Assembly (NCBI GenBank): GCA_026390595.1
Contig: JAPLFQ010000030.1
Coordinates: 62,001-126,000, forward strand
DNA from: Ignavibacteriales bacterium
GTDB lineage: Bacteria > Bacteroidota > Ignavibacteria > UBA10030
Reading direction: 5' to 3'
Length of the DNA: 64,000 nucleotides
Made by a program: the position numbers and the translations under genes. Below are positions 1-64,000 of the stretch, one piece after another. Under the pieces are notes generated by a model. That model was not told where the DNA came from and searched no databases. It was given only the letters and a program-made list of their open reading frames with translations. Every line of letters begins with the position of its first letter. Position 1 is the stretch's first letter.

Positions 1-2156
1 GCCTGAAGCAGAGCCTGCTCTGTTTCCCTTCGAGCCGAGATATCACGGCAGACTAATAGCAGCCCCCGGGCCTCACCTTTGCTGCTCATCAGGGCTGAAG
101 AGCTCACCTCAGCCCAAAATGTCGATTGATCGTGACGCAGCGCTGCGATTTCGAGTGCAGCCAATTTCATTTCGCCGGAGAGTGATTTCCGCAGCAGGGA
201 TGACGCCGCCCTTCGTCCTTGAGGAGGGATCCAGTCGAGAAAGGAAGACCCGATTGCAGGATTTCCCGGGGGGACACCGAACAACTCGTATGCACGTGGT
301 GAAACAAAGGAGATATAGCCGTTGGGATCGATAATGATGATGGCGTCCGGCGATGTTTCGACAAGTGTGCGATAATACTCTTCCGACATGCGCAGCCTAT
401 CTTCCATCTGCTTCCGATCTGTGATGTCGCGATCGGCTCCGCGGAAACCGATGACTTCGCCCCGCTGATTGATAACCGGCGTCGCATTGCTCTCAAGGTA
501 CCTGAACGACCCGTTTTTGTGGCGCCATCGGACAACGAGGTCACGCCACCCCTTTCGCTCCCGGATACACTCGGGAAGCAGCCGCCCGATCTTCTCCCAG
601 TCATCAGTATGCATCATCGTGCTGGCAGCCACGCCAATAATGTCCGCGGGCCGATATCCCAGAATTGACTCGACTGCGGGATTGCTGTAGGTGTGAACAC
701 CATCCTTGCTCAGCCCCCAAATCCATTCGCTTGTTGTCTCGACGATCGTTCGGAACTTTTCTTCGCTCTCCCGAAGCGCGTTTCCGACGACCTTGCGTTC
801 TGTGATGTCTTTGACTGTGGCGAGAATTGTCGGCTTGCCTTCAAGTGTGAAGAGGGTATTGCTGATCTCCACCGGAATTCGGAGGCCATCCTTGGCTATA
901 TGCGCTCCCTCCCATGTTGCACTCCCGTCCCGAACCACTTTTCCCATGGCGTCGGGCACGCTGCTCACAGTGTCGGGGGCATCGATGTCAATCGGGCTCA
1001 GCTTCAGCAACTCTTCTCGTGAGTAGCCAAGACGCCTGCACGCGGCTTCATTTGCTTCCAGAAAGCGGCCCGGCAAACCGTCTTTCATCAGGCCATGAAC
1101 AAAAACGCCGTCCTGTATCGAATTGAATAACAGCCGGTATCGCTCATCGCTCCTCCTAAGCGCATTTTCTGCCGCGCTCCTTTCTGTAACATCCCGGACA
1201 ATAGCCTGTGCAAATTCCTCCCTACCCTGTTCGAGACGGCTGAGAGACACCTCGGCATCGAAGATCGTTCCACCCTTCCGGAAGTGCTTCCAGTTCGAGC
1301 GCTGGTTGTTCCCCTTCAGAACGTCACGTACGATGAGCTGGGCTTTGTCTTTTGAATCGCTCCCGTCCGGTTGTTGGGGAGGGCTGAAATCCCATGGGCC
1401 CTTGCCAATGAGCTCAGACCGGTCCCGGCATCCGAATACGGTGAGCGCCATGGAATTGCATTCTACGAACCCATGTTCGTTCAGGATCAGAATTGCGTCG
1501 TTCGCTCCTTCGAACAGAGTCCGGTAACGCTCTTCCGACTCCCTCAACTGATCGGCCTGATTCCGAAGGTCCCGTCCGTTCTTCTGCGCGCGGCCCAGAT
1601 TCGAGATCATGCTATCGGCGAGCAGCCGGACCGTGACCGCCGTGATTCCGAACACCACCATGATATCGAGAATGTCCGAATAGCCAAGATGATCCAGCAC
1701 AACAACCTGAATCACCCCTTTCAATTGAAGGTAGCCGAGGACGGCGATCGACGCAAGCCACGTACCCGTGAACGTGTAAAAGTATCTCCGTTTCAATACC
1801 AGACCAGCACACACCAAAACCCCCGGGGCGGCAAGCAGCGCGGAATCTGTGATGCCGTTGCTGGTCCAGGCCAGATAGTTTAGAAGACTTAAGAGCGACC
1901 AACACAGAAGACTGGCCGCCCAATCGACCAACCCTTTGCGTGCCAACATAATGACAGTCATACACGTGATGCATCCGCAGACGATAGGAACCCACAGCAG
2001 CAACTCGCCGGTGAGCACCCGATACATGAACAACACCCCCAAACCGAGCAGTGTGGCAAACGACACCGCGTAGACGATTCTTGTCCTTCGGCCCGATTCA
2101 TCATCGGCGAGGCGCGGAGGAAAGATCAATTGCAGTAAGGTGTGCGAGTTAGTCAT
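1..2156 (-). CDS. Membrane-anchored multi-PAS sensor protein, C-terminus cut by window edge
   Basis: The frame is open from an ATG at 2156 to the left edge, at least 718 residues, so the output domain is not visible. The N-terminal 170 residues or so are hydrophobic, with several membrane segments. At least four PAS/PAC units follow, each introduced by the usual pattern of SEERYRTLFEGANDAI, SDERYRLLFNSIQDGV, SEEKFRTIVETTSEWI and SEEYYRTLVETSPDAI and closed by D(I/V)TxR. Such proteins normally end in a histidine kinase, a GGDEF or an HD domain; which one is unknown here. It is the last visible member of a minus-strand signalling run, 60 nt after a hybrid kinase, so co-transcription is likely. 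No good ribosome site precedes the chosen ATG, so the start is less certain than the frame. Confidence 0.8.
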   Translation of the reverse strand, partial: MTNSHTLLQLIFPPRLADDESGRRTRIVYAVSFATLLGLGVLFMYRVLTGELLLWVPIVCGCITCMTVIMLARKGLVDWAASLLCWSLLSLLNYLAWTSNGITDSALLAAPGVLVCAGLVLKRRYFYTFTGTWLASIAVLGYLQLKGVIQVVVLDHLGYSDILDIMVVFGITAVTVRLLADSMISNLGRAQKNGRDLRNQADQLRESEERYRTLFEGANDAILILNEHGFVECNSMALTVFGCRDRSELIGKGPWDFSPPQQPDGSDSKDKAQLIVRDVLKGNNQRSNWKHFRKGGTIFDAEVSLSRLEQGREEFAQAIVRDVTERSAAENALRRSDERYRLLFNSIQDGVFVHGLMKDGLPGRFLEANEAACRRLGYSREELLKLSPIDIDAPDTVSSVPDAMGKVVRDGSATWEGAHIAKDGLRIPVEISNTLFTLEGKPTILATVKDITERKVVGNALRESEEKFRTIVETTSEWIWGLSKDGVHTYSNPAVESILGYRPADIIGVAASTMMHTDDWEKIGRLLPECIRERKGWRDLVVRWRHKNGSFRYLESNATPVINQRGEVIGFRGADRDITDRKQMEDRLRMSEEYYRTLVETSPDAIIIIDPNGYISFVSPRAYELFGVPPGNPAIGSSFLDWIPPQGRRAASSLLRKSLSGEMKLAALEIAALRHDQSTFWAEVSSSALMSSKGEARGLLLVCRDISARRETEQALLQ

Positions 2157-2216
2157 AATTCGTGCAATCGCATATGGTTCGCATCGACATGCTCTCCGTG
2201 TAGAACTGGCGCCGCA

Positions 2217-4301
2217 TTACACTCCGACACCGCTCAACGTCTCCTGTACGATGTGCAGGAATTCCTCCTGTCGGAACGGCTTCTGCACAGCAGGGATATT
2301 CTCTTCTGCAAGGAGCTGCGTGATGATCGCATCGGAGGCAAAGCCTGTGCAGAAAATCGATTTGACCTTCGGGTTGATCTTCTTGAGCTCCAGGAACGTC
2401 TGACCGCCGTCCATCTTCGGCATCACGAGGTCAAGGATGACGAGGGAGATTTCCTTCGATTTCTTCCGGTAAATATCGACTGCTTCGAGACCATCGGAAG
2501 CGGTCAGCACCTTGAAGCCGCTCCCTTCAAGTATGTCGGTGCCGATTTCCCTCATCGCGGCTTCGTCATCAACGAGCAGGATGGTTTCAACGCCTTTCTT
2601 CGATTTCAAGAGGCCCTCGATCCGATCATCCTGGATCTTCTTTGGATCGAGCGCCGGAATATAGATTTGGAAGGTAGCGCCTCTGCCGACTTCGCTGTCG
2701 ACGGTGATCGTGCCGCGATGGCTCCTGACCGTCGAGAATACGATGGACAGCCCCAGTCCGGCTCCGCGCCCGCGTTCTTTTGTCGTGAAGAACGGGTCGA
2801 AAATCCGTTCGAGAATATCTTCAGGAATTCCGGTTCCGTTGTCCGATATCCTGAGAACGATGCACGGCGAGCCAGCCGGCAGCATGAGTTTGGGGGCGAG
2901 ATTTTCGGAAACCACGCTGTTATCGGCGGCGACGAAAATGCTCCCCGGGCTCTTCGGGTCCTCCCTGGCCGCAATCGCCTCTTTTGCATTGACCAGCAGA
3001 TTCAGGAGGGCCTGCGAAAGTTCATGGCTGTCACCGACGACACGCATGAGCTGAGGCTCGATTTTCTTCTCGATCGTAATCGACGGGCCGAGCGTCTTCT
3101 CGGACATCACGATCAATTCGCTGATCAGGCTTCCGACGTCAATCGGGGCGCTCTCTTTCTTCGATTCGCGGGCAAATGCGAGAAGCCTGTTGCCGAGGTC
3201 TGCACTGCGCATGACCGACTGCTCGATTGCCGCGCTGTACTTTGCGACCTTCGTCTGATCCTGAATGTATTTTCTGATCAGGTTCGAGAAGCCCAGGACG
3301 TTGTTCAACGTATTGTTGAATTCGTGAGCAATGCTCCCCACCACCGTCGAAATGCTGTCAATGCGCTGCGCCCTGAACAACTGCTGCTGCATCCGCTTTC
3401 TGTCCGTCACATCGCGCACCGCAGCCAAAATCGCCTCCCTTCCGCGCAGCGTGAGACGGCGAAGGAATATTTCCACATCGAACGTGACATCGTCGGCCGG
3501 CCGCCTCGCCTTCCATTCAAAGAACTGAGTGTCACCCAGGACCGCCTTCTTCCAATAGTTCGGCAGGTCTTCAAGCACATTCTCCTTGCTTGAAAGGTCG
3601 TCTTTCATCGACAAGGTCAGGGCCTGATCCTTCGTGACACCGAACATCCGAAGCCCTTTTTCATTGACATCGATGACCGTGCCATTCAATTCATGGATGA
3701 AGATTGCGTCGTAGACGCTGTTGAAGATTACCCGGAGGTTTTCTTCCGAGATCCGCAAAGCCTCATCGATGCGTTTCCGCTTTGTGATGTCCTCTTTGAT
3801 GCCCAGGAAATGCGTAATCTGGCCGGAAGCCTCGCGCAGCGGGCTGATTGTGACAAACTCCCAAAACGTATCGCCGCTTTTTGTCTTGTTGAGAAGTTCC
3901 CCCCTCCATTCGACGCCGGACGTGATCGACTCCCACAGCTGCTTATATGTCGCTTCCGGAAGGTTGCCCGATTTCAGAATTCTTGGATTCCGCCCGACCA
4001 CCTCCGAAAGAGTATAGCCGGAGGCCTGAGTAAATCGTGGATTGACATACTCAATTCTCCCTGTGATGTCGGTGATCACGATGGAGACCGGACTTTGCTC
4101 GACGGCCCGCGACCAGATTCGGACCTCCGCTTCGAGTTTTTCATGACTTGTCCGATGCAGAAGCTCCCGCTTCCGATAATCGGCCAACTCCCGCTGTAAC
4201 CCTTCGATGATGCGGGATTGATCCGCCACATCGCTGCTCTGCGCCGGAACAGATGTGCCCGGTGTGGCGGGATTGCTATGATCTGCTTTCATGTGATGCA
4301 C
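2217..4301 (-). CDS. Hybrid sensor histidine kinase, PAS-PAS-HisKA-HATPase-REC
   Basis: A 694-residue cytoplasmic hybrid kinase. An N-terminal coiled stretch is followed by two PAS/PAC domains (about 65-180 and 185-300; note YVNPRFTQASGYTLSEVVGR). The dimerisation helix carries the phospho-accepting His in IAHEFNNTLNNVLGF. The HATPase has its N box (LLNLLVNAKEAI), G1 (DNGTGIPEDI) and G2 (GRGAGLGLSI). The C-terminal receiver has its Asp in LVILDLVMPKMDG. No membrane segment is visible, so it should sense a cytoplasmic signal. The start is GTG at 4301; an in-frame ATG lies three codons later. It closely resembles the next kinase upstream (4377-6746), suggesting duplication. The attached receiver may act as an intramolecular phosphate sink or relay. 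Confidence 0.9.
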   Translation of the reverse strand: MHHMKADHSNPATPGTSVPAQSSDVADQSRIIEGLQRELADYRKRELLHRTSHEKLEAEVRIWSRAVEQSPVSIVITDITGRIEYVNPRFTQASGYTLSEVVGRNPRILKSGNLPEATYKQLWESITSGVEWRGELLNKTKSGDTFWEFVTISPLREASGQITHFLGIKEDITKRKRIDEALRISEENLRVIFNSVYDAIFIHELNGTVIDVNEKGLRMFGVTKDQALTLSMKDDLSSKENVLEDLPNYWKKAVLGDTQFFEWKARRPADDVTFDVEIFLRRLTLRGREAILAAVRDVTDRKRMQQQLFRAQRIDSISTVVGSIAHEFNNTLNNVLGFSNLIRKYIQDQTKVAKYSAAIEQSVMRSADLGNRLLAFARESKKESAPIDVGSLISELIVMSEKTLGPSITIEKKIEPQLMRVVGDSHELSQALLNLLVNAKEAIAAREDPKSPGSIFVAADNSVVSENLAPKLMLPAGSPCIVLRISDNGTGIPEDILERIFDPFFTTKERGRGAGLGLSIVFSTVRSHRGTITVDSEVGRGATFQIYIPALDPKKIQDDRIEGLLKSKKGVETILLVDDEAAMREIGTDILEGSGFKVLTASDGLEAVDIYRKKSKEISLVILDLVMPKMDGGQTFLELKKINPKVKSIFCTGFASDAIITQLLAEENIPAVQKPFRQEEFLHIVQETLSGVGV

Positions 4302-4376
4302 CTGAGAAAGAATACTATGCGGAGAAACAATGTCTTATGGATTCAAGGCATTCTGATGTCCACGCTTCGGGCCTCG

Positions 4377-6746
4377 TCAGGAAGGGGCTTTCGCCGTCAG
4401 CATTTCTCTGATGAGCTCCAGGAGGCGCACGGGTTTGAATGGCTTTTCGATCGCCCGCAGGCCATGACGTTCGATCAGGGCTACGATTGTTTCATCCTCG
4501 GCATACCCTGTGCAGAAGAACGCTCTCAAGCCGGGGTTGATGCTTTTCAGCTGAGCAAACACCTGCCCCCCATTCATGTCGGGCATAATGAAATCGAGAA
4601 CAACAAGCGAGATCTCGCGCCATGCGCTCCGGTACAGATCGATCGCGTGTTGACCATTTGTTGCGATCACCACACGATATCCGGCATCCTCGAGCACTTC
4701 CCGCCCAAGATCCCGCATCAGTTCTTCATCGTCAACGAGCAGGATCAGCTCATTGTTTGCTGACCTGAGTGACACTTCCCCATGAGATTCCAGCGCTATC
4801 GGCTCTGCCGCAACCGCCGGGAGGAGGACACGGATTGTGGTTCCTTTCCCGTGTTCACTTTCCACGGTGACAGATCCGCCATGGCTCTTCACGATATTGT
4901 AGACAACCGAGAGACCCAATCCGGTCCCCTTCCCCATTTCCTTTGTCGTGAAGAAAGGATCGAACACCTTGCTGCGGATATGTTCAGGGATACCCGCACC
5001 GGTATCGGACACCGCGATCTCGACCCAGAATGGATGCTCCATTACTTGCCCGCTCGGAGAGCCTGGCACATGCTGCTCGCCTGCCATCCTGCCCGATGCT
5101 GAGATCATGATCCTGTGGTCAGCTGACGGCTCGACTCGTTCGGCGATCGCATCCCGGGCATTCAAACAGAGATTCAGGAGCGCCTGGTACAGTTCGCCGC
5201 GATCACCGGACACCCGCAACAAGATCGGTTCGACGTTCTTGCGCATCGCAATGGTCCTTGGAAACGTCTCTGAAGCAAGATCGATCACCTCGTCAATGAT
5301 CTCTTCGACGTTTACAATTGAGTTCTCCCGATTCTGCTTCCTCACGAACGACATGAGTTGTCTTGAGAGACCTGCTCCCCGGGCAGCAGATTTTTCTATC
5401 GACTCCGAGTACTTCATCACTCTCGCCGGGTCTGCGACGTGCTTTTTCAGCTGATGAGAGAATCCGAGGATGTTGTTGAGGACGTTGTTGAAATCGTGAG
5501 CTATACCGCTCGCAAGCGTACCGACACAATCCATTTTTTGTGCATGAACCAGCGTCTGTTCGAGCATTTTCCGTTCGGTGTTATCGATAATGTAGCCCCG
5601 CACATGTGTCATCTCACCCTGATCATCGAACATGCCGATCAGGTTTTCGTTCAGGAACAGGGGTCGTCCATCGACGCGGCGTGCCTCAACTTCGATATTC
5701 TCAAGCTTCTTTGCACGCAGAAGCAACGTGTGATGATTGCTCCATGCTTCAGCGTCCCGGTGCGAGTCGAACAAATTGGCCTTTTTCGCATCCTCCACAG
5801 ACGCACAACCAAAGATCCTCGCGAAAGCCCGGTTGCAGTCAAGGATTGTCCCTCCGACTGTCGCGATGAAGTAGCCGGTCAGGTCCTGCTCAAAGAACTC
5901 CTTGTATCGCTCCTCACTTGCGCGCAAATCGGACTCTGCCCGTTTGCGGTCAGAGATATCACGCGTAATCGAAAGTATGCACTGCTGGCCGTCCAGCTCG
6001 ATGATCGTTGCTGAAATCAAGCCAGTAGTAATCCGTCCGTCCTTCATCCTGAAGTCCGCCTCCAGGTTCTCCACCGCTCCGTGTTTCTTGAGACTCTCAA
6101 CAAGTGTTCGTCTACTCCGGAGATCGACCCAGAGGTCAATCTCCAGTGAAGAGCGGCCGAGGACATCGTTCCGGGCGTACCCGGTGATATGCGTGAATCC
6201 ATCGTTGGTATCGAGAAACACTCCGTCTTCCAACCGATTGATATTGATAGAATCCGGACTCGTACGAAAGGCTTTGAAGAACTTCTGTTCGGAAATGCGA
6301 AGCGCCAGTTCCATCGAATGCCTGTACAGCGCCATTTCAATCACCGTGTGGAGCTCCCGTTCATCGAATGGCTTAGTGACAAATCCGAATGGTTCTGTCA
6401 GCTTGGCCCGTCGGAAAGTCTCGTCATCGGAGAAGGCCGCAAGAAACACCACAGGGATGCGATAACGTTTCCCGATCTGCTCTGCTGCCTCGATGCCGTC
6501 CATGGAGCCATTAAGCACCACATCCATCAGGACGAGATCAGGCTTCAAACGGGCTGCCAATTCAACGGCCTCTTCCCCCGCCGACGCTTCGCTCAGGCTC
6601 TCATATCCCAATCCGAGGAGTTTCCCGCGAATGTTGATCGCTGCAGCGCTGTCTTGTGCAACCACCAGAATGCGCTTCATTCGCTGGAGCTCAGGTTTGC
6701 CTGCTTCGTCAAGTGTTGACTGGATAATACTCGTCATGATCTCCAT
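4377..6746 (-). CDS. Hybrid sensor histidine kinase, REC-PAS-PAS-HisKA-HATPase-REC
   Basis: About 789 residues. It begins with a receiver (Asp in DLVLMDVVL, Lys in VTKPFDE), then two PAS/PAC domains, then a HisKA with IAHDFNNVLNNILGF, then an HATPase (LLNLCLNARDAI; DTGAGIPEHI; GKGTGLGLSV). It ends with a second receiver (LVVLDFIMPDMNGG). Receivers at both ends suggest that it takes phosphate or a signal from another kinase and passes it on. The frame opens at 6821, but the segment before 6746 (ALWSSWERGDRHPNS) does not look like a receiver start. I chose ATG 6746; ATG 6737 is also possible. It lies 98 nt after the NtrC-type regulator, so both may be in one transcript. No membrane segments are visible. 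Confidence 0.88.
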   Translation of the reverse strand: MEIMTSIIQSTLDEAGKPELQRMKRILVVAQDSAAAINIRGKLLGLGYESLSEASAGEEAVELAARLKPDLVLMDVVLNGSMDGIEAAEQIGKRYRIPVVFLAAFSDDETFRRAKLTEPFGFVTKPFDERELHTVIEMALYRHSMELALRISEQKFFKAFRTSPDSININRLEDGVFLDTNDGFTHITGYARNDVLGRSSLEIDLWVDLRSRRTLVESLKKHGAVENLEADFRMKDGRITTGLISATIIELDGQQCILSITRDISDRKRAESDLRASEERYKEFFEQDLTGYFIATVGGTILDCNRAFARIFGCASVEDAKKANLFDSHRDAEAWSNHHTLLLRAKKLENIEVEARRVDGRPLFLNENLIGMFDDQGEMTHVRGYIIDNTERKMLEQTLVHAQKMDCVGTLASGIAHDFNNVLNNILGFSHQLKKHVADPARVMKYSESIEKSAARGAGLSRQLMSFVRKQNRENSIVNVEEIIDEVIDLASETFPRTIAMRKNVEPILLRVSGDRGELYQALLNLCLNARDAIAERVEPSADHRIMISASGRMAGEQHVPGSPSGQVMEHPFWVEIAVSDTGAGIPEHIRSKVFDPFFTTKEMGKGTGLGLSVVYNIVKSHGGSVTVESEHGKGTTIRVLLPAVAAEPIALESHGEVSLRSANNELILLVDDEELMRDLGREVLEDAGYRVVIATNGQHAIDLYRSAWREISLVVLDFIMPDMNGGQVFAQLKSINPGLRAFFCTGYAEDETIVALIERHGLRAIEKPFKPVRLLELIREMLTAKAPS

Positions 6747-6844
6747 CGTGACAATTACTCGTGAGATGATGCAACTGTTCGGGTGTCTGTCGCCCCGCTC
6801 CCAGCTGCTCCAAAGAGCCACTGGTCTCCATTCGAGGTGGGATG

Positions 6845-8263
6845 CTACGCACTGATTTTGTAGCTGCGCTGTTCAGGTTCGATGCTCAACTGTTCCATCC
6901 GATATCTGAGTTTCGATCTCGTAATGCCAAGGATCTTTGCGGCCTGGACCTGATTACCGCTCGTGATGGCCAGCGTCTTCAGGATCAGCTCACGGAGAAC
7001 CTCTTTCATTGCAATCCCCGAACCCGGAATCTGGAGGGCGAACTGGTGATCCTCGAATCCCACGGGCGCGAACGACGCCTTACCTCCGACGCGAAGAAAC
7101 ACGAACTGCTCCGGACCAAGCAAGGGAGCGTCGCACAGGAGCATAACGCGCTCCAGAGCATTCTTGAGCTCCCGAACGTTTCCCTTCCAGGGGTTCTGTT
7201 CGAGAAACTGAATGGCCTCCTGCGAGACTTTGGGAGCCGGCTTTCCGAACTTCTTGGAAAACTCCTGCAGGAACGTATATGCCAGCGGCGCGATGTCGTC
7301 TTTGCGTTCGCGCAGCGGCGGGATCTTCAGCACGGCAACGTTGAGACGATAATACAGATCTTCTCTGAATCGTCCCGCCTCGACTTCCTTCACGAGGTTG
7401 CGATTGGTCGCGGCAATCACACGGACATCGACGGAGATCTCCTTCGTGCCGCCGAGACGGTAGTACTTGTGCTCGTCGAGGACGCGCAGGAGCTTCACCT
7501 GCATGTCGAGAGAGAGTTCGCCGATCTCGTCCAGCAATATGGTCCCTCCGTTGGCGAGCTCGAATCGCCCCTGCTTCATCCTCTCGGTCGCCCCGGTGAA
7601 CGCGCCTTTCTCGTAGCCAAAGAACTCGCTCTCGGCCAGATCTTTCGGTATCGCTCCGCAGTTGATCGTGATGAATGGCTTGTCCGCACGCAAGCTCTTC
7701 TGCGCGACATACCGTGCAAACAGCTCTTTGCCCGTTCCGCTCTCCCCTTCGAGAAGGACAGTTGTTTGCTCCCCCTGGGACAGGCGCTCCGCGGTCTGGA
7801 GCAGCCGGCGGATAATGAGGCTGTTGCCGACAATGCCATGGCGCGACCGCTCTGTTCCGAGTTCCTCCTCGAGGATCCGCACTTTCCTCTGCAGCATTGA
7901 TTGCTTCATCGTTTTTTCCACAACGATGCAGAGGTGTTTGAAATCGAGGGGCTTGGTAATGAAATCAGACGCCCCATCCTTCATCGCCTGAACTGCCAGC
8001 GAGATGTCGGCAAAGGCCGTCATCATGATGACCGGCATATCCATCCCCTGCTCCCGCATCTGTTTGAGAAGCCGCAATCCGTTTTGCTCGCCCAGATAGA
8101 TGTCTGACATTACGATGTCAGGATTCGTCTGGGAAAGCACGGAAAGCGCTTTCTCTCCTTCGAGACAGACGCTGACCTGATATCCTTCATCCGTAAGGAG
8201 CCTGTCAAGAGTCTGTGCGAGGATGTCCTCATCTTCAACGACAAGAATTTTTCCTTTTGCCAT
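6845..8263 (-). CDS. NtrC-family sigma-54-dependent response regulator
   Basis: A 472-residue enhancer-binding protein. The receiver domain has Asp54 (IVMSDIYLG) and Lys in ITKPLDF. The AAA+ domain has Walker A (GESGTGKE), the sigma-54 contact loop GAFTGA, Walker B ([12 protein letters not shown]) and the R-finger region. The C-terminal Fis-type helix-turn-helix is [20 protein letters not shown]. The presence of GAFTGA means that it should activate RpoN promoters when phosphorylated. The start at 8263 is supported by a strong ribosome site, AAAGGTGA, seven bases upstream and inside the end of the preceding kinase gene. That kinase stops only 7 nt before this start, so the two form a likely cognate pair. 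Confidence 0.95.
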
Positions 8264-8270
8264 GTCTGCG

Positions 8271-9923
8271 TCACCTTTCAATGTGTATTTGCGTCGGGAA
8301 AATTAGACGAACCATTGTCCCACCCCCCTCTGCGGATTCAATTCGAATTTCTGCGTTATGCCGATCGAGTATGCGTTTCGAAAGTGCAAGCCCCAACCCC
8401 GTGCCACCGGGCTTCGTGGTCCTGAGCGGCTCAAAAAGGTCTGCCATTCTCTCCGGCGGAATCCCGATTCCTGTATCCCGAATCGACAATACCACGCTCC
8501 GCTCAGCCGGCACTCCCTCCACAAGCTGGAGTGTCTCTTCGATGCAATATGTCTTGAGCGTAATCGCGCTCCCCTGGGGACAGGCATCGACCGCATTTTG
8601 AATCAGGTTGATGAGCACCTGCTGGATCTGACGACTATCGACGTGCACAAAAGGCAGTTCCTCTCCCAGCACCGTGACCAACTCAAGCCCTTTCTGCTGG
8701 ACATTCAGCTTCACAAACGTGAGTGCCTGATCCACGATATCGTTGACAGACTCTTCCCTGATCTTCGGCGGAGTCATGCGCGCGAGACCCAGCGTGTTGT
8801 CGATAACCTTTTCGATGCGCTTTGCCCCTTCGAGCGCTGTCAGCACAGCCCCCTGCACGGGAGTCCCTTCCTGGGTTTTCTCCTGCAGGTACTGAAGGTT
8901 CAGGCTGACTGCTGCGAGAGGGTTACGAATCTCGTGAGCGATTCCGGAGGCCAGCGTTCCCATCAACGACATCTTTTCGGCCAGCATCAGTTTTTCTCTG
9001 ATCTTCTTCTGCTCTGTCACGTCCCTGACGAACATGAGCACCTTGCTGTCTACGCCCCGCACAAACGGTCCCGCCGAAATCTCCACGTGGAGCCTGGCTC
9101 CGTCTTTGTCTTTCAGCATCGCTTCGCCAAAATACCCGTCCGGGTTGCGGAGGGTGCTGAGCGTTGCGAGCTCGGACGCCTCGAACGGAAAACTCGACAT
9201 GGCAATGAGCTCGTCTCTTGTGTACCCGAGCAGATCAAGCCCCTCTTTGTTAACGTCCACAACTTTGTCCGTGTCGCTCATCAGCACATAGATGGCGACA
9301 CTCGCCTGTTCGAACAGGCCGCGGTACCGTGCTTCGGAAATCTGCAGCTCCCGATTCTTACGCGAGAGTGTCTGCGCGAACATCTCCAGCTCGTTCATTT
9401 TCTGTTCCAGCTTCTTTACGACGATCGCGTGATGTTTCTCGAGGAAGATGTGGTCATCGAGGTGCTGTGACTCGAGCGTGCTGCCCCCAGTGTCGTACCC
9501 GTATCGCTCGCGGACAATTCCCTTCACGACATCGACGAGAACGTCAACGCCCCCCATCTTCTCGACGTACCGATCAACCCCAATGCTGCGCGCAAGTTCT
9601 TCGTCTTCTTTGTCGAGATAGTCGCCGGTGTAAATGATGAAGGGGATCGATGCCGTGCGCTGGTCTTTTCTGACGAACGTGCAGAGTTCCAGTCCGTCCA
9701 TTTTCGGCATCATCGCGTCGGACACAACCAGGTGAACTTCATGCTGCCTGAGTTGTTCGAGAGCTTCCTGGCCGCTTGACGCGGTCATGGTTCCAAAACC
9801 ATTCTCCTGGAGTACATCCTCGAGCAATTCGAGATTTTCGGGAACGTCATCGACGAGGAGAATGGTGAGCTTGGTGGTTCCGGCCTGAGAGGCCTGCGGA
9901 ACCGCCTCGTTAGGATTGGGCAT
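8271..9923 (-). CDS. REC-PAS-HisKA-HATPase histidine kinase
   Basis: A 550-residue cytoplasmic kinase. The N-terminal receiver (ILLVDDVPENLELLEDVL, Asp in LVVSDAMMPKMDG) is followed by a coiled coil around 170-195 and one PAS domain (SEARYRGLFEQASVAIYVL). The HisKA has its His in IAHEIRNPLAAVSL and the HATPase has LINLIQNAVDA, DTGIGIPPERM and GGTGLGLAL. The domain order fits a NtrB-like kinase controlled by its own receiver. It is first in the run that continues with the NtrC-type regulator. The roughly 200 bases upstream hold a perfect inverted repeat (10007-10026) shared with the flagellin promoter region. Confidence 0.92.
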   Translation of the reverse strand: MPNPNEAVPQASQAGTTKLTILLVDDVPENLELLEDVLQENGFGTMTASSGQEALEQLRQHEVHLVVSDAMMPKMDGLELCTFVRKDQRTASIPFIIYTGDYLDKEDEELARSIGVDRYVEKMGGVDVLVDVVKGIVRERYGYDTGGSTLESQHLDDHIFLEKHHAIVVKKLEQKMNELEMFAQTLSRKNRELQISEARYRGLFEQASVAIYVLMSDTDKVVDVNKEGLDLLGYTRDELIAMSSFPFEASELATLSTLRNPDGYFGEAMLKDKDGARLHVEISAGPFVRGVDSKVLMFVRDVTEQKKIREKLMLAEKMSLMGTLASGIAHEIRNPLAAVSLNLQYLQEKTQEGTPVQGAVLTALEGAKRIEKVIDNTLGLARMTPPKIREESVNDIVDQALTFVKLNVQQKGLELVTVLGEELPFVHVDSRQIQQVLINLIQNAVDACPQGSAITLKTYCIEETLQLVEGVPAERSVVLSIRDTGIGIPPERMADLFEPLRTTKPGGTGLGLALSKRILDRHNAEIRIESAEGGGTMVRLIFPTQIHIER

Positions 9924-9999
9924 GGGGATGTTTGAGAGTGCTCAGCAACTGGGGAATTCCATGATTTTGGACGCCGACTAATTAACAATATTAGCCACT

Positions 10000-10034
10000 T
10001 GGCCACAATACGCTATATGGCGTATTTTTGGCCA
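10000..10034. promoter_or_regulatory. Inverted-repeat operator candidate upstream of the kinase block
   Basis: AATACGC (10007-10013) and GCGTATT (10020-10026) are perfect inverted arms around TATATG. Outside them lie two copies of TGGCCA (10000-10005 and 10029-10034), so the whole dyad spans 35 bases. The central core TACGCTATATGGCGTA differs by one base from the core of a palindrome upstream of flagellin (16141-16160). The site lies about 80-110 bases before the kinase start at 9923, between it and the NarL-type regulator gene. Arms of seven bases around two match the 7-2-7 spacing used by NarL/FixJ-family dimers. The assigned factor is an inference. Confidence 0.6.
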
Positions 10035-10130
10035 GAGGGCTTTTTAATGGTTTCGGTGGGGCAGGGATACAACGAACTGCCAGGCGAGACCGGGGATCAA
10101 AACGAGAGGAATGTGCTATGGAACGAAAAA

Positions 10131-10805
10131 CTAACGCGGGAGTATAATAATGCCGTTCTTGATGGCGAATGTCACGAGGCTCGCGGTATCGTGAAGACCG
10201 AGCTTCTGAATGATGTTGTTGCGGTGCGTATCCACGGTTCTGACACTTATGTGCAGCATTTCCGCTATCTGCTGATGCGAGCGCGATTCGGCAATAAGCT
10301 GCAGAATCTCCCGCTCACGCTCCGTGAGGCGGTCAGCAATGCTCGACCCCCGGGCGCCGAACGATGACGCAGCGGCCGTTTTTGCCTCCTCAGCGATTCT
10401 TGCGATTGCGGGGCTGTAGTAAGGCCTCCCACTCGAGACGGTCTTCAGAGCCGTATTCAGCTCGCCGGGGGAAGTATCCTTCAACATGTATCCGTCGGCA
10501 CCGCTTTGGATGGTCTCGAGAACGTATTCCTCGTTGTCATATGCCGACAGGACGAGAATCTTGACCTTCGGGGCCTTCCTCTTGATCTGGCGGATTGCTT
10601 CGAACCCGCTCAAGTTGGGCATGCTCAGATCCATCATCACGACATCGGGCTGCATTTCCATCGTCATGTCAATCGCAACCCGCCCATCCCCCACCTCTGC
10701 AATGACCTCAACATCTTTATTGAGCGAAAGGAGCGTGACCAATCCTCTTCTCACGAGAGTATGGTCGTCTGCGATGATCACGGTGATTTTCTTCTGGGAG
10801 GTCAT
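10131..10805 (-). CDS. NarL/FixJ-family response regulator
   Basis: A 224-residue two-domain regulator. The receiver has an acidic pocket (IIADDHTLVRRGL), phospho-acceptor Asp near residue 59 (VVMMDLSMPNLSG) and a conserved Lys (YMLKDTSPGE). The C-terminal LuxR-type helix-turn-helix carries LTEREREILQLIAE and VRTVDTHRNNIIQKL. It should bind DNA as a dimer after phosphorylation by one of the nearby kinases. I chose ATG 10805; a GTG three codons upstream is also in frame. It has its own promoter (10863-10892) and stands between the flagellar genes and the kinase run, so it is a good candidate to connect them. Confidence 0.93.
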   Translation of the reverse strand: MTSQKKITVIIADDHTLVRRGLVTLLSLNKDVEVIAEVGDGRVAIDMTMEMQPDVVMMDLSMPNLSGFEAIRQIKRKAPKVKILVLSAYDNEEYVLETIQSGADGYMLKDTSPGELNTALKTVSSGRPYYSPAIARIAEEAKTAAASSFGARGSSIADRLTEREREILQLIAESRSHQQIAEMLHISVRTVDTHRNNIIQKLGLHDTASLVTFAIKNGIIILPR

Positions 10806-10862
10806 TGAATCCACAACATTGATTCAGGCGCCCGGTGTCGGGTATCGAGCCAATCGATAGGT

Positions 10863-10892
10863 CAAATATAACGGAAGACAGTCGAAAATCAA
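10863..10892 (-). promoter_or_regulatory. Housekeeping-type promoter of the NarL-family regulator
   Basis: On the minus strand TTGATT (10887-10892) is followed after 16 bases by TATATTTG (10863-10870). The same pair, TTGATTTT and TATATTTGAC with the same 16-base spacing, precedes the SDR gene at 28564-28593. This supports both as real promoters. The -10 also fits the TAnnTTTG form described for Bacteroidota. The start codon lies about 50 bases beyond the predicted start of transcription. Confidence 0.6.
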
Positions 10893-10968
10893 GGTGGGGT
10901 GCGAAAGAAATGCCCGCGATATGTGGGAAGCACGCGCTGTGGCTCAATTCCCCCAAATCAGGCAGGAA

Positions 10969-11262
10969 CTAGCAAATCTGAACCGAATTTGCGGGGCTGA
11001 AGAAATCAACACAGACGATCAATTTGTGAACTCCGGTGTCAAAAATCAGATCGTCATGGGCAATGAGTTCCTCTACCACCTGAGCGCCAGTCAGGTTCAG
11101 CTGACCAACCAGGACAGTGTATTCCAATAGAACGCAATAGAGATCAAAAGAGAGGACCAGCTTGGTCTGGGGTGCCAGCTGGGAATCGAGCGACTGGCTT
11201 AAGGCAACAATCCGTTCGTTGAGATGACTACCTCGTACGAGGAGATACTCTGCAGTCTTCAT
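10969..11262 (-). CDS. Small hypothetical protein at the end of the flagellar operon
   Basis: A 97-residue soluble protein that I do not recognise. It is leucine- and valine-rich with alternating charged positions (ERIVALSQSLDSQL; LEYTVLVGQLNLTGAQVVEEL) and no signal peptide or membrane helix. A good ribosome site (AAAGGA, six bases before ATG 11262) argues that it is translated. It follows the flgM-like gene by 54 nt in the same direction and is the last gene of the flagellar run. A flagellar role is inferred from position only. Confidence 0.6.
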   Translation of the reverse strand: MKTAEYLLVRGSHLNERIVALSQSLDSQLAPQTKLVLSFDLYCVLLEYTVLVGQLNLTGAQVVEELIAHDDLIFDTGVHKLIVCVDFFSPANSVQIC

Positions 11263-11316
11263 GTCAATTCCTTTTGACGCTGGGTTCCGTCCGTGGATAG
11301 CGTTATTTGGTTCTGC

Positions 11317-11577
11317 TTACTGCATCTTGAGATCGCGCAGCATGGCATCGACAACTTTTTCCGATACATCCCTCTGGAAATAGTACCCGCTGTCGACACG
11401 CTGCTGGATCTCGTCATATCTCTTCATTTGCGACGCAGTGAAGAGGCTGATTGCCTGGTCCGAGAGCTCGACCCGGTCTTCTTTTGATCCGACCTCGCGT
11501 TTGTCTTCTTCTTTCACCTTTTTGGATTTCAAAGGCTCTATCGGAAGACCACCTTTTGTTATTCTCGTGACGTCCAT
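11317..11577 (-). CDS. flgM: FlgM-like anti-sigma-28 factor
   Basis: An 86-residue protein with the FlgM pattern. A charged, probably disordered N-terminal half (EPLKSKKVKEEDKREV) is followed by DRVELSDQA, a helix ending YDEIQQRVDSGYY and a final helix SEKVVDAMLRDL. In FlgM families the C-terminal helices hold sigma-28 until the factor is exported through the completed hook-basal body. The assignment rests on motif order and size, and on the sigma-28 promoter of the flagellin gene in the same cluster. It starts 3 nt after the preceding gene ends, so it is translated within the same operon. Confidence 0.8.
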   Translation of the reverse strand: MDVTRITKGGLPIEPLKSKKVKEEDKREVGSKEDRVELSDQAISLFTASQMKRYDEIQQRVDSGYYFQRDVSEKVVDAMLRDLKMQ

Positions 11578-11580
11578 GGT

Positions 11581-11967
11581 CTAATCCTGTTTTTTGTACA
11601 GTTGGTTCGATTGATGCTTGTTGAGTTGGTGCAGCCGTGTGAGAAGTTCTTCCTCCTTCTCGGATTTCACTCTGTTGAATTCACATGCTGATGATTCAAT
11701 ATCAACCCTGATCATTCGACACTGTCGCAGCGTTTCTTGACCGAACCTCAGCTCGCTCTTCCGTTCGAGGGACAATACCCTTAGTCGGTTTAGGATTTCT
11801 CCGCGGGTTTCCAGGAGTATCTTCACCCGTCCGTAGTCTTCCGATTCCAGCAACCGGTTCAGTTCAACTGACACCACCCGGAATTGATCCAGATCATAGA
11901 GCAATTCGCTGGTTATGTTCTCCGGCCCCCGAGTTGCCACCCCGCCTGCCTGCTGCGTTTCTGTCAC
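11581..11967 (-). CDS. Small helical protein, FliT/FlgN-like flagellar chaperone candidate
   Basis: From GTG at 11967 this is a 128-residue, almost entirely helical, charged protein (LYDLDQFRVVSVELNRLLES; VKSEKEEELLTRLHQLNKH). The open frame runs upstream into flaG, but that extension is arginine- and serine-rich and looks like antisense-type noise, so I place the start just after the flaG stop (11972). A TTG at 11988 is an alternative. Its size, helical character and place directly after fliS-fliD-flaG fit FliT or FlgN, which chaperone the filament cap or hook-junction proteins. No family signature is clear enough to name it. Confidence 0.6.
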   Translation of the reverse strand: MTETQQAGGVATRGPENITSELLYDLDQFRVVSVELNRLLESEDYGRVKILLETRGEILNRLRVLSLERKSELRFGQETLRQCRMIRVDIESSACEFNRVKSEKEEELLTRLHQLNKHQSNQLYKKQD

Positions 11968-11971
11968 AGTG

Positions 11972-12304
11972 CTATGCTGCCCTGTCAAATAGTACCCCCA
12001 AGAGTTCTGTGATCCGTTGCGACACCCTGAGCATGTCCTCCGACGGGATCTGACGTATGACCTCATGCGTTTGGGCGTCAGTAACGGTCACAACCGTTTG
12101 CTTTGTCACACCGTCTACTGAGAAGGACAGACTCGTCCCGAGTGACCTCATTGCAGTGTTCAACTCACGCAGAGCACTATCGATTTCTGCTTTGGTGAGG
12201 ATCTTGCGTTTCGCCGCCTGCTCGTCGCCAGATTGGCTCCGCCCTGTCGCCCCGGACCGCGATCCCGCGGACACTTGACTCAATGAAACTGCGCTCGTTG
12301 CCAT
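11972..12304 (-). CDS. flaG: FlaG family flagellar protein
   Basis: A 110-residue protein with the FlaG domain in its C-terminal half: LNTAMRSLGTSLSFSVDG, then VVTVTDAQTHEVIRQIPSED and a final amphipathic helix. The N-terminal 30 residues are low-complexity Ser/Gly/Ala. FlaG proteins influence filament length, but their mechanism is poorly defined. The gene lies between fliD (33 nt away) and the helical protein gene, a common order (fliD, flaG, fliS) in polar-flagellate bacteria. The ribosome site AGAGGT lies about seven bases before the start. Confidence 0.88.
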   Translation of the reverse strand: MATSAVSLSQVSAGSRSGATGRSQSGDEQAAKRKILTKAEIDSALRELNTAMRSLGTSLSFSVDGVTKQTVVTVTDAQTHEVIRQIPSEDMLRVSQRITELLGVLFDRAA

Positions 12305-12337
12305 CGTCTGACCTCTATGAATTAGTCGTCTATACTT

Positions 12338-14281
12338 CTATATCAAGCCAAGCGAGGTATACAACTGTGTCATCATCGACTGCTGGTTGGTCGCGGCGGT
12401 GTAGGCGGCCTGAAGCTGGGCAAACTGATCCCGGTATTTGGTCACCAGCATCGTGATACGTTCATTCGCTTTCGTGATCTGCTTGTTGAGACTCGTCAGT
12501 TGTCCGCTGACGCCGTCTTTCGTTGCGTCCAATCGCCCGGCGGTTGCAACGAAACCCGACAGGCGGTTCTTGATTCGTGTGGCAATGCCGTCAGCGGAGT
12601 CGAAGACTTGGGCCAATTTCGAAATATCCGTAGTCGTGGCATTATTGAACTTCACTGCATCCGACACACTCAGAGCTCCGTCCTTGTCAGCTGTGATGCC
12701 AAAATCAGAGAGCGCCGCCGGATCAGCTCCCAGGCCTGTCACGGCTTTCGTCACATCCGTTTGCAGGTTGAACCGTAAGCTCAGGATCGTCGCATCCCCG
12801 GCAAAGATCTGGCGAACATTATTCGTAGGATCTACGGCCGTCTGCGACTTGATATGTGAGATCGCCGTGTTGTAATCGCTGAGAAACTTCTGGAGGTTGC
12901 TCCGGATTTGCCCGGAATTCACCGTGACGCCAAGTGTCATGTCAGAGGTAGTAAGACTGTTCAGCGTGAGAGTGACTCCCTGCAAGGCATCGGTGACTGT
13001 GTTAGTACCGCGGACAATATCGACGCCATCGATTTTCAACTTCGCATCCAATAGCCCTGAATCTGCTTTGAGAAAACCAGTCTGACTCGTCGAAGAAAGC
13101 GTCCGGGCGCCGGAAGCATAGGAGATTCCAGTCAAGCCCAGAGTGGTTGCAAGAGTCCCGGATACATCAGCCACGGCGCTGACCGCAGCTGCCGACCCTG
13201 TCGCTTTCGATGTGAGCACTAAACGTGAATGCGTGCCGTCATCGTTGACCACAGATGCCGTAACACCGAAATCTGTCTTTGCGGATACGGCCGAGGCTAT
13301 CGCGGACAGAACTGTCGCATTCGTCTGTCCCTGTGTAACGGCGACACTCACCTCAACCGCCGAACCCGTGCCCGTCGTGATCGTGAACTTCTTCGTCCCG
13401 TATCCCTCTCCTGCGAGGGCATCAGAAATGGTTGTCCCTGTCGAGACAAACTGCCTGGTGATAAGCGTATCGTTCTTGGCCAACTGGCTTACGCTGAGCG
13501 TATGAGTTCCGGTCGTTGCGCCCGAATCTGCTGAGGCCGTGACAGCGATGTCCGAACTTTGTGTCGCATAGGCGACGAATTTCGTTGAGCGGGCTGCGTT
13601 CAGCAGAGCGATACTCCCGGGAAGGCTGTAACCTCCAGGATTGCCAACGGGGTCATCGGCTGTCGCCGCGGCTGAGGCTCCCGTTCGGTTCGTTACGACA
13701 GAATCCGACAATCCTATGCTGTCAAGCAACGTCCCCGCGCCGACATCAATGAGCGTAATCGCGTGCTGAGAGCCTGTGGTCTTGCTTGTCAGCACGAGCT
13801 TCTCTTTTCCATCTGCCAGCTGCGATACCGAGGCGGTCAGAAGCTGGTTCGCCGTACCTGATGCGTTGATCGCATTGGCGATGGACGTAAGGACTGTGTC
13901 ATTCGTGTCGTCCTTTGCGATTGTGACGTCGACCGTCACATCGGTTCCACCCATCATGATCTTGATCTGCCGGGTTGCGCTCCCGGCGAGCTTTTCAGCT
14001 GCGGTCAGTTCGCTCGTCGCAATGGTAGTCGAGGCGTTCGTGAAACGCGATGAGTTGAGAACATCCACACTTTCAGACCGGGACACTGCAAGGCCGCCGG
14101 CGGTCTCGTAGAGCGCCTGCAGCTTCGCCTTCATTGTCGAGAGGGACGTGATCCTGGCATTGAGCGTCGTCTTTTTGTCCGTCAGCGGCGTCACAGATTT
14201 GCTCTGGAGGCTCGACTTATACTGAGCGACGAGACTGTCAATAGACGACGAGAGTGATCCTATGGATGATGCATCAGCCAT
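12338..14281 (-). CDS. fliD: Flagellar filament cap protein FliD
   Basis: A 647-residue FliD (HAP2), which caps the growing filament and helps flagellin fold. The N-terminal FliD domain starts with SIGSLSSSIDSLVAQYKSS. The centre holds repeated Ig-like units rich in Ser, Thr and Ala, including two related stretches with SVSQLA(D/K). The C-terminal FliD domain includes DFGITADKDGALSV and a coiled coil ending LYTSLGLI. It is longer than the usual 450-500 residues because of the extra central repeats, which would be the surface-exposed part. The start ATG at 14281 has AAGGA about eight bases before it. Confidence 0.95.
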   Translation of the reverse strand: MADASSIGSLSSSIDSLVAQYKSSLQSKSVTPLTDKKTTLNARITSLSTMKAKLQALYETAGGLAVSRSESVDVLNSSRFTNASTTIATSELTAAEKLAGSATRQIKIMMGGTDVTVDVTIAKDDTNDTVLTSIANAINASGTANQLLTASVSQLADGKEKLVLTSKTTGSQHAITLIDVGAGTLLDSIGLSDSVVTNRTGASAAATADDPVGNPGGYSLPGSIALLNAARSTKFVAYATQSSDIAVTASADSGATTGTHTLSVSQLAKNDTLITRQFVSTGTTISDALAGEGYGTKKFTITTGTGSAVEVSVAVTQGQTNATVLSAIASAVSAKTDFGVTASVVNDDGTHSRLVLTSKATGSAAAVSAVADVSGTLATTLGLTGISYASGARTLSSTSQTGFLKADSGLLDAKLKIDGVDIVRGTNTVTDALQGVTLTLNSLTTSDMTLGVTVNSGQIRSNLQKFLSDYNTAISHIKSQTAVDPTNNVRQIFAGDATILSLRFNLQTDVTKAVTGLGADPAALSDFGITADKDGALSVSDAVKFNNATTTDISKLAQVFDSADGIATRIKNRLSGFVATAGRLDATKDGVSGQLTSLNKQITKANERITMLVTKYRDQFAQLQAAYTAATNQQSMMTQLYTSLGLI

Positions 14282-14320
14282 GATTCGTTCCTTGCCAGAT
14301 CGTGTTGCGCTGAGAACCTC

Positions 14321-14728
14321 CTACAGGTTGAATGCCTGTGCCCATGTGGCACGCAGTTCTTCCAGCACATCCGCTGCGTCATTCATCTTGCCCTTGCGAA
14401 TGCAATACTTACAGTATTCGTAGAGCCTGAAGAGACCAACTGCTATCTCTTCATGTTCAAAATTCAAACCGACGATAAGTTCGTTGATAGCCCTCTTCGC
14501 CAGGTGGGGGTCATTACTCCTGCAAGCGTTTAGCGAGATCCTGTAGAGCTTGTCGATGACCTGGACTGGTGTCAGATTCAGGAGCTGTTCATTCCGATAC
14601 TTCTTGGCAGCCGTTGAGTACTGATCTTGCTTCTTCGGTGCCTGTACAGCTTCCGGCACGCCGAATGTCTTCAATACCTCCGACTCGATTTCAGTGTTCA
14701 ACACGCTGGTCAACGGTGAGGTTTGCAT
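14321..14728 (-). CDS. fliS: Flagellin export chaperone FliS
   Basis: A 135-residue helical protein of the FliS family. After a variable N-terminus comes the four-helix bundle with YRNEQLLNLTPVQVIDKLYR, HLAKRAINELIVGLNFEHEE and a final AADVLEELRATWAQAF. FliS binds the C-terminal D0 region of flagellin in the cytoplasm and keeps it from polymerising before export. It lies between flagellin and fliD on the same strand, as in many flagellar operons. Confidence 0.93.
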   Translation of the reverse strand: MQTSPLTSVLNTEIESEVLKTFGVPEAVQAPKKQDQYSTAAKKYRNEQLLNLTPVQVIDKLYRISLNACRSNDPHLAKRAINELIVGLNFEHEEIAVGLFRLYEYCKYCIRKGKMNDAADVLEELRATWAQAFNL

Positions 14729-14789
14729 AAGACTCTTTAGTCCTTCCCGGTTCGTATCCTGGTTACCCGACTGTTTCAGAAACAGGACA

Positions 14790-14818
14790 AGGGCTCAGCC
14801 CGAAATGGTCCGAGCCCT
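14790..14818 (-). terminator. Stem-loop after the flagellin gene
   Basis: AGGGCTC (14790-14796) and GAGCCCT (14812-14818) form a seven-base perfect stem that can extend inward with one mismatch. It lies 19-47 bases after the flagellin stop on the minus strand. A second short stem (CTGTTT/AAACAG, 14771-14785) follows. Neither has a proper run of Ts, so this may be a partial terminator or an mRNA-stabilising 3' structure. Either would make flagellin more abundant than fliS-fliD. Confidence 0.45.
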
Positions 14819-14836
14819 CTCCTGTGAATCCGCGTC

Positions 14837-16003
14837 TTATCGGAAGAGCGACAAGAATACCTGCGGTGACTGGTTGGCTTGCGCCAATTGTGCCGTCGCA
14901 GTTTGCTGCAGGACCTGGAGCTTCACTGCGGAGATCTGTTCCTTCGCAATGTCTGCATCCAGGATTCTGCTCTTTGCAGCTTCCGTGTTGGTAACCGACG
15001 TCGTCAACATATCTGACTTCGCCTGGAGACGATTGATCTGTGCACCGATGTTTCCGATGACACCGAGGACCGTTCCGATTGCAGAATCAACGTTGTCCTT
15101 GAAGGTATTGGTGATGGAGGCGCTTGTGATTGCGCCACCCGCAGCACCGAGGAGCGACGTTGAAGTCACAGAGGTACTGAGGTTAACCGAGAACGACTCT
15201 GTGCGAGCTTCACCGACCTGCCAGGATGGATTCGATCCGGCAGACGAGGTAACCGTTTTGGTGCTCATAGCATCGGCCAGTTCCTGCGCCGACAATGTTC
15301 CCGCTGAACCCAACATCGTGACGCTGGCGTTGTGGAAGCTGAAGGTCTTCTTGGCGCCTGCGGCGAGTCCGCCAACTGTGCTGATGTCAACCGAGTTCGT
15401 TCCGTCGCTTACGGTGACTTTGTTTGCGCCAGCCGTGAAGGTGAAGGTAGCGCTGGCTGCAGCACCGCTGACATCCACACTGTCAACAACCATCGAGTGG
15501 GCATTGGAGGTAATTGTGGTACCTACAGTTCCCGCCGTTCCGGCTGCCGTGATGGTGGACTTGAAGCTGCCGTTGATGATGGAGATACCGTTGAACTTGG
15601 TCTGCGTGGCGGCCTGATCAATTTCAGACGCCAGTTGATCAATTTCAGCGGCGAGTGCATCTTTTTCAGCCGAGGAGAAGCCCGCGTTGGTGAAACGCGT
15701 GACTTTATCCTTGACTTGCGTCAGAAGGTCGGCAATTGTCGAATAACCGCCTTCAGCAACGCTCAACAGGTTCATCGCATCGCCAACGTTGTCACTGGCA
15801 GCATTCAATGAACGGATACGGCCTTCCATTTTCTTGGATATGACGTAGCCGGATGCATCATCCGATGCCGAGTTGATTTTCTTGCCACTGGCAAGGCGAA
15901 TTTGATGGACACCAAGTTCCGCGTTGACCTTGTTCAATGCGTTGAGGGCATTGAGCGCAGAAATGTTGGTGTTGATCCGGGAACCACCTGATAATGCTGC
16001 CAT
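14837..16003 (-). CDS. fliC: Flagellin
   Basis: A 388-residue flagellin. The conserved N-terminal D0/D1 (RINTNISALNALNALN, LASGKKINSASDDASGYVIS) and the C-terminal D1/D0 (TDAKSRI-type helix, then LAQANQSPQVFLSLFR) are intact. The variable middle (about 140-290) is Ser/Thr/Ala-rich, a typical surface for O-glycosylation. The start at ATG 16003 is chosen because GGAGGA lies five bases upstream and the product then begins MAALSGGSRINTNIS. An ATG at 16015 would overlap that ribosome site. A sigma-28 promoter lies at 16088-16114. Two glycosyltransferase genes lie immediately upstream. Confidence 0.96.
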   Translation of the reverse strand: MAALSGGSRINTNISALNALNALNKVNAELGVHQIRLASGKKINSASDDASGYVISKKMEGRIRSLNAASDNVGDAMNLLSVAEGGYSTIADLLTQVKDKVTRFTNAGFSSAEKDALAAEIDQLASEIDQAATQTKFNGISIINGSFKSTITAAGTAGTVGTTITSNAHSMVVDSVDVSGAAASATFTFTAGANKVTVSDGTNSVDISTVGGLAAGAKKTFSFHNASVTMLGSAGTLSAQELADAMSTKTVTSSAGSNPSWQVGEARTESFSVNLSTSVTSTSLLGAAGGAITSASITNTFKDNVDSAIGTVLGVIGNIGAQINRLQAKSDMLTTSVTNTEAAKSRILDADIAKEQISAVKLQVLQQTATAQLAQANQSPQVFLSLFR

Positions 16004-16087
16004 AATTTCCTCCATGAAATTAGGTTGTTTGGATGATGATCAGGCTTCCATGCCTGACTGTATGAGCCTTGTTGGCTTCTGTGTATA

Positions 16088-16114
16088 TTGTCGGCAGGCA
16101 GTTCTGGATCTTTA
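16088..16114 (-). promoter_or_regulatory. Sigma-28 (FliA) promoter of flagellin
   Basis: On the minus strand TAAA (16111-16114) is separated by exactly 15 bases from GCCGACAA (16088-16095). The sigma-28 consensus is TAAA-N15-GCCGATAA, so 11 of 12 positions match. The predicted transcript would have a leader of about 78 bases before the flagellin ATG, including a good ribosome site. A 20-base palindrome lies 27 bases upstream of the -35 element. Confidence 0.88.
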
Positions 16115-16140
16115 GCGGGATGTCACATTTTGTTGGGTTT

Positions 16141-16160
16141 TCTACGCTATATAGCGTAGA
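16141..16160. promoter_or_regulatory. Perfect 20-bp palindrome upstream of the flagellin promoter
   Basis: TCTACGCTATATAGCGTAGA is a perfect dyad centred about 70 bases before the predicted flagellin transcription start, a position typical of an activator site. Its inner 16 bases match the dyad at 10000-10034 at 15 positions. It can be read as two 7-mers TACGCTA in inverted orientation separated by two bases. It lies just outside the glycosyltransferase coding region, which ends at 16185. Confidence 0.7.
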
Positions 16161-16184
16161 AAAAGGGAGGTGATTGTAATACTT

Positions 16185-17723
16185 TCAAAGAGGCAGATCC
16201 CCTGCGGGTATGGCAGCCTGAGATGCGATTTTTTCCAAATATGCCAATGCCAGTTGAAAATCCCGGGCCTTCAACGCAGCCTGAACTGCGATACGGTTGA
16301 AATTCATAGAGGAAACTCTGCACGTCTCACCTCGATGCACCTCCGCCAGCCCTTTTTCAAATTCACCGCGGCTGAGATACGTCTGAATCATCAGGACAGA
16401 CGTGTCATCGTTGTGCACCGAATGGGTTCGGGAATACTCTGCAACAATTTCAAAGGCTTCCCAATCGAGCCTTGTACTGTAGAACCCGAGGAGGTGTTGA
16501 ATGACGCTCACGTCGCTTCCATGACGGGAGATCAGGTTGCGAAGATCCTCGCGCGAGGCGACCCGATCAGAACGACGGAGGTCCGCTTCCAAGTAGCGAT
16601 CAAGAACATCCTCGTAGTAGATGTCGTTTGCCGCGGCTTTGTAGAAGCATTCGGCTGCCTGCCCCCAGTCGCCCAGATCGGCATGACAACGTCCGCACAT
16701 ATAGTCCAGTTCAACGGAGGGTATTGTTGCATCGAATGAGACGTCGATCTTGTCCTTACGAAGTAGATCTTTCTGCATATCCCGGATTCGAAGCATGCTT
16801 GCCAGCGCCTCGGCCGGCTTGCCAAGCGCAAGATACGCGGACGCCTGTAATCTCGGCGATGTGACTTGATTCGGGGCAATCCGCGCAGAATCAGCGGCGT
16901 ACCACAGGGACCCGGCAGGATCATCCAGAAGCAGGGAAAACGAGGCAAGAGCATTCAATGTCGAGGCGCTAACGTGTGTCGGGACTGAGGCTAATTCCAG
17001 AACTTTATTGAGTTCAATGAGAGCTTCCTCGTATCTCCCGACTATTCCAAGCGTATTCCCAAGCTGATACCGGGCCATCGGGTCGGAGGGTTCCTCCTGC
17101 AACTGTGCGCCTAGCAGATCGATGTTACGCTGACACTTCCTCCTGGTTGTCTCGACCGACTGCTGATAACCCAAATGCAGGATGGTGATCCCTGATGGGC
17201 GAACCGTATACTGGTGCCCCAGACTCGAGTGAAACAGCTGCTCGTGGACTCTGCCTTTGAAACGGAATTCAGGAATGCGCCGAAAGAGACGCGGGTACAG
17301 CCCAATATTGTTGACCTTACCCTTCGGCAGCCATTCTTCGCCAACGATGGAACATCGAAAAGCTATTGCACTTGTATCTCTGGTCAGAGATTCAATTTCC
17401 CCGCGTCCCTCTTCCGCCAGCCGCTCGTCTGCATCGACGTAGAGAACCCAATCCCCCGTGCAGCGGCGAAGGGACTCGTTTCTCGCTGATGAGTAGTCAT
17501 CACACCACTCGATTTGAGATACGGCGGCACCGAAGGTACGCGCAATCTCGATCGTCCGGTCAGTCGACCCGGTGTCAACCACGATGATCTCATCAGCGAT
17601 GTCCTTGATGCTTTCGAGGCAGCCGGCAAGAAACTGCTCCTCATCGCGGACGATCATACTCACTGAGACCCGTGGCCCGGCTCCGGAACGGTGCTTGGAT
17701 CGGGTGTTGTCTTCTCGGGTCAT
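16185..17723 (-). CDS. Family 2 glycosyltransferase with C-terminal TPR-like helices
   Basis: A 512-residue protein. The GT2 (GT-A fold) domain begins RVSVSMIVRDEEQFLAGCL, with IIVVDTGSTDRTIEIA and the metal-binding DxD region WVLYVDADERL. The subtype resembles WaaE/SunS-like transferases. From about residue 230 onward the protein is helical, with TPR-like units (SDPMARYQLGNTLGIVGRYE; CHADLGDWGQAAECFYKAA). I start it at ATG 17723, just after the preceding gene; the longer open frame has an implausible Arg/Ser-rich extension. Its place next to flagellin and after the giant glycosyltransferase suggests flagellin or surface glycan modification. The substrate is unknown. Confidence 0.85.
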   Translation of the reverse strand: MTREDNTRSKHRSGAGPRVSVSMIVRDEEQFLAGCLESIKDIADEIIVVDTGSTDRTIEIARTFGAAVSQIEWCDDYSSARNESLRRCTGDWVLYVDADERLAEEGRGEIESLTRDTSAIAFRCSIVGEEWLPKGKVNNIGLYPRLFRRIPEFRFKGRVHEQLFHSSLGHQYTVRPSGITILHLGYQQSVETTRRKCQRNIDLLGAQLQEEPSDPMARYQLGNTLGIVGRYEEALIELNKVLELASVPTHVSASTLNALASFSLLLDDPAGSLWYAADSARIAPNQVTSPRLQASAYLALGKPAEALASMLRIRDMQKDLLRKDKIDVSFDATIPSVELDYMCGRCHADLGDWGQAAECFYKAAANDIYYEDVLDRYLEADLRRSDRVASREDLRNLISRHGSDVSVIQHLLGFYSTRLDWEAFEIVAEYSRTHSVHNDDTSVLMIQTYLSRGEFEKGLAEVHRGETCRVSSMNFNRIAVQAALKARDFQLALAYLEKIASQAAIPAGDLPL

Positions 17724-17757
17724 CACTTGTTCACGCCGGATAGAGAATCCGGGCCCT

Positions 17758-20700
17758 TCAAGCAGCGACTGAGCATTCCAGGACCTTTTCCTTTGGTAAA
17801 ACCCATTCCGGCTTGAGGTTCGAAGCGGCCTCGAACATTTGCCGGGCCACGTCATTGAATCCGGCATACAAGAAACACAGCCCCAAACCATAGCAGGCTT
17901 CAGCAGACTCTGGATTCTCCCGGAGCGCACGCTCGTACTGTTCCCGCGCCTCCTGGAGCCTTTCAGTTCGGAGGAAACTGTCGCCCAGGTACATGCTGAC
18001 ATCATACATCGTGATCTCCGATTCCACTCTTGCGGCTTTCAACAATCCGTCTTGGACAAGGAGGAGCTGCGCCTGAGTATCTTCCAAACGACCTTGTTCC
18101 ATCTTCTGAACCCCTTTCGATAATGAACCCAGTATACGCTCTGAAGCAGCAGGTTGCTTCCAGACAAACCGCTCCACCGCACCCATTGGCAGCAAGGGAA
18201 CTCTGTGCCGGGCCGGATCGAATGGCCGGGCGAGTATTCTCGCGACGTTGACAGGAGTCCCATAAGGATCGGCCGGCGGAATTCCCCACTTCCTCTTGAA
18301 CATCTCCCACGCTCCCAGCATGGACTCATTGTACACTTTGTCCCCGCGCCCCTGCGGCCCCCCCGTATGATGGATGAACACGTCATCTGCAATCGCGAGT
18401 CTGAAACCGGCCAGTTGTGCCCTCAGTGAATAGTCGTCGTCGTCGAAGCCGAACAGTTTCCCGAAGGCATAATCAATGCATCCAATCCGATCTACAACCG
18501 TTCGGGTGATGAACATGCAGAAGCCGACAAGTCGCTGAGCTGGAAGCAACTCACCGGCCCGTGCGGCGGCGTGTCGGTGTGCGTAGGCCTCCAAACTCTC
18601 AAGGGCTTCATACCGGGCGTCAGGGACACATTGTGGCCCGGAGGCATAATTCGTGCGTGGACCAATAATCCCGAGAGTTGAGTCACGCTCGGCATGTGCG
18701 ATCAGCCGGCCCAACCATCCGTCTGTAACGATGGTGTCGTCATCGAGCGATACCAGATACTTCCCCCGCGCTATAGACATAGCCTGCGCCCGCGCAGGTG
18801 AATACCCGATGTTCTCGGGATTCTTCACCAGCACAATGCCAGGAAGAGTTTGGAGATATTCGCTTGTTCCATCATTCCGGGCATTATCGACAACGATAAT
18901 CTCAATGGGAAGAGGTGTGTTCTTCAGGATAGACTCGACACAGAGCTTGATATGGCTGAGACCGTTATACGCTATGATGATGATGGAGGCACATGGTGAG
19001 TCACCCAGTGCAGACCGGGAGCTCCCCTGATGCGTCTTCTTGAACCTCAAAGGCATCTCCTGATGTACACTCCGTGGCACAATGGACCCGAAAGCTTCCC
19101 CATCAATCCTGTACCCGTGTTCAAACAGAGCAGCCAGAGTGTCCGTCCCGTAACCGGCCAGCGCCCCCGATCGATTATTGTATACGGTTTGAACTTTGTT
19201 GATCGGGTTGCAGAAGGCGACTGAGTGCTGGAACGATAGAAGGAACGATTGCCGTTTGCTGAACGACAGCTTCCACGCATCAAGGGACATTTCAAGCGTG
19301 TTCGGGTTCTTGAACTGAAGCTCACCGAGGAGCGGCAGCAGATCTGCCGAACGATAGATGGAACTGGACAACTCCAGGGGATAGCCAAAATCGAGTTCCG
19401 CTTGTGTCCATTGATACTTCAGAATGCCCGGGGCGCACTCAAAACGATCGGGCACCGACTGAGGTTTGTTTACCATGTAACAGTATTGCGTGTTCGTACT
19501 CAACCGGAGAGAGAATCCGAGAGCATCCGGATTACGCCGCAGGTTCTCAACTGCTGTGTTGGTTGAGAAACGCCGGATGAAAACGTTGTCATCGACAAGG
19601 AACATCACTGCGTCGTATGAGCCGATCATGGATAACAGGTCCGTTTTAAAGAGTGTCTCACGGACGAATTCTACTGACTCGTAATCCTTCATGAGCCGCT
19701 GGTATTGTTTCAGATGAAGCGGCCCGGATGTCGCGTACAGAACCTTCACAGCCAGCGCCGACGGATCCTCGCAGCACACGAACAGCGAATTCAGCATGCA
19801 TTCCAATTGCATCGCACGGTCTTTGCTGAACACAATGCAGACTACTTTTTCCCCCGCGGCATCCGTGGCATCTTCACGGGAGACAGCAATCTTGACTCTG
19901 CGGACTCCCTTTGATTTCAGAATTGCCGCCCGATGGACGCCGTCGAGAATCTGATACGTGCCGGCGTCAATCTGCCTTGCAAGGATCAGGCTTTGCTTCG
20001 CTTCCGCAGTCTCGAGCCCGTACCGGAAATCCTGAATCATCCTGTCAAACGCCTCAGGAAAATGATCGTCCGTCAGTTCGATTCCCTGATGCTGCGCGTG
20101 ATAGCGATCATATGGCTCCCTCTCCCCTGTGACGTAGAGGAAGTGTGGAGTCCTGGACACCGGCACCAATCCTGATCCAAGAATATTTGCATACAGAGAA
20201 TCGCAATCGACTTCTTTCACCTCATAATCGCTGAATCGACCAATATGGTAGGGCACATCCAGCTTCGCATTTGGCTCTCTCGTGTAGTAATCCAAGGGGG
20301 GCAAATCCAACACCCTCAGCACGTGCTCAACCTGACTTTCATAATCCGACGCATGAATTACGTGATCCTCAGTTCTCACTGCCCCCACGCGAGGATTGAA
20401 CAGGTCTCGTATGCCATCTTTGAGTTCTCGCACGACCGTGCATTGGATATGCCGAAACGATCCCTCTCCCACGTACTGTTCCTTTGGGGCCTTGTTCCGG
20501 ACGAGAATGAACAGCACTTCAGGCCGCGTCGTAAGGAGGTATCGGGTCTTTGCGTAGAGGTGTTCGAACGGGACTGTATCGCAAGCGTAAACATCAGAAA
20601 CAAATTTGCCTATGTCATTGATCTGCTTGCGGATCAGGGCGACGATGTCGAATCCGCCATGGGATCTGACAAGTTCAAGTATCTGGGATGTGTATGCCAA

Positions 20701-21393
20701 GCCGTGTCCCCAGATCATGAAATAGTCCATCCGCGGCCCGCTGTTCCCGAAGCTGCGGGGTGTCATCTCATTCCTGAATGCGACCTGCAGGTTCTTTGTT
20801 TCGAGATCGAGAGCAACCTCCACATTTGTGTGCTTCCTGAGAACTTCGATGAATGCCAACGAGTTTTGTGACTTCACGTATTCGAGGTGTTTTTGCTTAT
20901 CCGGTCGTTCGTTCATCCATTCCAGAAACTCCAGAAAACGCAGGGCAGTATCATGCTCCGGAGCAGGAACCCAGATAGGGCTCCCCTCGCACGACAGTTC
21001 TCGCCTCGTATCGAGGACCACCTCGTGGTAATGCGGGTCGACAACGATGTTTCTGTAGATGTTCAGCGAATCGATGAGATCGAATCGTATGTTCAATCGG
21101 ACTGATTCCGGTGGAAAGAAATCTATGTGGCGGTGTATGGCGGCATTGCTGACTGTGATTCTGTAGCCCTTGTCTTCGTATCGCTTACCTACTTCGAGTA
21201 TATGCTCCTGTACGGCGTCAGCGTCCCTGCAGAGGATATCGATGTCTGAGTAATCGCTATAGTTGGGGAAATGACCAGGGAGTTTCAGAATCACGTACTC
21301 TCGCATTTCCTCGAACATACCACGCACATCAACAAGATTCGAAAACACCTCAGAACTGCCTGAGTGCCGTGCACTTATACCCGTCGAACTCAT
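17758..21393 (-). CDS. Giant multidomain glycosyltransferase: NTase-like, ParB-like, two GT-A domains, TPR
   Basis: A 1211-residue fusion. Residues 20-160 look like a nucleotidyltransferase fold (YSDYSDIDILCRD, Asp50 and Asp52). Residues 200-385 are unassigned. Residues about 385-505 resemble a ParB/sulfiredoxin-type domain (YQILDGVHRAAILKSKGV). Residues 515-760 look like a first GT-A domain (VVCIVFSKDRAMQLECML; FLVDDNVFI). Residues 800-1050 are a clear GT2 domain (ASIIIIAYNGLSHIKLCVES; YLVSLDDDTIVTDGWLGRL; FGFDDDDYSLRAQLAG). Residues 1085-1200 are TPR. The start ATG 21393 has GGAGAG eight bases upstream. It lies 34 nt upstream of the second glycosyltransferase. It may prepare and transfer a sugar to flagellin or another surface polymer, but the acceptor and donor are not evident. 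The GT2 and TPR calls are firm; the N-terminal and ParB-like calls are tentative. Confidence 0.82.
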   Translation of the reverse strand: MSSTGISARHSGSSEVFSNLVDVRGMFEEMREYVILKLPGHFPNYSDYSDIDILCRDADAVQEHILEVGKRYEDKGYRITVSNAAIHRHIDFFPPESVRLNIRFDLIDSLNIYRNIVVDPHYHEVVLDTRRELSCEGSPIWVPAPEHDTALRFLEFLEWMNERPDKQKHLEYVKSQNSLAFIEVLRKHTNVEVALDLETKNLQVAFRNEMTPRSFGNSGPRMDYFMIWGHGLAYTSQILELVRSHGGFDIVALIRKQINDIGKFVSDVYACDTVPFEHLYAKTRYLLTTRPEVLFILVRNKAPKEQYVGEGSFRHIQCTVVRELKDGIRDLFNPRVGAVRTEDHVIHASDYESQVEHVLRVLDLPPLDYYTREPNAKLDVPYHIGRFSDYEVKEVDCDSLYANILGSGLVPVSRTPHFLYVTGEREPYDRYHAQHQGIELTDDHFPEAFDRMIQDFRYGLETAEAKQSLILARQIDAGTYQILDGVHRAAILKSKGVRRVKIAVSREDATDAAGEKVVCIVFSKDRAMQLECMLNSLFVCCEDPSALAVKVLYATSGPLHLKQYQRLMKDYESVEFVRETLFKTDLLSMIGSYDAVMFLVDDNVFIRRFSTNTAVENLRRNPDALGFSLRLSTNTQYCYMVNKPQSVPDRFECAPGILKYQWTQAELDFGYPLELSSSIYRSADLLPLLGELQFKNPNTLEMSLDAWKLSFSKRQSFLLSFQHSVAFCNPINKVQTVYNNRSGALAGYGTDTLAALFEHGYRIDGEAFGSIVPRSVHQEMPLRFKKTHQGSSRSALGDSPCASIIIIAYNGLSHIKLCVESILKNTPLPIEIIVVDNARNDGTSEYLQTLPGIVLVKNPENIGYSPARAQAMSIARGKYLVSLDDDTIVTDGWLGRLIAHAERDSTLGIIGPRTNYASGPQCVPDARYEALESLEAYAHRHAAARAGELLPAQRLVGFCMFITRTVVDRIGCIDYAFGKLFGFDDDDYSLRAQLAGFRLAIADDVFIHHTGGPQGRGDKVYNESMLGAWEMFKRKWGIPPADPYGTPVNVARILARPFDPARHRVPLLPMGAVERFVWKQPAASERILGSLSKGVQKMEQGRLEDTQAQLLLVQDGLLKAARVESEITMYDVSMYLGDSFLRTERLQEAREQYERALRENPESAEACYGLGLCFLYAGFNDVARQMFEAASNLKPEWVLPKEKVLECSVAA

Positions 21394-21669
21394 TGGCCAG
21401 ACTCTCCGGAGAGACTACTCTCGTGGGTGAATACCCTGCGTTGATTGAATACAGATTGCCGCGTTCCATACCGCCTTCGCACCTGAAACACACGCGTTCG
21501 GCAGTACAGCGTCAGAGCTCAAATCACTCCAAAGCTCGTACCACGAATGGCAACTCCGGCGGGATGTGCGCGAAGATCCGGAATCACCAGAAACTGATGA
21601 TATTGGCCGATTTCAGAATCGGATATGCATATTGAACTCAGGCTGCCACTGTATACTATTCCACAGTTG

Positions 21670-21684
21670 GCGAATACTATTCGC
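21670..21684. promoter_or_regulatory. Dyad GCGAATA-C-TATTCGC, possible enhancer site
   Basis: A perfect inverted repeat with 7-base arms around one central base. It lies about 140-155 bases before the predicted start of the sigma-54 transcript of the HDOD gene, within the usual range for binding sites of NtrC-type activators. A second shorter dyad at 21747-21759 lies closer. The activator is unknown; the NtrC-family regulator at 6845-8263 is the only one in the window. Confidence 0.45.
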
Positions 21685-21796
21685 AAGCGGGAAGGCCCGC
21701 GGTACGGCAACCGGATACGGGGCTGCAAAAAACGCTGGACGGTCAGATTGCTGAGCAATAGCACCGCTGTTGAAGATCAGGCTGGGCCTCTGGCCA

Positions 21797-21812
21797 AGGC
21801 ACACAAATTGCT
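21797..21812 (+). promoter_or_regulatory. Sigma-54 (RpoN) promoter before the HDOD gene
   Basis: AGGCACACAAATTGCT fits the -24/-12 consensus TGGCACG-N4-TTGCW, with the key GG (21798-21799) and GC (21810-21811) exactly ten bases apart and the GGCAC and TTGCT blocks intact. Transcription would start near 21823, about 39 bases before the ATG at 21862. A ribosome site (GGTGAGAAG) lies between. Confidence 0.7.
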
Positions 21813-21861
21813 CTTGATTAGCGAGTAAGATCCCAATTTCCGCTCACGGTGAGAAGCGATT

Positions 21862-22728
21862 ATGAGAGACATTCGATCTGAGATAGAAAAAATCAACGAA
21901 ATAGTTTCACTTCCGACGGTGTTGGCGGAAATCATGGGAGAGCTCGATAAGGGTGATGGGGCGTCGAACAAGATCATCAAGCTCATTGAGACTGACCCAG
22001 TCCTGACCGGTAATGTTCTGCGCGCGGTGAACTCCCCGTTCTATGGACTTCGGTGGAGGGTCAACAGCGTGCCAAGCGCTATCGCGTTGCTTGGATTAGC
22101 CGAAACGAGCAGGATCCTTGTCGCTGTCTATATCAAACAGAAGCTCTTCGCGATGAATTCCGGTCAACGGACCGTCCTCGAGGCGCTCTGGAAACACTCG
22201 ATCAACACCGCTGCGATCGCCCGCCTGATAACGAAGGAATACGGCATCTTGACCGGAGGAAAAGAGTTCACGGCCGGATTGATGCACGACATGGGTAAGA
22301 TCGTCCTCATCCAGTATTTCCCGACAGAGCTGGAGACGATTACTCGCATGGTGCGGGAGCTGGAACTCAATGACGTTCAGGTGGAAAATCAGATTGTGGC
22401 AATATCGCACGACGAAATCGGCGGGGTGCTTGGAGAGCGGTGGAGATTGCCGCACGAGTTCGTTGAGGTCATGAGATTCCACCATACGCCTTCGAAGGCG
22501 ACGATAAATCCGGAACTCACCACAGTTGTGCGCTTCGCCGATCTGCTCGCGGAGCACTGGATGTGCGGCATAGGAGAGAACCCGCCCGACACACTGTTCG
22601 ATAACGATGAGAGTTTCAGCCTTCTGGCGCAGCATGAGCCGCGCATCAGGGCGCTGGGAGTCAAGGATGTGGTGGATCAGTTGGCGGAGAAATTCGTCGA
22701 GCAGAAGAGCCTGGTGGGTGTATTCTAG
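21862..22728 (+). CDS. HDOD domain protein
   Basis: A 288-residue single HDOD protein. After a short N-terminal helix come LPTVLAEIMGELDKGD, IIKLIETDPVLTGNVLRAVNSPFYG and VPSAIALLGLAETSRILVA, which mark the HDOD fold. The later GGKEFTAGLMHDMGKIVLI retains an HD pair that many HDOD proteins have lost. HDOD proteins take part in signalling, often beside histidine kinases, chemotaxis or motility genes, and most have no proven enzyme activity. The gene stands alone, facing away from the glycosyltransferases. Its probable sigma-54 promoter suggests a role in motility or adaptation. Confidence 0.9.
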   Translation: MRDIRSEIEKINEIVSLPTVLAEIMGELDKGDGASNKIIKLIETDPVLTGNVLRAVNSPFYGLRWRVNSVPSAIALLGLAETSRILVAVYIKQKLFAMNSGQRTVLEALWKHSINTAAIARLITKEYGILTGGKEFTAGLMHDMGKIVLIQYFPTELETITRMVRELELNDVQVENQIVAISHDEIGGVLGERWRLPHEFVEVMRFHHTPSKATINPELTTVVRFADLLAEHWMCGIGENPPDTLFDNDESFSLLAQHEPRIRALGVKDVVDQLAEKFVEQKSLVGVF

Positions 22729-22766
22729 GGCGGATTCCTACGAGGGTGTTGTGTTTTGGTGGAGAT

Positions 22767-22784
22767 CCTGCCGTCGGAAGCAGG
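22767..22784. terminator. Weak stem-loop between convergent genes
   Basis: CCTGC (22767-22771) and GCAGG (22780-22784) can pair around an eight-base loop, about 40 bases after the HDOD stop and about 100 bases from the convergent VOC gene. No T-run follows on either strand, so intrinsic termination is doubtful. Nothing else stands out in 22729-22880. Confidence 0.25.
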
Positions 22785-22880
22785 CATGAACGCCTTTCTG
22801 AATTGAATATCTCTTCTAAGACACAGCAGTTGGCGGTACACGGATTTCGAATCGCAAGATGCACTTGAACCCGAGACGGA

Positions 22881-23849
22881 TCACTTAAGCATTGGTGTAA
22901 CCCTGCTTACAAATTGAATCGGGAATCCTGAAGGGTCACGCATCATCAACACATGGTCACCCGAGGGGGTCTTCGTGATATCCTCTGCAACTGTCGCGCC
23001 GGCTTTGAGCAATCTTTCCTTCGTCCCGGGCACATCAGCCACCATCAAGGCAAAATGGATCGACAGATGGCTGACCTTGCCAAAATCCACCACCGGGTAC
23101 GCTGAATTCTGATAGAGCTCCAGCATCATCTGCTCGGATGAGTCTGCCACAAACATCCCGTATGCAGGAGCGCCCCCTGCCCGCACGATTTTCATCCCCA
23201 GATGGGCTACAAACCAACGCGCCGTTGCTCTGGAATCGGAAACATTCAGTGCAAGGTGTTCCGGTCGTACGCCCGTTGGCTTCAGCATTGGCTTCACCCG
23301 CTGTACGAACTGGATCGGCAATCCCCAGGGGTCCCTCAACATCAACACCTGATCCCCGGACGGGGTCTTCGTAATATCTTCAGTCAAGGTGGCTCGTGCG
23401 GCAAGGAGTTTCGTCTTGATGACTCCTATGTCCGGCACCATGAAAGCAAGATGAATCGACATGTGACTGATCTTTGCGGGCTCGAGCAAAGGATATTCAG
23501 CGTTGTGGAACAACTCCATCATCATATGGCCGTTGGAATCGGCGATGAATGAAGTAAACGTCGGCGCTCCCCCCTGACGCATCACTTTCATTCCCAGGTT
23601 ATCCGTGTACCACTTCACCGCGGCCACAGGATCAGGCACATTGAATGCAACGTGTTCTGGCCGGATCGTCTCCGACTGTTGAGAGTTCATCGCGGTGGTG
23701 ATACTGGCGCCGTTGTTTGATGCTTGCCGATTGTTCATGGGGAGATCTTCCTTTGCCATTGGAGAAACTGATGAATGCTGATCCTGGGAAAACGACAGCA
23801 GGGCAGCGGCTGTACACAGGATGACCAAAGACCTCGCGAATGTCTTCAT
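22881..23849 (-). CDS. Secreted protein with two VOC (glyoxalase-type) domains
   Basis: A 322-residue protein with a signal peptide (FARSLVILCTAAALLSFS). A linker is followed by two tandem VOC domains of about 120 residues, each starting RPEHxAxNVxDxxA and ending LMxRDPxGxPIQFVxRV(K/T)PML. Residues at the usual metal positions (His in PEHVAFNV, Glu in MMMELFHNAEYP, His in HLAFMV) are present in both halves. Exported VOC proteins are often dioxygenase-like or binding proteins; no substrate can be inferred. It ends a run with the GlcG-like gene and the lactate-permease-like transporter, so it may belong to uptake or handling of a small organic acid. Confidence 0.82.
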   Translation of the reverse strand: MKTFARSLVILCTAAALLSFSQDQHSSVSPMAKEDLPMNNRQASNNGASITTAMNSQQSETIRPEHVAFNVPDPVAAVKWYTDNLGMKVMRQGGAPTFTSFIADSNGHMMMELFHNAEYPLLEPAKISHMSIHLAFMVPDIGVIKTKLLAARATLTEDITKTPSGDQVLMLRDPWGLPIQFVQRVKPMLKPTGVRPEHLALNVSDSRATARWFVAHLGMKIVRAGGAPAYGMFVADSSEQMMLELYQNSAYPVVDFGKVSHLSIHFALMVADVPGTKERLLKAGATVAEDITKTPSGDHVLMMRDPSGFPIQFVSRVTPMLK

Positions 23850-23933
23850 TATGTTCTCGTCAATGTGATGAATGGAGTATCCGGCGCCGATTGTCGCCAG
23901 TTTCTGATAAACCTGATTTCCTGCAGAACATCC

Positions 23934-24410
23934 TCATTGATTCAGGATTTCCAAAGCAGCCTTTGCTACCAGGCCATCCTGTTGGGCTGTTCCGCCGCTG
24001 ACTCCAATTGCACCTATGTACTGGCCGTCCACAATAATCGGCAGGCCTCCTTCAATGGGCACAATCCCCGGCACACCCAGAATTGCCGTCCTGCCTCCAG
24101 CTACCGCGTCTTCATATGATTTGGTCGGACGCTTGAAGGATATCGCAGTCCGGGCCTTCTGGATTGCGACTTCCAGGCTTCCGATCTGCGTATTATCCAT
24201 CCGTTGAAGATACACGAGATTTGCCCCGTCATCAACGATCGCCACGAAGACCGTCCAGTTATTCTTACGTGCTTCCACCTCCGCTGCTGCAGCGATCTTC
24301 TTGGCGAGCTCCAGCGTGATGATCTTCTTCGTCGCAACCTGAGCATCCGATCGCGACAGTCCAATGGCCAGAAGTGCCACAGCGAGAATCATTGTCTTGA
24401 CTAATTTCAT
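23934..24410 (-). CDS. Exported GlcG/HbpS family protein
   Basis: About 158 residues from ATG 24410, which has an excellent ribosome site (GGGAGGT) just upstream. The N-terminus is a signal peptide (MKLVKTMILAVALLAIGLS, then SDAQ). The rest is the GlcG/HbpS fold: LELAKKIAAAAEVEARKN, FVAIVDDGANLVYLQRMD, KARTAISFKRPT, GGLPIIVDGQYIGAIGVSGG. Members are found beside glycolate or lactate genes, and some bind heme. The permease gene lies 53 nt upstream and the tandem VOC gene 84 nt downstream. An accessory role in organic acid use is therefore plausible but not shown. Confidence 0.88.
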   Translation of the reverse strand: MKLVKTMILAVALLAIGLSRSDAQVATKKIITLELAKKIAAAAEVEARKNNWTVFVAIVDDGANLVYLQRMDNTQIGSLEVAIQKARTAISFKRPTKSYEDAVAGGRTAILGVPGIVPIEGGLPIIVDGQYIGAIGVSGGTAQQDGLVAKAALEILNQ

Positions 24411-24463
24411 TCTACCTCCCGGAATCAAGAATGAGGGACATTCACTTTGAACGATCGAGCCTT

Positions 24464-26143
24464 TCAGAAAACACCCGGATGCGCCCAGTACACGAGAATC
24501 ATACCAGCTAGTCCAACAACCAGTCCATAGAGTACGAGGGGAAGGATGTTCCTTCGTATGATCAGTCCCTCCATGCCGCTCAGTCCAACGGTTGCGCTCG
24601 CAGCGATGATTTTGAACACGCACACCAGGACGCCGAATGATCCCCCCACATTCTGCAGACTTAGTGTAACAATATGCGAGATATGAAGTTCGTCCGCAAC
24701 AGAATATTGGAATAACCCGAAAAGCATGTTGGACACGGTATTAGACCCGGCAATAAACGCACCGAACGCCCCGATGAACGGCGCAACCATCGGCCATGCC
24801 CCTTGCACAAGCTGCGAGGTGTACTCGGCCACGACAATCGGCATGCTCGCCCATCCGTGTGGCGAATGGCCTGCCTGCATCAGCTCAACCATAGGGACTG
24901 TAAACAGAAGTGCTATCGCCGGAGAAGTCATCCTCGAAGCAGATTCCTTCCAGGCATTCAGCGCCTGCGACCGCCTCATGCGAAACAGGGGCACGCACGC
25001 TAGTCCGACGAGAATGAAAGGAAGAACACCGGGATTGTAGAGAAGCTCAAGCCGTGATGTCACGTCGGTAGCGAACAGATCATTCATGATGACAGAATAG
25101 CTTTTCAGGAAAGCCTTAAGCGGCAACGCGTCGATGCGCGTGGACACAAGGAGAAATCCAACCAGCGCGTAAGGAAGCCAGGCCTTCCAAAGCGGAACAC
25201 GTGTTGTGGCTACCGGATTCTCCGGTCCGATCGTGCCAACCCAGTTATTCTCCCAGTCTGCCCGTTTCGGAAAATCCCATTTCTCTTTTGGAACGAGGAA
25301 TCCCGCCCTTGTCGTAGACAATACGATGGCCAGGCCGACAAGTCCTCCAAACAGCGAAGGAAACTCCGGGCCCAGCAGCCAAGCGGTCAGGAGATAGGGA
25401 ACGACGAAACTGATCCCGGCAAAAAGAGCATAGGGCCAAATCCGGAGCCCATCGCTGTAGCTCCTTCTGGCGCCAAAGTACCGGGTCATCATTGCAACGG
25501 CCATGAGAGGCACAAAAACCGCCATCACGGAATGCAGGCAGGCAGTCCAGAAGCCAATATCGTATATGAATTGCGAGAAACTGATTCCCCGGGCTGCGAG
25601 CGCACTCCCGACAGCCGGATTGTTAAGTGGATTTCCTAGACCGAGTATCGTAGGTACTCCAACCGGTCCGAATGAGACCGGTGTGGCATTTGCGATGAGT
25701 GAGACCATTACCGCGGCCAGCGGCGGGAACCCGAGCGTGACAAGAAGTGGTGAGAGAAGTGCCGCAGGCACACCAAATCCGGCTGCCCCTTCAAGGAATG
25801 CGCCAAAGAGCCAGCAAATGAGTATCGCCTGGACGCGGCGGTCGGTCGAAATGCTGCCAAAACCACGGTTGATGGCCGCCAACGCCCCCGCTTCACGAAG
25901 CGTGAAGAGAAGAACCATTGCGCCAAATACGATCGTGAGGATTTCGATCGCCGAATTCAGTCCCTTGACGGTGGAAGCCAGAAGGTAGTTCGCCGGGGTC
26001 TTCCAGACAAACGCTGCCAGAATAACTGCAGCGACCCACGCCGCGGGCATAGTCCGCGTCGCGGGCCAGCGGAACCCGATCATGAGGACGAGAATCAGCA
26101 GAACGGGAATGAAAGCGATGAGGGCGAGAATTCCTTGTGTCAT
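24464..26143 (-). CDS. lctP: L-lactate/glycolate permease family transporter
   Basis: About 559 residues with some 13-14 membrane helices, starting MTQGILALIAFIPVLLILVL at ATG 26143, typical of the LctP family. Family motifs are FGAMVLLFTLREAGAL, FLEGAAGFGVPAALL, PVSFGPVGVPTILGLG and the C-terminal GAFGAFIAGSNTVSNMLFGL. These are proton-coupled carriers for lactate or glycolate. An upstream GTG would add 19 residues of weak character, so I prefer the internal ATG. It heads the transporter-GlcG-VOC run, downstream of the tRNA-Phe terminator. Lactate oxidation genes are not in the window. Confidence 0.9.
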   Translation of the reverse strand: MTQGILALIAFIPVLLILVLMIGFRWPATRTMPAAWVAAVILAAFVWKTPANYLLASTVKGLNSAIEILTIVFGAMVLLFTLREAGALAAINRGFGSISTDRRVQAILICWLFGAFLEGAAGFGVPAALLSPLLVTLGFPPLAAVMVSLIANATPVSFGPVGVPTILGLGNPLNNPAVGSALAARGISFSQFIYDIGFWTACLHSVMAVFVPLMAVAMMTRYFGARRSYSDGLRIWPYALFAGISFVVPYLLTAWLLGPEFPSLFGGLVGLAIVLSTTRAGFLVPKEKWDFPKRADWENNWVGTIGPENPVATTRVPLWKAWLPYALVGFLLVSTRIDALPLKAFLKSYSVIMNDLFATDVTSRLELLYNPGVLPFILVGLACVPLFRMRRSQALNAWKESASRMTSPAIALLFTVPMVELMQAGHSPHGWASMPIVVAEYTSQLVQGAWPMVAPFIGAFGAFIAGSNTVSNMLFGLFQYSVADELHISHIVTLSLQNVGGSFGVLVCVFKIIAASATVGLSGMEGLIIRRNILPLVLYGLVVGLAGMILVYWAHPGVF

Positions 26144-26248
26144 ATGCCGCCAGAGTAATTGTTGAAGGTATTGAATTGCCGCTTCAAATTCACTTGGCAC
26201 CCGTACAAATCGAGGGGAACGGTTCTGGCGACATCACACGCAGGAAAT

Positions 26249-26274
26249 GAAAAAGCCAGGCTTCTGCCTGGCTT
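26249..26274 (-). terminator. Intrinsic terminator after tRNA-Phe
   Basis: A perfect 9-bp stem, AAGCCAGGC (26253-26261) and GCCTGGCTT (26266-26274), with a four-base loop. On the minus strand it is followed directly by a run of Ts. It sits 8 bases past the tRNA 3' end, an ideal rho-independent terminator. Confidence 0.9.
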
Positions 26275-26281
26275 CTCATCG

Positions 26282-26354
26282 TGGACAGGGAGGGAATTGA
26301 ACCCCCGACACATGGATTTTCAGTCCATTGCTCTACCAACTGAGCTACCTGTCC
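26282..26354 (-). tRNA. tRNA-Phe (GAA)
   Basis: Read on the minus strand the 73 bases fold as a tRNA: acceptor GGACAGG with CCTGTCC, D-arm containing AGCTCAGTTGGTAGAGCA, anticodon stem ATGGA/TCCAT around CTGAAAA, and T-arm GGGGGTTCAATTCCC. The anticodon GAA (complement of 26319-26321) reads phenylalanine codons. The discriminator base is A and no CCA is encoded. It has its own promoter and terminator. Confidence 0.97.
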
Positions 26355-26435
26355 GAAAACTTCTCCGCGGAAAGCGGATCGAAATTTCCCAGATGCCCCA
26401 ACGTTCTGGAGGGGTCGGGAATCATAGCTTGCATC

Positions 26436-26464
26436 ATACTATCACTTTTTTTCCGGAAAATCAA
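26436..26464 (-). promoter_or_regulatory. Promoter of tRNA-Phe
   Basis: On the minus strand TTGATT (26459-26464) is followed after 17 bases by TAGTAT (26436-26441). It begins like the two TTGATTTT promoters elsewhere in the window. Transcription would start about 75 bases before the mature tRNA, leaving a 5' leader for RNase P. Confidence 0.55.
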
Positions 26465-26497
26465 GAACGAGTTCGCTCTGCTCGATCTTTCAAAGCC

Positions 26498-27643
26498 TCA
26501 GATCAGAACTCCGTTCCTCTTGATCACTTCGCGTGCGATGACAATCTTCTGGATCTCGTTTGTCCCCTCGAAGATCGGATTGATTCGAGCATCACGATAG
26601 AATCGTTCGATTGGTAATTCCCTCGAGTAGCCCATGCCGCCATGAATTTGGACCGCACGATCCGCGATCTTGACAAGCGCCTCCGAGCAGAACAGTTTCA
26701 CCGTGGCTGATTGCCGGGACACAGGCGATCCTGCGTCGTACCCGGCCGCCGTCCGATAAATGATCGATTCCATCGCGTAGATAAGGACAGCCATTTCGGC
26801 CAGCATGAACTGGATCGCTTCAAACTGGGAAATAGCCACGTCGAACTGCTTACGCTCCTTTGCGTACTTCGTGGAAAGCTCAAGGAGCTCTTTTGAAGCA
26901 CCCAAGCAGGCGGCACCGAGGCCCAACCGTCCCGCATCGAGGGTCTTCATAGCAATAAGAAAGCCACGCCCATCATCACCTAGGATGTTTTCCTTCGGAA
27001 CACGAACGTTTTCAAATGAAATCGCGGAAGTGACACTCCCCCGGATTCCCATCTTCTTCTCGGGAGGACCGGCGTGGAACCCGGGCGACTTGGTTTCGAC
27101 TACGAATCCAGTAATGCCTTTATCTGTCCGCGCAAACACGGAAATGACGTCTGCGATGGACCCATTGGTGATCCAGAGTTTCTCTCCGTTGAGTATCCAC
27201 TCGTTCCCGTCGAAATGGGCTCTGGTTCTCAGGTTAAAAGAATCTGATCCGGCCAGAGTTTCGGTCAACGCAAAGGCACCGATCATTTTTCCTTCTGCAA
27301 GCTGGGTCAGATACTTCTTCTTCAGGTATTCGGAACCCCCGAGATAGATCGCATTCGATCCGATGGACTGATGCGCGCCGATAAATGTTGCAGTCGAAAG
27401 GCAGCCGCGTCCGATTTCTTCCTGTACCAGGCAATATCCGACCTCGCCAAACCCGCCTCCTCCGTATTCTGCCGGAAACACTGCCCCCATGAGGCCCAGC
27501 TCTCCCAACTTCGCAATAAGCTCGCGCGGTAATTTCTCCTCCTCGTCGATTCGACGCGCAATCGGCTTGATTTCAGTGTTGGTGAAATCGCGCACCATTT
27601 CGCGCAGCATTTTCTGCTCTTCCGTCAATTCGAATTCGAACAT
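26498..27643 (-). CDS. Acyl-CoA dehydrogenase
   Basis: A 381-residue flavoenzyme of beta-oxidation or branched-chain amino acid breakdown. It opens FELTEEQKMLREMVRDF. The FAD/substrate signature FALTETLAGSD and the NGEKLWITNGSIADV region are intact. The C-terminal IQIHGGMGYSRELPIERFYR and NPIFEGTNEIQ carry the likely catalytic Glu (IFEGTNE). It reads like a short-chain or butyryl-CoA-type dehydrogenase, but chain length cannot be told. It follows the SDR gene by 46 nt, with AAAGGA before the start, and shares that gene's promoter. Confidence 0.95.
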   Translation of the reverse strand: MFEFELTEEQKMLREMVRDFTNTEIKPIARRIDEEEKLPRELIAKLGELGLMGAVFPAEYGGGGFGEVGYCLVQEEIGRGCLSTATFIGAHQSIGSNAIYLGGSEYLKKKYLTQLAEGKMIGAFALTETLAGSDSFNLRTRAHFDGNEWILNGEKLWITNGSIADVISVFARTDKGITGFVVETKSPGFHAGPPEKKMGIRGSVTSAISFENVRVPKENILGDDGRGFLIAMKTLDAGRLGLGAACLGASKELLELSTKYAKERKQFDVAISQFEAIQFMLAEMAVLIYAMESIIYRTAAGYDAGSPVSRQSATVKLFCSEALVKIADRAVQIHGGMGYSRELPIERFYRDARINPIFEGTNEIQKIVIAREVIKRNGVLI

Positions 27644-27689
27644 ACCTATCCTTTGCTTTTCGATTCGTGAGAGTTTGTCGCGGAGGGTT

Positions 27690-28529
27690 TTACTCTATCG
27701 ATGCTTTGGGACCGATGTAGCTCACAACGTCTTCCCCACCATCAACGCCGATGACGTTTCCTGAAATCCAGTACGCGTTTTCGTCCGCGAGCAGCACAAT
27801 CGCTTTCGCGACATCCTCAGGTGTGGTCAGGCGGCCTGCCGGATTCTTGGCACGCGCAACGTCACGCATACGAACATGGTTTGGGATTTTGCGAAGTGCA
27901 GGGGTGTCTGTCACGCCCGCCATGATCGCATTGGCAGTCACACCAAGGGGGCCCAGTTCCATTGACAACTGCCGGAGATGCGACTCCAGGGTTGCCTTCG
28001 CCGCGGAGACCGCTCCGTAGTTCGGGATCACACTGTGCCCGCCCGAGCTCGTCAGACCCATGATGCGTCCTCCCTTCCGTAGCAGCTTACGGAAAAGGAG
28101 CCCCTGAACCCAATACACGAGACTGTGCGCCATGACATCAAGTGTCATTTCCATCTGTGCCTGTGAAAGGGCCTCTTCAGGCTTTGCAGCGACGAATGGC
28201 TTCAATGTCCCGAAGGCGAGCGAATGCAGCAACACCTTCACATTGTTGGACGAATCTTTCGAGAAGCGCTCCTGAATGTCATCAAGCGCCTCTTCTCTCT
28301 TGATCGAATCGGCGGCATTGATGTTGTAGAAAATGGCTTCAGCACCGGTATGCTTGATTTCCTTGATAACATGCTGCACCGCCGGCATCGTCGCCTGGCG
28401 GTCAAGGTGCACACCAAAAATGTTCATCCCGTGCCGGGCAAGCTCGATTGCAGCAGCTCCGCCAAAACCGCTCGATGCTCCGAGAATAACCGCCCAGTCT
28501 GTCGGCTTGAATCGAGTTTCGCTCTTCAT
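27690..28529 (-). CDS. SDR family enoyl-ACP reductase-like protein
   Basis: A 279-residue short-chain dehydrogenase. The nucleotide-binding site is LGASSGFGGAAAIELA. VKVLLHSLAFG resembles the VHSIAFA motif of FabI-type reductases. The active-site stretch PNYGAVSAAKATLESHLR has Tyr and Lys separated by six residues (Y-x6-K), the pattern of enoyl-ACP reductases (FabI/FabL), not the Y-x3-K of ordinary SDRs. The C-terminus WISGNVIGVDGGEDV is standard. A FabL-like role in fatty acid synthesis or a related enoyl/ketoacyl reduction is likely. It starts a small operon with acyl-CoA dehydrogenase. Confidence 0.82.
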   Translation of the reverse strand: MKSETRFKPTDWAVILGASSGFGGAAAIELARHGMNIFGVHLDRQATMPAVQHVIKEIKHTGAEAIFYNINAADSIKREEALDDIQERFSKDSSNNVKVLLHSLAFGTLKPFVAAKPEEALSQAQMEMTLDVMAHSLVYWVQGLLFRKLLRKGGRIMGLTSSGGHSVIPNYGAVSAAKATLESHLRQLSMELGPLGVTANAIMAGVTDTPALRKIPNHVRMRDVARAKNPAGRLTTPEDVAKAIVLLADENAYWISGNVIGVDGGEDVVSYIGPKASIE

Positions 28530-28563
28530 CGCATTCTCCTAAGTGAAATTCTTTAAGGGATGT

Positions 28564-28593
28564 CAAATATACCAAATTTTCGAGGAAAATCAA
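28564..28593 (-). promoter_or_regulatory. Housekeeping-type promoter of the SDR gene
   Basis: TTGATT (28588-28593) and TATATTTG (28564-28571) on the minus strand are 16 bases apart, the same arrangement and nearly the same flanks as the promoter at 10863-10892. The -35 lies only five bases beyond the glmS stop (28598). The SDR gene therefore starts a new transcript right behind the preceding operon. Confidence 0.65.
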
Positions 28594-28597
28594 AACC

Positions 28598-30430
28598 TCA
28601 TTCGACGGTCACGCTTTTCGCCAAATTTCGAGGTTGATCCACATTGACCCCTCGAGCGACTGCGATATGATAGGCCAACAATTGCAGCGGAATCACATTG
28701 AGGATTGGGCCAAAAAAGCCATACGTCCTGGGAACCCGGATAACCACTTCTGCAAGATTTGCGATCTCGTGGTCATCCTCATTCGCAATGACTATAAGCC
28801 TGCCTTTGCGGGCACGAACCTCCTGAATGTTGCTCACGACTTTGTCGTAGATTCCATCCTTGGGGGCAATGACCACGACGGGCATCCGGTCATCGATGAG
28901 GGCGATGGGTCCGTGTTTCATTTCAGCCGCAGGATATCCTTCGGCGTGGATATATGAAATCTCCTTCAACTTCAGCGCTCCTTCGAGTGCAACAGGGAAA
29001 TTCGCACCTCTGCCAAGGTACAGGAAATTGCCTGCTCCCTTGTACTCCTGAGCGATCTCGGCAATTTGCTCTGATGTGCGAAGGACATGCTCAACTTTTT
29101 CCGGTAACTCGTGCAGCTCCCGAAACAGCAGTGCAAGCTTTTCCCTCGATATCCCCCTCGCTTTCGCTATCATCAGCGTGATCAGGGCAAGAACAGTAAG
29201 CTGAGACGTGAATGCCTTGGTTGAGGCAACCCCGATTTCGGGTCCAGCGTGGATATACACTCCCCCCTGCGACTCGCGGGCAATCGTGCTCCCAACGCCG
29301 TTCACGATGCCCAATGCAAGGGCCCCCTGCGCTTTCGCCTGGCGCAACGCGGCAAGAGTATCTGCAGTCTCGCCGCTCTGACTGATTGCGAAAACGATGT
29401 CGCCTGCGCCGATAACTGGATTTCGGTACCGGAATTCCGATGCATACTCTACTTCTACAGGCACACCAGCAATTTGCTCGATCAAGTACTCACCCACCAG
29501 CGCAGCATGCCAAGAAGTCCCGCACCCTGCAAAGACTATCCTCTTCGCATTGACAAGAACATCTCTGACGTGTTCGAGGCCCCCGAGTTTTACGTCGACC
29601 TCTCCGGTGATGAGCCGGCCGCGCAACGCATTGCGAATGGTATCCGGCTGCTCATGAATCTCCTTCAGCATGAAATGCTGATACTTCCCCCTCTCGATTT
29701 CCTGGAGATCAAGGGTCAATTGCTCGATTGACTTGTCGACAGGCACATCTGCAAGCGTGGTGGTCGCGACGCTTCCGGCTGTCACCACAGCCATTTCACC
29801 ATCCTCCAGATAGATCACCCGCCGTGTATGCCGAACAATTGCTGACGCATCGGAGGCGACAATGTTTTCCTCATCCCCTACGCCAATCGCGAGGGGACTT
29901 CCATTTCGTGCAACAATGAGCTTGTCCGGCTCTCGTCCTGCCACGACAACGATCCCATACGTGCCTTTGACTTGAGTCAGCGCCTGGCGAACAGCTCGTT
30001 CCAGACTCATCGTTTTCGAATACAGTTCCTCTATCAAATGTGCCAGAACTTCGGTGTCTGTTGCCGACCTGAAGATGTGGCCATCATCCATGAGCTTTCG
30101 CTTCAACGCTGCATAGTTCTCAATCACGCCGTTATGGATCACGGCAATTTCATTCCGGCAGTCGAGGTGAGGATGCGCGTTTGCTTCGTTCGGCTCACCA
30201 TGCGTCGCCCAACGAGTATGACCGATCGCAATTGTGCAAGCACCTGATATACCTCGAACTGCTTCTTCAAGCCTGGCGATTTTTCCAGCCCGTTTCACGA
30301 CGTCGATCCGTCCATCTCGGACCAATGCGACACCTGCAGAGTCATATCCGCGGTACTCGAGCCGCTTCAACCCGTCGAGAACAACCGGAAGACCGTTCCG
30401 CGCACCAACATAGCCAACGATTCCGCACAT
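28598..30430 (-). CDS. glmS: Glutamine--fructose-6-phosphate aminotransferase (isomerizing)
   Basis: A 610-residue GlmS, which makes glucosamine-6-phosphate for peptidoglycan and lipid A. Cys2 of MCGIVGYVGARNG is the glutaminase nucleophile. HTRWATHGEPNEANAHPH follows, then the two SIS domains (GCGTSWHAALVGEYL; SQSGETADTLAALRQAKAQG; LGRGANFPVALEGALKLKE), ending RNLAKSVTVE. Length and motifs are typical. No glmS ribozyme space exists: the start lies 3 nt after pgeF, so expression depends on the upstream operon. Confidence 0.98.
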   Translation of the reverse strand: MCGIVGYVGARNGLPVVLDGLKRLEYRGYDSAGVALVRDGRIDVVKRAGKIARLEEAVRGISGACTIAIGHTRWATHGEPNEANAHPHLDCRNEIAVIHNGVIENYAALKRKLMDDGHIFRSATDTEVLAHLIEELYSKTMSLERAVRQALTQVKGTYGIVVVAGREPDKLIVARNGSPLAIGVGDEENIVASDASAIVRHTRRVIYLEDGEMAVVTAGSVATTTLADVPVDKSIEQLTLDLQEIERGKYQHFMLKEIHEQPDTIRNALRGRLITGEVDVKLGGLEHVRDVLVNAKRIVFAGCGTSWHAALVGEYLIEQIAGVPVEVEYASEFRYRNPVIGAGDIVFAISQSGETADTLAALRQAKAQGALALGIVNGVGSTIARESQGGVYIHAGPEIGVASTKAFTSQLTVLALITLMIAKARGISREKLALLFRELHELPEKVEHVLRTSEQIAEIAQEYKGAGNFLYLGRGANFPVALEGALKLKEISYIHAEGYPAAEMKHGPIALIDDRMPVVVIAPKDGIYDKVVSNIQEVRARKGRLIVIANEDDHEIANLAEVVIRVPRTYGFFGPILNVIPLQLLAYHIAVARGVNVDQPRNLAKSVTVE

Positions 30431-30433
30431 ACC

Positions 30434-31189
30434 TCAGAGTCCCTTCGCTTCTACGATACTCACAACCGCCATCATTCGTCCTGATCTTTCACGATCTCTT
30501 CTATACGAATGGAATATCTCAGACGCGCAGATCGTGCATGCGGCTGAAACCTCTATGTTCCCAGGTTTCAGACCGCTCCTGAGCAATTGGTCCCTATTTG
30601 CCAGCTTCAGGTCTAGGTACGTCTTGTCTCCCCTGACTTGATGATGCTCTGAAGCAAAAACCTCCGCCACCTCCCTGCCCACCTCATAACAGCAGACGCC
30701 GGCGGACGGACCAAGGTACGCCACGATGGTCTCGGGAGTGGCCCCGAACTGGTTCTGCATCAGAACGACCGCTTTCCGGACGATTCCTTGCACAGACCCT
30801 CTCCAGCCGGCATGCACATTTGCGACCACGCCAGCCATCGGATCATACAGCACAACCGGTAGACAATCGGCGACGGTGATGACCAGCGGGAGATTCGGTG
30901 TTGCCGTGATCAATCCGTCACACGATTCATAGTCACCAGGGCCGGTGACGCACTCAATCCGATCTGAGTGGCACTGAAGTGGAATGGCTGAGCTCTGAGA
31001 CGCGAATCCGAGGGCTCCGAAAAACCGACGCCGGTTTTCCTCTACGCACGCCCGGTCATCCCCAACACGATAACTGAGATTCATTCCTAGGGGTTCCGGG
31101 CTCGTTCCACCCTTGCGGGTGCTCATGCCGAAACGGAGAGCAGAGAATTGTGATAGAATGGCGGAAGTAGTAATTGGAGGTTGGCTCAT
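30434..31189 (-). CDS. pgeF: PgeF/YfiH (Cu-oxidase_4) family protein
   Basis: A 251-residue protein of the polyphenol oxidase/LACC1 family, which edits wrongly incorporated amino acids in peptidoglycan precursors or acts on purine nucleosides. Conserved metal and active-site motifs are visible: PLQCHSDRIECV, TVADCLPVVLYDP, VANVHAGWRGSVQGI and GPSAGVCCYEVGREV. It lies between the large histidine kinase (1 nt gap) and glmS (3 nt), consistent with a cell-wall related operon. Confidence 0.92.
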   Translation of the reverse strand: MSQPPITTSAILSQFSALRFGMSTRKGGTSPEPLGMNLSYRVGDDRACVEENRRRFFGALGFASQSSAIPLQCHSDRIECVTGPGDYESCDGLITATPNLPLVITVADCLPVVLYDPMAGVVANVHAGWRGSVQGIVRKAVVLMQNQFGATPETIVAYLGPSAGVCCYEVGREVAEVFASEHHQVRGDKTYLDLKLANRDQLLRSGLKPGNIEVSAACTICASEIFHSYRRDRERSGRMMAVVSIVEAKGL

Positions 31190-31190
31190 C

Positions 31191-34100
31191 CTACCCGTGT
31201 CGAAGTGGAATATTCATCTCTACCGTTGTTCCGTGTCCAACCTTGCTTTGCAGCCTGATGGTTCCATTCAAATCCTCGATAACCTTCCGGGCAATGGCGA
31301 GGCCGAGCCCCATGCCGTCGGTCTTCGTGGAAAAATTCGGCTGAAACACGCTTGATTGGATCTCTTCCGGTATTCCACTTCCCGTATCAGTGATGCGGAT
31401 TGAACAGATTTGGTGCGCGACGTTCATATCTATGACGATGATCCCCTTTCCCTCCATCGCCTGCACACTGTTGCGTACGACATTGATGAAGACTCGCCGC
31501 AGTTCGTCCTTGTCGGCGACCACAACGGCGGGAGCGTCCGAGGGAGCGTGACGGAACTCGACACCCTGCACTTCTGAGAACAGATCAATGGTCTCATTCA
31601 CAAGCTGGCTTAGATCGACCCGCTCGAACTTCCGTTCGGGCATGCGGGCAAAGTTCGAGAACTCGGATGCAATGCGAGTCAACACATCTATTTGTTCGAT
31701 CACCGTCTGTGACACCCTCTGCAGGATGTCGCCGAAGTCCTTTGCTTCCTGGCGGTAGGCCTGGACGAGATGCTGGACCGACAACTTGATGGGAGTAAGC
31801 GGATTCTTGATTTCGTGCGCGACCTGCTTGGCCATTTCCTTCCACGCAAGTTCCCGCTCGGCTCGGGCGAGATTCACCCTGTTGGCTTTCAGTTCCGTCG
31901 TCATCTCGTTGAACGAATGGATGAGATCGCCGACCTCGTCATTGGATCGCTCACGCAAGACAACATCCAGGTCCCCCTTTCCCACACTCCGTGCCGCCGA
32001 GGAAAGGTCCCGCAGCGGTCTCGACAATGCGTTCGCAAGCACGAGGGCGAGGCCAACGACGAACGACACGACCAGGGCATAGGCACCGAGGACGAACGCA
32101 TTGCGCTGGGCGAGTTCCTCGTCTATTTCCTGCTGGCGATACAACGCCGGAACCGCCAACACCCCCCTGATGCTGTCCCCGACAAAGATCGGTCGATAGC
32201 CTACGATGTAACTCACTTCCCCGATCCGTTCCCGCGTTTCATAAAATCCCCGCCCCATAACTACTGTGTTTACGAACGCCGTTCCCGTCAGCCGATTGTC
32301 GAGAATCGAGGCCCTGTACAGTTCCGGCCTGCTGCTTGCCTTCAACTCCGCTCCATGATACACGCTGAAGTCCACACCGAGATCGGAGGCCACTGCTTCG
32401 CAGAAATCGTTGGTCACTCCCTGCGCAAAATCCTGATCATCCTCGACCGCTGTGGAGATGCGTTGCTGAGTGACCTCCAGGTCTTCTGAAAGTCTCTTGG
32501 CGATGTTCTGGTCCAACCTTTCGATGGCAAGCTCCCTGTTGTAATACGCCATCAGGAGGAGCGGCACTACAGAGAGCACCGCGAATGAAGTAATGAGTTT
32601 CTCACGGAACCCAAATCGGGGCGACCGGCCGCGTGCAAGAGACGGGAGGGCGACCGCTATTCCAACAAATCCGAGAAACAGCAGGTACACGAGAAGAGTC
32701 TTCACGATGTTGAAAAGATGCCAGCGAACGTCGAGCGATCCGATTCTGAGCAGAAGGACGCGCGAGCGAACGGCGTCATCCTTCGCATACAAGACATCGA
32801 ACGATGCCCCCTCAAAGTCCTGGGTTGACCAGATGAACCTGCCGGCCGAGGCACTCACTTCATTTCCAATAGAGGGATCAAGGCGCATACCTTTGAAAAG
32901 TATCGGATCGTTTGTTGACCAGATGATGCCGTCCCGATACTCGGTGATCGACACCTTGCGGAAGGCGTCTTCCAAAGGCTCGCGTGAAGTGCTGCGGAGT
33001 TGCTCGGGCGCCTCACCGCGGAACAACGTTCTTTGGCTTGCCGACATCACGATTGCTATGGAACCAATCGGTTGGTTGCCCGCACCCAGCACATATCCCC
33101 ACTCACCGTAGTATTTCACGTTCCCGTCTGAAACCTTCCGGTCCACGACAAGAAGCGCTTCCTCCTCCTTGTGGAAGAGTTGAGTCAAGAGTTCCATCTG
33201 ATCGAAGGAGGTAAGCCCGACAGAGAACCGGCTCAGTTCTTTGCCGGAGGGGTCGTACACGACGAGGGCCGAATTGTACCCCTCTTTGCTCATCAGCGTC
33301 TGAGCCCAGAGACCGAACGCCAGATCGACAGAGACAGTTGAATCGATTCCTTCCGCGGTGAGCTGGTTAGCCGCTCGCCCGGTCGCGCCGCGAAGACTTT
33401 CTGAGACTACAAGCGAAAGCCAATTGTCGACAGGCCGAAGCAAGCCCTCCGCTTCCAATTGGGCCCGCTCCCTCTCTTTTTCGTGCGTCTTGGAATCCAG
33501 TCCTACGACGGTGAACATGAACGCCCCGGCCAGGACAACCGCAGTCGCGACAAGCGGCCGCGCCCTCCATGGCTGCCACGAGATCCCTCGAAATTCAAGA
33601 AGGAGCACCAATCCCAGCGCTGAGGCATAGAGAACTGGTGGAAGGTAAACCGGAAGCAACGGCGGTTGATCGAGATAGAGATAGGCACAATAACTCGCGA
33701 GGAAGGTGAAGGCCAGCGTCGTGACCCTTATCCAGACGATTCTCCCTTCACGGACAGCTCCCCCGAGCATCCGATGTGCGACAAACACGACTGCCAGACA
33801 CGCTGCTCCGAGAGCCAGAGTCAGGAGAAGGATATTCAAATGCATGACCATCATCGGCGCATTCGGAAGTAGAGACAACGGATCCCGATATCGTATCGAT
33901 GAATCAAAAACGAAACTCCGCATCGCAGCTCCGTACGCCCGAACAAGCCACTGTGATACAAATGGAAGCAGGATCGCCAGCAGATAACGCCAGTGAAGAG
34001 AAGCCCGACGAGATGGTTGTCCTGGCGAAGACCACCAGTTATATGTTATCTTGAGGAACATGAGAACCGTGAACAAGAGCGCCGCTGCCGAAAGCACAAG

Positions 34101-35102
34101 TTCACCGAGTGATCCCGCAAGGCCGAGTGGGAATGGAGATGAGTGCACGGCGGGATCGAAAAGAAACCCTCCGACAAGCAGACCTGGGAAGGCCTCCAAT
34201 TTCCACCCGATCCGAACGCTCCACACCAACACCACGAGAACAATAGACAACGTTGAGTTTCCCCATTTCTTTTGGACCATCAAGAACATGAGGAGGGCCA
34301 GAAAGCACATTCCTGCCGCAGCGAAGAGGCTCTTCCCCGCCTCGGGGAATCGATCGGCCTTCTGAATTTCGGCCGGGATTGACGGAGGGGGTGCGATGGC
34401 AAAACCGAAGAGATTGTTCTTGCCATCCTTCAACGGTATTGCGAAGGCCGCCTCTCCTGCCGTGTCACGGTGAGCGACCTCAGAAACGAACCGTATTGGC
34501 AAGCCAGTTTCCTTAGCGAGTTCGTCCGCAAGGCTCGCGCTCGAGACAAAACGATTTGAAACCGGGTACGTGGTCTCCAGAGGCCTGCTTACAAAGACGA
34601 AATGGCTCTTGTCCGATGTGGCAACTCCGACGGAGAGAAAACGGTGAAGGCGTGCCTGCGACACGAAGGTGAGATCTTCTCCACTCCCGTTGCGAAGTGT
34701 CGACGCAAAGCTGGAAAGGACTCTTCTGCCTGACCAGAGAATGATATTCCCGGCCGAATCAACAACATCGATGCTGATATCCTCGTCCGCATTGTACCAG
34801 GCCAGCCGCTGAAATGCAGATGCCAGGTTCCCGGGACTCATGGTCAGCAGGGCCAGGTTGATTGCTTCGTCGCTCCTGATCATCCCTCCCTTCAACCGTT
34901 GAGCTTCCACGCGCAGATCTACTTTCGATTGAATGGCCGATGCAAGATCCTGTTGCTTCTGGATCTTCACACGTGCCCAATCAGCCTCGATATGAGAACG
35001 CCACGCAAGCTGAGCGGCGATCAAGAGCACCACGACTCCCGCCGAGATGAACAATCCCCGCGAGACCAGACGCACAGATATTCCGACATTTGGAAGAGGC
35101 AT
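31191..35102 (-). CDS. Large polytopic NtrY-like sensor histidine kinase
   Basis: About 1303 residues. The N-terminal helix is followed by an extracytoplasmic sensor region, a block of about eight membrane helices, a second extracytoplasmic domain (around 590-800), two more helices, a third periplasmic segment, then HAMP (LSRPLRDLSSAARSV). The kinase core is HisKA (VAHEIKNPLTPIKLSVQHL) and HATPase (VFINVVRNSVQAM; DTGSGIPEEI; GMGLGLAIARKV). The HEIKNPLTPIKLS motif is NtrY-type. No partner NtrX regulator is adjacent. I start at ATG 35102, 16 bases after the preceding stop; the longer frame overlaps that gene. The number of membrane segments is far above the usual two for NtrY. Confidence 0.85.
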   Translation of the reverse strand: MPLPNVGISVRLVSRGLFISAGVVVLLIAAQLAWRSHIEADWARVKIQKQQDLASAIQSKVDLRVEAQRLKGGMIRSDEAINLALLTMSPGNLASAFQRLAWYNADEDISIDVVDSAGNIILWSGRRVLSSFASTLRNGSGEDLTFVSQARLHRFLSVGVATSDKSHFVFVSRPLETTYPVSNRFVSSASLADELAKETGLPIRFVSEVAHRDTAGEAAFAIPLKDGKNNLFGFAIAPPPSIPAEIQKADRFPEAGKSLFAAAGMCFLALLMFLMVQKKWGNSTLSIVLVVLVWSVRIGWKLEAFPGLLVGGFLFDPAVHSSPFPLGLAGSLGELVLSAAALLFTVLMFLKITYNWWSSPGQPSRRASLHWRYLLAILLPFVSQWLVRAYGAAMRSFVFDSSIRYRDPLSLLPNAPMMVMHLNILLLTLALGAACLAVVFVAHRMLGGAVREGRIVWIRVTTLAFTFLASYCAYLYLDQPPLLPVYLPPVLYASALGLVLLLEFRGISWQPWRARPLVATAVVLAGAFMFTVVGLDSKTHEKERERAQLEAEGLLRPVDNWLSLVVSESLRGATGRAANQLTAEGIDSTVSVDLAFGLWAQTLMSKEGYNSALVVYDPSGKELSRFSVGLTSFDQMELLTQLFHKEEEALLVVDRKVSDGNVKYYGEWGYVLGAGNQPIGSIAIVMSASQRTLFRGEAPEQLRSTSREPLEDAFRKVSITEYRDGIIWSTNDPILFKGMRLDPSIGNEVSASAGRFIWSTQDFEGASFDVLYAKDDAVRSRVLLLRIGSLDVRWHLFNIVKTLLVYLLFLGFVGIAVALPSLARGRSPRFGFREKLITSFAVLSVVPLLLMAYYNRELAIERLDQNIAKRLSEDLEVTQQRISTAVEDDQDFAQGVTNDFCEAVASDLGVDFSVYHGAELKASSRPELYRASILDNRLTGTAFVNTVVMGRGFYETRERIGEVSYIVGYRPIFVGDSIRGVLAVPALYRQQEIDEELAQRNAFVLGAYALVVSFVVGLALVLANALSRPLRDLSSAARSVGKGDLDVVLRERSNDEVGDLIHSFNEMTTELKANRVNLARAERELAWKEMAKQVAHEIKNPLTPIKLSVQHLVQAYRQEAKDFGDILQRVSQTVIEQIDVLTRIASEFSNFARMPERKFERVDLSQLVNETIDLFSEVQGVEFRHAPSDAPAVVVADKDELRRVFINVVRNSVQAMEGKGIIVIDMNVAHQICSIRITDTGSGIPEEIQSSVFQPNFSTKTDGMGLGLAIARKVIEDLNGTIRLQSKVGHGTTVEMNIPLRHG

Positions 35103-35118
35103 GTAGCGCTTGCGATAC

Positions 35119-35598
35119 TTAGTAGATGTTAAACTGGCTGATAAACCAACGTGAGTCCTGGAACCGGAGAGAAACATATACCTGGGCAGATTCCCTCCTG
35201 CCGCGCACAGTGTACGTAAGGCGCCCGGTGGCGTAAGGGGTGGATCCTGCATCGCTGAATCGGGAGAACTCAAAAGCGAGGGAAGACCGACTTGAGAAGT
35301 ACCGGTGTAGGATTGATACAGTCTGGTTGGCGGAAAAATAACCGCCTTCGGCCCCAGACACATTCACGAATACCTGCTGAGCAAAATGCGTAGAGGCAGA
35401 GGTGAGAGACGCACTGAGGATGCTCTGCTCGATTATCCGAATCAACTTCCTGGCTTCCCCTTGATCGGGGATGCGGGATTGCATCTCTCTTGAGGGTCCG
35501 GGTTCCCGCTTTGGCAGTCTTCGCTGAGTTGGCGATTGAGCCGCTAAGCATTGGAAGAGAACGAGAGAGGCTATCAGAACCAGAGCACTGGATCGCAT
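35119..35598 (-). CDS. Exported DUF4783-like protein
   Basis: About 159 residues from ATG 35598. A signal peptide (SSALVLIASLVLFQCLAAQS) is followed by a small alpha+beta domain with FSANQTVSILHRYFSSRS, FEFSRFSDAGSTPYATGRL and VYVSLRFQDSRWFISQFNIY. This matches, from memory, the DUF4783 family common in Bacteroidota, with an NTF2-like fold and unknown function. The gene precedes the large histidine kinase by 16 nt, so its product may act with that sensor in the periplasm. The longer open frame to 35709 is unlikely, as it lacks a signal-like start. Confidence 0.75.
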   Translation of the reverse strand: MRSSALVLIASLVLFQCLAAQSPTQRRLPKREPGPSREMQSRIPDQGEARKLIRIIEQSILSASLTSASTHFAQQVFVNVSGAEGGYFSANQTVSILHRYFSSRSSLAFEFSRFSDAGSTPYATGRLTYTVRGRRESAQVYVSLRFQDSRWFISQFNIY

Positions 35599-35755
35599 AT
35601 GCAATGACAAAGTATCAGAAAAGCCAAATAAAGTCAACCAAACAAGGCCGATTGTACACACGAACGCCACCCCTTTCTCGTCCTCCTCAATCTCCTCCCA
35701 GGGTGGCATTCATGGATTTTCCATCACATCCAGCGGATGGCGCTCTCTCCGCTTC

Positions 35756-36556
35756 TCATTTCCAGGTCAGTGCTGCGCTTCTCACATGCAACCTGCGGAG
35801 GCCGTCCGGTGGCAGCTCGCGCTTGAGCTCGGGATTCGAACCCGCCACCTGATAAGCCCAGTCAAACGTCACACGGAACGCCGTCACTTCCCTGACGCGG
35901 ATCTTCGCGAAATGGTCGTCCCACGTCCAGAGAACATAGGTATGTCCTGCGATGGCTTCGACTGATCTGGATGGCGACCAACCACCCGATGGAGCAACAG
36001 CGATCTCATACAAAGACTTCGTGTAGCCCATGTCCTGGACTTCGGTGTCGTCCCACACATTCAGGTAATAACGTCCGTTCGACGATTCGAAGAAGACATC
36101 GGTGAAATCGTCATTGTAGTCACCAACAGAATAGGTGGAGAAATCGTAGCCCGCGAGTTTCGGCGATGTGTGATAATCGCTCAGCTTCGTTCCGAATCCC
36201 TCCGGACGGGGAGTAGCATACACTAGGTCGGTGCTCAATTCGCTCTCATTGCCGTCGAAGTCATAGGCAGTCACACCGTAATAGGCCCGGGTTCCATTTG
36301 TCGCCCCATTATCGATGAAGGAGATTCCGACAACCGATCCGAGTACCTGGTACTTTCCATCATATCGGTCACTCACCCAGATTTTATATCCCGCCACGTC
36401 AGGCTCGGGATTGCGCAACCATGAGAGTTCAACGGCATTGTTCAAGGCGACGGCCCGGATCCCCTGAGGCGGGCTCGGCGGTGTTATGTCGAGATCGTAA
36501 GGGTGACGGCAACCGATGAGCACAGCAGCGGCGAGTATGATTCCGATTGTTTTCAT
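35756..36556 (-). CDS. Lipoprotein with fibronectin type III domain
   Basis: About 266 residues from ATG 36556, preceded by a strong ribosome site (GGAGGG). The N-terminus MKTIGIILAAAVLIGCRHP is a lipoprotein signal with lipobox LIGC. Residues about 25-115 form a fibronectin type III domain (PPQGIRAVALNNAVELSW; VAGYKIWVSDRYDG; YGVTAYDFDGNESELS). The C-terminal half is a beta-rich unknown domain with WSPSRSVEAIAGHTYVLWTW. It probably sits in the outer membrane or periplasm. It heads the operon that continues with the DUF4783-like protein, the NtrY-like kinase, pgeF and glmS. Confidence 0.82.
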   Translation of the reverse strand: MKTIGIILAAAVLIGCRHPYDLDITPPSPPQGIRAVALNNAVELSWLRNPEPDVAGYKIWVSDRYDGKYQVLGSVVGISFIDNGATNGTRAYYGVTAYDFDGNESELSTDLVYATPRPEGFGTKLSDYHTSPKLAGYDFSTYSVGDYNDDFTDVFFESSNGRYYLNVWDDTEVQDMGYTKSLYEIAVAPSGGWSPSRSVEAIAGHTYVLWTWDDHFAKIRVREVTAFRVTFDWAYQVAGSNPELKRELPPDGLRRLHVRSAALTWK

Positions 36557-36676
36557 GACATCCCTCCAAAGCAATCAATGGATACACAGCCAAAAGCACA
36601 AAGGCTGTGCCAGAATCACATAGGTCCGTTCGATGAATATTGACGGAAAAGAGCCAGGAGGTTGTACAAAACGACA

Positions 36677-36706
36677 CGGCCCTGTTCACGATAGTGTGCA
36701 GGGCCG
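36677..36706 (-). terminator. Stem-loop terminator after the pyr operon
   Basis: CGGCCCTG (36677-36684) and CAGGGCCG (36699-36706) form a perfect 8-bp stem with a 14-base loop. It lies about 40 bases after the pyrC stop on the minus strand and is followed by TGTCGTTTTG, a short T-run. It separates the pyr operon from the lipoprotein gene. Confidence 0.7.
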
Positions 36707-36747
36707 CATCATGGATATACTCATGACTTCTTACTGACTAACACCAG

Positions 36748-38031
36748 CTAAACGAAGAGCGCAACGCCATTGTTGATAATGCCGACGGCCTTTCCTTTCA
36801 GGCGATAGCCGTTGAACGGCGAGTTCTTCGATTTGGACAGCAGCTTCGCTGTGTCGACGACCCATTCCGCATTCGGATCGAACAGGGTCATGTTCACCGC
36901 TTCCCCCTCGGCGAACTTGATAACCGGAAGCGAAACGATCTTTCGCGGATTCGTGGAGAGTTTCTGAATCACCTCCACAAGCGTCAGGATCTTCTTGTGG
37001 TACAACTCCGTCAAGCTCAAGCCCAAGGATGTCTCCAAACCGACAATTCCGAATGGCGCTTGTGCGTATTCGACCTCCTTCTCGTCGATCGTGTGGGGCG
37101 CGTGGTCCGTGGCAATGGCATCGATCGTTCCGTCCTTCAGACCCTCGATCATCGCTTCGATATCTTCTTTGGTACGCAACGGAGGATTCATCTTGGTGTT
37201 TGTGTCAAAGCTGGCAACCATCGTTTCTAGCAAGGTGAAATGGTGGGGAGTAATCTCACATGTGATGTTCATCCCCTTTGCCTTCGCCTTCCGGACATGG
37301 TCCAGGGCGCCCCGCGTGCTGATATGTGCAACGTGGTAGCGCGCTTTCGGAACATAACCAAGAAGGATGATGTCACGTGCGACCATGAGTTCTTCCGCGA
37401 TCGGAGGTATGCCTGCCATTCCCAACCGCGTCGACGTGACGCCCTCATTCATACACCCGCCGTGCGTCATGGAGGACTCCTCGGCGTGCTGGATAACAGG
37501 GATACCGTACATTGAAGAATACTCCAGGGCGCGCCTCATGATCTCTGGACTGGCGATGGGGCTCCCGTCATCGGAGAAACCGACTGCGCCGGCCTGTGCG
37601 AGTTCCGCCATCGGCGCGAGTTCTGTCCCCTGCCGTCCCTTGGTTGCGGCACCGATTGGAAACACATCCACGACGCCGTTGCACACTCCCTTCCCCTTCT
37701 CGTGGACATAGCGCACAACCGACTCGTCGTCGATCGCCGGATTGGTATTGGGCATGCAGCACACCGCTGTGAACCCGCCTGCTGCGGCGGATGCGCAGCC
37801 CGTTTCAATGGTCTCCTTATGCTCAAACCCCGGTTCGCGAAGATGGACGTGCATGTCGATGAACCCGGGCGCAACGATTTTCCCGCGGAGGTCCACCTCC
37901 TCGAAGCCCGCGGCGAGCGCGATGCTTCCCGCGATGCGCTCAATGCGTCCGTCGAGAATCTGAATATCGACTGTTTCGTCCCTGCCCGACGCAGGATCAA
38001 TGAGTCTGCCGCCTTTCAAGAGAAGCTTCAT
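36748..38031 (-). CDS. pyrC: Dihydroorotase, class I type
   Basis: A 427-residue zinc amidohydrolase that closes carbamoyl-aspartate to dihydroorotate in pyrimidine synthesis. Motifs are GFIDMHVHLREPGFEHKE (metal His pair), CCMPNTNPAIDD, VIQHAEE, YHVAHISTRGALDHV and IATDHAPH (catalytic Asp). It belongs to the longer class I (AllB-like) dihydroorotases found beside pyrB in many bacteria. It lies 12 nt after pyrB and is the last gene of pyrR-pyrB-pyrC. Confidence 0.96.
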   Translation of the reverse strand: MKLLLKGGRLIDPASGRDETVDIQILDGRIERIAGSIALAAGFEEVDLRGKIVAPGFIDMHVHLREPGFEHKETIETGCASAAAGGFTAVCCMPNTNPAIDDESVVRYVHEKGKGVCNGVVDVFPIGAATKGRQGTELAPMAELAQAGAVGFSDDGSPIASPEIMRRALEYSSMYGIPVIQHAEESSMTHGGCMNEGVTSTRLGMAGIPPIAEELMVARDIILLGYVPKARYHVAHISTRGALDHVRKAKAKGMNITCEITPHHFTLLETMVASFDTNTKMNPPLRTKEDIEAMIEGLKDGTIDAIATDHAPHTIDEKEVEYAQAPFGIVGLETSLGLSLTELYHKKILTLVEVIQKLSTNPRKIVSLPVIKFAEGEAVNMTLFDPNAEWVVDTAKLLSKSKNSPFNGYRLKGKAVGIINNGVALFV

Positions 38032-38043
38032 AGATTCCTCTGC

Positions 38044-38964
38044 CTAATTTGATGTGCCCAGGAGATACAGCACCGCCATTCGAATCGCGACGCCGTTTGT
38101 CACCTGTTGAAGGATAACTGAGTGTTCACTGTCCGCAAGGTCCGCCGAGAGTTCAACGTCACGGTTAATCGGTCCGGGGTGCATGATCGTAATTGGACCC
38201 GGCGCCTTCGAGACTTTCTCCTTTGTGACGCCAAAAAACCGATGATACTCCCTGAGTGAGGGGAACAGGCCGCTTTTCTGCCGTTCCAACTGTATTCTGA
38301 GAACGTTCAGCGCATCGACTTCCGGGATGACATCCTCCAGCCGGTGATGGACTTGTACCCCGAGCTCTTCCAGTTCGCGCGGAATAAGCGTCGCCGGCCC
38401 GCAGACGGACACATGAGCACCCATAGTGATCAATCCATAGATATTCGACCGCGCCACCCTGCTGTGTGTGATGTCACCGACGATACAGACGCGCAACCCT
38501 TCGAGCTTTCCGAATTTCTCCCGGAGAGTATACATATCCAGCAAACCCTGCGTCGGATGTTCATGCCCCCCGTCACCGGCATTGATGACATTGGCATCAA
38601 CAACACGGGTCAGGAAGTGCGAAGAACCCGCCGAAGCATGACGCATGACAACCATGTCGATCTTCATCGCTTCGATATTCCGGGCGGTGTCTTTGAGAGT
38701 CTCCCCCTTGCTCACGCTGCTCGCAGCAGTGGAGAAACTGACCACATCTGCGGAAAGCCGACGCTCGGCGAGCTCGAACGAAATGCGTGTGCGGGTTGAG
38801 CTTTCAAAAAACAGGTTTACAACAGTTTTTCCCTGCAGCGGCGGGACTTTCTTGATCGGCCGGTCGAGGATTTCGCGGAACGAGACTGCCGTATCGAGGA
38901 TCAGCGAGATGTCTTCCTTCGACATGCCATCCAGCCCCAGGAGGTGGCGACTTTTCAGTTTCAT
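38044..38964 (-). CDS. pyrB: Aspartate carbamoyltransferase catalytic subunit
   Basis: A 306-residue ATCase catalytic chain, which forms carbamoyl-aspartate, the first committed pyrimidine step. Carbamoyl-phosphate binding FFESSTRTRISFELAERRL is intact, with HPTQGLLDMYTLREKFG, the aspartate-binding MRIQ-type region (LNVLRIQLERQ) and MHPGPINRDVEL. No regulatory pyrI is adjacent, so control is likely transcriptional through PyrR. Its ATG overlaps the pyrR stop (ATGA). Confidence 0.97.
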   Translation of the reverse strand: MKLKSRHLLGLDGMSKEDISLILDTAVSFREILDRPIKKVPPLQGKTVVNLFFESSTRTRISFELAERRLSADVVSFSTAASSVSKGETLKDTARNIEAMKIDMVVMRHASAGSSHFLTRVVDANVINAGDGGHEHPTQGLLDMYTLREKFGKLEGLRVCIVGDITHSRVARSNIYGLITMGAHVSVCGPATLIPRELEELGVQVHHRLEDVIPEVDALNVLRIQLERQKSGLFPSLREYHRFFGVTKEKVSKAPGPITIMHPGPINRDVELSADLADSEHSVILQQVTNGVAIRMAVLYLLGTSN

Positions 38965-39521
38965 CGATTCATCTCCTTTCCTTCATCATCTACGTCCACC
39001 AGATAGACCCCATCTTCCGGATCGGTTTCCGTCATCATAACCTTGATCTCCTGATTCAGCGATGTAGGGATATTCTTGCCGATGAAATCTGCCTTGATGG
39101 GGAGTTCACGATGCCCGCGATCGACCAGAACTAGCAGTTCGATCAGGGCGGGACGCCCCAGGTCCGTGAGAGCATTGAGGGCGGACCGAATGGTTCTGCC
39201 GGTGAACAGCACGTCATCGACCAGGACAACGACTTTGCCGGTGACATCAAAAAGAATCTCTGTGCTTTTTAACTGCGGTTGGTCGAGACGACCGCGCAGA
39301 TCATCCCGATAGAGAGTAATGTCGAGAATTCCAATCTGAACGGGCTTCCCTTCGATTTCTTCAATCTTCCGGGCAAGCCGGCGGGCAAGATACTCACCCC
39401 GCGTTCTGATGCCGACGAGGGCCAGGTTCTCCGTCCCTTTGTTCCTTTCCACAACCTCGTGGGCGAGCCTGTTCACCGTCCGCCGGAAACTGTCGGAGTC
39501 GATCGTTTTGGTTTTTGTCAT
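38961..39521 (-). CDS. pyrR: Bifunctional pyr operon regulator / uracil phosphoribosyltransferase
   Basis: A 186-residue PyrR. The PRPP loop VVLVDDVLFTGRTIRSALNA and LALVGIRTRGEYLARRLA are diagnostic. PyrR binds UMP and a leader RNA stem-loop to promote termination. The matching leader (binding loop, intrinsic terminator) lies directly upstream, so this copy very likely regulates its own operon. The ribosome site AAGGAG is placed just after the terminator T-run. Confidence 0.97.
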   Translation of the reverse strand: MTKTKTIDSDSFRRTVNRLAHEVVERNKGTENLALVGIRTRGEYLARRLARKIEEIEGKPVQIGILDITLYRDDLRGRLDQPQLKSTEILFDVTGKVVVLVDDVLFTGRTIRSALNALTDLGRPALIELLVLVDRGHRELPIKADFIGKNIPTSLNQEIKVMMTETDPEDGVYLVDVDDEGKEMNR

Positions 39522-39539
39522 ACATACTCCTTACTAAAC

Positions 39540-39690
39540 AAAAAAACCTCCAAATCCGCCGACATCGGAAAGGGAGGCAACTGCTATTCAAAACCGAAAG
39601 GTCAAAATGGGCTATCCCATTCCTGACTCTTCATTTCGCTTTTTGATTTTCTGCTTCCTTTCCTACCTCACCGGATAGGATTAAAGGATT
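39540..39690 (-). promoter_or_regulatory. PyrR-responsive leader: binding loop, hairpin and terminator
   Basis: On the minus strand the leader carries TCCTATCCGGTGAGGTAGGA (39661-39680). It matches the PyrR-binding loop core UCCnGnGAGG inside a short stem. A second hairpin AATGGG-ATAG-CCCATT follows (39606-39621). Then comes a terminator, CCTCC pairing with GGAGG before seven Ts (about 39539-39577), ending about 18 bases before pyrR. This is the architecture of PyrR attenuation known from Firmicutes. With UMP high, bound PyrR should favour the terminator. Confidence 0.8.
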
Positions 39691-39717
39691 ATTCAAAGAA
39701 CAAATACGCTCGCTGAT

Positions 39718-39746
39718 AATATACAACCGAAAGCAACTGAAAGCAA
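39718..39746 (-). promoter_or_regulatory. Promoter of the pyr operon
   Basis: TTGCTT (39741-39746) and TATATT (39718-39723) on the minus strand, 17 bases apart. Transcription would start near 39711, giving a leader of about 190 bases with the PyrR-binding loop 30-50 bases from the 5' end. It lies between the heme O synthase gene and pyrR, so the pyr genes are independent of the respiratory operon. Confidence 0.6.
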
Positions 39747-39786
39747 GATCACCCCCGCGGACGAAACCCCCGCCACACCCCGCGTA

Positions 39787-40686
39787 TCAGGCCACCCGAT
39801 CGACAATCATCAGCCCCACCAACACAGAAAGATAGATCAGAGAGGCAGAAAAGAGTCTCTTCGCGTTCGCGTTGCTGCGATCGATGTAAAGCCTGATGGC
39901 CAGCCAGAGAAATGCCAGCGATAGTATGACCGCTCCGACAAAATAGAGCATGCCGAGCATCCCGACCATCGTGGGCATGCAGGCCGCCGGGACGAGGGCT
40001 ATACAGTAGATCAGAATCTGACGACTTGAGGCTTCTCCACTGGGATCGGAAACGACCAGCAGCCTGTAGTTCGCCCTTGCATAGTCTTTTCGATACATCC
40101 ATCCCAACGCCAGGAAATGCGGCATCTGCCAGAAGAAGAGGATGCAGAACAACGACCAGGCGCCCATTGAAAGCTCCCCCGAGACGGCCGTCCAGCCAAT
40201 GAGCGGCGGGAGCGCGCCCGGGATTCCGCCGATAACCGTCGCAAATGGAGTGATCCGTTTCAGCGGAGTATACAGAAAGAGATACGTCGCGAGTGTCACA
40301 ACCGCGAGGAAGGCAGCGAGAAAATGCGTGAAGAGCAAGAGCTGCAGGACACCGAAAACTGATAGCATCGTGCCAAAAAGCAATACATGGCGCTGCGGAA
40401 TTCGTCCCGACGGAAGGGGCCTGTTCTCGGTCCGACGCATTTGGGCGTCAAGGTCGCGCTCGATGTACTGATTGAGCGCTCCTGCACCGCCTCCGACAAG
40501 GAGCGTCCCAAGAAACGCGTGGAGAACGACCGGATACTGAACAGTATTCCCTCCCGCAAGGTAGGCGCCGCCGAGTGCAGTGACAACTGATAGGAGTGTG
40601 AGCTCCGGCTTCGTCAAGACAAGATAGTCAACGAGCACGGAGCGACGGATAGAAACAGCGCCGGAAGGCACGAGACTCTCTTTCAT
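39787..40686 (-). CDS. ctaB: Protoheme IX farnesyltransferase (heme O synthase)
   Basis: A 299-residue UbiA-type prenyltransferase with about nine membrane helices. The first Asp-rich site is NQYIERDLDAQMRRTENRPLP and the second YRKDYARANYRLL. It makes heme O, the precursor of the heme A needed by the oxidase encoded upstream. No ctaA (heme A synthase) is visible, so it is encoded elsewhere or heme O is used. It overlaps the preceding cytochrome gene by ATGA and ends the long respiratory operon. Confidence 0.95.
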   Translation of the reverse strand: MKESLVPSGAVSIRRSVLVDYLVLTKPELTLLSVVTALGGAYLAGGNTVQYPVVLHAFLGTLLVGGGAGALNQYIERDLDAQMRRTENRPLPSGRIPQRHVLLFGTMLSVFGVLQLLLFTHFLAAFLAVVTLATYLFLYTPLKRITPFATVIGGIPGALPPLIGWTAVSGELSMGAWSLFCILFFWQMPHFLALGWMYRKDYARANYRLLVVSDPSGEASSRQILIYCIALVPAACMPTMVGMLGMLYFVGAVILSLAFLWLAIRLYIDRSNANAKRLFSASLIYLSVLVGLMIVDRVA

Positions 40687-42083
40687 TTCTGGGGAACCGC
40701 TTGACCAGAGATCGGGGGTTTTACTTCGGCGGGTCCGAGCTTCTTGAGAATGTAGCTGACGACCGAATCAGCCTCGGACGGCTTCAACCCCTGATTCGGC
40801 ATAGGCGGGAACGCCGGGTCTTTCTTCACGGGATTGAGGACGAATGCCATGATCTGGTCCTTCTTCCCTCCGTACTTGGGGATCACATCCTTGTAGGCCG
40901 GTCCGATTTTCTTCTGATCGAAAAGATGACAGGCAGAACATCGTCCGTTATAGATATCCTCGCCAGTGAGAGCGGCCACAGTAACACCGAGCTTTGATTT
41001 CAGTTCCTCGGTCGCGCGATCATATCGGTACGCCAAGAGGGCTGCCTGCGTGGTCGTCGCGTTATGAATCGCCACTTGATCGTTGACAGAAAGGACCGCT
41101 AATGCGACGGCAAGCGCGTACACAGCGGAATTCAGGTGCCGCAGATGTGAATCGCGCATGAACGCATAGACAAATTGGGCAGCGAGGAATACGAGAACAA
41201 GAGCGACGCCGGCAAATCCATATAACAAGCCCGAGAGTGACTCCGGAGGCAATAGGAGGATCGCCATCACGACAAGCACTGGGAGCGAGAGAAACGAAGA
41301 AGTGATAAGCCGGACGGCCACGCGACGCGCGATCAACTGTTGTTCGGGGTCGCCTCCCCTGCCCTCCCCACTCAAGCCGGAGAAGAAGTAGAGGATCCCT
41401 ACACCTGTCACACCTGCAGCCAGTGCTGCGAACTGGAGGACCCTGATCAGGACGTCGGGCGAAATGAAGAGCGCAACGATGGAATCTACGCCTCCCCAGG
41501 TCGACGGGTTCGTGGCAATGGTCATTGCGCTGACGAGGAGGAATGACGCTGCAACGAGAGCAATGACACCCCATCGTCCAGCTGCAAAATGCGAAGCCAC
41601 GGTTTCCTCAGAGTACCCATGGACTTCTTTGAGACCGTCCGCACCACGCGGCCGGTTCTCGAGAAGCCCTTCGTAGTCTCTCAGAACACCGCGCAGGCGG
41701 AACGTGTACTTATAGACATACAATGTCACTACCGCAATGAGAAGCAGGATGAATCCGTACGCGGCAAGCCCGACTGACATTGCCTCAGTGGACTGCAGCA
41801 CCTGGGCGAACACAAAAATGGACGAGAAGCTCGGCAGCAGAGCAAGGAAGACCGGGAGCGTCTTGTTGAACAAAGCGACATCGATGAGGTCTTTCGCAAA
41901 GCGCGTCTGTGCGTGGTTCCGTTCCCGCGTTCCCTTCCTGTTCATAGAGTATGAAAGCACGGATGAACCAAGCAGGAAACCGAGATACGGATAGAGTACA
42001 ATGGAGACCAGTCCTCCGATCAAAATGAGGACGTGGAAGTGTTCCACTGACTGGGGAATTGCGAGAGTTTTTAGCAGATCCAT
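40683..42083 (-). CDS. Polytopic membrane protein with C-terminal monoheme cytochrome c
   Basis: A 466-residue protein. About nine or ten membrane helices (first HFHVLILIGGLVSIVLYPYL) precede a periplasmic class I cytochrome c with CSACH near 381-385 and a likely axial Met in PAFPPMPNQGL. The membrane part has no family I can name with confidence; it recalls cytochrome-associated membrane proteins of Ignavibacteria and Chlorobi respiratory operons. It lies between oxidase subunit II and ctaB, overlapping ctaB. As subunit II here lacks its own heme c, this protein could carry electrons from ACIII to CuA, an inference from position. Confidence 0.8.
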   Translation of the reverse strand: MDLLKTLAIPQSVEHFHVLILIGGLVSIVLYPYLGFLLGSSVLSYSMNRKGTRERNHAQTRFAKDLIDVALFNKTLPVFLALLPSFSSIFVFAQVLQSTEAMSVGLAAYGFILLLIAVVTLYVYKYTFRLRGVLRDYEGLLENRPRGADGLKEVHGYSEETVASHFAAGRWGVIALVAASFLLVSAMTIATNPSTWGGVDSIVALFISPDVLIRVLQFAALAAGVTGVGILYFFSGLSGEGRGGDPEQQLIARRVAVRLITSSFLSLPVLVVMAILLLPPESLSGLLYGFAGVALVLVFLAAQFVYAFMRDSHLRHLNSAVYALAVALAVLSVNDQVAIHNATTTQAALLAYRYDRATEELKSKLGVTVAALTGEDIYNGRCSACHLFDQKKIGPAYKDVIPKYGGKKDQIMAFVLNPVKKDPAFPPMPNQGLKPSEADSVVSYILKKLGPAEVKPPISGQAVPQK

Positions 42084-42123
42084 CGTGCGTGTTCTTGGAT
42101 GTGATCCTCGTGAGACAGAGGGT

Positions 42124-42774
42124 CTATTGTGGCCGAGTCAGGAGCGGCTTATACAGCTTTGACTGCCCCTCGGAGATCTTTTTGTACCACCCCTCAAAAG
42201 AGGCAGAGTCCATTGAAATCACTTTGTTGTACATATACGAATGCCGCAGGCCGCAGTATTCCGCGCAGGCAACGTCATACTCGGCGACTTTGTTGGTCTT
42301 GAACCACATGGTGTTCTCCCTGTTCGGGATCACATCCCTCTTGATCCTGAACGAAGGGATAAAGAACGAATGGTTGACATCAAGAGAATGCAGCGTCACC
42401 TTGATAGGCGTATTCACGGGGACGTAGAACGTATCTGCCCGAACGCCGTTGGGATACTCGAATGTCCATGACCACATCTGTGCGGTGACTTTGATGGGGA
42501 CAGCGTCGCCGGGGATATTCGTCTGATCCAGATATCCCTTCCATCCCATATAGAACATTCCCATGAACAGCACAAGCGGGATGACAGTCCACACCACCTC
42601 GAGGGTGACGTTTCCCTCGATGTTCACAGGATGAGGATTTCTCTTTCGGCTGTAGCGTACGAGAAAAAATACCATAAACGCCAAAATACCGAGGAGAACC
42701 AGCGCGGAGATGCCGACGATCGACAAAAACGTTGCATCAACGGAGTCGGAAAATGGTGAAGTTCCTTGGAACAT
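42124..42774 (-). CDS. coxB: Cytochrome c oxidase subunit II
   Basis: A 216-residue subunit II with two N-terminal membrane helices and a periplasmic CuA domain. Copper ligands are complete: His in DVNHSFFIPSF, then CAEYCGLRHSYM with two Cys, Glu, His and Met. The aromatic electron-entry site is AQMWSWTFEYPNG. No heme c domain is fused, so the enzyme is not a caa3 type in the strict sense. It is followed by the membrane cytochrome c gene, which may supply that function. Confidence 0.96.
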   Translation of the reverse strand: MFQGTSPFSDSVDATFLSIVGISALVLLGILAFMVFFLVRYSRKRNPHPVNIEGNVTLEVVWTVIPLVLFMGMFYMGWKGYLDQTNIPGDAVPIKVTAQMWSWTFEYPNGVRADTFYVPVNTPIKVTLHSLDVNHSFFIPSFRIKRDVIPNRENTMWFKTNKVAEYDVACAEYCGLRHSYMYNKVISMDSASFEGWYKKISEGQSKLYKPLLTRPQ

Positions 42775-42786
42775 TCGTAGTCATCC

Positions 42787-43089
42787 TCAATGAAACGCGT
42801 AATCAAAAAAGGTCAAGACAAAGAAAATCAGAAGCACGAGGCCTGATACCGAAGCAAAAAGTCGGAACGTACGGTCCTCGAACCGGAGGTGCATAAACAC
42901 GCTCAGGACAAGAAAACCCTTGATGGAGGCGATCGCTAGCGCCGTGACAATAATCCACCGTCCCAATTCGAGCCCCGCGAGGGCGACAGTGGTTCCGGTC
43001 AAAACCATGAGACCGGCCCAGAGCAGAATATACTGTCCGTAGCCGACCACGTGGACTTCGTGCGAGTGCTGATTGGCGTTTTCTGTCAT
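42787..43089 (-). CDS. coxD: Cytochrome c oxidase subunit IV
   Basis: A 100-residue protein with three membrane helices (QYILLWAGLMVLTGTTVALAG; IVTALAIASIKGFLVLSVFM; LFASVSGLVLLIFFVLTF), the prokaryotic COX4/CyoD pattern including HLRFE between helices two and three. It stabilises the oxidase. It lies between subunits III and II, close to both. Confidence 0.9.
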   Translation of the reverse strand: MTENANQHSHEVHVVGYGQYILLWAGLMVLTGTTVALAGLELGRWIIVTALAIASIKGFLVLSVFMHLRFEDRTFRLFASVSGLVLLIFFVLTFFDYAFH

Positions 43090-43098
43090 ACGTTGCGC

Positions 43099-43728
43099 CT
43101 AATGGACGAGATAAAAGAGTGGAAAAAGAAAAATCCAGATAATGTCGACGAGGTGCCAGTACAGCGCTCCTGCCTCGAGCTTGACGAACGAATCTTTCGT
43201 GATGATATCCCGCTGGATGAATCGCATGATAACAGCCAGTACAATTGCACCGATAATGACGTGGAGAGCGTGCAAACCCGTCATCACAAAGTACAGTCCA
43301 AAATAGAGGATCTCTCCCTGGGGCTTCGTCAATAATTCCGGGGATTGCGGATACAGACCGACGGAGAACTTGTGACTCCACTCGAAATACTTGTTGACGA
43401 GAAACAAGAGTGCCAGGGCAATCGTGATGCCGATCAGAAGCAGCGACAGCTTCTTGTTTCCGCGCTGGATCGCGGTGATCGACATCGCCACCGTAAGGCT
43501 GCTCGTCAGAAGCACCATGGTGTTGATGGTGCCCACGAGCGTATCGAGTTCCTTCGAGCCAAGTTCAAATTCTGCCTGGTGCGAGAATCGATACACGGCA
43601 TAGATCACGAACAGACCGCCGAACAAGATGAGCTCGGTAAAAAGGAACAGCCACATGCCCATCTTCGAGCCGTAATCGTCCCGATGCACGTGTCCCTCTG
43701 CATGCGCTCCTACTGCCGTACTGGTCAA
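43099..43728 (-). CDS. coxC: Cytochrome c oxidase subunit III
   Basis: A 209-residue subunit III with five membrane helices. Motifs KMGMWLFLFTELILFGGLF, FVMTGLHALHVIIGAIVLAV and GALYWHLVDIIWIFLFPLFYL are diagnostic. It lacks the first two helices of the mitochondrial form, as is usual for five-helix bacterial versions. It starts 8 nt after subunit I stops. Confidence 0.96.
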   Translation of the reverse strand: MTSTAVGAHAEGHVHRDDYGSKMGMWLFLFTELILFGGLFVIYAVYRFSHQAEFELGSKELDTLVGTINTMVLLTSSLTVAMSITAIQRGNKKLSLLLIGITIALALLFLVNKYFEWSHKFSVGLYPQSPELLTKPQGEILYFGLYFVMTGLHALHVIIGAIVLAVIMRFIQRDIITKDSFVKLEAGALYWHLVDIIWIFLFPLFYLVH

Positions 43729-43736
43729 ACTTCCTC

Positions 43737-45368
43737 CTATGATGCTTTTTCGTACTTGCTATAATCGTATGGACCCGTCGTCACAGTCGGGATCTCATCA
43801 AAATTCTCCAACGGAGGCGGAGACGGGGTTTTCCATTCCAATGTTTCTCCTCCCCACGGATTTGCGGATGCCTTCGCGCCGTTCCGGAGAGCGATAAAAA
43901 GATTCACAAACATGATGATAAGGCCGAGGACAAGAATCCACGAACCGATCGTTGCAATCTCATGCAGCGTTTGGAATTGCGGGAGGTAATGATAGTAACG
44001 CCGGGGCATCCCAAGATAACCCAGGATGAGAAATGGAATATAGAGAGTGTTGAACCCGATGGTTGAGAGCAGCCAACCTACCCTGGCTCTTCCCTTGTTG
44101 TACATTTTGCCAAACACTTTGGGAAACCAGTAGTGAAGCGCTGCAAAGAACCCAAAACCGGTCCCTCCGAACATGACATAGTGGAAATGCCCGACAACGA
44201 AATATGTATCCGTCACATGGATATTCACCGACAACGCTCCGAGCATCAATCCTGTGAATCCGCCAATGGAGAACTGAACGATGAAGGAAAGGACGTACAG
44301 CAGCGGGACGTCAACATCGATCGATCCTTTGTACAGGGTTGCGACCCAGTTGAAGATCTTGATGGCGCTCGGGATGGAAACCAGAAACGTCAGGAAGGAG
44401 AACACGAACATTCCCGTGTTGCTCATGCCGACGGTGAACATGTGATGTGCCCAGACAAGCGATCCCACGAGAGCGATCGCGATGCTCGAGTACGCGATGA
44501 ACTTGTATCCGAAAATAGTCCGACGGGCGAACACCGGAATGATCTCCGAGACAACGCCCATAGCGGGAAGGATAATGATATAGACGGCCGGATGAGAGTA
44601 CATCCAGAACATGTGCTGGAACAAGACCGGGTCGCCGCCAAGTGTCGGGTCGAATATGCCCACGCCGAACATGCGCTCGATGATAACCAACAAGAGGGTG
44701 ATGCCGATGATCGGCGTCGCCAGTATCTGGATCCACGACGTCGCATAGGAGGCCCAGACGAAGAGCGGCATCTTGAACCAATCCATGCCGGGAGCCCGCA
44801 TGCGATGGATGGTTGTGATGAAATTCAATCCGGTGAGAATCGAAGAAAAGCCGAGCGTAAAAGCCGCCATCAGCGCAGGTATCACGTTTGTCGTCGTCCG
44901 GACGCTGTAGGGGACGTAGAATGTCCATCCGGTATCCGCGGCACCTCCGGGGAGAAAGACGGAGACGAGCGCCATCAAGCCGCCGGCAAGAAACAACCAC
45001 CATGACAAGAGGTTCAGACGGGGGAAGAACACGTCCTTCGCTCCGATCATCAGCGGGATCATGAAATTCCCGAACACCGCCGGCACGATCGGGATCACGA
45101 AGAGGAAGATCATGATAATACCGTGGAGCGTGAAGAACGTGTTATACGTCTGCGGCTGCATGATCGTCCCTTCGGGCTTCAGCAGTTCCAGACGCATGAG
45201 AAAGCCGAGCGTGACAGCGGCAAAGAAGAACACGAGGATCGTACCAAGGTAGAGGAGTCCGATCCGCTTGTGATCAGTGCTGAGAATCCAGGAGAGTATC
45301 CCCTTCCGTTTCGTCGAAACGTGATAGAAGTCGGGCTCTGCTCCGGCCAGCACAACAGGCGTTGCCAT
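43737..45368 (-). CDS. coxA: Cytochrome c oxidase subunit I, A2-type heme-copper oxidase
   Basis: About 543 residues from ATG 45368, with 12 or more membrane helices. Heme and CuB ligands are present: FTLHGIIMIFLFVIPIVP, WMYSHPAVYIIILPAMG, WAHHMFTVGMSN and VGHFHYVMFGG. The loop reads YSHPAVY where A1 enzymes have GHPEVY. The Tyr-Ser replacing the channel Glu marks the A2 subgroup, known from Rhodothermus and Thermus caa3 oxidases. The next subunit genes follow at once. The N-terminal extension of the open frame to 45455 overlaps the SCO gene and is rejected. Confidence 0.97.
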   Translation of the reverse strand: MATPVVLAGAEPDFYHVSTKRKGILSWILSTDHKRIGLLYLGTILVFFFAAVTLGFLMRLELLKPEGTIMQPQTYNTFFTLHGIIMIFLFVIPIVPAVFGNFMIPLMIGAKDVFFPRLNLLSWWLFLAGGLMALVSVFLPGGAADTGWTFYVPYSVRTTTNVIPALMAAFTLGFSSILTGLNFITTIHRMRAPGMDWFKMPLFVWASYATSWIQILATPIIGITLLLVIIERMFGVGIFDPTLGGDPVLFQHMFWMYSHPAVYIIILPAMGVVSEIIPVFARRTIFGYKFIAYSSIAIALVGSLVWAHHMFTVGMSNTGMFVFSFLTFLVSIPSAIKIFNWVATLYKGSIDVDVPLLYVLSFIVQFSIGGFTGLMLGALSVNIHVTDTYFVVGHFHYVMFGGTGFGFFAALHYWFPKVFGKMYNKGRARVGWLLSTIGFNTLYIPFLILGYLGMPRRYYHYLPQFQTLHEIATIGSWILVLGLIIMFVNLFIALRNGAKASANPWGGETLEWKTPSPPPLENFDEIPTVTTGPYDYSKYEKAS

Positions 45369-45387
45369 AATCGCGTTACCTTTCGGT

Positions 45388-46155
45388 TTACTTCTTTCGT
45401 GGTCGAAGGATGAAGACGATGACGAATACTCCGACCAATCCCAGCGTCGCAACAAACGAGATGCGCATGAAATTCAGGGAGTACGTGCGCCCTTCCGGGT
45501 TGTAGCTATAGCAGAACGTCAGCAGCTTGGCGATCGTCGGACCGACTTTTCCAGTGGAAGCCTCGTACACGGCCATCTTCACATCAAAGGGAAGGTACTG
45601 GATACCGTTGATGTACCGAGTGATCTTTCCCTCCGGAGAGACAACAATCAGCGCTCCGGCGTGGACAAAATCGTCGCCGGTGTGCGTGAAATAGAAGCCC
45701 GCGCCGTCGGTCACCCGTTGAATGGTCAGGCTATCGCCGGTCAGGAATCGCCATCCGTTTGGGTCCGCCTGCTTCTTGAGAAGATTCAGATAATTGTCCT
45801 TCTTCCCTGCCGCGATGTCCGGCGTCTCACGGTGGTCAAAACTTATCGTGATGATCTGGTAGTCCTTCCCGAGTTCAAGATCGGTCTTGTCGACGATCTT
45901 CGTGAGCTCGTTCAGAAGCGGCGTGCAAATGCCGGGGCACCGGAAATAGACAAATGTAAATATCGTCGGCTTGTTCACCAGACTTTTGAGTGAGACCAAG
46001 TGGCCTGTCTCATCGTAGAGTTCCTGGTCCAATGGGATCGTTTGGCCCAGTTTTTCCTCGATGCCGACTTTCTGACGGGGCTGGCCGTTGACGCTCAACG
46101 GAACACCGAGCGAAAGGAGAAGCAATCCGGCGATGACGGAACGGTAGATCTTCAT
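45388..46155 (-). CDS. SCO1/SenC family copper chaperone
   Basis: About 255 residues from ATG 46155 (AGAGGG six bases upstream). A signal peptide is followed by a thioredoxin-like domain with the copper-binding RCPGIC (Cx3C) and a distal His in DDFVHAGALIVVSPEGK. A C-terminal membrane helix (FVATLGLVGVFVIVFIL) follows. Most SCO proteins have an N-terminal anchor; a C-terminal one occurs in several non-proteobacterial groups. It should load CuA of subunit II. Its place just before subunit I supports this. Confidence 0.93.
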   Translation of the reverse strand: MKIYRSVIAGLLLLSLGVPLSVNGQPRQKVGIEEKLGQTIPLDQELYDETGHLVSLKSLVNKPTIFTFVYFRCPGICTPLLNELTKIVDKTDLELGKDYQIITISFDHRETPDIAAGKKDNYLNLLKKQADPNGWRFLTGDSLTIQRVTDGAGFYFTHTGDDFVHAGALIVVSPEGKITRYINGIQYLPFDVKMAVYEASTGKVGPTIAKLLTFCYSYNPEGRTYSLNFMRISFVATLGLVGVFVIVFILRPRKK

Positions 46156-46157
46156 GG

Positions 46158-47108
46158 CTACCCTCTTCGAGCTTTCAGCTCGTTCATAAACTGGTAGAGC
46201 GCTGTCCAATCCGATGCGGAGAGCTGGACAACCTCTGCCTTGAACCCAAGCTGGATGGGTTCTGCACTCACAACTCTAATGAATTGATCGACGCTCTGTA
46301 GCGAGGCACTGGTGTTCGACAGCAAGCTTGCGAATATTCTGTTCTTGTCGCGGGCAACGCGTTCGAAGACCTTGTACCCTGTCCCTTTGGTCTCACCCCC
46401 GGCGGTTGCTGCGAGCACTGCAATTGCGGTAACTTTGGCGGCGGCTTCCGCCTCGACAATCTGCACGACTTTCTTGATGGGAATCTGGCCGGGCGTGTTT
46501 GTTCCCTTCGAAAGCTGATAGGTCGCCTCGAGGCCCTGGATTTCAGGCTGCGAGTCGACTGGTTGTCCAGTCGCAAGCGAACGGACGAAGTGGATCATCG
46601 CAAACCGGTCGAGGGGCGATACGTAATTGAACGAGGCCATCGCGCTTCCCGGAATTCCCTCCTGGAGCGTCTTGTAGATTTGCGAAACCTTGGATCCATT
46701 CTTCCAACCGGCAAGCTGGTGGAAATTGCGCGGCTTGGGGTTGAGCGTGACCGCAGTTGCGCCGTCCCCTTCCCCGTTATCTCCGTGGCACGACGCACAG
46801 TGTGTGCGGAACAACTCCTTCCCGTTCGCGATAAGCTCCGGCGTCGCTGTCGACACCTTCATCACATCAACAGGCGGGAGCGACCTGGCACTCTGGAACG
46901 GAATATCCCGAACGAATGACGCAGAATCTGTCAGCACAGCAGGAGTGACGGTATTCTTGCCGATCGACGTCAGATTCTGCATGTAGGAAATGCCAAGAAC
47001 CGTCAGGACGAGAACAAAAAGGATGAAGGAATAGCCGAACAGCTTTTCCGGCTTCCTGATCAAATCCTTGAAATCAATTTCTGCTTTGAGATCCGGTTTT
47101 GTATCCAT
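46158..47108 (-). CDS. Membrane-anchored monoheme cytochrome c of the ACIII-oxidase operon
   Basis: A 316-residue protein with one N-terminal membrane helix (FILFVLVLTVLGISYM) and a class I cytochrome c domain with CASCHGDNGEGDG around residue 105, likely Met in GSAMASFNYVSPLDRFAMIH. The last 120 residues are a soluble helical domain without heme. It sits between actF and SCO, as extra cytochromes do in ACIII operons, and is a candidate electron carrier from ACIII to the oxidase. Confidence 0.88.
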   Translation of the reverse strand: MDTKPDLKAEIDFKDLIRKPEKLFGYSFILFVLVLTVLGISYMQNLTSIGKNTVTPAVLTDSASFVRDIPFQSARSLPPVDVMKVSTATPELIANGKELFRTHCASCHGDNGEGDGATAVTLNPKPRNFHQLAGWKNGSKVSQIYKTLQEGIPGSAMASFNYVSPLDRFAMIHFVRSLATGQPVDSQPEIQGLEATYQLSKGTNTPGQIPIKKVVQIVEAEAAAKVTAIAVLAATAGGETKGTGYKVFERVARDKNRIFASLLSNTSASLQSVDQFIRVVSAEPIQLGFKAEVVQLSASDWTALYQFMNELKARRG

Positions 47109-47123
47109 GCCTGCTTTCCGAAA

Positions 47124-48305
47124 TTACAGTCTGAAACTGAGACCACGCTCGAGTTTTGGGTCGCCCACGGGCACAAGACTATTCCCCTTCACTTTGAACG
47201 CGAATACCACCAGGACGAGTCCGACGATCATGACCGGAAACCCAAGTTCCATCCAACCGAGGGAGACACTCTCGCTATAGGAGGGCATCACAAGCCAGTA
47301 CAGATCGAGCACATGCGCAAAGAGGATCCAGATTGCCATCAGCTTCAGGCGTTTCAAATCCATCTTGGAATCCTGCGTGAGCAATGCGAAATACGGAACC
47401 GCGAAGTGGACAATAATCAGGAGGACAGAAACGTACTCCCATCCGTTCTTCCATCGGCTCACAAACCAGATAGTTTCTTCGGGCAGGTTCGCGTACCAGA
47501 TAAGAAGAAACTGACTGAACGCGATATACGCCCAGAAGTTGATGAAAGCGAACATGAGAGCGCCCAGGCTGTAGAAGCTGTCGCGCTGAAGCTTCGGCAG
47601 GTATCCATGCTCGTGCAGCTTGACGATTGCATACGTCGCTGCGGCGAGGGCTGCAAGGACAGTTCCGGAGAAGTAATAGACTCCGAAGATCGTCGATGTC
47701 CAGTGCGGCTCGAGGCTCATGGCCCAATCCACAGCAGTCAGAGTCAGCGTAATGGCGAACACGGGCATGAAGATAGCAGCAAGCCGGATATTGATCGTCG
47801 TCAGGCGCTGATCCTTTGTGGTGTCCTGCTTCGAGGAGTTCCGGGTGAAGAGAAAGTGGAAGAACGCCCAAAGCGCAAAAATCACGGCGAACCGTACCAT
47901 GAAGAACGTCACGTTCAAGTATGCGGATTTTCCGGCGAGGACCTTGTCGGCCGCCAGGGCATCCTCGTGCGTCCAGTGATACAGATCGTGAAGATGAAAG
48001 AAGAGCGGCAACGCCAGCACAGGGAGCAACAGCACTAACGCCCCGAGGAATTCATTCACACGCCTTACGGGTACGCTCCATACCGCTCCCCCAATGTATT
48101 CGAGTGCGACGAGGAAAATGGAGCCTGCGGCAACGCTTGCGAGAAGAAGATAGCCGATGACATTATCGAACGCCATGCGCCTGGGGTCGATGCTGTAGCC
48201 CAGCGCCGCGATCGCGATACCGGCGATCAGAAGAGCCCAGCCGATCCGTGTAACGCTCGCGGGTAACTCCTTCCTCCAGCTTTCAGCGGTTACGGGGTTG
48301 CTCAT
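47124..48305 (-). CDS. actF: Alternative complex III subunit ActF
   Basis: A 393-residue integral membrane protein with about ten helices, resembling a degenerate NrfD-type quinone-binding subunit. Recognisable ActF stretches are LTAVDWAMSLEPHWTSTIFGVYYFSG, here split by the membrane pattern, and FINFWAYIAFSQFLLIWYANLPEE. In ACIII, ActC and ActF form the membrane part that oxidises menaquinol. Its ATG overlaps the actD-actE stop by four bases (ATGA), so translation is coupled. Confidence 0.9.
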   Translation of the reverse strand: MSNPVTAESWRKELPASVTRIGWALLIAGIAIAALGYSIDPRRMAFDNVIGYLLLASVAAGSIFLVALEYIGGAVWSVPVRRVNEFLGALVLLLPVLALPLFFHLHDLYHWTHEDALAADKVLAGKSAYLNVTFFMVRFAVIFALWAFFHFLFTRNSSKQDTTKDQRLTTINIRLAAIFMPVFAITLTLTAVDWAMSLEPHWTSTIFGVYYFSGTVLAALAAATYAIVKLHEHGYLPKLQRDSFYSLGALMFAFINFWAYIAFSQFLLIWYANLPEETIWFVSRWKNGWEYVSVLLIIVHFAVPYFALLTQDSKMDLKRLKLMAIWILFAHVLDLYWLVMPSYSESVSLGWMELGFPVMIVGLVLVVFAFKVKGNSLVPVGDPKLERGLSFRL

Positions 48306-49441
48306 TTCAGATCTGACTCCTTTGCATTATGCGCTCGCTGCAGCACACGGACATAGTTGACAATTGCCCATCGATCATCACGGGAAATCTGCGATGCGTA
48401 GGAAGGCATAACATTCTGGCCCTCCGTGATCACATGATAGATGCTGCCGTCAGGCCAGTTCCGCACCTTGTCCGAATGAAGAGTCGGCGGATTAGGAAAC
48501 TGTCCGCGCAACCGGCTGTCGCCGCGTGCAAAATTTCCATGGCAAGGGCTGCAATACGTGAAGTATCTGGCCTTTCCGCGCTCGAGAACCTCTTTCGTCG
48601 GCAAGAGTGGATTTACAAGATTCTTGCCTGCTTCCTCCGGCTTTCCCTTGAAGGCATATGGCATGAAGCCGCGGGCCACAGTACCTTCGACCGGCGGGCG
48701 CATTCCAATTCCATCTTTGAAGAGCTCGCTCGGGCGCTGCGCTTTCTGCTTCGCCTGCGTGCTCATCCACGAAAAGGGTTCCATGAAAAGAACCTGATTG
48801 AATATCACATAGGTCGAAACGGAGACGACAACGGCAGTGATGGCCAGTACTCCGAGGAAGCCGGGGTCGAACATTCTCTTACCATGGTCGAGATCGACAA
48901 GGTCGTAGTAGACCGAAGCGACATCTTTCCCCCCCGCTTTCTTCAGGAACTTGCTCACCTCCGCTTCATTGAACTGCGGATCATCAGCCTGAATGCAGAC
49001 GCCAAACTTATCCGACGACACCTTCTTCATGTACGGCGTATCGTGGAGCGGGTGGCTGATGTTGGGGAATTTGAAGTAGAGGACAATCATCGTCACGACG
49101 GACAGGACCGAGGCCATGAGCACCGTGATCTCGAAGGCGACAGGAACAAATGCCGGCCATGACCAGAAGGGCTTGCCGCCGATGACGAGAGGATAGTCCA
49201 CCAGAGTCACCCACGTCATCAACCCGACGGCGAGGACAGCCCCTAACAGGCCAAAGACGAGCGCGAAGACACCCAGGCGCGATTGCTTCAAGCCCATCGC
49301 CCCGTCCATTCCGTGGACCGGATACGGGGTGTTCACATCGTACCGGGTATAACCCGCGGCGTGCGTTTCGTGCGCGGCGCGGATAATCTCGTCCGGTGTG
49401 TCAAACAGAGCCGTTACGGCAAAGAGATGCTTCTCATTCAT
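48302..49441 (-). CDS. Fused ActD-ActE of alternative complex III
   Basis: A 379-residue fusion. Residues 1-180 are ActD (DUF3341): LFAVTALFDTPDEIIRAA, YTRYDVNTPYPVHGMD, two membrane helices, SWPAFVPVAFEITVLMA. After a third helix near 195-215, residues 225-379 are ActE, a class I cytochrome c with YCSPCHGNFARGD and probable Met in NVMPSYASQIS. In better-known ACIII operons these are separate genes. The fusion tethers the mono-heme domain beside the membrane core. It follows actC and overlaps actF. Confidence 0.88.
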   Translation of the reverse strand: MNEKHLFAVTALFDTPDEIIRAAHETHAAGYTRYDVNTPYPVHGMDGAMGLKQSRLGVFALVFGLLGAVLAVGLMTWVTLVDYPLVIGGKPFWSWPAFVPVAFEITVLMASVLSVVTMIVLYFKFPNISHPLHDTPYMKKVSSDKFGVCIQADDPQFNEAEVSKFLKKAGGKDVASVYYDLVDLDHGKRMFDPGFLGVLAITAVVVSVSTYVIFNQVLFMEPFSWMSTQAKQKAQRPSELFKDGIGMRPPVEGTVARGFMPYAFKGKPEEAGKNLVNPLLPTKEVLERGKARYFTYCSPCHGNFARGDSRLRGQFPNPPTLHSDKVRNWPDGSIYHVITEGQNVMPSYASQISRDDRWAIVNYVRVLQRAHNAKESDLK

Positions 49442-49457
49442 AGATGTTGCTCAGCGT

Positions 49458-50825
49458 CTAATGATGCGATGGCTGGCCGCCTTCGATGACCGCCTTCACC
49501 TCGCTGATCGAGATAACAGGCAAGACACGCACAAATATCAAAATCAGCGTAAAGAACAAACCAAAACTCCCGACGAGAATTCCGACATCGTAGAACGTCG
49601 GCGCATAGTGGCCCCAGCTGGACGGGAGGAAGTCACGCGAGAGTGAGGTCACCACGATGACGAAGCGTTCGAACCACATGCCGATGTTGACCGTGATGCC
49701 GATGACGAACATCGCAGGGATCGACCGGCGGATCTTTTTGAACCAGAAGAGCTGCGGGAAAATCACGTTGCAGCTGACCATCGTCCAGTACGCCAAGGCA
49801 TAAGGACCAAGCGCCCGATTCAGGAACACGAATCGTTCAAACTGGTTTCCGCCATACCATGCGATAAAGAACTCCATCGCGTAGGCATATCCCACCATCG
49901 ACCCTGTGACGATCATGACCTTGTTCATCTTCTCGAGATGATCGAGCAGGATAATGTGTTTCAATTTGAACGCCTGCCGGACAAAGATCAGAACATTCTG
50001 AACCATCGCGAAGCCCGAGAAAACGGCCCCCGCGACGAAGTACGGCGGGAAGATGGTCGTGTGCCAGCCGGGAATGACCGAGACAGCGAAATCGAAACTG
50101 ACGATGGTATGAACTGAGAGCACAAGAGGAGTGGCGAAACCGGCGAGTATCAGATACGCACGCTCGTAGTGCTGCCAGTGCCTGTTTGAATGACGCCATC
50201 CGAGACTGAACACCGAGTAGATGGTCTTTTTGATCTTGTTCGTGGTCCGGTCACGCAGCGTAGCCAGATCGGGAATCAGACCGACATACCAGAACACCGC
50301 CGACACCGTGAAGTAGGTCGACACAGCGAACACGTCCCACAGCAGCGGCGAGGTAAAATTGACCCACAGGCCATGCTGGTTTGGATACGGAGTAAGATAG
50401 ACGGGAAGCCACTGACGCCCCGTGTGCAGCAAGGGAAACAGGCCGGCGCACATCACGGCAAATATCGTCATCGCTTCGGCGAAACGGGCAATACCGGTTC
50501 TCCAGCGCTGTCTCAGGAGGAATAGAATGGCCGAGATGAGCGTCCCGGCATGTCCAATGCCAACCCAGAAAACGAAATTGACAATGTCGAAGCCCCAACT
50601 GACCGGCTGGTTCACACCCCAGAGACCCAGGCCCTTGTAGAGAGTCATTCCGATGCAGAACCCGCCAAACGAGAGAAGCGAGAGCGTAATGCTGAGCAGG
50701 ATCCACCAAGTCCTCGAAGGGAATTCGTCCATCGGCGCAGCGATGACCGCATCGACTTCTGCGGCCTTCGGCTTTCCCTCGACAACGGGGAGCTCGCGGG
50801 TGTAATCGATAGAAGCAGTGCTCAA
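49458..50825 (-). CDS. actC: Alternative complex III subunit ActC (NrfD/PsrC-like)
   Basis: About 455 residues with some ten membrane helices of the NrfD/PsrC family: [38 protein letters not shown]-like motif ([19 protein letters not shown]) and [19 protein letters not shown]. It forms the main quinol-binding site. The start is most likely TTG at 50825, which overlaps the actB stop (TTGA) and has GGAG eight bases upstream. A later ATG at about 50733 would remove some 30 residues of soluble N-terminus. The longer open frame runs inside actB and is rejected. Confidence 0.9.
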
Positions 50826-53800
50826 GTCAGGTTCTCCGAATGTATGTTCCGCAATTTCGCGAGGTAGGTCACATTGGGACGCGCGTTGGTCTCCTCGAGC
50901 ACATGATAGCCAAGCTGGTGGCTGCGATACACCGACACGTCGGACTTCGGATCGCTCATGTCGCCGAACACGATTGCTGTGGCGGGGCATGCGTCCTGGC
51001 AAGCCGTCTTCACATCGCTCCCTTTCAGGGGCACACCCTTTTCAGCAGCGAGTTGACGCACTTCCATGATTCGCTGCACACAGAACGTGCACTTTTCCAT
51101 GACGCCGCGCGAGCGGACAGTAACCTCGGGGTTGTGCAGAAGTCCGATGGGCTGCTGCTCGTAGTATCCGTCCGCAACGTGGTCCCTCCAATTGAAGAAA
51201 TTGAACCGTCGCACTTTGTACGGACAGTTGTTGGAGCAGTACTTGGTTCCGACACAACGATTGTAGACCATCTGGTTCAGTCCATCCGGACTGTGCGTTG
51301 TCGCTACGACCGGGCAAACGTTTTCACATGGGGCCTGATCGCAATGCTGACACAGCATCGGCTGATGACTCGGGACCGGCGCGTCTGATGTACCGGAGTA
51401 GTACCGATCGAGCCTGATCCACTGCATCTCCCTTCCCTTCGCGACCTGCTCTTTGCCGACAACCGGGATATTGTTCTCAACATTACAGCCCGCAACACAC
51501 GCGTTGCAGCCGATGCACTTGTTGAGGTCGATCGCCATGGCCCACTTGACGCCGTTGTACTCGACCTCAGAGTGAATGCTGAACAGCTCTTTCTTTTCCT
51601 TATGAAGGAAGTCAGGTTCCTTCGCATACTGAAGAACCGTACCCTCCTGAATCACTCCACGCTTCAGATGGAAATCCTTGACAAATGAATCGTCGAGAGA
51701 GTGATGCTCCTGCGTGGACGCGAGGTCGTACTTTCCGGCAGCCTTGGTCACGCTGGCTCCCTTAATGACCCGGGCACCAACGAGAGCCGATTTTGGCAGG
51801 AGGACGCCGACGTCAACCCCGACACCGGAACCAATCGGGCCGGCGTTTGTTCGTCCATAGCCCAACTCGATCGAAATGTACCCATCTGCCTGGCCGGGCT
51901 GAACGAATACGGGGACAGTCTGCTTCCCGTATGGCAGCGAGATTTCCAAGGTGTCGTTGGCATCCACCCCAAGCGCTTTTGCGGTCATGGTGGAAATTGC
52001 CGCGTAGTTGTCCCAAACGACTTTCGAGACCGGATGCGGAAGCTCCTGCAGCCATCCGTTGTTCGCGAACGTGCCGTCCCCTACATAGTAGTTCCGGGTC
52101 AGCCCGATTGCGTAGGCACCCGAAACGGATCGTGCAACGGATGCGAGCGCATCCCACTTGAACCTGTATTCCTCTTTCCCACGTTCTTCAACCAGCAGCA
52201 CGCCATCGTGGAGGGCGGAATACCAGAACGTCTTGAAATCTGTCTTCTTGCCAAGGCCGGGGAATTGCGTTTTTTCCCATTGCGTCATCAGATATTCATG
52301 ATACAGGGTCTCTTTATAAGAGTCCTTGCCCTGAGTCCACGAAAGAAGCACTGCTTCCTTCTGCCTGGTGTCATACAATGGCGCCACAATCGGCTGCTGG
52401 AACGAATAGACGCCGCTCCTGACCTTGAAATCCCCCCACGACTCGAGCGCGTGGTTCACAGGGAGTACATAGGAGCAATACCGCGAGGTCTCGTCCTCCG
52501 CTTCAACGAGGCTGACGCTGACGGGTACGTGCTTCAACGCTTCTTCATAGCCGAACGCTGTTGGCAGCTGAAACACCGGATTTGTGCCGAAATGGACAAT
52601 CATTCCGACACGACCTGACTTCATACCTTCTACGAGCGACTCCAAGTCCGATTGCCCGGACAGCGGTGTCAACGTTTCGGACCTTGCTCCCTCGTACAGG
52701 GCATTGTTGCCCAGGAGTTCATTCAGATAGTTGACAGCGATATGAACGTCGGATTCCAGAATGTCCCCTGCGATGACGAACGATCGCCCGGCGTGTTCGG
52801 AAAGGTCATCAACCAGGTGTTCCAGGACCTTTGCGGAGAGCAAGTGCTCAGAGGCGAATTGCCGGAGTGTGATTCCAGCGGCCTGCGGAGGGACCGAACC
52901 TTTGACAGATCCCTTTCTTCTCACCACAGCAATTTCGTTGATCAGAGCGAGAACGAACGAGAGCTGCTCATCAGGCCGCAGCCGGAGCCGATAATCGGCA
53001 TTCGCACCGGTCAGACTCATCGCACCCTCGACAGCATAGAGCCGGTTGAAGTCCGTCGTCTTCATGACATCACGGCCGTCGGTGAAACGCCGGATCTGCT
53101 CGAGCGTCATTCCTTCGTTTCCCAGGAAATCTGATTCAAGCGACAGCACGATCTTCGCCTTGTCCCAATTGATCGAGGGAATCTCACGCGTGCCGTACGA
53201 GAGCTCCCAGGCATGGCGGCGGTTCGCGTCGTTGAAGGAATCGTATACGTACAGACGCGTTGTCGGATACTTCGCCCGGAACTCCGCTAGAACCTTCGCG
53301 GCCGTTGGCGACTGGACGGAGTGGAGGACCACCGCGATTTCTCTGGCAGCCTTCGCGCTATTCTCAAGGTGGCCTGCGATCTCAGCGTCAGCCTGTTTCC
53401 AGGTGATGGTACCGGATTTCCCCGATGCGGCACCAAACACCGGACCGCGCAGCCGGTTCGGATCGTATAAATTCAGGATACTCGCCTGCCCCGTTGCGCA
53501 AGTCCTTCCGCGATTGACCGGATGGTCCGGGTTGCCATCGATCTTTATCGGCCGGCCTTCACGCGTCTTCACGAGGATACCGCACGATTGCGCACATCCG
53601 TTGCAGGTTGAAGCGTAGTAATTCGGGACGCCGGGTGTCACCTCTTCGGGCTTTTTGCTGTAGGGGACAATTTCTCCGCGATCCCGGTAGTTGCTGCAGC
53701 CCGCAGCCGCGAAGGAAGCAGATGCCGTCAGAAGCGCGAGGAACTGCTTCCGCGACATCGCAGAGAGTTCTGAAAGCTGAAAGTCGTCCGTGACGCCGGC

Positions 53801-53887
53801 CATAAACTCGTGCGCTTTTGCGTCGCTCACAGAATCCTTGTCGTGCAACTCCCTTAGACTCTTCCAGTAGTTCGATTCGTTAGACAT
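50822..53887 (-). CDS. actB: Alternative complex III subunit ActB (molybdopterin-like plus ferredoxin domains)
   Basis: A 1021-residue iron-sulfur protein. The N-terminus has a Tat-like segment ([20 protein letters not shown]). The first 700 residues are molybdopterin-oxidoreductase-like but act without cofactor in known ACIII. They keep a full cysteine set, [12 protein letters not shown] plus a later TCATGQ. The C-terminal ferredoxin part has four clusters' worth of cysteines: [40 protein letters not shown] and CTFCVQ...CQDACPA. It relays electrons from quinol to the hemes of ActA. It overlaps the preceding small gene by eight bases and actC by four. Confidence 0.95.
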
Positions 53888-54101
53888 TCGACGTGGAGCC
53901 TTCCTTTGATCTCGGGACCGCCAGCGGATTGATGCTGATATTCACAGGGCGATCGTTTTCACGGTCCCTGGTCCGTGAACCGAAGAGCTTCTGCAGCAAA
54001 CTTCCTCCCAGGATCCCGCCTCCCACCGCAGTCAGCATCTGACCAAAGAATACCCGGCGGGGAGTGCCCGTGGCGTGTTTTTCGTCTGCGTTGTTGCTCA
54101 T
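53880..54101 (-). CDS. Small Tat-signal-like protein between actA and actB
   Basis: A 73-residue protein from ATG 54101. After a polar N-terminus comes TPRRVFFGQMLTAVGGGILG, an arginine pair plus hydrophobic stretch that resembles a Tat signal or single membrane anchor, then a polar tail. It is not a recognised Act subunit. Its position inside the act genes and its eight-base overlap with actB suggest a small ACIII assembly factor or subunit. Confidence 0.65.
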   Translation of the reverse strand: MSNNADEKHATGTPRRVFFGQMLTAVGGGILGGSLLQKLFGSRTRDRENDRPVNISINPLAVPRSKEGSTSNV

Positions 54102-54123
54102 AGTCTCGTCCGTTCGTTCTCTG

Positions 54124-54693
54124 CTAACGGTGACATGTGCTGCAATAGTCGGATCCCTTTTTGATGCCGGGAACATTGGCCAGTGTTTCGGGCGCGTTCC
54201 TGTGACATTTCAGACACGCCGCCATGGTAAATTCCGATACCTGGGTTACCACATCCATATTTTGTACCTGCCCGTGGCAGTTCGCGCAATCGATGCCCCG
54301 GTTCACGTGGGCGCTGTGGTTGAAGTACGCATAATCCGGAACCTTGTGCACGCGCCTCCACGGCAGCCCGACCCCCTCCTCATAGTATTTTGTGAGCTTG
54401 ATGATCTCGGGACGGTTTTTGCGGGCAACGGCGTGACAGTTCATGCAGATGGAAACGGCTGGCACTGAGGCATGAGGAGACGATGTGACTGCAGTGTGGC
54501 AGTACTTGCAGTCAATCTGCATAGTCCCCGCGTGGAGCTTGTGCGAAAAAGGAATAGGCTGAGGAGGAGCGTATCCAACCCCGTCCCGCTCAGCTCTGGA
54601 AAGAAAGTAGGTGGCGATGAAGGACACTGCCGCAACGAACACGACGATAGGAACACGAACCCGCAACGTGTAGTCAAGCAGCGATTTTTTCAT
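54124..54693 (-). CDS. actA: Alternative complex III pentaheme cytochrome c ActA
   Basis: A 189-residue protein with one N-terminal membrane helix (VPIVVFVAAVSFIATYFLS) and five c-type heme sites: CKYCH, CMNCH, CANCH, CLKCH and CSTCH. The QPIPFSHKLHAG opening is typical of ActA. It is the first gene of the operon, behind a promoter at 54814-54842. Five hemes match the known pentaheme subunit exactly. Confidence 0.95.
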   Translation of the reverse strand: MKKSLLDYTLRVRVPIVVFVAAVSFIATYFLSRAERDGVGYAPPQPIPFSHKLHAGTMQIDCKYCHTAVTSSPHASVPAVSICMNCHAVARKNRPEIIKLTKYYEEGVGLPWRRVHKVPDYAYFNHSAHVNRGIDCANCHGQVQNMDVVTQVSEFTMAACLKCHRNAPETLANVPGIKKGSDYCSTCHR

Positions 54694-55057
54694 GCATCAA
54701 CTCGCAGGACGCTCATTATTAGTCTGGCAGGAAAATTGGAAAGGCCGCTGTTTATCGGAAAAGCCCTTGTACAAAGCACTGGAAAGCCATTGCACTGCAG
54801 AAAAACATACTCAATATTAAGAAAAGTTCCATTGCGATGCAATTATTTTAGAAAGCGGCGGTTGTTTTCCACACCCCGGAAGGGGCTTCCTCTACCCCAC
54901 ACTCCGAGGATCGGCCGGAGTCTCGTGGCGGATCGATCGTGCAACCATGCTGCTCACGGGGACTTCAGCCCCAAGGTTGAAGTTCCTCACATTGAATGCT
55001 ATGTTGTCAATACAGAGCATCCGCAGTTGAATTCTTCTACATTATTATTAGTACCAG
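54694..55057. other. Divergent control region between the two oxidase operons
   Basis: About 364 bases between actA (minus) and ccoI (plus), with no convincing gene. It contains a minus-strand promoter match (54814-54842), a perfect 6-bp dyad ACTCCG-N9-CGGAGT (54901-54921) and an imperfect 9-bp dyad GGGACTTCA-N10-TGAAGTTCC (54959-54986). No clear FNR (TTGAT-N4-ATCAA) site was found. The AT-rich stretch just before ccoI (ACATTATTATTAG) may hold its -10, but I could not fix a -35. The ccoI ATG has no strong ribosome site. Confidence 0.55.
54814..54842 (-). promoter_or_regulatory. Promoter candidate of the ACIII-oxidase operon
   Basis: TTGCAT (54837-54842) and TAATAT (54814-54819) on the minus strand, separated by 17 bases. 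Transcription would start near 54807, about 115 bases before the actA ATG. It lies in an AT-rich island within the divergent region. Confidence 0.5.
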
Positions 55058-57469
55058 ATGATAACCGCTACCGGCGAAAAGATCAAGACGGTCTGTTTTC
55101 ACTGCGGGACACCCGCCGAAAACTCCGGCATCGAGGAAGACGGGAAGCCGTTTTGCTGTGCCGGCTGCCGTGCTGTGTACCAGATCCTGTCAAAGAACCG
55201 GCTCTGTCAGTATTACAGTTTTGAACAGACCCCTGGAAGCACCCCTCCGGTTCAGCCGGCTCCGCGCTTTGAATTCCTCGAAGACCCGTCCGTCTCGCAA
55301 CAGCTCGTCGATTTCTCTGACGATTCCGTGACCGTGCTGACCCTCCGGATTCCTCAGATGCATTGCAGTTCATGTATCTGGCTTCTCGAAAATCTTCACA
55401 GGCTTGATGAGGGGATCGTTTTCTCCCGTGTCGACTTTCTCAGGAAGACACTCCTGATACGCTTCGCGAAACAACGAACGACGATCCGGAAAACCGTTTC
55501 ACTTCTCTCTTCTCTCGGCTACGAACCCGAGCTCAACCTCGGGAGCATCCAGAAACAACCGGCTCAGTCACTGAACCGCAGTCTGTACCTCAAACTCGGC
55601 GTAGCGGCATTTTGTTTTGGCAACATCATGCTCTTCAGCCTGCCAGAGTACTTCGCGGGATCGCGTGCAGACTTTTCGTCGCGCAGCCTGTTCGGCTATC
55701 TCAATCTTCTTCTCTCTCTTCCGGTCGCACTCTACAGCAGCTCGCTGTTTTACGTCTCGGCATGGCAAGGTCTTCGAAAAAGAATCATCAACATCGATGT
55801 CCCGATCGCGCTCGGGATAGCAGTGGTGTTCATCCGCAGCATGGTAGAGGTTCTTCTCTCCACCGGTCCCGGCTATTTCGATTCGCTCACCGGCCTCGTC
55901 TTCTTCCTGCTCATCGGTCGATTGTTCCAGAACAAGACGTACGACGCTTTGAACTTTGAACGCCGGTATCAATCCTATTTTCCTCTCGCCGCTGCAGTTC
56001 GGAAAGACGGCGAGGAGCGCACTGTTCCGATCACCTCGCTCCGTCCCGGCGACCGCATTGTTCTCCGCAACAATGAGATCATTCCGGCAGACGCCGTTGT
56101 GATGAAGGGACCGGCAAGAATTGACTACGGTTTCGTGACAGGAGAATCGAACCTCGTGACCAAGGAAGCAGGTGAACTCGCGTTCGCCGGCGGCAAACAA
56201 GTTGGCGCGACTGTGGAACTGGAAGTCATCAAGGAAGTCTCTGAGAGCAAACTTGTTCAGCTCTGGAATGATTTTGGCGGTTCCGGAAAAACGAAATCGA
56301 GACTGCTGACGCTTTCATCAAGCGTCGGCAAATACTTCACGTTCGCAATTCTCGGGATTGCCATCGCGACAGGGTTCGCCTGGTGGATACTCAATCCCGC
56401 CGTCATCCTCACCGCAGTGACCGCGATACTTATCGTCGCCTGTCCTTGTGCGCTTGCTCTGGCTGCTCCTTTTGCATTTGGAACAACCATGCGCATTTTC
56501 GGTAATCGGGGATTCTATTTGAAGAACTCAGGAATTATTGAATCATTGTCAAAAGTGGACACAATCGTTTTTGACAAGACAGGGACGCTCACCCGAACTT
56601 CTCACTCCTCAATTCGATTTGAGGGGAGTCCACTGAACGAAGAGGAGATCAGGCTGGTGGCCTCGCTGGCGCGCAGTTCCACTCATCCCTTGAGCAGGAC
56701 GATCGCAGAGCATCTCGCTCAGCGTGACTTTTCGGAGGTCAGCAGCTTCGAGGAGATCGAAGGAGAAGGAATACGCGGGCGCGTCGAGGGTACTCGTGTT
56801 CAGCTGGGCTCGGCGGATTTCGTGAACGGGACTGGATCGAGCGACGACACTGGCGCGGCAGAGACAAGGGTTCATCTATCGCTGCGGGGTCAGAAACGCG
56901 GATGGTTCTCTTTCGAAAATGCATACCGGGAAGGTGTTAGGGACGTACTATCGCACCTCGGAAACAAACGATCTCTGATGATTCTTTCCGGTGACGGCGA
57001 CAGGGAACGAGAGAGGCTGCGATCATTCTACGATGGGTTCGCCGAGATGCGGTTCAATCAGAAGCCCGCGGACAAGCTGGCATTCATTCGTGAGCTACAG
57101 GACGCCGGCCGAAAGGTCCTGATGATCGGAGATGGTCTCAACGACGCAGGAGCGTTGTGGCAAAGCGACGCGGCAATTGCGGTGACAGAAAACGTGACCT
57201 CCTTTTCGCCTGCGTGCGACGCCATGCTGGATGCATCCTCATTTGGCTCCTTGAACCGTTTTGTTGATTTCGCGGACACGAGTTTGCGTGTGGTCTATAC
57301 AGCCTTCGGATTGTCCGTCCTCTACAACATCGTGGGCTTGTGGTTTGCGGTTCAGGGATCGCTCTCCCCTCTTCTTGCCGCGATCCTGATGCCTCTGAGC
57401 TCGATCTCGGTGGTGATTTTCTCAACAACGACGATCCGGCGGCTTGCAAAAAAGAAAGGCATTCTCTGA
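55058..57469 (+). CDS. ccoI: Copper-transporting P1B-type ATPase of cbb3 assembly
   Basis: An 803-residue CcoI/FixI-type copper exporter. An N-terminal cysteine cluster (CFHCG, CCAGCRAVY) is followed by an HMA-like domain with MHCSSCIWLLEN, then membrane helices. The ion site is CPC in VACPCALALAAPFAFG. The actuator TGES is in VTGESNLVT, phosphorylation is at DKTGT, and the hinge is GDGLNDAGAL. It moves copper to the periplasm for CcoN maturation. The stop overlaps the ccoS start (TGATG). Confidence 0.96.
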   Translation: MITATGEKIKTVCFHCGTPAENSGIEEDGKPFCCAGCRAVYQILSKNRLCQYYSFEQTPGSTPPVQPAPRFEFLEDPSVSQQLVDFSDDSVTVLTLRIPQMHCSSCIWLLENLHRLDEGIVFSRVDFLRKTLLIRFAKQRTTIRKTVSLLSSLGYEPELNLGSIQKQPAQSLNRSLYLKLGVAAFCFGNIMLFSLPEYFAGSRADFSSRSLFGYLNLLLSLPVALYSSSLFYVSAWQGLRKRIINIDVPIALGIAVVFIRSMVEVLLSTGPGYFDSLTGLVFFLLIGRLFQNKTYDALNFERRYQSYFPLAAAVRKDGEERTVPITSLRPGDRIVLRNNEIIPADAVVMKGPARIDYGFVTGESNLVTKEAGELAFAGGKQVGATVELEVIKEVSESKLVQLWNDFGGSGKTKSRLLTLSSSVGKYFTFAILGIAIATGFAWWILNPAVILTAVTAILIVACPCALALAAPFAFGTTMRIFGNRGFYLKNSGIIESLSKVDTIVFDKTGTLTRTSHSSIRFEGSPLNEEEIRLVASLARSSTHPLSRTIAEHLAQRDFSEVSSFEEIEGEGIRGRVEGTRVQLGSADFVNGTGSSDDTGAAETRVHLSLRGQKRGWFSFENAYREGVRDVLSHLGNKRSLMILSGDGDRERERLRSFYDGFAEMRFNQKPADKLAFIRELQDAGRKVLMIGDGLNDAGALWQSDAAIAVTENVTSFSPACDAMLDASSFGSLNRFVDFADTSLRVVYTAFGLSVLYNIVGLWFAVQGSLSPLLAAILMPLSSISVVIFSTTTIRRLAKKKGIL

Positions 57470-57693
57470 TGTCTGTCATTTGGATTCTTGTCGGCTTCAG
57501 CGTGGCGGTGGCTCTTGGATTTCTCGTTGCGTTCATCTGGGCTGTACGAACCGGACAATACGACGACAAGTACACGCCCTCGGTGAGAATTCTCTTTGAG
57601 GAAGAACAGAAAACTAGTACTTTCAACCAGCAAAACACGTCCACAGAGGAAGGATCTACATCGAATGGAGATGGTAACCATCAAGTACGATAA
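57469..57693 (+). CDS. ccoS: cbb3 oxidase maturation protein CcoS
   Basis: A 74-residue protein from an ATG overlapping the ccoI stop. One membrane helix (VIWILVGFSVAVALGFLVAF) is followed by IWAVRTGQYDDKYTPSVRIL, the signature of CcoS, and a polar tail. CcoS is needed for cofactor insertion into cbb3. It overlaps the start of ccoNO by 29 bases, so the three genes are translationally tight. Confidence 0.92.
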   Translation: MSVIWILVGFSVAVALGFLVAFIWAVRTGQYDDKYTPSVRILFEEEQKTSTFNQQNTSTEEGSTSNGDGNHQVR

Positions 57694-59773
57694 CAGGATC
57701 GTGCGGAACTTCGCCGTGGCGACGATGCTGTGGGGGGCGGTGGGAATGCTCGTCGGACTGATCATCGCTCTGCAGATGTTCGAGCCCGCCGTCAATTTCA
57801 AGCTTCAGTACCTCACGTTCGGGCGGATTCGCCCGTTGCACACAAACGCCGTCATTTTCGCATTTGTCGGCAACGGGATCTTCATGGGCTTGTACTATTC
57901 TCTCCAACGCCTCTGCAAAGCCCGGATGTTCAACGACCTTCTCAGCTCCATACACTTCTGGGGCTGGCAGGCCATTATCCTCTCGGCGGCACTCACTCTT
58001 CCCCTAGGCTTCACGACTGGAAAAGAGTACGCCGAACTCGAATGGCCGATCGACATACTCATCACGCTCATTTGGGTCGTCTTCGCCGTGAACGTCTTCG
58101 GGACAATCATCAAGCGGCGAGAGAAACACATGTACGTCGCCATCTGGTTCTATGTCGCAGGCATTGTGACCATTGCCGTCCTGCATATCGTGAACTCCTT
58201 CGAACTTCCTGTCTCCTATCTGAAAAGCTATCCGGTCTATGCAGGTGTGCAGGATGCGCTTGTCCAGTGGTGGTACGGACATAATGCTGTCGCATTTTTC
58301 CTCACAACGCCGTACCTCGGGTTGATGTATTACTTCCTTCCGAAAGCTGCAGAACGTCCGGTCTATTCGTACCGACTTTCCATTGTCCACTTCTGGTCCC
58401 TGATCTTCCTGTATATCTGGGCCGGCCCGCATCATCTTCTCTACACTGCGCTCCCGGATTGGGCACAATCACTTGGAACAGTTTTTTCAATCATGCTGCT
58501 TGCCCCGTCGTGGGGCGGAGCGATCAACGGGCTTCTGACGGTTCGCGGCGCCTGGGACAAGGTCCGTGAAGATGCTGTGTTAAAATTCATGGTCATTGCC
58601 ATAACCGCCTATGGTATGTCGACGTTCGAAGGTCCGATGCTCTCATTGAAGAACGTCAATGCGATCTCCCATTATACGGATTGGACAATCGCACACGTCC
58701 ATATCGGTGCTCTTGGATGGAACGGGTTCCTGACATTCGGGATACTCTACTGGCTCATCCCAAGGATGTGGAACACCAAACTCTATTCCCGAATGCTCGC
58801 GAATCTTCATTTCTGGATGGGGACGCTCGGCATCGTCGTCTATGCGAGCGCCTTGTACTGGGCGGGCATTACGCAATCCCTTATGTGGAAGCAATTCACG
58901 ACTTCGGGCGTGCTTCAATATCCCAATTTCCTCGAGACGGTCACGCAGATACTCCCCTTCTACATTATCCGGGCTCTGGGAGGAGCTCTCTATCTCGCGG
59001 GTGCGTGCCTCATGATCTACAATCTGGTGCGGACCACACGGCAGGGAAAGCTGGTCGGCGATGAAGAGGTGCAGGTCCCCGCGCATTGGGAAGAACGTCC
59101 GGTCCGGGAAACCAAGCACAAATGGCTGGAACGCCGGCCTATTCAGTTCGCGCTGCTCGCTACAGTTGTAGTCCTGATCGGCGGCATCGTTGAGCTCGTG
59201 CCAACGTTCCTCATCAAGTCGAATATCCCGACGATTGCCTCGGTCAAGCCATACACGCCGCTCGAGCTCCAAGGCCGTGACATTTACGTGCGGGAGGGAT
59301 GCTATACATGCCATTCCCAGATGGTCAGGCCCTTCCGATCTGAGACGGAGCGATACGGTGACTACTCCAAAGCCGGTGAATTCGTGTATGACCACCCGTT
59401 CCAATGGGGGTCGAAACGGACGGGCCCGGACCTTCACCGCGTAGGAAAGAAGTATCCGAACCTCTGGCATTTCATGCACATGGACGACCCGCGGTCGGTT
59501 TCTCCGGGCTCTATCATGCCTGCCTATCCATGGTTGTATGTTCAGAATACCGATGAGTCCATCGTCGATGCAAAAATCCGTGCGATGCAGAGACTCGGTG
59601 TACCGTATCCGAAAGACTACGACAAGCAGGCCGTCGCAGATATGCAAGCCCAGGCCGCCGGGATCGCGGCGGACCTGCAGAAGCAAAACGCGCCCGCGGA
59701 TCCCGACAAGGAAATCATGGCCGTGATTGCCTACCTGCAGCGGCTCGGAACTGATATCGCGGTTCAGCGCTAG
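57665..59773 (+). CDS. ccoNO: Fused cbb3 oxidase subunits CcoN and CcoO
   Basis: About 702 residues. Residues 1-470 are CcoN, the catalytic heme-copper subunit with 12 helices (RIRPLHTNAVIFAFVGNG; QWWYGHNAVAFFLTTPYLG; WTIAHVHIGALGWNG). Residues about 500-702 are CcoO, with a membrane helix and one heme c site, CYTCHSQMVRPF, followed by RTGPDLHRVGKKYPN and PAYPWLY. Separate genes are usual in Proteobacteria; CcoNO fusions are known in Bacteroidota and relatives. ATG 57665 or 57671 is the start; the earlier part of the frame lies inside ccoS. Confidence 0.95.
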   Translation: MEMVTIKYDNRIVRNFAVATMLWGAVGMLVGLIIALQMFEPAVNFKLQYLTFGRIRPLHTNAVIFAFVGNGIFMGLYYSLQRLCKARMFNDLLSSIHFWGWQAIILSAALTLPLGFTTGKEYAELEWPIDILITLIWVVFAVNVFGTIIKRREKHMYVAIWFYVAGIVTIAVLHIVNSFELPVSYLKSYPVYAGVQDALVQWWYGHNAVAFFLTTPYLGLMYYFLPKAAERPVYSYRLSIVHFWSLIFLYIWAGPHHLLYTALPDWAQSLGTVFSIMLLAPSWGGAINGLLTVRGAWDKVREDAVLKFMVIAITAYGMSTFEGPMLSLKNVNAISHYTDWTIAHVHIGALGWNGFLTFGILYWLIPRMWNTKLYSRMLANLHFWMGTLGIVVYASALYWAGITQSLMWKQFTTSGVLQYPNFLETVTQILPFYIIRALGGALYLAGACLMIYNLVRTTRQGKLVGDEEVQVPAHWEERPVRETKHKWLERRPIQFALLATVVVLIGGIVELVPTFLIKSNIPTIASVKPYTPLELQGRDIYVREGCYTCHSQMVRPFRSETERYGDYSKAGEFVYDHPFQWGSKRTGPDLHRVGKKYPNLWHFMHMDDPRSVSPGSIMPAYPWLYVQNTDESIVDAKIRAMQRLGVPYPKDYDKQAVADMQAQAAGIAADLQKQNAPADPDKEIMAVIAYLQRLGTDIAVQR

Positions 59774-59787
59774 GAGGGAAGCCGCAC

Positions 59788-59943
59788 ATGTTCTCACATT
59801 ATCTCGAAACGATTGAGGGCATTGCTACCTACCCTCTGGCCTCGCTCCTGATCTTTGTTCCGTTTTTCATCGGGGTGTTGATTTACGTTATGAGGATGAA
59901 AAAGGAAGACGTCGACAAAATGAGCCAACTGCCACTGAACTGA
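59788..59943 (+). CDS. ccoQ: Small cbb3 subunit CcoQ
   Basis: A 51-residue single-helix protein (EGIATYPLASLLIFVPFFIG, then VMRMKKEDVDKMSQLPLN) between ccoNO and ccoP. GGAGGG lies upstream of ATG 59788, and its stop overlaps the ccoP start (TGATG). One membrane helix and a charged C-terminus at this position fit CcoQ, which stabilises the cbb3 complex. Confidence 0.85.
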   Translation: MFSHYLETIEGIATYPLASLLIFVPFFIGVLIYVMRMKKEDVDKMSQLPLN

Positions 59944-60833
59944 TGGACCTGACCATGAACGCAGGTGTAACCGTGAACCTTAGCTCTCATTCCATGAAAT
60001 TCCTTTCCCGTTTCTTCGTCGTCAGCGTGTTGGTGCTCCTGACCCTGGGGGATCTGCGCGCACAGACTCAGGCCGCCGAGGAGGGAACTAGTTCAGCGCT
60101 CATCTTCACCGGCCTGATGACTTTGCTCTTCGTAGCGCTTGTCCTGTTCATCATCTTCGTTCTCGACGGTGACGTGGAGCCGCTAACACGGGGGCTGAAG
60201 ACAATCTACAATTCGATCGCACCGAAATCGGCCGGTGCAGCAGTTCCGCTCGACGAAAGCCACGACGGAATCACCGAGATGGATAATCTCATTCCTCCAT
60301 GGTTTAACTACCTCTTTGGAGGTACTATTGTCTTTGCCGTGATCTATCTCCTTAACTACCACATATGGCAGTCCAGTCCGCTGCCGCTTGCTGAGTATGC
60401 CGAAGAGGTTGCTGCGGCCGACCTTTCGCGCCGGGTGCGCATGGCGTCAGAAGGAACGATCAATGAAGACGCTCTGAACCCTCTCGCAGATGAGGCCTCG
60501 ATCAAATCGGGTCAGGATAGATTTCTCAGGAATTGCGTCACGTGCCACGGTACCCGCGCCGAAGGGATCGTCGGACCGAACCTCACCGACCAGTACTGGA
60601 TTCACGGCGGCGGCATCCGTGACGTGTACACAACCATCAAAAACGGCGTTCCTGAAAAGGGTATGATCAGCTGGAAGCTTATCTTCACCCCCAAAGAAAT
60701 CCAGCAAATCGCCAGTTACGTGCTATCGCTGAAGGACAGCAATCCACCGAACGCCAAGAAGGCGGAAGGAAATCTCTACATAGAGCCGAAACCCCAACCA
60801 AAGGATAGCGCAAACGTTGCACGACGGCTGTAG
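59943..60833 (+). CDS. ccoP: cbb3 oxidase subunit CcoP, monoheme form
   Basis: A 296-residue protein with two membrane helices (ALIFTGLMTLLFVALVLFII; FNYLFGGTIVFAVIYLLNYH) and the CcoP motif DNLIPPWF. Only one c-type heme site, NCVTCHGTRAEG, is present, followed by GPNLTDQYWIHGGG and GMISWK. Proteobacterial CcoP has two hemes; single-heme versions occur in Bacteroidota-type cbb3. The start may be later than ATG 59943, since an internal Met (MKFLSRFFVVSVLVLLTLG) begins a signal-like helix. Confidence 0.93.
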   Translation: MDLTMNAGVTVNLSSHSMKFLSRFFVVSVLVLLTLGDLRAQTQAAEEGTSSALIFTGLMTLLFVALVLFIIFVLDGDVEPLTRGLKTIYNSIAPKSAGAAVPLDESHDGITEMDNLIPPWFNYLFGGTIVFAVIYLLNYHIWQSSPLPLAEYAEEVAAADLSRRVRMASEGTINEDALNPLADEASIKSGQDRFLRNCVTCHGTRAEGIVGPNLTDQYWIHGGGIRDVYTTIKNGVPEKGMISWKLIFTPKEIQQIASYVLSLKDSNPPNAKKAEGNLYIEPKPQPKDSANVARRL

Positions 60834-60855
60834 ATTCATTATGTGAAAGAAGGAT

Positions 60856-62262
60856 ATGTCGAGCGGTACCAGCGAGAATTCATTTCGCGATCATCTCGGA
60901 ATTGTTTCCGACGAGGGAAAGCGGAAATGGCTTTACCCCAAGGCACCCAAGGGGAGATTTCACACGGCCCGCCTCTTTGTCAGCTGGGTGCTTCTGGCAG
61001 TTCTCTTCGGAGTCCCCTTCCTCCGCATGAACGGACATCCGTTCATGCTGTTTGACATCACCGAGCGGAAATTCATCATCGCCGGACTGATTTTCGGCCC
61101 GCACGATTTCTTCCTCCTCGCTCTCGCGATGATCTCCACCTTCGTGTTCATCTTCCTCTTCACGGTCGTCTTCGGGCGGCTCTTCTGCGGCTGGGTATGC
61201 CCGCAAACCGTCTTCATGGAGATGGTGTTCAGAAAGCTCGACTACCTGATCGAAGGAGGGCCTCGTGAACAGCGGATGCTGAACGAGTCTGCCTGGACGG
61301 GGACTAGAATCCGCAAGAAGGGGATGAAACATGCCCTCTATTTCGCACTTTCCTTCCTCATCGCGAACACCCTCCTTGCCTGGGTGATCGGCACAGAAAA
61401 GCTCTTCGCAATCATCACAGATCCACCGTCACAGCACGCGGCCGGCCTGACCGCCATCGTGGTGTTTTCGGGGATCTTTCACTGGCTTTTTGGATGGTTC
61501 AGAGAACAGGCCTGCATCCTCGTCTGCCCGTACGGACGACTTCAGGGGGTGATGCTCGACAGGAACTCCATCGTGATCGCCTACGACAACGTTCGAGGCG
61601 AACCGCGCGGGAAGCTGCGAAGAGGGACGGAACGGAAGAACGGCGACTGCATCGATTGCGGTCAATGCGTCGATGTCTGCCCCACGGGCATCGATATACG
61701 AAACGGCACGCAGCTCGAGTGTGTCAATTGCACTGCCTGCATCGACGCCTGTGACTTCATCATGGATTCCATCGAGAAGCCCCGCGGCCTTGTCCGCTAC
61801 GATTCGATCGAAGGGATCGAGAAGAAAGTCCGTTCGGTTGTTACACCGCGCAGCGTCGGATACTCGCTGGTGCTGGTAGTTCTCGTCGCGCTCCTGACAT
61901 ATTTCATCACCACACGCTCGGATATCGACGTGACGATCCTCCGGACCCCCGGTATGTTTTTCCAGGAACAACCTGATGACTTCGTCAGCAATCTCTATGA
62001 CGTGAAGGCGGTGAACAAGACCTTCGCTCCTCTCCCCCTCTCGTTCAAGCTCAGGAGCACAGACGGAGCTATAAGGGTCCTGGGAGATTCGCTCGTTCTC
62101 AAGAGCCAGGAAACCAATGCAGCGAAACTCTTTGTTCTTCTCAAGCGCGATCACATCAAGGTGATGAACACGCCGCTTGAAGTCGAGGTGTACTCCGGTA
62201 GTCGGCTTGTGGCAGTTGTGCAAAGCTCTTTTCTTGGACCGGTTCAGAAGAAGGAGAGATAG
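60856..62262 (+). CDS. ccoG: cbb3 assembly protein CcoG (RdxA/FixG family)
   Basis: A 468-residue membrane ferredoxin-type protein, with several helices and GRLFCGWVCPQTVFME and CILVCPYGRLQG. Two [4Fe-4S] motifs follow: CIDCGQCVDVCPTGIDIR and CVNCTACIDACD. The C-terminal Ig-like domain is periplasmic. CcoG reduces copper for cbb3 maturation. AAGAAGGA precedes the ATG. Confidence 0.96.
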   Translation: MSSGTSENSFRDHLGIVSDEGKRKWLYPKAPKGRFHTARLFVSWVLLAVLFGVPFLRMNGHPFMLFDITERKFIIAGLIFGPHDFFLLALAMISTFVFIFLFTVVFGRLFCGWVCPQTVFMEMVFRKLDYLIEGGPREQRMLNESAWTGTRIRKKGMKHALYFALSFLIANTLLAWVIGTEKLFAIITDPPSQHAAGLTAIVVFSGIFHWLFGWFREQACILVCPYGRLQGVMLDRNSIVIAYDNVRGEPRGKLRRGTERKNGDCIDCGQCVDVCPTGIDIRNGTQLECVNCTACIDACDFIMDSIEKPRGLVRYDSIEGIEKKVRSVVTPRSVGYSLVLVVLVALLTYFITTRSDIDVTILRTPGMFFQEQPDDFVSNLYDVKAVNKTFAPLPLSFKLRSTDGAIRVLGDSLVLKSQETNAAKLFVLLKRDHIKVMNTPLEVEVYSGSRLVAVVQSSFLGPVQKKER

Positions 62263-62265
62263 AAA

Positions 62266-62706
62266 GTGACATTACACTGGGGAACCGGCATCGTGATCGC
62301 ATTCCTTGTCTTCGCAGCAGTGATCCTGACCATGGTCTTCATCTCGATGAACCGGGAAGTCGATCTCGTATCAGAAGACTACTATCAGCAGGAGCTTCGA
62401 CATCAGGACCAGATTGAGAGTGCAAAGCGGTCGAACGTGCTCACAGAGCAACCGAGGATAGGTCTCTCGAATGGGATCGTTACTCTCCAACTGCCCCGGA
62501 AGTTCTCAACTTCCACCACGGGGACACTCACATTCTACCGGCCGGCGGATCGAAAGAAGGATTTCGTCATTCCTCTGAAGGTCGATTCCACCGGCACACA
62601 ATTCGTGCGGACATCCTCAATGCAGAAAGGACTCTGGCGCGTGAAGGTACGGTGGAGCCAGCTGAGTCAAACCTATTATCATGAAGAACCTGTCACTATT
62701 CAGTAG
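62266..62706 (+). CDS. ccoH: FixH/CcoH family protein
   Basis: A 146-residue protein with one N-terminal helix (GTGIVIAFLVFAAVILTMVF) and the FixH motif VDLVSEDYYQQELRHQDQI, then a beta-rich periplasmic domain. CcoH interacts with cbb3 during assembly. It starts at GTG 62266 with AAGGAGAG upstream, 3 nt after ccoG. Confidence 0.93.
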   Translation: MTLHWGTGIVIAFLVFAAVILTMVFISMNREVDLVSEDYYQQELRHQDQIESAKRSNVLTEQPRIGLSNGIVTLQLPRKFSTSTTGTLTFYRPADRKKDFVIPLKVDSTGTQFVRTSSMQKGLWRVKVRWSQLSQTYYHEEPVTIQ

Positions 62707-62716
62707 GAAGTGATTC

Positions 62717-63424
62717 GTGGAACTCCTCGCCGGCTTCGTATTTGGTTTTCTCGGAAGCCTGCATTGCATCGGCATGTGCGGCCCCATCGTGCTCGCTCTT
62801 CCGCTTGGAACTCACGGGATGCTTCGTTACGGGCTTGGCAGGATGCTGTACAATTTCGGCAGGGTAGTTACCTACAGCGTCATGGGGGGCGTCATAGGCC
62901 TGATTGGGGCGGGCTTGTCACTTGCATTCCTTCAGCGGAATGTCTCGATCATCGCAGGAACAGCGATCCTGCTTGCGATCATTGTCCAGCGAGTTTCCCG
63001 CTCATCACTTCCCTTTCCACCCTTCTTCGGCACAGTAATGCTGAAACTTCAGGGAACCATTGCGTCGCTCCTCAAGCAGGATTCTCTGTTACCGTTGTTC
63101 TTGCTGGGAATGCTGAATGGACTGCTGCCGTGCGGGTTTGTCTATCTCGCGATCACAACCGCCGCTGTCACGGCAGACGTGTCCCGAGGCATGATGTTTA
63201 TGGCCGGCTTTGGTCTGGGGACGATCCCGGCCATGGTTGGTTTTTCGTTCTTTCCGCGGCTTGTCGCACCCGGACTTCGTTCGAAGATCTCCCGGGTACT
63301 CCCCGCTTTTACTCTATTCGTGGGCGTTCTCCTCATCGTCCGCGGACTGAACCTCGGCATTCCGTTCATCAGTCCCAAGCTCTCCTCAGGCTCAACGCCG
63401 CAGATGATGCACGATCACCACTGA
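62717..63424 (+). CDS. TauE/SafE-like membrane protein of the cbb3 cluster
   Basis: A 235-residue protein with six membrane helices of the DsbD_2/SafE-like family. GSLHCIGMCGPIVLALPLG and LPCGFVYLAI hold the two conserved cysteine motifs. Such proteins close many cbb3 gene clusters and are thought to handle copper or redox during assembly. It starts at GTG 62717, preceded by AGGAAG, 10 nt after ccoH. Confidence 0.9.
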   Translation: MELLAGFVFGFLGSLHCIGMCGPIVLALPLGTHGMLRYGLGRMLYNFGRVVTYSVMGGVIGLIGAGLSLAFLQRNVSIIAGTAILLAIIVQRVSRSSLPFPPFFGTVMLKLQGTIASLLKQDSLLPLFLLGMLNGLLPCGFVYLAITTAAVTADVSRGMMFMAGFGLGTIPAMVGFSFFPRLVAPGLRSKISRVLPAFTLFVGVLLIVRGLNLGIPFISPKLSSGSTPQMMHDHH

Positions 63425-63568
63425 CAAATTCGAAATACGAAAGCCGAAATCCTAAACAAATCCTAAGCACGAAAGCAGTTGCTCAGGACTTCCGCTTCCA
63501 AACAGGGTCCGTCTTTCGATTTGGATTTCGGACTTGTTTCGAATTTCGGGATTCGGATTTCGTGCTTC
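63425..63568. repeat. Inverted-repeat element of short CGAAATCC-type oligomers
   Basis: The left arm (about 63425-63477) holds AAATTCGAAATACGAAAGCC and related GAAATCCTAAACAAATCC units. The right arm (about 63512-63568) holds the reverse complement family: GATTTGGATTTCGGACTTG and AATTTCGGGATTCGGATTTC. The arms face each other around about 35 bases and could form a long imperfect stem. The element lies between convergent genes, so it may stop transcription from both sides, or be a dispersed repeat. It has no T-run of a classic terminator. Confidence 0.65.
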
Positions 63569-63609
63569 AATGCCAATTTCTCGGTCTTCAAAGCTTCGCA
63601 ATCACCAAT

Positions 63610-64000
63610 TCACTCTTCGAGTGTCGACAAATCGCCTTCGTGCATTCCCAACGCGCGCGCTTTCAGGACTCGTCGCATGATCTTGCCGCTGCGCGTCTTC
63701 GGCAATGCCTTGACGAACTCGATCTTCTCCGGCTTGGCAATCGGTCCCATTTCATGGGCAACGTGCTTCCTCAGTTCCTCGATGAGCGCCTCGCCTCCCT
63801 CGTAGCCCGCTTTGAGAATCAGGTAGGCATGGATTGCCACGCCTTTGATCTCGTGCGGTAAACCGATCACGGCGGCCTCTGCCACTGCATGATGACTGAC
63901 GAATGCCGATTCGAGCTCGGCAGTGCCAAGCCGATATCCGCTCACCTTGATCACATCATCCACTCTTCCGATGATCCAAAAATAACCGTCTTCATCTTTG
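63610..64000 (-). CDS. acs: Acetyl-CoA synthetase, C-terminal part, cut by window edge
   Basis: The C-terminal 129 residues of AMP-forming acetyl-CoA synthetase. [20 protein letters not shown] is the hinge and A8 motif, followed by [35 protein letters not shown] and the A10 catalytic-lysine motif [16 protein letters not shown]. The frame is open through the right edge, so the start is outside. It converts acetate to acetyl-CoA. It converges on the cbb3 cluster. Confidence 0.96.

Follow-up and report, generated by a model that had tools for sequence, protein, structure and literature searches.

A candidate mobile cassette of nucleotidyltransferase-like, NDK-fold and ParB-fold domains, joined to glycosyltransferases beside flagellin genes and in phages

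Organisation of the locus

The window, i.e. the whole stretch of 64,000 nucleotides analysed here (Ignavibacteriales bacterium, contig JAPLFQ010000030.1, positions 62,001 to 126,000), carries on its minus strand an open reading frame that runs from an ATG at 21393 to 17758, codes for 1211 residues with no internal stop, and is present as a single copy in its genome. The sequence-only reading had placed it at exactly these positions. The predicted domains, from the N- to the C-terminus, and the genes that follow are listed below.

20815..21351, minus strand: nucleotidyltransferase (NTase)-like domain, approximately residues 15-193 (SDID 49-52, D91, RFD 103-105)
20290..20733, minus strand: NDK-fold domain, residues 221-368 (HIQC 315-318, HVIHASD 344-350)
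19879..20280, minus strand: ParB/sulfiredoxin-fold domain, residues 372-505 (DGVHR 484-488)
19018..19845, minus strand: likely divergent GT-A domain, residues 517-792 (LVDDN 599-603)
18364..18987, minus strand: GT2 domain, residues 803-1010 (Pfam Glycos_transf_2, E 4.3e-27, match 803-919)
17806..17994, minus strand: TPR repeats, residues 1134-1196 (Pfam TPR_2 and TPR_16, E ~1e-8, match 1134-1190)
16185..17723, minus strand: SunS-like GT2 and TPR protein, second gene of the run (likely start ATG 17723, 34 bases past the stop of the first gene)
14837..16015, minus strand: flagellin (Pfam Flagellin_N and Flagellin_C)
14321-14728, minus strand: FliS-like open reading frame, between flagellin and FliD (Pfam FliS)
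12338..14281, minus strand: FliD filament cap (Pfam FliD_N and FliD_C)

The 1211-residue gene and the genes for the SunS-like GT2-TPR protein, flagellin, the FliS-like protein and FliD lie on the same strand and read as one transcription unit; promoter and terminator scans gave signals no higher than those of shuffles. A second GT-TPR protein had already been noticed nearby, and its gene sits between the 1211-residue gene and flagellin.

Domain folds of the 1211-residue protein

At the Pfam level, only the GT2 and TPR domains of the protein scored above cut-off, the remaining 790 residues being resolved via relatives. A fusion of NTase-like, ParB-like, two GT-A and TPR domains had been proposed, and these parts hold up; structure prediction and fold search supported the ParB-like and, less firmly, the NTase-like domain, and revealed a sixth domain, the NDK fold (residues 219-365), which had been overlooked.

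The case for this NDK fold is strong and comes from modelling. Residues 205-510 were modelled with AF2 from five sequences (pLDDT 83.6, pTM 0.80), and the fold search with this model returned 141 matches at E<=1e-3. The top 50 PDB matches were all NDKs, with E-values from 1.1e-5 (probability 1.00) to 2.5e-4 and TM-scores on the target of 0.53-0.68. As for sequence and profile comparisons, residues 219-365 had no NDK match in Pfam, NCBIfam or PHROGs, and hhalign against canonical NDKs gave a weak match (P 0.0056, over 24 columns only, covering the first helix and second strand), so that the assignment was settled by fold comparison alone. Among viral models (BFVD), the same model matched ParB/sulfiredoxin proteins. 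Over ~163-176 columns it also matched giant-virus proteins annotated as "glycosyltransferase", from Catovirus (A0A1V0SAX2, 863 residues, 23% identity) and Yasminevirus (A0A5K0UAL1), and likewise an uncharacterised protein of Mimivirus LCMiAC01; these matches suggest that glycosyltransferases there, too, carry an NDK-like domain.

Concerning the ParB-like part, the profile match to SbnI is weak (PDB, E 0.057), and the homologue on phage contig L029 matches phage ParB families at E ~1e-3. The DG-x-HR motif on this ParB/sulfiredoxin fold is near-invariant over the eight loci described below, phages and bacteria alike. ParB-fold proteins are in some cases free-serine kinases (PMC5120207), and they can bind several NTPs, perhaps non-catalytically (PMC12704722).

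The NTase-like fold at residues ~15-193, also a matter of modelling, is less firmly supported than the NDK fold. The closest Pfam family was NTP_transf_5 (PF14907; E 0.017, 15.1 bits, below the curated cut-off of 31.2), and hhalign with one PF14907 member failed to match. An AF2 model of the homologue from a genome of the same order (G035) reached a pLDDT of ~85 in its NTase part; the 50 fold matches listed for this NTase-GT model were mostly glycosyltransferases, with a single NTase-superfamily structure, the mimivirus poly(A) polymerase 4wse (E 1e-3). A profile search of PDB sequences found neither NDK nor NTase. Four aspartates (D50, D52, D91 and D105) are invariant in all eight loci and provide a DxD pair and a third carboxylate. 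Membership of the LicD family was rejected and LicD kept as an analogy, hhalign with the LicD protein of L057 giving a probability of 0.3% and Pfam LicD (PF04991) no match.

Residues 517-792 are likely a GT-A domain, judging from the model of the G035 homologue (predicted together with its NTase), which matches TarP, SpsA and other GT-A enzymes in fold; this model is weak (mean pLDDT 67.7), with its lowest confidence in the second half of the glycosyltransferase. No Pfam match was found in six members of this divergent family, nor any in NCBIfam or PHROGs for residues 510-790. Homologues occur in L004, G035, L057, L073, the L035 phage, G005 and a 735-kb phage.

The cassette in other loci

Seven further loci were compiled. 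One comes from a Sedimentisphaerales MAG, one from another genome of the window's order and five from phage contigs; the phage records are metagenomic and partly fragments.

L004, Sedimentisphaerales MAG: one 2266-residue chain NTase-NDK-ParB-GT plus more GT2; FlgL/flagellin-type gene upstream, FliD downstream
G035, same order: NDK-ParB behind an FkbM methyltransferase domain; next gene NTase-GT-GT2; then GT-TPR, flagellin and FliD
L029, phage contig: NDK-ParB, then NTase; near-identical copy in the 149-kb L033
L030, phage contig: NDK-ParB, NTase 1.4 kb on, two genes between
L035, phage contig of 344 kb: ParB alone, then NDK-NTase fused; GT member ~8 kb on
L057, phage contig: NTase-FkbM-NDK-ParB-GT in one chain
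L073, phage contig: NDK-ParB, NTase and GT as three neighbouring genes

With the window included, HMMs detected the NTase, NDK-like and ParB-like parts within ~2.8 kb of each other in 8/8 loci, fused or as nearby genes and in varying orders, a count biased for the NDK-ParB pair and less so for the NTase, as most loci were found via NDK motifs or the NDK part. A scan by the NTase profile alone recovered four loci, each with NDK and ParB. The alignments are shallow, at five to nine sequences. Parts that work jointly would be expected to show just such a pattern, fused now in one order, now in another, and elsewhere split into adjacent genes. Moreover, the one-chain order NTase-NDK-ParB-GT recurs in two unrelated assemblies (L004, and L057, where an FkbM domain follows the NTase and the order is otherwise kept), so the domain order of the window's protein is no assembly artefact.

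The divergent glycosyltransferase accompanies the triad in six of the eight loci. It also occurs without it, in G005, fused to a methyltransferase, and in the 735-kb phage, and is therefore a looser partner. The G005 fusion (L077 1-5310, G005:C307), from a congener, further includes a GT2 and lies beside a 1065-residue TPR-containing protein, where the contig ends; the member in the 735-kb phage (L084 14992-15795, LR756501.1) stands alone, with no triad within 15 kb.

Other genes were observed around these loci. Two proteins, each in a glycan cluster (L076 2181-3533 and L004 6663-7712), have by eye the look of a sugar NTP-transferase fused to a HAD-phosphatase part, which might produce an activated phospho-unit; Pfam recognised in the two only a MobA-like NTP transferase, in L004. 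In phage contig L030, a DUF366 protein (11361-11945) follows the NTase.

Distribution

The cassette was found in 2 of 396 genomes of the phylum, and within the order credible matches came from 2 of 98 genomes; among 392 genomes of the phylum to which L004 belongs, the MAG of that locus is the only one to have it. Matches in G869 and G065 were dismissed as fortuitous (a short open reading frame antisense to another gene; stops inside), and so was one in L075. In the GenBank phage collection no relative of the NDK-ParB part was found, and the plasmid collection yielded only a weak, partial ParB match. The NDK parts of the phages and bacteria are 40-53% identical to that of the window, which indicates horizontal exchange.

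Searches of an open-access library for this combination of domains returned nothing relevant, an absence that is not proof of novelty. A 2025 survey of ParB-fold proteins mentions neither nucleotidyltransferase nor nucleoside diphosphate kinase.

Neighbouring genes and the acceptor

A link to flagellin had been suggested for the protein, with homologues always lying away from surface polymer or flagellin genes as an outcome that would speak against the proposal. This outcome did not arise for the bacterial homologues: all three bacterial loci (window, L004 and G035) lie between or beside genes of the flagellar filament, with flagellin/FliD-type neighbours. The window and G035 share the order cassette, GT-TPR, flagellin, FliD, and the SunS-like GT2-TPR protein has a 36% identical counterpart in G035, likewise between cassette and flagellin. 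As for the phages, the glycan cluster of L057 and of L073 starts close to the gene of the major head protein. Both flagellin and the capsid protein are the chief building block of a structure that assembles itself, and this speaks for a product in which the glycan is bound to protein. Flagellin cannot be the sole acceptor, since five of the eight loci are metagenomic phage contigs in which none was seen; in the phages the target may perhaps be the capsid.

These phage homologues, which lie in large glycosyltransferase clusters devoid of flagellin, would also suit an acceptor that is a surface or virion polysaccharide, the adjacency to fliC being incidental, and so would the rarity and mobility of the cassette. 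The position of 3/3 bacterial loci among flagellin/FliD-type genes argues against this, as do the three of three congeners tested, which lack the cassette together with any match to the window's flagellin, and we regard a polysaccharide acceptor as distinctly improbable. The window's flagellin (14837-16015) has no match in the five relatives searched, the three congeners included, so that flagella appear patchy in the order. All in all, a role in glycan modification is well supported and flagellin as the acceptor moderately so; the exact chemistry of the triad is put forward as a hypothesis.

Proposed working and the chemistry of the triad

When the protein was first noticed, it was read as a fusion of several steps in a single glycan pathway, and the analysis supports this. 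For the window's protein, we give about an even chance to a cytoplasmic enzyme whose target is flagellin, or a glycan on its way to flagellin, and that consists of a mobile cassette with a lineage-specific GT2-TPR tail. The TPR repeats are proposed to be the acceptor binder, after FlmG of Caulobacter, a cytoplasmic glycosyltransferase whose TPR domain can bind flagellin (PMC7591256). The step order, substrates, acceptor and any activity are what we infer from the observed folds, conserved residues, co-occurrence and neighbours. First, the TPR repeats would hold flagellin before export, as in FlmG; second, the GT2 would attach the first sugar and the second GT-A extend it; third, the ParB/sulfiredoxin-fold domain would phosphorylate a small molecule in the manner of SerK/SbnI, the NTase would pass on a nucleotidyl group or a phospho-group, and phosphate would be relayed or recycled by the NDK-like domain via its histidine. 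A phosphate- or nucleotide-linked substituent would thereby be made and delivered on the spot.

In the NDK-like domain, His347 of HxxHx(S/T)D, the HIQC segment and the arginine belonging to the IR motif do not vary over the 8/8 loci. The NDK signature N-x-x-H-(G/A)-S-D is incomplete, its His being kept and its S-D mostly kept, with Asn replaced by His in all eight. The Lys-Pro-Asp (KPD) segment is replaced by IWG(H/N)G in seven loci of the eight and by FAHG in L073, in a register set by motif alignment and not by superposition. Having lost both KPD and the signature Asn, and with a normal NDK encoded elsewhere in the same genome, the domain is an NDK fold with a changed site and not an ordinary NDK. 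With these two elements replaced, the domain may be a nucleotide binder that catalyses nothing.

Its fold and conserved histidine would also fit a triad that only makes or recycles the sugar donor, the NTase or ParB domain activating a sugar or alcohol and the NDK-like domain returning NDP to NTP, with no phosphate on the product. Sugar-nucleotide enzymes nearby, including a MobA-like NTP transferase and an APH-like kinase in L004, point the same way. Such recycling nevertheless appears unlikely: the canonical KPD and Asn are not conserved, the genome has its normal NDK, and the NTase resembles the DxD nucleotidyltransferase superfamily and not the Rossmann-type pyrophosphorylases. Another possibility is that the triad includes at least one dead enzyme, used to bind nucleotide-sugars or to regulate the glycosyltransferases. 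The partly replaced NDK active site is in keeping with this, as is the known binding of NTPs by the ParB fold, perhaps without catalysis (PMC12704722). The invariant NTase aspartates and NDK histidine and the near-invariant ParB DGxHR argue instead for chemistry kept in at least part of the triad, and we consider the dead-enzyme explanation improbable.

Returning to the phosphate- or nucleotide-linked product, we suggest tentatively, as the broader possibility, that the triad, usually with a new GT-A family, is an undescribed mobile cassette of bacteria and tailed phages, which would install such a unit on glycoproteins of self-assembling structures, i.e. flagella and phage heads. If so, NDK fold, ParB fold and NTase would form one unit of a glycosylation chemistry that family libraries do not recognise, and would offer a handle on the decoration of flagella and phage particles, along with a new GT-A family. 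ParB-fold proteins in glycan clusters would then be metabolic enzymes and not partition proteins.

Comparison with known systems

In the LicA-LicC-LicD phosphocholine pathway, a kinase, a nucleotidyltransferase and an NTase-fold phosphotransferase act in series on a glycan. The triad shares with it the idea of serial enzymes, but the protein families differ, and profile similarity with the LicD of L057 is undetectable. With NDK (PF00334), the NDK-like domain has in common the fold, the catalytic-type His of HxSD and the Arg of the IR motif, whereas the Pfam match is absent, KPD is replaced and His stands in place of the signature Asn. SerK and SbnI (PMC5120207, PMC12704722) resemble the ParB-like domain in their ParB-type fold, the DG-x-HR motif and the lack of a recognised DNA-binding domain; similarity to them is low, however, and the domain has its own conserved H/Y/G/Y/Y segment and is fused into glycan enzymes. 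Finally, FlmG shares with the window's protein a glycosyltransferase joined to TPR and a flagellin-linked gene, cytoplasmic modification of flagellin being presumed here. FlmG (PMC7591256) has one glycosyltransferase, an N-terminal TPR and no NTase, NDK or ParB part, whereas the 1211-residue protein combines all of these domains with two glycosyltransferases and carries its TPR, a short one, at the C-terminus.
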